12,227 nucleotides of DNA from a bacterium (GTDB taxonomy: Bacteria; JAJVIF01; JAGGVT01), in NCBI GenBank assembly GCA_021157815.1, contig JAGGVT010000010.1, forward strand, positions 1 through 12,227, written 5' to 3'. The position numbers and the translations under genes are program-made. Position 1 is the first letter of the stretch; every line of letters starts with the position of its first letter. The notes beneath the pieces were generated by a model. That model saw nothing but the letters and a program-made list of their open reading frames with translations. It was not told the origin of the DNA and ran no database searches. Shown here in pieces: positions 1 through 12,227 of this stretch.

Positions 1-108
1 ACAGTCCACAATAAGTTGTCAGTATTGCGATTTCGATAAACATTATTTTTAATCACAGTTGTTATCGTATTTATAAACCTGGTCGGAATGTCCCCTTTTT
101 TACTTAAG

Positions 109-669
109 CTAATCTTCCAATGTGAATTCCCATTGGCAATAGCCATCATCAGGCAATGGGTCAGGAGGACAGTAACAGCATTTCGTTTTGAATTTCGGAT
201 TTACCGTGCTTGCGAAGTTACTGTATTCCCATACCCCCACGGATTTACATGGGAAAGGGTCAAGATTCTTGCGTCTTCGAGCGGATTGGACACGGCAGTC
301 TGTCATAGTCATGCGTAATTTGTTTCCTGAACGCTCGATTTTCATTACGTTGATATTGGCATACATGCGATGCCTTAACGCGATTGCCAGGTCATTAATG
401 CCGCCCGTACCCGGTTCAACTCCGATACGCCTGAGAATCCTCTTCGCTTCAAGTTTAGTGAATATTTTCCATGCTTCAGTATCCGCTTTGATTGCGTCAT
501 CCATGCCGTGATCTTTCTCGACTGCCTGAAACCATAAGCCATCATGCGCAAGCCATAGTTTCGATGAGTCGATTACAGCCTCGCGCAGTTGTTCTTCGTT
601 CATGTCATTGATTGCCGAGTGTGCTGGGAGTTCTGTCCAGTTATCCTGTGATTTGTTTTGTTCTGTCAT
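109..669 (-). CDS. Cys-rich protein resembling the DUF6125 family
   Basis: A 186-residue soluble protein with no signal peptide or membrane segment. The helical N-terminal half carries the motif WLAHDGLWFQAVEKDHG (residues 39-55) followed by EAWKIFTKLEAKRILRRIG (65-83). From memory this pattern is typical of DUF6125-type proteins, which I loosely associate with the L-2-amino-thiazoline-4-carboxylic acid hydrolase-like group; no reaction can be assigned here. The last 62 residues hold six cysteines (125, 141, 164, 165, 167, 178), including a CCYC cluster, so metal or cofactor binding is plausible but inferred. The ATG at 669 has AGGA about 10 nt upstream. Met23 (MNEEQL) is an alternative start and lies closer to where family members seem to begin. 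The stop is TAG. The gene lies just downstream of the tRNA-Leu terminator, with only 26 nt between the T-tract and its ATG. The family call is moderately sure, the function unknown. Confidence 0.8.
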   Translation of the reverse strand: MTEQNKSQDNWTELPAHSAINDMNEEQLREAVIDSSKLWLAHDGLWFQAVEKDHGMDDAIKADTEAWKIFTKLEAKRILRRIGVEPGTGGINDLAIALRHRMYANINVMKIERSGNKLRMTMTDCRVQSARRRKNLDPFPCKSVGVWEYSNFASTVNPKFKTKCCYCPPDPLPDDGYCQWEFTLED

Positions 670-695
670 AGAATTAAATTCCTCATGTTCAAATG

Positions 696-721
696 AAAAA
701 ACCGCCCACTTAAGGACAGTT
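696..721 (-). terminator. Rho-independent terminator of tRNA-Leu
   Basis: Read on the minus strand, AACTGTCC (721-714) pairs with GGGCGGTT (707-700) around a 6-nt loop. The stem is 8 bp with two G-U pairs, and a run of six T (701-696) overlaps the stem base. It starts 13 nt after the tRNA CCA end and is positioned to end the tRNA transcript before the following gene. Confidence 0.7.
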
Positions 722-733
722 ATTTATTAACAA

Positions 734-820
734 TGGTGCGCGAGAAGGGACTTGAACCCTCATGAGGTTGCCCTCACCAGGCCCTCAACCTGGCGCGTCT
801 ACCAATTCCGCCACCCGCGC
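734..820 (-). tRNA. tRNA-Leu, anticodon GAG
   Basis: An 87-nt class II tRNA with the CCA end encoded (734-736). The acceptor stem GCGCGGG/CTCGCGC pairs over 7 bp with one G-U, and the discriminator base is A. The anticodon stem CCAGG/CCTGG encloses the loop TTGAGGG, giving anticodon GAG, which reads CUC and CUU leucine codons. The long variable arm TGAGG-GCAA-CCTCA and a T-arm with TTCAAGT are characteristic of leucine tRNAs. It has its own promoter and terminator, so it appears to be a monocistronic unit. Confidence 0.97.
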
Positions 821-849
821 GAGTGGTTAAACAGGCAATGCGAGAGAAC

Positions 850-878
850 ATTTTAGACGTTAAGCATCTAATTGTAAA
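850..878 (-). promoter_or_regulatory. Sigma70-type promoter of tRNA-Leu
   Basis: On the minus strand, TTTACA (878-873) is followed after exactly 17 nt by TAAAAT (855-850). Each hexamer matches the consensus at 5 of 6 positions. Transcription would begin near 843, leaving a leader of about 20 nt before the mature tRNA 5' end at 820. Confidence 0.7.
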
Positions 879-901
879 GCAAAAACGCTGTTTGATTTAG
901 A

Positions 902-1600
902 CTATCCGGATGGCGCCATATACAGATAGATAAAAAAGAAACCGTAAATGAAATTCACCCATGTTATCCATCTTAAGTCCCACTTTAAAGTGCCGATCAT
1001 CTCCGGATCCCGACCTGCTTTTTTCAGTAATATGGAATACTCCTCAGGATAGTCATAATTGAAGAATACGATTCCCAGCCTTCCCAGCGATGTTGACAGT
1101 GTATAAACAAACCCAAGAAGTAGCAGTATGATTCCGAGTATAAGGAATGTAGAGGCTGACATCCCTGAATCAAGAATGATGAATTTCTTCATTTCCACAA
1201 TATGCCGCATGATAATCAGCGCGGCGACAAGAAATATCGATGCGCTTAAGGTGTTAAAAATTATTTTTTTTAGTTTTGATGAGATAACAACCGGTCGGGC
1301 TGATTCAATCATAAGCCAGAAAGGGAGAAGGAGAACCATCGGAATTAAGAATGCCATTGGAATCCGTGTAAAAATGTATGGCGAAAAAAACAGAATCACA
1401 AATGAAATAATTGCGAAGGTTGGATATATCATGCGTTTACGGAAATTATCGAGGCAAATTGAACACATTCCGGAGCTGGGCCCTTTGTGAAGTATGCAGA
1501 GATCGGTTCTCTGGCAGTTCGGACATGTGAATGAATTCGCGGGTGTAAGTTCAACTCCGCAAATATGGCAGTTCTTGTCAACAATGTTCATGCATTTCAT
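902..1600 (-). CDS. Zinc-ribbon multi-pass membrane protein
   Basis: A 232-residue protein with an N-terminal cysteine-rich domain and a membrane-spanning remainder. The domain has four ligand pairs: Cys11/14, Cys26/29, Cys35/His38 and Cys46/49. This could hold two zinc ions, either as two ribbons or in a RING-like cross-brace. Hydrophobic stretches follow at roughly 58-78, 82-98, 112-134, 149-170 and 211-228, suggesting five membrane segments, with a charged cytoplasmic-type loop at about 181-209. The reading frame stays open up to 1729, but that extension is the translation of a repeat element, so I start at the ATG at 1600 (the ATG at 1591 is possible). The ribosome site there is weak (AAGTAAG). 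I do not recognise a named family. Zinc-ribbon membrane proteins of this kind are common and mostly uncharacterised. It lies 215 bp downstream of the C39 peptidase on the same strand. Confidence 0.75.
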   Translation of the reverse strand: MKCMNIVDKNCHICGVELTPANSFTCPNCQRTDLCILHKGPSSGMCSICLDNFRKRMIYPTFAIISFVILFFSPYIFTRIPMAFLIPMVLLLPFWLMIESARPVVISSKLKKIIFNTLSASIFLVAALIIMRHIVEMKKFIILDSGMSASTFLILGIILLLLGFVYTLSTSLGRLGIVFFNYDYPEEYSILLKKAGRDPEMIGTLKWDLRWITWVNFIYGFFFIYLYMAPSG

Positions 1601-1634
1601 CTTACTTGAGAAAGCGCGGCATGACAAGCATAAA

Positions 1635-1790
1635 CCCCCACCCCAACCCTCCCCGCGAGCGGGGAGGGAGAATGTTGTCTCTTCCCTTCGCAATTGTATA
1701 GAGGAGAATGTTGTCTCTTCCCTTCGCAATTGTATAGACCGGATATATTATTTAAAAATGCAAAAGCATCTCCCCCGTTCGCGGGGGAAT
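1635..1790 (+). repeat. Composite two-hairpin intergenic repeat, copy 1
   Basis: The element runs from a C-rich head (CCCCCACCCC), through a GC-rich palindrome with 10-nt arms CCCTCCCCGC (1647-1656) and GCGGGGAGGG (1659-1668), across an AT-rich spacer, to a second hairpin TCCCCCG-TTCG-CGGGGGA (1771-1788). The same order of parts, including matching spacer sequence (TGTTGT, TTCGCAA, CGGATAT, AAATGCAAAA), occurs inverted at 11251-11372. Without its internal 36-bp duplication this copy is about 120 bp, close to the 122 bp of the other. It fills the gap between two minus-strand genes and codes for nothing. It looks like a MITE- or REP-type non-autonomous repeat; no transposase is present in the window. 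Confidence 0.8.
1667..1738 (+). repeat. Perfect 36-bp tandem duplication
   Basis: Positions 1667-1702 and 1703-1738 are identical 36-base units beginning GGAGAATGTTGTC. The unit is a multiple of three, so it does not close the minus-strand reading frame and would appear as RREETTFS twice in an over-extended protein call for the downstream gene. The second copy of the element, at 11251-11372, has only one unit, so the duplication is local to copy 1. Confidence 0.95.
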
Positions 1791-1815
1791 TAAAAGGGGG
1801 GATTAGCTCATGTAC

Positions 1816-2400
1816 TCACTCCCCTATCTTCCTGAAAATATGGCATTTCTTTTTTTCTTTCGATTCGAAGTAATTATAGAATATTTCTTTTGTCATGATG
1901 GTTAAGCCAATCATGGGGTCCTTGACATGAATAAGCCTGCTGGCTAAATCAGGAGCGAGATACACTACATGTTCGCTTTCCTCCATTATCATAGGTATGT
2001 TCGTATCGACTATCCCATCAAAATCAAGATATTTCGTTTCAACATCAAAGCCATATTTCCTGCCAACTATTTTCATTGATGATGAATATGTTCCGAAGAT
2101 TCCGGTATACGCCGCTTTTGCCATTTCATATTGGGTAACATCGATACCATAATCGCGCATTAGCATTGTAAGACATGCCGGGCCGCATGAATAACCTGTG
2201 GTTTGAAGAACAACACCGTCATGGTCTATCACGTCCTCTGTGAGGCGAATATCCTTGAGTGCCAGATATCGTGCAAAATAGCTTGTGCCGTAATACACTC
2301 CGACAAGAAGAATCGCCAGAAACAGCCAAACCTGCCACTGTTTTGCTTTTCCATGGATTATAAAGGTTTTGTATTTGGGTTTTTCCCGTGATTCAGCCAT
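1816..2400 (-). CDS. Membrane-anchored C39-family cysteine peptidase
   Basis: A 194-residue protein with a short basic N-terminus, one membrane segment (about residues 23-45) and a papain-like peptidase domain. The domain shows the C39 pattern: an oxyanion-type Gln (Q66, VVLQTTGYSCGPA), catalytic Cys72 in the YSCGPA motif, His144 (ESEHVVY) and Asp161 (HVKDPMIG). C39 enzymes process double-glycine leader peptides. Most are the N-terminal domain of a peptidase/ABC exporter, whereas this one is a stand-alone anchored domain, so its substrate cannot be named. The ATG at 2400 is chosen over an in-frame TTG at 2439 because it overlaps the end of the preceding small gene by 8 nt (ATGGCTGA), a typical translational-coupling arrangement, with GGGAAG about 11 nt upstream. 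Residue order fits catalysis, so the enzyme is probably active. Family confidence is high, role unknown. Confidence 0.88.
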   Translation of the reverse strand: MAESREKPKYKTFIIHGKAKQWQVWLFLAILLVGVYYGTSYFARYLALKDIRLTEDVIDHDGVVLQTTGYSCGPACLTMLMRDYGIDVTQYEMAKAAYTGIFGTYSSSMKIVGRKYGFDVETKYLDFDGIVDTNIPMIMEESEHVVYLAPDLASRLIHVKDPMIGLTIMTKEIFYNYFESKEKKKCHIFRKIGE

Positions 2401-2685
2401 CGTTAGATTCACTTCCCTGACTTTCGAAAACCATGACAATATTATCCGGCGCCTTGTCGCTTAATGTGTATTTTTTATATTCTTCCTTCCATATCAGCGC
2501 GTTTTGCTTATCATAAAACGGGTCGGTTTTTCGTCCGAGCATATATATTTTATATCCTGTTGCCCGTTTCTAACGATATCACTCTCAAGAAACCTGCCTG
2601 CTTGATTCCTGCTGATAGCAACCACCATAATTGCCAATCCCGGAATCATCGTTAAGAAGGCAATCAGAAATGCTTTTCTTTTCAT
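2393..2685 (-). pseudogene. Small membrane-anchored protein with apparent 2-nt frameshift
   Basis: The ATG at 2685 has a good ribosome site (GGAG, 8 nt spacing) and begins a peptide with an N-terminal membrane segment or signal anchor (MKRKAFLIAFLTMIPGLAIM). That frame ends early at 2494. In another frame, a 49-residue stretch from an ATG at 2542 (MLGRKTDPFYDKQNALIWKE...) runs to the TGA at 2395-2393, exactly overlapping the start of the C39 peptidase gene. Removing one TA from the short TA run at 2541-2548 joins both halves into a single 96-residue protein reading ...QQDIKY-MLGRKTDPFYDK. I infer one gene broken by TA slippage, either a real mutation, a phase-variable site or a sequencing error. 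Two separate overlapping ORFs are possible but the second would lack a well-placed ribosome site. No family is recognised. Tight coupling to the peptidase suggests a functional partner. Confidence 0.6.
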
Positions 2686-2751
2686 TTACGTCGCTCCGCT
2701 ATAATTAATCGCTCCTGAAAAAATATCTTTAAGTATAAGATAAATGTTTTT

Positions 2752-2931
2752 CCTGGGAGCGCTGGTCTCTGACCGGCACCTTAACAGGCTAACTTGAAAT
2801 GAAAAAAAGGGAATCTTTCAGACATTGTTGATAAATTCAACTCTTTTCTTTTGGTATGTTGTCTGTTAGATGTACTCTGTTGATTACTATTAACCTTGTC
2901 CAAGTGCCGGTCAGAGACCAGCGCTCCCAGG
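2752..2931. repeat. 180-bp element bounded by perfect 28-bp inverted repeats
   Basis: Positions 2752-2779 and 2904-2931 are exact reverse complements over 28 bases; the core is GGAGCGCTGGTCTCTGACCG. The 124-bp AT-rich interior has no convincing gene. No clear target-site duplication is visible at the edges (TTTTT on the left, TTCAG on the right). It resembles a MITE or an interspersed palindromic repeat lying between a minus-strand gene (start 2685) and the plus-strand TPR gene (start 3100). The arms could form a long stem in RNA on either strand. Confidence 0.85.
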
Positions 2932-2963
2932 TTCAGCATTTCCCAAACATTCCTTTTTTTCAT
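2781..2963 (-). CDS. Doubtful short ORF running into the inverted repeat
   Basis: The ATG at 2963 has an excellent ribosome site (AAGGA, 6 nt spacing) and encodes MKKRNVWEMLN before the reading frame enters the right arm of the 28-bp inverted repeat (LGALVSDRHL) and then the element interior. The 60-residue product has no recognisable domain and its second half looks like translated repeat. It may be the 5' remnant of a gene interrupted by the element, a leader peptide, or chance. No function can be given. Confidence 0.2.
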   Translation of the reverse strand: MKKRNVWEMLNLGALVSDRHLDKVNSNQQSTSNRQHTKRKELNLSTMSERFPFFHFKLAC

Positions 2964-3019
2964 TGTAGTTCCTTTAAACATCAGCATTATAAACTTTTTC
3001 AAGAATGACTAATTATCCT

Positions 3020-3048
3020 TTCAATCTGTCAAGTGTCTCCTGTATTAT
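3020..3048 (+). promoter_or_regulatory. Possible promoter of the TPR gene
   Basis: TTCAAT (3020-3025) and TATTAT (3043-3048) are separated by 17 nt. The -10 matches consensus at 5 of 6 positions, the -35 at only 3. Transcription would start near 3055, giving a 45-nt leader that contains a small GACAA/TTGTC hairpin (3051-3065). The remainder of the 2686-3099 gap is the inverted-repeat element and the doubtful ORF. Confidence 0.3.
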
Positions 3049-3099
3049 TAGACAAGCGTTTTGTCCTGAATATTTGAATATTTCATCAGGTGCACTTAC

Positions 3100-4575
3100 A
3101 TGAGAATACACAATTATTTTCTATTTGCCACAATTTTGATTATTTTGCTTTCCGGAATTGCCAATGCAAGTGTGGGAAGTGAATTCAATGATGGGCTGAA
3201 TTTAATCAGCAAGAAAAAATACGAACGAGCTTTGAAAGTGTTTCAGGGCATAGTATCGCACTTTGAACGCAGTGGTGATATTGAAAACCAACGGTATGTG
3301 ATAGCCCGATACTATCGCGCAAAGTGTAATCTCAATCTGTCCAATCTTGAGGATGCGCTTAACGATTTCCTTTTCGTGGATAAAGCCGACCTTCCAACCC
3401 ACCCGGCATGGCAGGATATAGTTAACATTTACATTCTAATGAAAGAGGACAAACTGGCTATTTCATATCTGGAGGAAAAGATAAAGAAATCGCGGCAATT
3501 TGATTATTATTTCGAATTGGGGCGCCTGTACTGGCGCATTAATGATCGTGAGAACGCGATAAATGTATTTGAGGAAGCTGACTCCATTGATTCATCATTC
3601 AATCAACTTCTCTTTTATATGTCGTACCTCTACTGGGAAATGGGAGATTATCGAGACGCCGGCAGGACAGCTCAAAGATTGGAGAAAATCTCCTTTGACA
3701 ATGTCTTTAACCAGTACGCTCGCGGCCTGGTTTATCATTCAATGGGCCTGTATGAGAAAGGCGCGGATGAATTCAGGCTTATTCTCAATGCAAATCCCGA
3801 AGACATTACGATGCGTACTTTGCTTCTCGACTGCCTGATTAAATCCGCTGATTTTGACAATGCAGATTCTCTTCTGCGTGAGTTAATTGAAAACAACCGC
3901 GAGGATGCATGGTTCTGGTTTAAAGCGTGCGAAATACCGTTGATAAAACGTGATGCCGCTGAGGCTGAAGTTATCTACAATTCACTTGATATTGAACTCA
4001 AGAAGCAGACTCAGCCTGTATGCTTAAAAGCGTTTTCACTTGTGATGAAATCCGAAAATGAGGAAGCTGAAACTATGCTTGCCCAAGCGCGTGAGCGTGA
4101 TGCTGAAAAGACTGATTACTACCCCATTCTCGCGGCGTTGAAGCAACATTTATCAAAACCGGATGATTTAGCCGATTTGCTTTTGCGTTTTGGTGAAAAC
4201 ATAGACGGCGATTTCCCAGTCGATGAAGCTCTTTTCTGGTATTTAACATTCAAGGGGCCTGATGCGCTTCAGTCTGAGCTTACAGATTTCGCCGCTCAAT
4301 TGGGTTCTGACAATCCTGAGATTTCCTCCTGCCTTGCTCTTTCTGATTTTGCTATTTTAACAGGCGATCTTGAAAAGGCTCTTATGTGGGTTGATCTTCT
4401 AATCCGGCATGAGGAGGACAATCCCGAGCATCCGTATCTGGCGGCGATACTCAGCCTTCGACTTGGCAACACTGTCAAAGCGAAGGAATATTGGGATATG
4501 TTTCTTGCCATCCCGGTTAAAATCGATGATTGGGGATATATCGAAACTGAAATTCGGTTGTTGTTGGGAGAGTGA
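3100..4575 (+). CDS. Exported tetratricopeptide-repeat protein
   Basis: A 491-residue protein with a signal peptide (residues 1-23, hydrophobic core FLFATILIILLSGIA, likely cleavage after NAS). The rest is almost entirely helical repeats of TPR type: early units around 27-60 (GLNLISKKKYERALKVFQGI) and 65-95, then clear ones near 133-165 (YYFELGRLYWRINDRENAI), 168-200 and 204-235 (GLVYHSMGLYEKGADEF). More degenerate units continue to about 475, ending with LSLRLGNTVKAKEYWDMFL. TPR arrays act as protein-binding scaffolds. With no attached catalytic domain, the partner cannot be named. It probably works in the periplasm or at the outer membrane face. The ATG at 3100 is supported by AGGTG 7 nt upstream. 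It stands alone on the plus strand and converges on the permease gene, with 67 bp between stops and no strong terminator visible there. Confidence 0.88.
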   Translation: MRIHNYFLFATILIILLSGIANASVGSEFNDGLNLISKKKYERALKVFQGIVSHFERSGDIENQRYVIARYYRAKCNLNLSNLEDALNDFLFVDKADLPTHPAWQDIVNIYILMKEDKLAISYLEEKIKKSRQFDYYFELGRLYWRINDRENAINVFEEADSIDSSFNQLLFYMSYLYWEMGDYRDAGRTAQRLEKISFDNVFNQYARGLVYHSMGLYEKGADEFRLILNANPEDITMRTLLLDCLIKSADFDNADSLLRELIENNREDAWFWFKACEIPLIKRDAAEAEVIYNSLDIELKKQTQPVCLKAFSLVMKSENEEAETMLAQARERDAEKTDYYPILAALKQHLSKPDDLADLLLRFGENIDGDFPVDEALFWYLTFKGPDALQSELTDFAAQLGSDNPEISSCLALSDFAILTGDLEKALMWVDLLIRHEEDNPEHPYLAAILSLRLGNTVKAKEYWDMFLAIPVKIDDWGYIETEIRLLLGE

Positions 4576-4642
4576 TGATATATGCAAAACCTGAATGCCT
4601 TTATCAAACATACCGGGAGCTTCGGCGAAGGAAATACAATTA

Positions 4643-5896
4643 TTATTCATATCTGAGAGCGTCGATTGGATGAAGTTTCGCGGCGTTGGATGCCGGGAAG
4701 ACTCCAAATATTATACCTATAAGAGTTGATATTCCCACAGCGACAAGCACGACCATCGGACTGAGTGATGCCTCCCAGCTGAGATCAGGATTGGCTTTTG
4801 ATATAATCGCGGATAATCCCATCGCTCCAAGATAACCAAAAACCATACCGAAAAGGCCTCCTATCAGGCAGAGAACGATTGCTTCAATCAGGAATTGCAT
4901 TAAGATATCCGATTTCCGCGCTCCGACAGCTTTTCGCAAGCCGATTTCACGAGTCCGCTCGGTAACGGTTACAAGCATGATATTCATGATTCCAATTCCA
5001 CCAACCAGCAGTGATACCGCGGCGATTCCTCCGAAAACATAAACCATTACCTTAATAATTCCGCCAAGTTCCTTCAGGGCGTCTGTCTGGCTTTGGAGAG
5101 TATATTCCTCATCATCTGAATCTGTTATCCTCCTCAGCTGGTTCATTGTCTGTTTGGCTTCATCCTTGAAATCATCAATCCGTGTGTAATCCATAACCTG
5201 GAACATTGCATAATACGGGTCTTTGCTTTTGAAAATCTGGCGCTGCGCTGTGAAATATGGGATATAAATCCTGCTGTCCGGCTGGTCTCCAAACCCCCCA
5301 CCCTTTTCCTCAAGAGTGCCAAGAATTTCAAACTTGCCGCCCTCTATTTTAAGAATCTGCCCAATTGGGTCTTTCTCACCAAAAAGGTCTTTTGCTGTCT
5401 GCGAACCGATAACGCACATCCTTGTCATGCCCTTGACATCAGCCTTTGTAAAATATTCTCCCGATGTCAGCCCCAAATTTGACATATCGAAAAGTTCATC
5501 GTAAACACCAACAACATCACAAAACACTTTTTCGTTCTTGTATTTGACAGAGACTTTTTTCTGTACGATTGGGGAATAGCGAACCTTTACCGGTGACGCT
5601 TTAGCTACTGCCTCGATTTCGGCAAGTGTAATCTCCTGAGTGTCAAAAGATCTGTATCCTCCCTGTCCCTGCTCCTTTCGCTGATTTGCCGACGGGCTTG
5701 CGAAAAACCATACAAGATTTGATCCGAGCGATTCAACCTGGCCTGTTAACTGGCGTTTCAAGCCATCCGCGAGCGATACAATTGTGATCACCGCCGCGAT
5801 GCCGATGATCATGCCCAAAAGGGTGAGCATTGATCGCATCTTGTTGGTCCACAATCCTCGAATCGCTATCTTGAAAGACATTGTCAGTTTTGACAT
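4643..5896 (-). CDS. MacB/FtsX-type ABC transporter permease
   Basis: A 417-residue permease with the standard four-segment layout. It has one membrane helix at about 22-42, a large extracytoplasmic MacB-core-like domain (about 45-275), then three helices near 280-308, 335-365 and 380-402. Family hallmarks are the run VGGIGIMNIMLVTVTERTRE (298-317) continuing into IGLRKAVGARKSDIL, and the C-terminal FPASNAAKLHPIDALRYE. Members pair with a separate or fused ATPase and a periplasmic adaptor. They use ATP for mechanical work on the envelope, such as export of macrolides, peptides or lipoproteins, and substrates cannot be predicted from this subunit. No LolD-like ATPase or MacA-like adaptor is adjacent; the ATPase at 11427 is of phosphonate type and not its obvious partner. 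The ATG at 5896 has AGAGG about 9 nt upstream; Met6 is a weaker alternative. It lies 75 bp after the YfhO-like gene on the same strand, so co-transcription is possible. Confidence 0.93.
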   Translation of the reverse strand: MSKLTMSFKIAIRGLWTNKMRSMLTLLGMIIGIAAVITIVSLADGLKRQLTGQVESLGSNLVWFFASPSANQRKEQGQGGYRSFDTQEITLAEIEAVAKASPVKVRYSPIVQKKVSVKYKNEKVFCDVVGVYDELFDMSNLGLTSGEYFTKADVKGMTRMCVIGSQTAKDLFGEKDPIGQILKIEGGKFEILGTLEEKGGGFGDQPDSRIYIPYFTAQRQIFKSKDPYYAMFQVMDYTRIDDFKDEAKQTMNQLRRITDSDDEEYTLQSQTDALKELGGIIKVMVYVFGGIAAVSLLVGGIGIMNIMLVTVTERTREIGLRKAVGARKSDILMQFLIEAIVLCLIGGLFGMVFGYLGAMGLSAIISKANPDLSWEASLSPMVVLVAVGISTLIGIIFGVFPASNAAKLHPIDALRYE

Positions 5897-5971
5897 GCAG
5901 CCTTACCTCTTACGTTGCGATAGAATATCCTAATTAGACAGACTATTTGATTAAGGGTTTCGTATCAAGAA

Positions 5972-8395
5972 TTATTTTTCAGTGTTTTCTTTTTGTGGTT
6001 TTCTGTCTAGCAATCCAATTAGAATAAGGAAAATTAAGGCAGCCGCGCTGACTATTCCACCTCTTACAACTTCGATTCCGTCATACCACATGAAGAGTTT
6101 GTGATTGCCCTCTGGTACGGCGATAGCGCGAAACGCCAAATTCGCCTCGATTATTTCAACCTCTTCGCCATCCAGTTTTGCGCGCCACAGTGGATGGTAT
6201 GTGTCCGCAATATATAAAAGGCAATCTTGAGGAGCGTTGAATTCAAGTTCAACCGTGGTGTTTGTTTTTTTCAGATTGATATTACTCGATTGGTAATTTC
6301 GTAATTTTCCGCTTGATTTAAGAACGCTACCATCTGAAAATGCAGGCTCATCGCTTAGAAGGATTTTGTTTCTGAAATCATCCGTATTGATATCTTTGTC
6401 ATAATCTTCAAGTAACTCGTAATCGCAAATCAATCGTGCGAATGATGGAGTCTTTCGATTCAGTTTGTATATTTGGAAAGGTTCATTTAAAACAGGCGGA
6501 CCGAACATCTCCTCCAGTTCTGGTTCATCCTTTGCGAAACAGTATTCAAGGCCGGTCGCCTGGACAAAAAGCCCTTTGGGATTAAGAGATTCAAGAGTTT
6601 TCAAGGTGAACATTATACGGTCGCGCATAACTGTATCAGGCGCGGTAACATCGAAGAAGTGACTGTAATTCCCCAGCATCAGGGAGTCATAACCGAAAAC
6701 ATCGTTCATCTTAAATTTTGCTGGCAGATTTGGCGGGAAGAGTGAATCCTGGCGTTCTCCTCGTGTTATGTTGAAGTTGTCCGGGAAATACCGGATTATT
6801 CTGCCATCGTCGCAGATTTCCTTTATTTTGGCAACATCATCGTTAAAAGACATTGGAGACGGGTGAGCGAAATATGCGTATTGGTAAAACATCGCCAGAA
6901 GCCCTACTGACATGAAAATAACAAGGCAAATAATCGCGACTGATTGGTGAATTCGACGTCCCCATGCGTGAATCCCCATTATCACAAGTAGTAATGCGGT
7001 TAATCCAAGGTAAACGCCCATTGCAATTTTATCGAGTGATTCGCTCCACCTGAAAATCTCATATTCTCGATTGTAGGTATGCAGTGGCGGAATTAACAAC
7101 AATGCAAACTGGAGAATTACAACAGCAATCGCCGTGGTCATAACAAGATTGGAGCGTTCATGAAGTTTTGATAATTTGTCAAGTCCCAGCGCGGCAAGGA
7201 AAAACAGAATGAAATAGAATGTCTCTAATGGCAGAAACATCGTGATAGACCATCCGGGAATTATTCTCGCCACAATCTGATAAACAGGTGGAACAAAGCA
7301 TAAAAAGGCAATGAGCAGGAAATATATTTTAATTGCCCTGAATCGTCTGCTGGCGGTGAAAAGCCCGATCAATGCGAGGAACACAATTATCGAACCTGTA
7401 AACTGGCGAGTTGTGTAGATATCCCTGTCAAATCTCGGATTGATAATCAAAGATTTTTTTGACAGCTGATAAAGAATAAGATTCCCAACGCTGAAATCCT
7501 TTCCCGCTTTTTCAAGATTCCCTTTCTTACGAGCGATTAAGTCCTGCGTGGATTCAAACTGCTTCTTTTCGGATGAGATACGCCTGTTTGATTCCCTGCT
7601 GTAATTGTAGGTCGGATAATTCTGGACAGCTGAAATAAGTCCGCCGGCAACCGCCATGATTAAAACCGCGACAATCCATCTTTTAACCGATGCTTCCCAC
7701 TTGAACGATTTATGAAATCGTCGCCAAAGGAAATAGATCGCCACGAAGTAGAAAAAGTGCGCTACGTGAATCGGGTAACCCGCGATTAATAGCTGCCCAA
7801 TGCAGAATGCTCCAAGGCAGGCATCCGAAAGTTTGTTGCGTTCAAGAAAACGGTCGTGAAATAGAAGTATTGGCGCAATCCAGATAAATGTCGCGACCTC
7901 AGGAGGATAGACATACATCATCCATCCGCTGAGGAAAAATGCAAGTCCGCCAAACAGCGATACAAACTGGCTTAGACGCCAGTTTCGTAAAAACCAGTAG
8001 AAAAACAGCGTGCCGAAAATCGCCATGATTAAAGAATACATTCCGGTAATCAATTGGGCTGGCGCGAGAAGCGCGAGCGCGAAAGGCACATGAAATATCG
8101 GTACCAGATGATTTGCATATAGAGGTGTTCCGCAGCTCGAATACTGATTCCAATGCGGGAAATTCCCGTTTTTGATTTCCTCTTGCACCATCGGAAACCA
8201 GACGCCGTACTCCATGTTGATATCATAAAAAATTGTCTTAATTTCAGTTTCGCTGAAATCAGCCCGCCATGGATAGTAACTCTTCCAGCCATCGGGATAA
8301 ATCGGCGTTGCCTGGAAGATCATCGGCGAGAATCTGATGATTATCACCAGAAGTAGAACGAGAATCGCGATTATGTCTTTTTTACGTTCTGTCAT
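5972..8395 (-). CDS. YfhO-like polytopic membrane protein, paralog A
   Basis: An 807-residue membrane protein with about 12-13 membrane segments in its first 510 residues and one more at the C-terminus (about 779-796). After the first helix (8-27) comes an extracytoplasmic loop with Asp35 (YPDGWKSYYPWR) and the motif FPHWNQYSSCGTPLYAN (79-95), the typical position of acidic and aromatic catalytic-type residues in GT-C fold glycosyltransferases. A C-terminal extracytoplasmic beta domain carries IADTYHPLWRAKLDGEEVEI (729-748) and AFRAIAVPEGNHKLFMWYDG, the hallmark of YfhO family proteins. YfhO-type proteins are linked to lipid-linked sugar transfer onto envelope polymers. The donor and acceptor here are unknown. 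The start ATG at 8395 lacks a good ribosome site and overlaps the stop of a small upstream ORF by ATGA. It is closely related to the gene at 8672-11104. Confidence 0.93.
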   Translation of the reverse strand: MTERKKDIIAILVLLLVIIIRFSPMIFQATPIYPDGWKSYYPWRADFSETEIKTIFYDINMEYGVWFPMVQEEIKNGNFPHWNQYSSCGTPLYANHLVPIFHVPFALALLAPAQLITGMYSLIMAIFGTLFFYWFLRNWRLSQFVSLFGGLAFFLSGWMMYVYPPEVATFIWIAPILLFHDRFLERNKLSDACLGAFCIGQLLIAGYPIHVAHFFYFVAIYFLWRRFHKSFKWEASVKRWIVAVLIMAVAGGLISAVQNYPTYNYSRESNRRISSEKKQFESTQDLIARKKGNLEKAGKDFSVGNLILYQLSKKSLIINPRFDRDIYTTRQFTGSIIVFLALIGLFTASRRFRAIKIYFLLIAFLCFVPPVYQIVARIIPGWSITMFLPLETFYFILFFLAALGLDKLSKLHERSNLVMTTAIAVVILQFALLLIPPLHTYNREYEIFRWSESLDKIAMGVYLGLTALLLVIMGIHAWGRRIHQSVAIICLVIFMSVGLLAMFYQYAYFAHPSPMSFNDDVAKIKEICDDGRIIRYFPDNFNITRGERQDSLFPPNLPAKFKMNDVFGYDSLMLGNYSHFFDVTAPDTVMRDRIMFTLKTLESLNPKGLFVQATGLEYCFAKDEPELEEMFGPPVLNEPFQIYKLNRKTPSFARLICDYELLEDYDKDINTDDFRNKILLSDEPAFSDGSVLKSSGKLRNYQSSNINLKKTNTTVELEFNAPQDCLLYIADTYHPLWRAKLDGEEVEIIEANLAFRAIAVPEGNHKLFMWYDGIEVVRGGIVSAAALIFLILIGLLDRKPQKENTEK

Positions 8396-8610
8396 TCAAG
8401 TTCGTTGACGGTAATTATCAGAGGATTAAAGAGCCTGTTTGGAAAGGCGATAATCTGATTTAAAACATCGGGTGCCGCCCATACAACCGTCTCGGTTTTA
8501 TGGGTGATAAGTTGCGAAGTTACGCATTTCACCCACAAATCACAAAAAGACGTGATGTGTGGGCGGCACCCAAGAGTTATCAGTAAAATAATATTTTTAA
8601 GTATCAACAT
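8392..8610 (-). CDS. Small ORF coupled to YfhO-like gene, interrupted by a palindrome
   Basis: A 72-residue ORF from ATG 8610 (weak GGGAAAG upstream) with a hydrophobic start (MLILKNIILLITLG). Its middle is the translation of the palindromic repeat, and the tail VLNQIIAFPNRLFNPLIITV has gene-like composition. Its TGA overlaps the ATG of the YfhO-like gene as ATGA, which suggests coupled translation, and the downstream gene lacks its own ribosome site. I cannot identify a family. It may be a decayed gene carrying an inserted repeat, a leader ORF, or chance. Confidence 0.3.
   Translation of the reverse strand: MLILKNIILLITLGCRPHITSFCDLWVKCVTSQLITHKTETVVWAAPDVLNQIIAFPNRLFNPLIITVNELE
8470..8571. 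repeat. Nested imperfect palindrome between YfhO paralogs
   Basis: Outer arms GGGTGCCGCCCATAC (8470-8484) and GTGTGGGCGGCACCC (8557-8571) pair with one mismatch. Inside, TGGGTGA (8501-8507) pairs with TCACCCA (8529-8535), and at the centre TGCG pairs with CGCA around AAGTTA (8513-8526). The three concentric levels would fold into one long branched-free hairpin in RNA or single-stranded DNA. It looks like a third family of intergenic palindromic repeat, distinct from the other two in this window. Confidence 0.75.
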
Positions 8611-8630
8611 ACTTTCCCGATAGTCTCTAA

Positions 8631-8673
8631 AACCCTCTGCTATTTTTATTTCCCTCTGGGTTAGCAGAGGGTT
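8631..8673 (-). terminator. Hairpin at the end of YfhO paralog B
   Basis: Read on the minus strand, AACCCTCTGCTA (8673-8662) pairs over 12 bp with TAGCAGAGGGTT (8642-8631), followed by TTTT and then AGAG. The hairpin overlaps the TAA stop (8674-8672). A second internal CAGAGGG (8658-8652) offers an alternative shorter stem with the same left arm. It is likely a terminator or 3'-end stabiliser, although the T-tract is short. Confidence 0.5.
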
Positions 8674-11104
8674 ACCTCCCCCTGTTATCTTTTTTCCTGT
8701 CTATGAGTCCAATTAGAATACAAATCAGAAGGCTTATTGCGCTGACCACGCCTCCTGCCCTGACCTCAATTCCATCATACCACATGAACAATTCGTGGTT
8801 TCCTTTCGGGACTGCAATGGCACGGAACGCATAATTTGCCTGTAGAATTTCGACTTCCTCGCCATCCAGTTTGGCTCGCCAGCGTGGATGGAAAGTATCC
8901 GCGATGAATAACACACAATCATTGGATACCTCAAAATCGGTTCTGTATGCCGTTGAATTTCTCTCAAAAGATAATACTGTCAGACTGGCATTATTCTTTT
9001 CAGAGGATTCCAGTCCTGGTCTGTTCAGGATTACAGGCGGTTTATCCAGAATAACCTTGTTTCTGAAATTGTCCGTGTAAGAATTATCCTGATAGCCATC
9101 GACAAATTCAAATTCTGTAACCGCTTTCATATATGGGGAACCGGCAAGTTCAGACGTGTGCAAATCATATATCCTGATATCGCTCTCATCGTAAACAGTA
9201 TTCCCGTTTGAAAATGGAATCGCCTCTGATTGCTTTTCCATGATGTATCTTGTGCCGGTTGATTGTATGAAAAGCCCGTTCGGATTCAGCGATTCAGCGC
9301 CTAAAATATGAAATGTTCCCCTGCTTCGAAGAACCGAACCCGGCGCGGCTTCTATCATGAACTCCTCCATGTTTGCCAGCATCATGTTGTCATAGCCGAG
9401 AGCGTCCATCATTTCAAATCTGGATGGCGTATTTGGAGGAAGGATATATTCGAGTTTTTCTTTGAAAGAAAGCCGTGGCTGTTCTGTAGAATATCTTGCG
9501 AATCTGCCATCGTTTGCGATTGCGGTAATTTTCTTCATATTGCTGTCATCAGGCATGTATTGCTTATCAGCGAAGTATGAGTAAAGATAGCAATGCGCAA
9601 GAATTCCCGCGATTATAAACGCTGTTAATCCTGCTGATATGTGAACGGACTTCAACCTGCAACTGAAAGTACGCGCTGCAATCAGGATTAGAACCAGTAT
9701 TGAGATTACCATGAACACGATTAAAGATATCGCATCCTGTGAAATGTTCCAGTGGTAATTTGCGTTTTCCAATTTCAGTATAGACGGATGCAGAAGGCAA
9801 AGTAATCCACTAAGAATTGCCATCACAAGTGAGAATATTCCGACCAGGCGGTTTTTGCCTTTGAGTTTTTCCAGGAAATCGAGACCCAGCACTGCCATGA
9901 AAAACAGCAGGAAGAAAAACACCTCGCGCGGATTTAATGCAGATATCGACCATCCGGGAATGAATCGCGCTACAAGAAGAAATATGGGACCGACGAGGAA
10001 GAATATCCCGAAGATAACGAAGAATATTTTTATCAGGTTGAATCGCCTGTGAGCCGCGAACAGCCCAAGCAGCGCTAGAAATACGATTACTGGTCCCGCG
10101 AATGTACGGCTTTCGTTGAAATCAATGTTGAAGTTGGGAATTATTATCGTTGTTTTTTTCCTGATTAAATTCATGATTACATTCACGATGCTCCTGTCAG
10201 CGGTTCCCATGAACTCATCTGTTTGAAGCATCTGTTTCTTTTGTTCTATTATCTCATCCGGCGATTGGAACATCTTCTGTTCCGATGACACGCTGCGATT
10301 AGTCAGCTGCATGAATTTGTATGTAGGATAATTCTGAACCGCTGATATAAGAACTCCGATAATCGCCATCATCAAAACAGCGAAAACCCATCTTTTAACC
10401 GGCACATTCCAGTTGAAATTTCTGTAAAAATATCGCCAAGCTACATACGCAGCGATGAAATAGAAAAAGTGAACAATCATAACCGGATATCCGCCGATTA
10501 AAAGCTGCCCTATAAAAAACGCAGCCCAGCAGGCATCGGACATACGATTGCTTTTGAGAAATCTGTCATAGAAAAGCAGGATTGGCGCAATCCATATTAG
10601 CGATGCCACCTCAGGCGGGTATAAATACATCTGCCAGCCTGAAAGGAAAAATGCAAGCCCTCCGAAGAGTGAAACGAAAACGCTGAAATTCCAGTTGCGC
10701 ATGAACCAGTAGAAGAAAAGGGTTCCGATTATGGACATCAGGAATATGTATCCGGCAAAAACCAAATCACCGGGAAACAGCAGCGCTATTGCGAAAGGGA
10801 GATGAAACACGGGAATAAGATGGTCGGCGTACCACGGCATGCCGCATCCTGAATACTGGTTCCAATGCGGAAACCGTCCCTCGCTGATTTCCTTTTTGAC
10901 CATCGGAAACCAAGTGCCGTATTCCATGTTGGAATCGTAGTTGATGGTTTTTATTTCACTCGATGAGAAATCCGCTGCCCACGGGTAGTAGCTCTTCCAG
11001 CTGTCCGTATTAATCGGCGTACCGGAAAAGATAAAAGGCGCGAAGCGAATTATAATCACCAGGAGGAGAATCGCTGTCGCAAGAATGTCCTTTCGTTTTT
11101 CCAT
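8672..11104 (-). CDS. YfhO-like polytopic membrane protein, paralog B
   Basis: An 810-residue protein of the same architecture as the gene at 5972-8395 and alignable with it throughout. It has an N-terminal helix (8-27), then TDSWKSYYPWAADF with Asp34, then FPHWNQYSGCGMPWYAD (79-95), followed by YLYPPEVASLIWIAPILLF and about 12 membrane helices up to residue 520. An extracytoplasmic domain ends in IADTFHPRWRAKLDGEEVEI (734-753), AFRAIAVPKGNHELFMWYDG and a last helix near residue 790. The shared blocks point to an in-place duplication, while the loop around residues 285-330 and the region 520-720 have diverged, so acceptor or donor specificity may differ. GT-C-like sugar transfer at the outer face of the inner membrane is inferred from the family. 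The ATG at 11104 has only a weak site (TGGAAC). It is transcribed away from the phnC-like gene. Confidence 0.93.
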   Translation of the reverse strand: MEKRKDILATAILLLVIIIRFAPFIFSGTPINTDSWKSYYPWAADFSSSEIKTINYDSNMEYGTWFPMVKKEISEGRFPHWNQYSGCGMPWYADHLIPVFHLPFAIALLFPGDLVFAGYIFLMSIIGTLFFYWFMRNWNFSVFVSLFGGLAFFLSGWQMYLYPPEVASLIWIAPILLFYDRFLKSNRMSDACWAAFFIGQLLIGGYPVMIVHFFYFIAAYVAWRYFYRNFNWNVPVKRWVFAVLMMAIIGVLISAVQNYPTYKFMQLTNRSVSSEQKMFQSPDEIIEQKKQMLQTDEFMGTADRSIVNVIMNLIRKKTTIIIPNFNIDFNESRTFAGPVIVFLALLGLFAAHRRFNLIKIFFVIFGIFFLVGPIFLLVARFIPGWSISALNPREVFFFLLFFMAVLGLDFLEKLKGKNRLVGIFSLVMAILSGLLCLLHPSILKLENANYHWNISQDAISLIVFMVISILVLILIAARTFSCRLKSVHISAGLTAFIIAGILAHCYLYSYFADKQYMPDDSNMKKITAIANDGRFARYSTEQPRLSFKEKLEYILPPNTPSRFEMMDALGYDNMMLANMEEFMIEAAPGSVLRSRGTFHILGAESLNPNGLFIQSTGTRYIMEKQSEAIPFSNGNTVYDESDIRIYDLHTSELAGSPYMKAVTEFEFVDGYQDNSYTDNFRNKVILDKPPVILNRPGLESSEKNNASLTVLSFERNSTAYRTDFEVSNDCVLFIADTFHPRWRAKLDGEEVEILQANYAFRAIAVPKGNHELFMWYDGIEVRAGGVVSAISLLICILIGLIDRKKDNRGR

Positions 11105-11250
11105 GAGTTCCAGTTAAAAATATCCTAACATCTATATCGGATTTAAAGAAGAAGTCATTTGTATATAATAGGAAGATCGAATATTGAAACTGCTGAAAAA
11201 GTACACCCCCACTTAATCCCGTGTTTAAACCATGTCCGTGGACAAAACAA

Positions 11251-11372
11251 TCCCCCCGCGAGCAGGGGGAAATGTTTTTTGCATTTGTCAACAATGATAT
11301 CCGATCTATCTACTTGCGAAGGGGAAAAACAACAATCTCCCTCCCCGCTCGCGGGGAGGGCTGGGGTGGGGG
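11251..11372 (-). repeat. Composite two-hairpin intergenic repeat, copy 2
   Basis: This is the inverted counterpart of the element at 1635-1790. On the minus strand it starts CCCCCACCCCAGCCC, forms the same GC-rich palindrome with arms at 11339-11348 and 11351-11360, continues through the shared spacer (TGTTGT, TTCGCAA, GATCGGATAT, AAATGCAAAA) and ends in a second C5/G5 hairpin (11251-11270). It has one copy of the 36-bp unit that is duplicated in copy 1, and several substitutions, so the two are related but not a recent identical pair. Confidence 0.8.
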
Positions 11373-11390
11373 CAAATTGGATTATATCTC

Positions 11391-11419
11391 TTGACTTGAT
11401 CATTCTGGACAATTATCTT
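11391..11419 (+). promoter_or_regulatory. Promoter of the phnC-like gene, likely leaderless transcript
   Basis: TTGACT (11391-11396) and TATCTT (11414-11419) are separated by exactly 17 nt, matching the sigma70 consensus at 5 and 4 of 6 positions. The expected transcription start, about 7 nt past the -10, falls at about 11426, immediately at the GTG start codon (11427). No ribosome binding site precedes the gene, which agrees with a leaderless mRNA. It begins 19 bp after the repeat element ends. Confidence 0.5.
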
Positions 11420-11426
11420 AACCGAT

Positions 11427-12197
11427 GTGTCAGATAAAATTCTTGAAATATCCGGATTGTCGAAAACGTACCCGGACGGCACCGAGGCGTTGAAAAATGT
11501 TTCTCTGAACGTTAAACGCGGAGAGCGTGTTGTGATTCTTGGGTTGTCAGGCGCGGGGAAATCGACGTTCCTTCGATGCATCAACCGTCTGGTAAAGCCG
11601 GATACAGGAACGATAAAATTCAAACCTGATAATGACAGTAAAACCTATGAGATGGCAAATCTTGCGGATTACAGGCTTTCTGAACCGAGAAGCAGAATCG
11701 GAATGATATTCCAGCAGTTCAATCTTGTTGATCGTCTTACCGTTATTAAAAATGTTCTCACAGGTGGATTAAGCAGGTACGGCACGCTGTCATCGTTGTT
11801 TCACATTTTTCCGCCGTCAGAAGTAGCCAGGGCAAAATCGTGTATTGAGCGGGTTGAATTGACCGAGCGCATGTATGTGCGAGCGGCTGATTTAAGCGGC
11901 GGACAGAAGCAGCGGGTAGGAATCGCTCGCGCGTTGATGCAAAGCCCATCCCTTATGCTCGCTGATGAGCCGGTCGCGAGCCTTGACCCGGCTACAAGTA
12001 AAATCATACTGGATGTTCTGGCAAGAGTAACCGAAGAGGACAACATTACAACATTGATAAATCTTCACTCGATTGAATTCGCTCGCGGTTTTGCGAATCT
12101 CGTTATCGCGTTTAAAAACGGTGAATTGGTTTTTGACGGCGCTATGAGTGAGTTAGATGATGGAAGACTGGATGCGATTTATTCTTCTAAAAGATAA
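11427..12197 (+). CDS. phnC: Phosphonate-type ABC transporter ATP-binding protein
   Basis: A 256-residue ATPase with every expected motif: Walker A GLSGAGKST (39-47), Q-loop IFQQFNL (94-100), signature LSGGQKQR (156-163), Walker B LMLADE (176-181), D-loop SLDP and switch His214 (INLHSIEFAR). The combination SGAGKSTFLRCINRLVKP with GIARALMQSPSLMLADEPVA is typical of PhnC, the cytoplasmic ATPase that powers import of phosphonates, and sometimes phosphite or phosphate esters, with permease PhnE and binding protein PhnD. Those partners are not in the window, so the substrate is inferred from family only. The frame is closed upstream by TGA, and no ATG precedes the domain, so the GTG at 11427 is the only sensible start. 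There is no ribosome site. An overlapping ATG at 11425 is out of frame. Length is normal for the family. Confidence 0.9.
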   Translation: MSDKILEISGLSKTYPDGTEALKNVSLNVKRGERVVILGLSGAGKSTFLRCINRLVKPDTGTIKFKPDNDSKTYEMANLADYRLSEPRSRIGMIFQQFNLVDRLTVIKNVLTGGLSRYGTLSSLFHIFPPSEVARAKSCIERVELTERMYVRAADLSGGQKQRVGIARALMQSPSLMLADEPVASLDPATSKIILDVLARVTEEDNITTLINLHSIEFARGFANLVIAFKNGELVFDGAMSELDDGRLDAIYSSKR

Positions 12198-12227
12198 ATG
12201 GATTCCCGCTTTCGCGGCTGTTGAAAA

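Follow-up and report, generated by a model that had tools for sequence, protein, structure and literature searches.

A dispersed two-hairpin repeat of triplex-type strand plan, many copies of which lie in small TIR elements

Repeats of the BoxC/PIT/TM-ECO class share a strand plan in which a pyrimidine stem is followed by a loop, a purine stem, a short loop and a second purine strand (Holder et al. 2015, PMC4666352). In E. coli, close inverted pairs of two triplex motif types have been reported, and no association of the motifs with transposons, phages or plasmids was seen; triplex motifs have also been linked to instability (PMC4666352). The locus described here lies in a window of 12,227 bp (the whole stretch of DNA analysed), which is one complete contig of a 3.22-Mb assembly of 221 contigs that is 90.9% complete. 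The window contains a two-hairpin unit in two copies, and the sequence of each hairpin, with the adjoining C-rich head or G-rich tail included, conforms to the plan of a purine-motif intrastrand triplex of the BoxC/PIT/TM class. A pyrimidine stem, a loop and a complementary purine stem on one strand are found in both hairpins of both copies, and hairpin 2 (CCCCCC-GCTCGC-GGGGGG-ATTAA-GGGGGGG on the plus strand) has the same plan as hairpin 1. A second purine strand that mirrors the stem after a short loop is present in the consensus and in copy 1, while copy 2 is without the motif 2 strand. Since both hairpins fit the triplex plan, the unit may be described as an inverted motif pair around a spacer of ~67 bp, with the putative third strands facing outward.

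The opposite orientation of the two copies, as well as their gene context, had been recognized in an earlier note on this DNA and is borne out by the sequences and by the window repeat search, in which inverted pairs linking the copies extend over 68 nt (88% complementary), 44 nt (82%) and hairpin 2 (85%; Table 1). Copy 1 is located between two genes on the minus strand (902-~1603 and 1816-2439). The genes on either side of copy 2 (8672-11104 on the minus strand, 11427-12197 on the plus strand) are divergent. The 36-bp duplication within copy 1 is perfect, and the true end of this copy is placed at ~1801 because the unit includes the G-run that follows hairpin 2. In the unit, the stems are bordered by C-runs on the outside and by AGAATG or AAATATTT on the inside. 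Elsewhere in the window, the adjacent minus-strand genes at 5972-8395 and 8672-11104 encode similar proteins of ~810 aa, which match YfhO weakly at scores slightly under the Pfam cut-off, and are apparently a tandem gene duplication.

Table 1. Features of the two window copies of the two-hairpin unit.
Feature	Position	Strand	Source of plan
Copy 1, with local duplication	1635-1801	+	
Copy 1, C-rich head CCCCCACCCC, complementary to the putative third strand of motif 1	1635-1644	+	PMC4666352
Copy 1, hairpin 1, CCCTCCCC-GCGAGC-GGGGAGGG	1647-1668	+	
Copy 1, 36-bp unit, first tandem copy	1667-1702	+	
Copy 1, 36-bp unit, second tandem copy	1703-1738	+	
Copy 1, spacer, duplication included	1669-1771	+	
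Copy 1, hairpin 2, CCCCC-GTTCGC-GGGGG	1772-1787	+	
Copy 1, terminal G-run (motif 2, putative third strand)	1796-1801	+	
Copy 2, terminal G-run lost	11249-11372	-	
Copy 2, C-rich head	11363-11372	-	
Copy 2, hairpin 1	11339-11360	-	
Copy 2, hairpin 2	11252-11269	-	

A search of the whole genome with copy 2, which the earlier note had proposed, yielded 40 scored places, full-length or nearly so, among 102 first-look candidates (E 1e-69 to 1e-26), with 81-92% identity, and the spacers recur along with the palindromes. A total of 58 distinct copies was retrieved, some of them truncated at contig ends, and these counts are lower bounds; the order and spacing of the parts are constant among the 58. 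By itself, the hairpin 1 pattern CCCTCCCC-N6-GGGGAGGG occurs at 69 places in the genome, versus 1 for a reversed-pattern control. Across 39 aligned copies, the mean majority-base fraction is 0.95-0.98 in the stems, 0.98-0.996 in the hairpin loops, 0.955 and 0.886 in the two third strands, 0.846 in the spacer and 0.70-0.73 in the arms of the carrier element described below. The copies are intergenic, with none of the 44 testable ones deep within an ORF of at least 150 aa. Recurrence of the unit, spacer included, at dispersed intergenic places throughout the genome indicates that it has been multiplied or maintained as one whole, in support of what the earlier note had concluded from the conserved spacer. 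The prospect that the two window copies might be the only ones, located in a segmental duplication, did not come true: the flanks of copies 1 and 2 are unrelated, which rules out such a duplication as their origin, and there are about 40 other places. The spacer-bearing unit was not found in the 39 other genomes searched, in which only single-hairpin pieces were found (in two genomes, G003 and G032), so that the amplification looks specific to the present lineage. The spacer had no matches in viral contigs, and no Rfam family was found at the unit, the sole match being a tRNA elsewhere.

In four copies the spacer is expanded beside hairpin 1, with a unit of 36 bp present twice in copy 1, 32 bp nine times at locus L066, 34 bp twice at L072 and 43 bp 2.7 times at L074. 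The differing lengths of these units, which share the same starting edge, point to separate events. Contigs were also seen to break within arrays, at the end of L065 inside a tandem array of unit variants with 31-bp units, and at the ends of L067 and L071 in arrays with another spacer and with heads ~146 bp apart.

Mirror symmetry of the third strand is predicted by a triplex and not by a plain hairpin or a quadruplex. Outside this genome, the register of the third strand was assessed at 104 loci (Armatimonadota, Omnitrophota, Planctomycetota, Chloroflexota, Proteobacteria and others) that had been chosen for motif 1 alone. Within 130 bp, a pyrimidine/purine hairpin lies downstream in 43 of these loci and upstream in 19. 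Of the 43 downstream hairpins, 30 have a third strand that mirrors the stem perfectly, and 10 have one that matches it perfectly in the direct register. Where motif 2 stems are asymmetric, the mirror register is better in 24 cases and the direct register in 0, with 18 ties; the 24 mirror cases come from ~13 assemblies and are therefore not 24 independent events. Motif 1 fits the mirror and direct registers alike, and part of its fit stems from the search pattern. The motifs are predicted to fold as triplexes.

The carrier is a gene-less element of ~197 bp (usually 194-201 bp) with the ends GAGCnTGTCGGGAAAGG...CCTTTCCCGACAnGCTC and 17-bp TIRs. For 46 unit copies both ends could be classified: two carrier arms are present in 20, one in 13 and none in 13, although this scoring undercounts the arms, as real arms had contaminated its null, and the profile alignment is the better guide. 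Conversely, 39 elements of less than 620 bp with the 17-bp TIRs were found, and their interiors comprise the candidate triplex pair (20 elements), a pair of GGGTGCCGCCC hairpins (12), a CCGGGCTTGACCCGG pair (3), a TGGGAGCGCTGG pair (1), ATTCCCGCGAAAGC repeats (2) and one other. The second of these interiors is the palindrome that, on contig C84, borders a Y1 transposase gene on both sides (57/57 bp upstream and 49-51 bp downstream), which identifies it as a RAYT-type REP pair. TIR elements of near-equal length (194-201 bp) that enclose unrelated interiors were observed at L095, L099, L113-L117, L130, L133, L141, L143 and L152. The window also contains, at 2742-2941, a second repeat family, an element of ~200 bp whose inverted arms measure 62 nt (TGGGAGCGCTGG...CCAGCGCTCCCA) and that occurs at 40 or more places in the genome with 76-94% identity, and a relative of this repeat unit lies inside a carrier TIR element on contig C104 (L154).

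Like a MITE, the carrier combines TIRs with a target site duplication, which is 4 bp long and is seen in 17 of the 39 carriers, versus 5.6 expected and a maximum of 14 in 1000 shuffles. The carriers occupy the centers (loops) of other palindromes, for example AGCAGAGGGT-TTAA-ACCCTCTGCT, GTCATTCCCGC-TTTC-GCGGGAATGAC and CACCATGC-TAAA-GCATGGTG, and of 12 positions in their outer flanks, 7.7 match as palindromes, compared with 4.9 in shuffles. The first of these target palindromes is found empty at 43 places (at most 3 mismatches; control 0). Some carriers are flanked by tetranucleotides that are reverse complements (GAAA/TTTC) rather than direct copies, for which plain insertion does not account; at self-complementary loops such as TTAA, reverse-complement flanks are equivalent to a direct duplication. 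At L002, L021 and L045, the flank is inverted: the carriers inside GTCATTCCCGC...GCGGGAATGAC are preceded by GAAA and followed by TTTC. A search of the class for the carrier ends gave one match, in G003, within a coding frame and chance-like.

The window copies have no TIRs around them, and carrier ends are found at neither; copy 1 alone shows a weak left-arm trace, its profile alignment starting at position 16. In the 199-position profile, most TIR-less copies begin on the left at 23-32, and on the right TIR-less copies extend to 156-183, close to the C- and G-runs at the outer edges. These copies, both window copies included, fit either of two histories, in which they moved or recombined out alone, or in which they are old insertions with decayed arms.

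The two-hairpin unit is thus real, multicopy and more structured than the earlier note could discern: its whole-unit recurrence stood, while the outer third strands and the ~197-bp TIR carrier had been overlooked. We put at about two in three the probability that the unit is a dispersed mobile repeat, with a core formed by an inverted pair of purine-motif triplex palindromes and their ~67-bp spacer, and that many of its copies are the cargo of TIR elements. A transposase recognizing the carrier ends would have acted in trans on these elements, and movement of the carriers in this way would have multiplied most of the unit copies. Within paired carrier ends no transposase gene was found, nor was an autonomous carrier copy with the same ends, in the loci retrieved from this assembly, which is fragmented at repeats, so that the mover is one that we infer. 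DUF772 (IS1182-type) transposases do occur, and GGGGCTGTTGAAAAAGC, which precedes one of them, resembles the carrier end but differs from it; they were rejected as the carrier source since the ends are similar, not identical. Once single-stranded, the motifs would fold and stall synthesis, and slippage at a stalled motif would produce tandem expansions adjoining hairpin 1, where expansions are expected if the folded motif stalls synthesis. Transposition and any host function of the unit are, like its folding, inferred; a host function would not be required, and any influence on transcription or rearrangement would be incidental.

The inverted pair with its spacer has the architecture of a BIME/REPIN, and it might instead be a REP doublet whose own RAYT (Y1) mobilizes it in single-stranded form, with the TIR elements having merely picked up the pair. 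Such a history would be in keeping with the nine Y1_Tnp genes in the genome, with the sibling cargo that is the palindrome pair flanking the Y1 gene on C84, and with the termination of TIR-less copies near the outer C- and G-runs. However, neither hairpin type lies within 800 bp of any of the nine Y1 genes (0/9; assembly 90.9% complete), only one Y1-like ORF was found in the loci from other genomes, more than 1 kb from the motif, and the stems are without a GTAG or CGTC tag. The earlier note had suggested a REP-associated Y1 transposase as the driver and a look-up of one elsewhere; the look-up yielded the nine genes with other palindromes at their flanks, which does not support such a driver, and we consider a REP doublet rather unlikely. 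By eye, the palindromes near these genes (loci L064, L077, L079-L084 and L065) differ, and include TTCGTACCCGGTACGAA, GGTGTCAGACACC, GGGGACAGTCCCC, TAACCCGGCAACGC and others.

That the conserved structure is a G-quadruplex on the G-rich strands (with i-motifs on the opposite strand), instead of a triplex, appears improbable. While GGGGAGGGCTGGGGTGGGGG in motif 1 provides four G-tracts with loops of 1-2 nt, a quadruplex does not require the perfect hairpin seen in both motifs, nor does it require the A/T that interrupts the third strand to fall in mirror position (mirror 24, direct 0 for motif 2). Selection of the hairpins as transcription terminators or mRNA stabilizers, rather than as mobile DNA, is very improbable: terminator-like matches at both copies exceed those in shuffles (3 versus 0.3 and 6 versus 0.5), and the intergenic position of the copies is compatible with this role, but selection for termination would not conserve the spacer, the outer heads and the TIR shell, nor create 4-bp duplications, and between the divergent genes around copy 2 no terminator is needed.

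Small TIR elements with target duplications, in which many of the copies lie, offer a concrete, testable route for the spread of BoxC/PIT triplex repeats. Beyond this, we tentatively raise the possibility of a nested modular system, in which one ~197-bp TIR shell with swappable hairpin-pair cargoes (triplex, a RAYT's REP, CCGGG) has the 4-bp loops of unrelated palindromes as its targets. Palindromic repeats of several origins would then spread together, with structure-based loop targeting and cargo exchange as the rule. As RAYT-linked pairs share the shell, and target palindromes are both empty and occupied in one genome, the system lends itself to direct study of how elements insert into hairpin loops.

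The components, namely triplex motif pairs, MITEs and insertion into REPs, are each of a known kind; in the literature covered, which included few subscription journals, we found no description of a triplex pair as the cargo of a TIR element, beside RAYT-linked pairs in one shell. The unit resembles BoxC/PIT/TM-ECO repeats (PMC4666352) in its strand plan, intergenic location, many copies and close inverted pairs. Unlike TM-ECO, its stems (CCCTCCCC and CCCCCC) and A/T positions depart from the 9-nt CCCTCNCCC consensus, the strict form of which (CCCTCNCCC N3-6 GGGNGAGGG N3 GGGNGAGGG; PMC4666352) is not matched, and its pairs are nearly always joined via a conserved spacer, many of them inside TIR elements. 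With BIME/REPIN and their RAYTs (PMC2817692, PMC3116915) it shares two inverted palindromes, with a spacer, that move or persist as a unit, but it lacks a GTAG tag, and no cognate Y1 gene bordered by these palindromes was found. The carrier is similar to MITEs (reviewed in PMC10969869) in being short, gene-less and multicopy with TIRs and a 4-bp target duplication, and differs from them in that one shell holds several unrelated hairpin-pair cargoes at an almost equal total length. Enclosure of a hairpin pair by long palindromic sequence is also a feature of the REP dimers of A. variabilis and H. neapolitanus (PMC3733652), whereas the enclosing ends here hold different cargoes and the target palindromes also occur empty. 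Finally, IS elements that insert into REPs (PMC1525189) likewise target repetitive extragenic palindromes; in contrast, the elements in this genome are gene-less, ~197 bp in length and located in several unrelated target palindromes.
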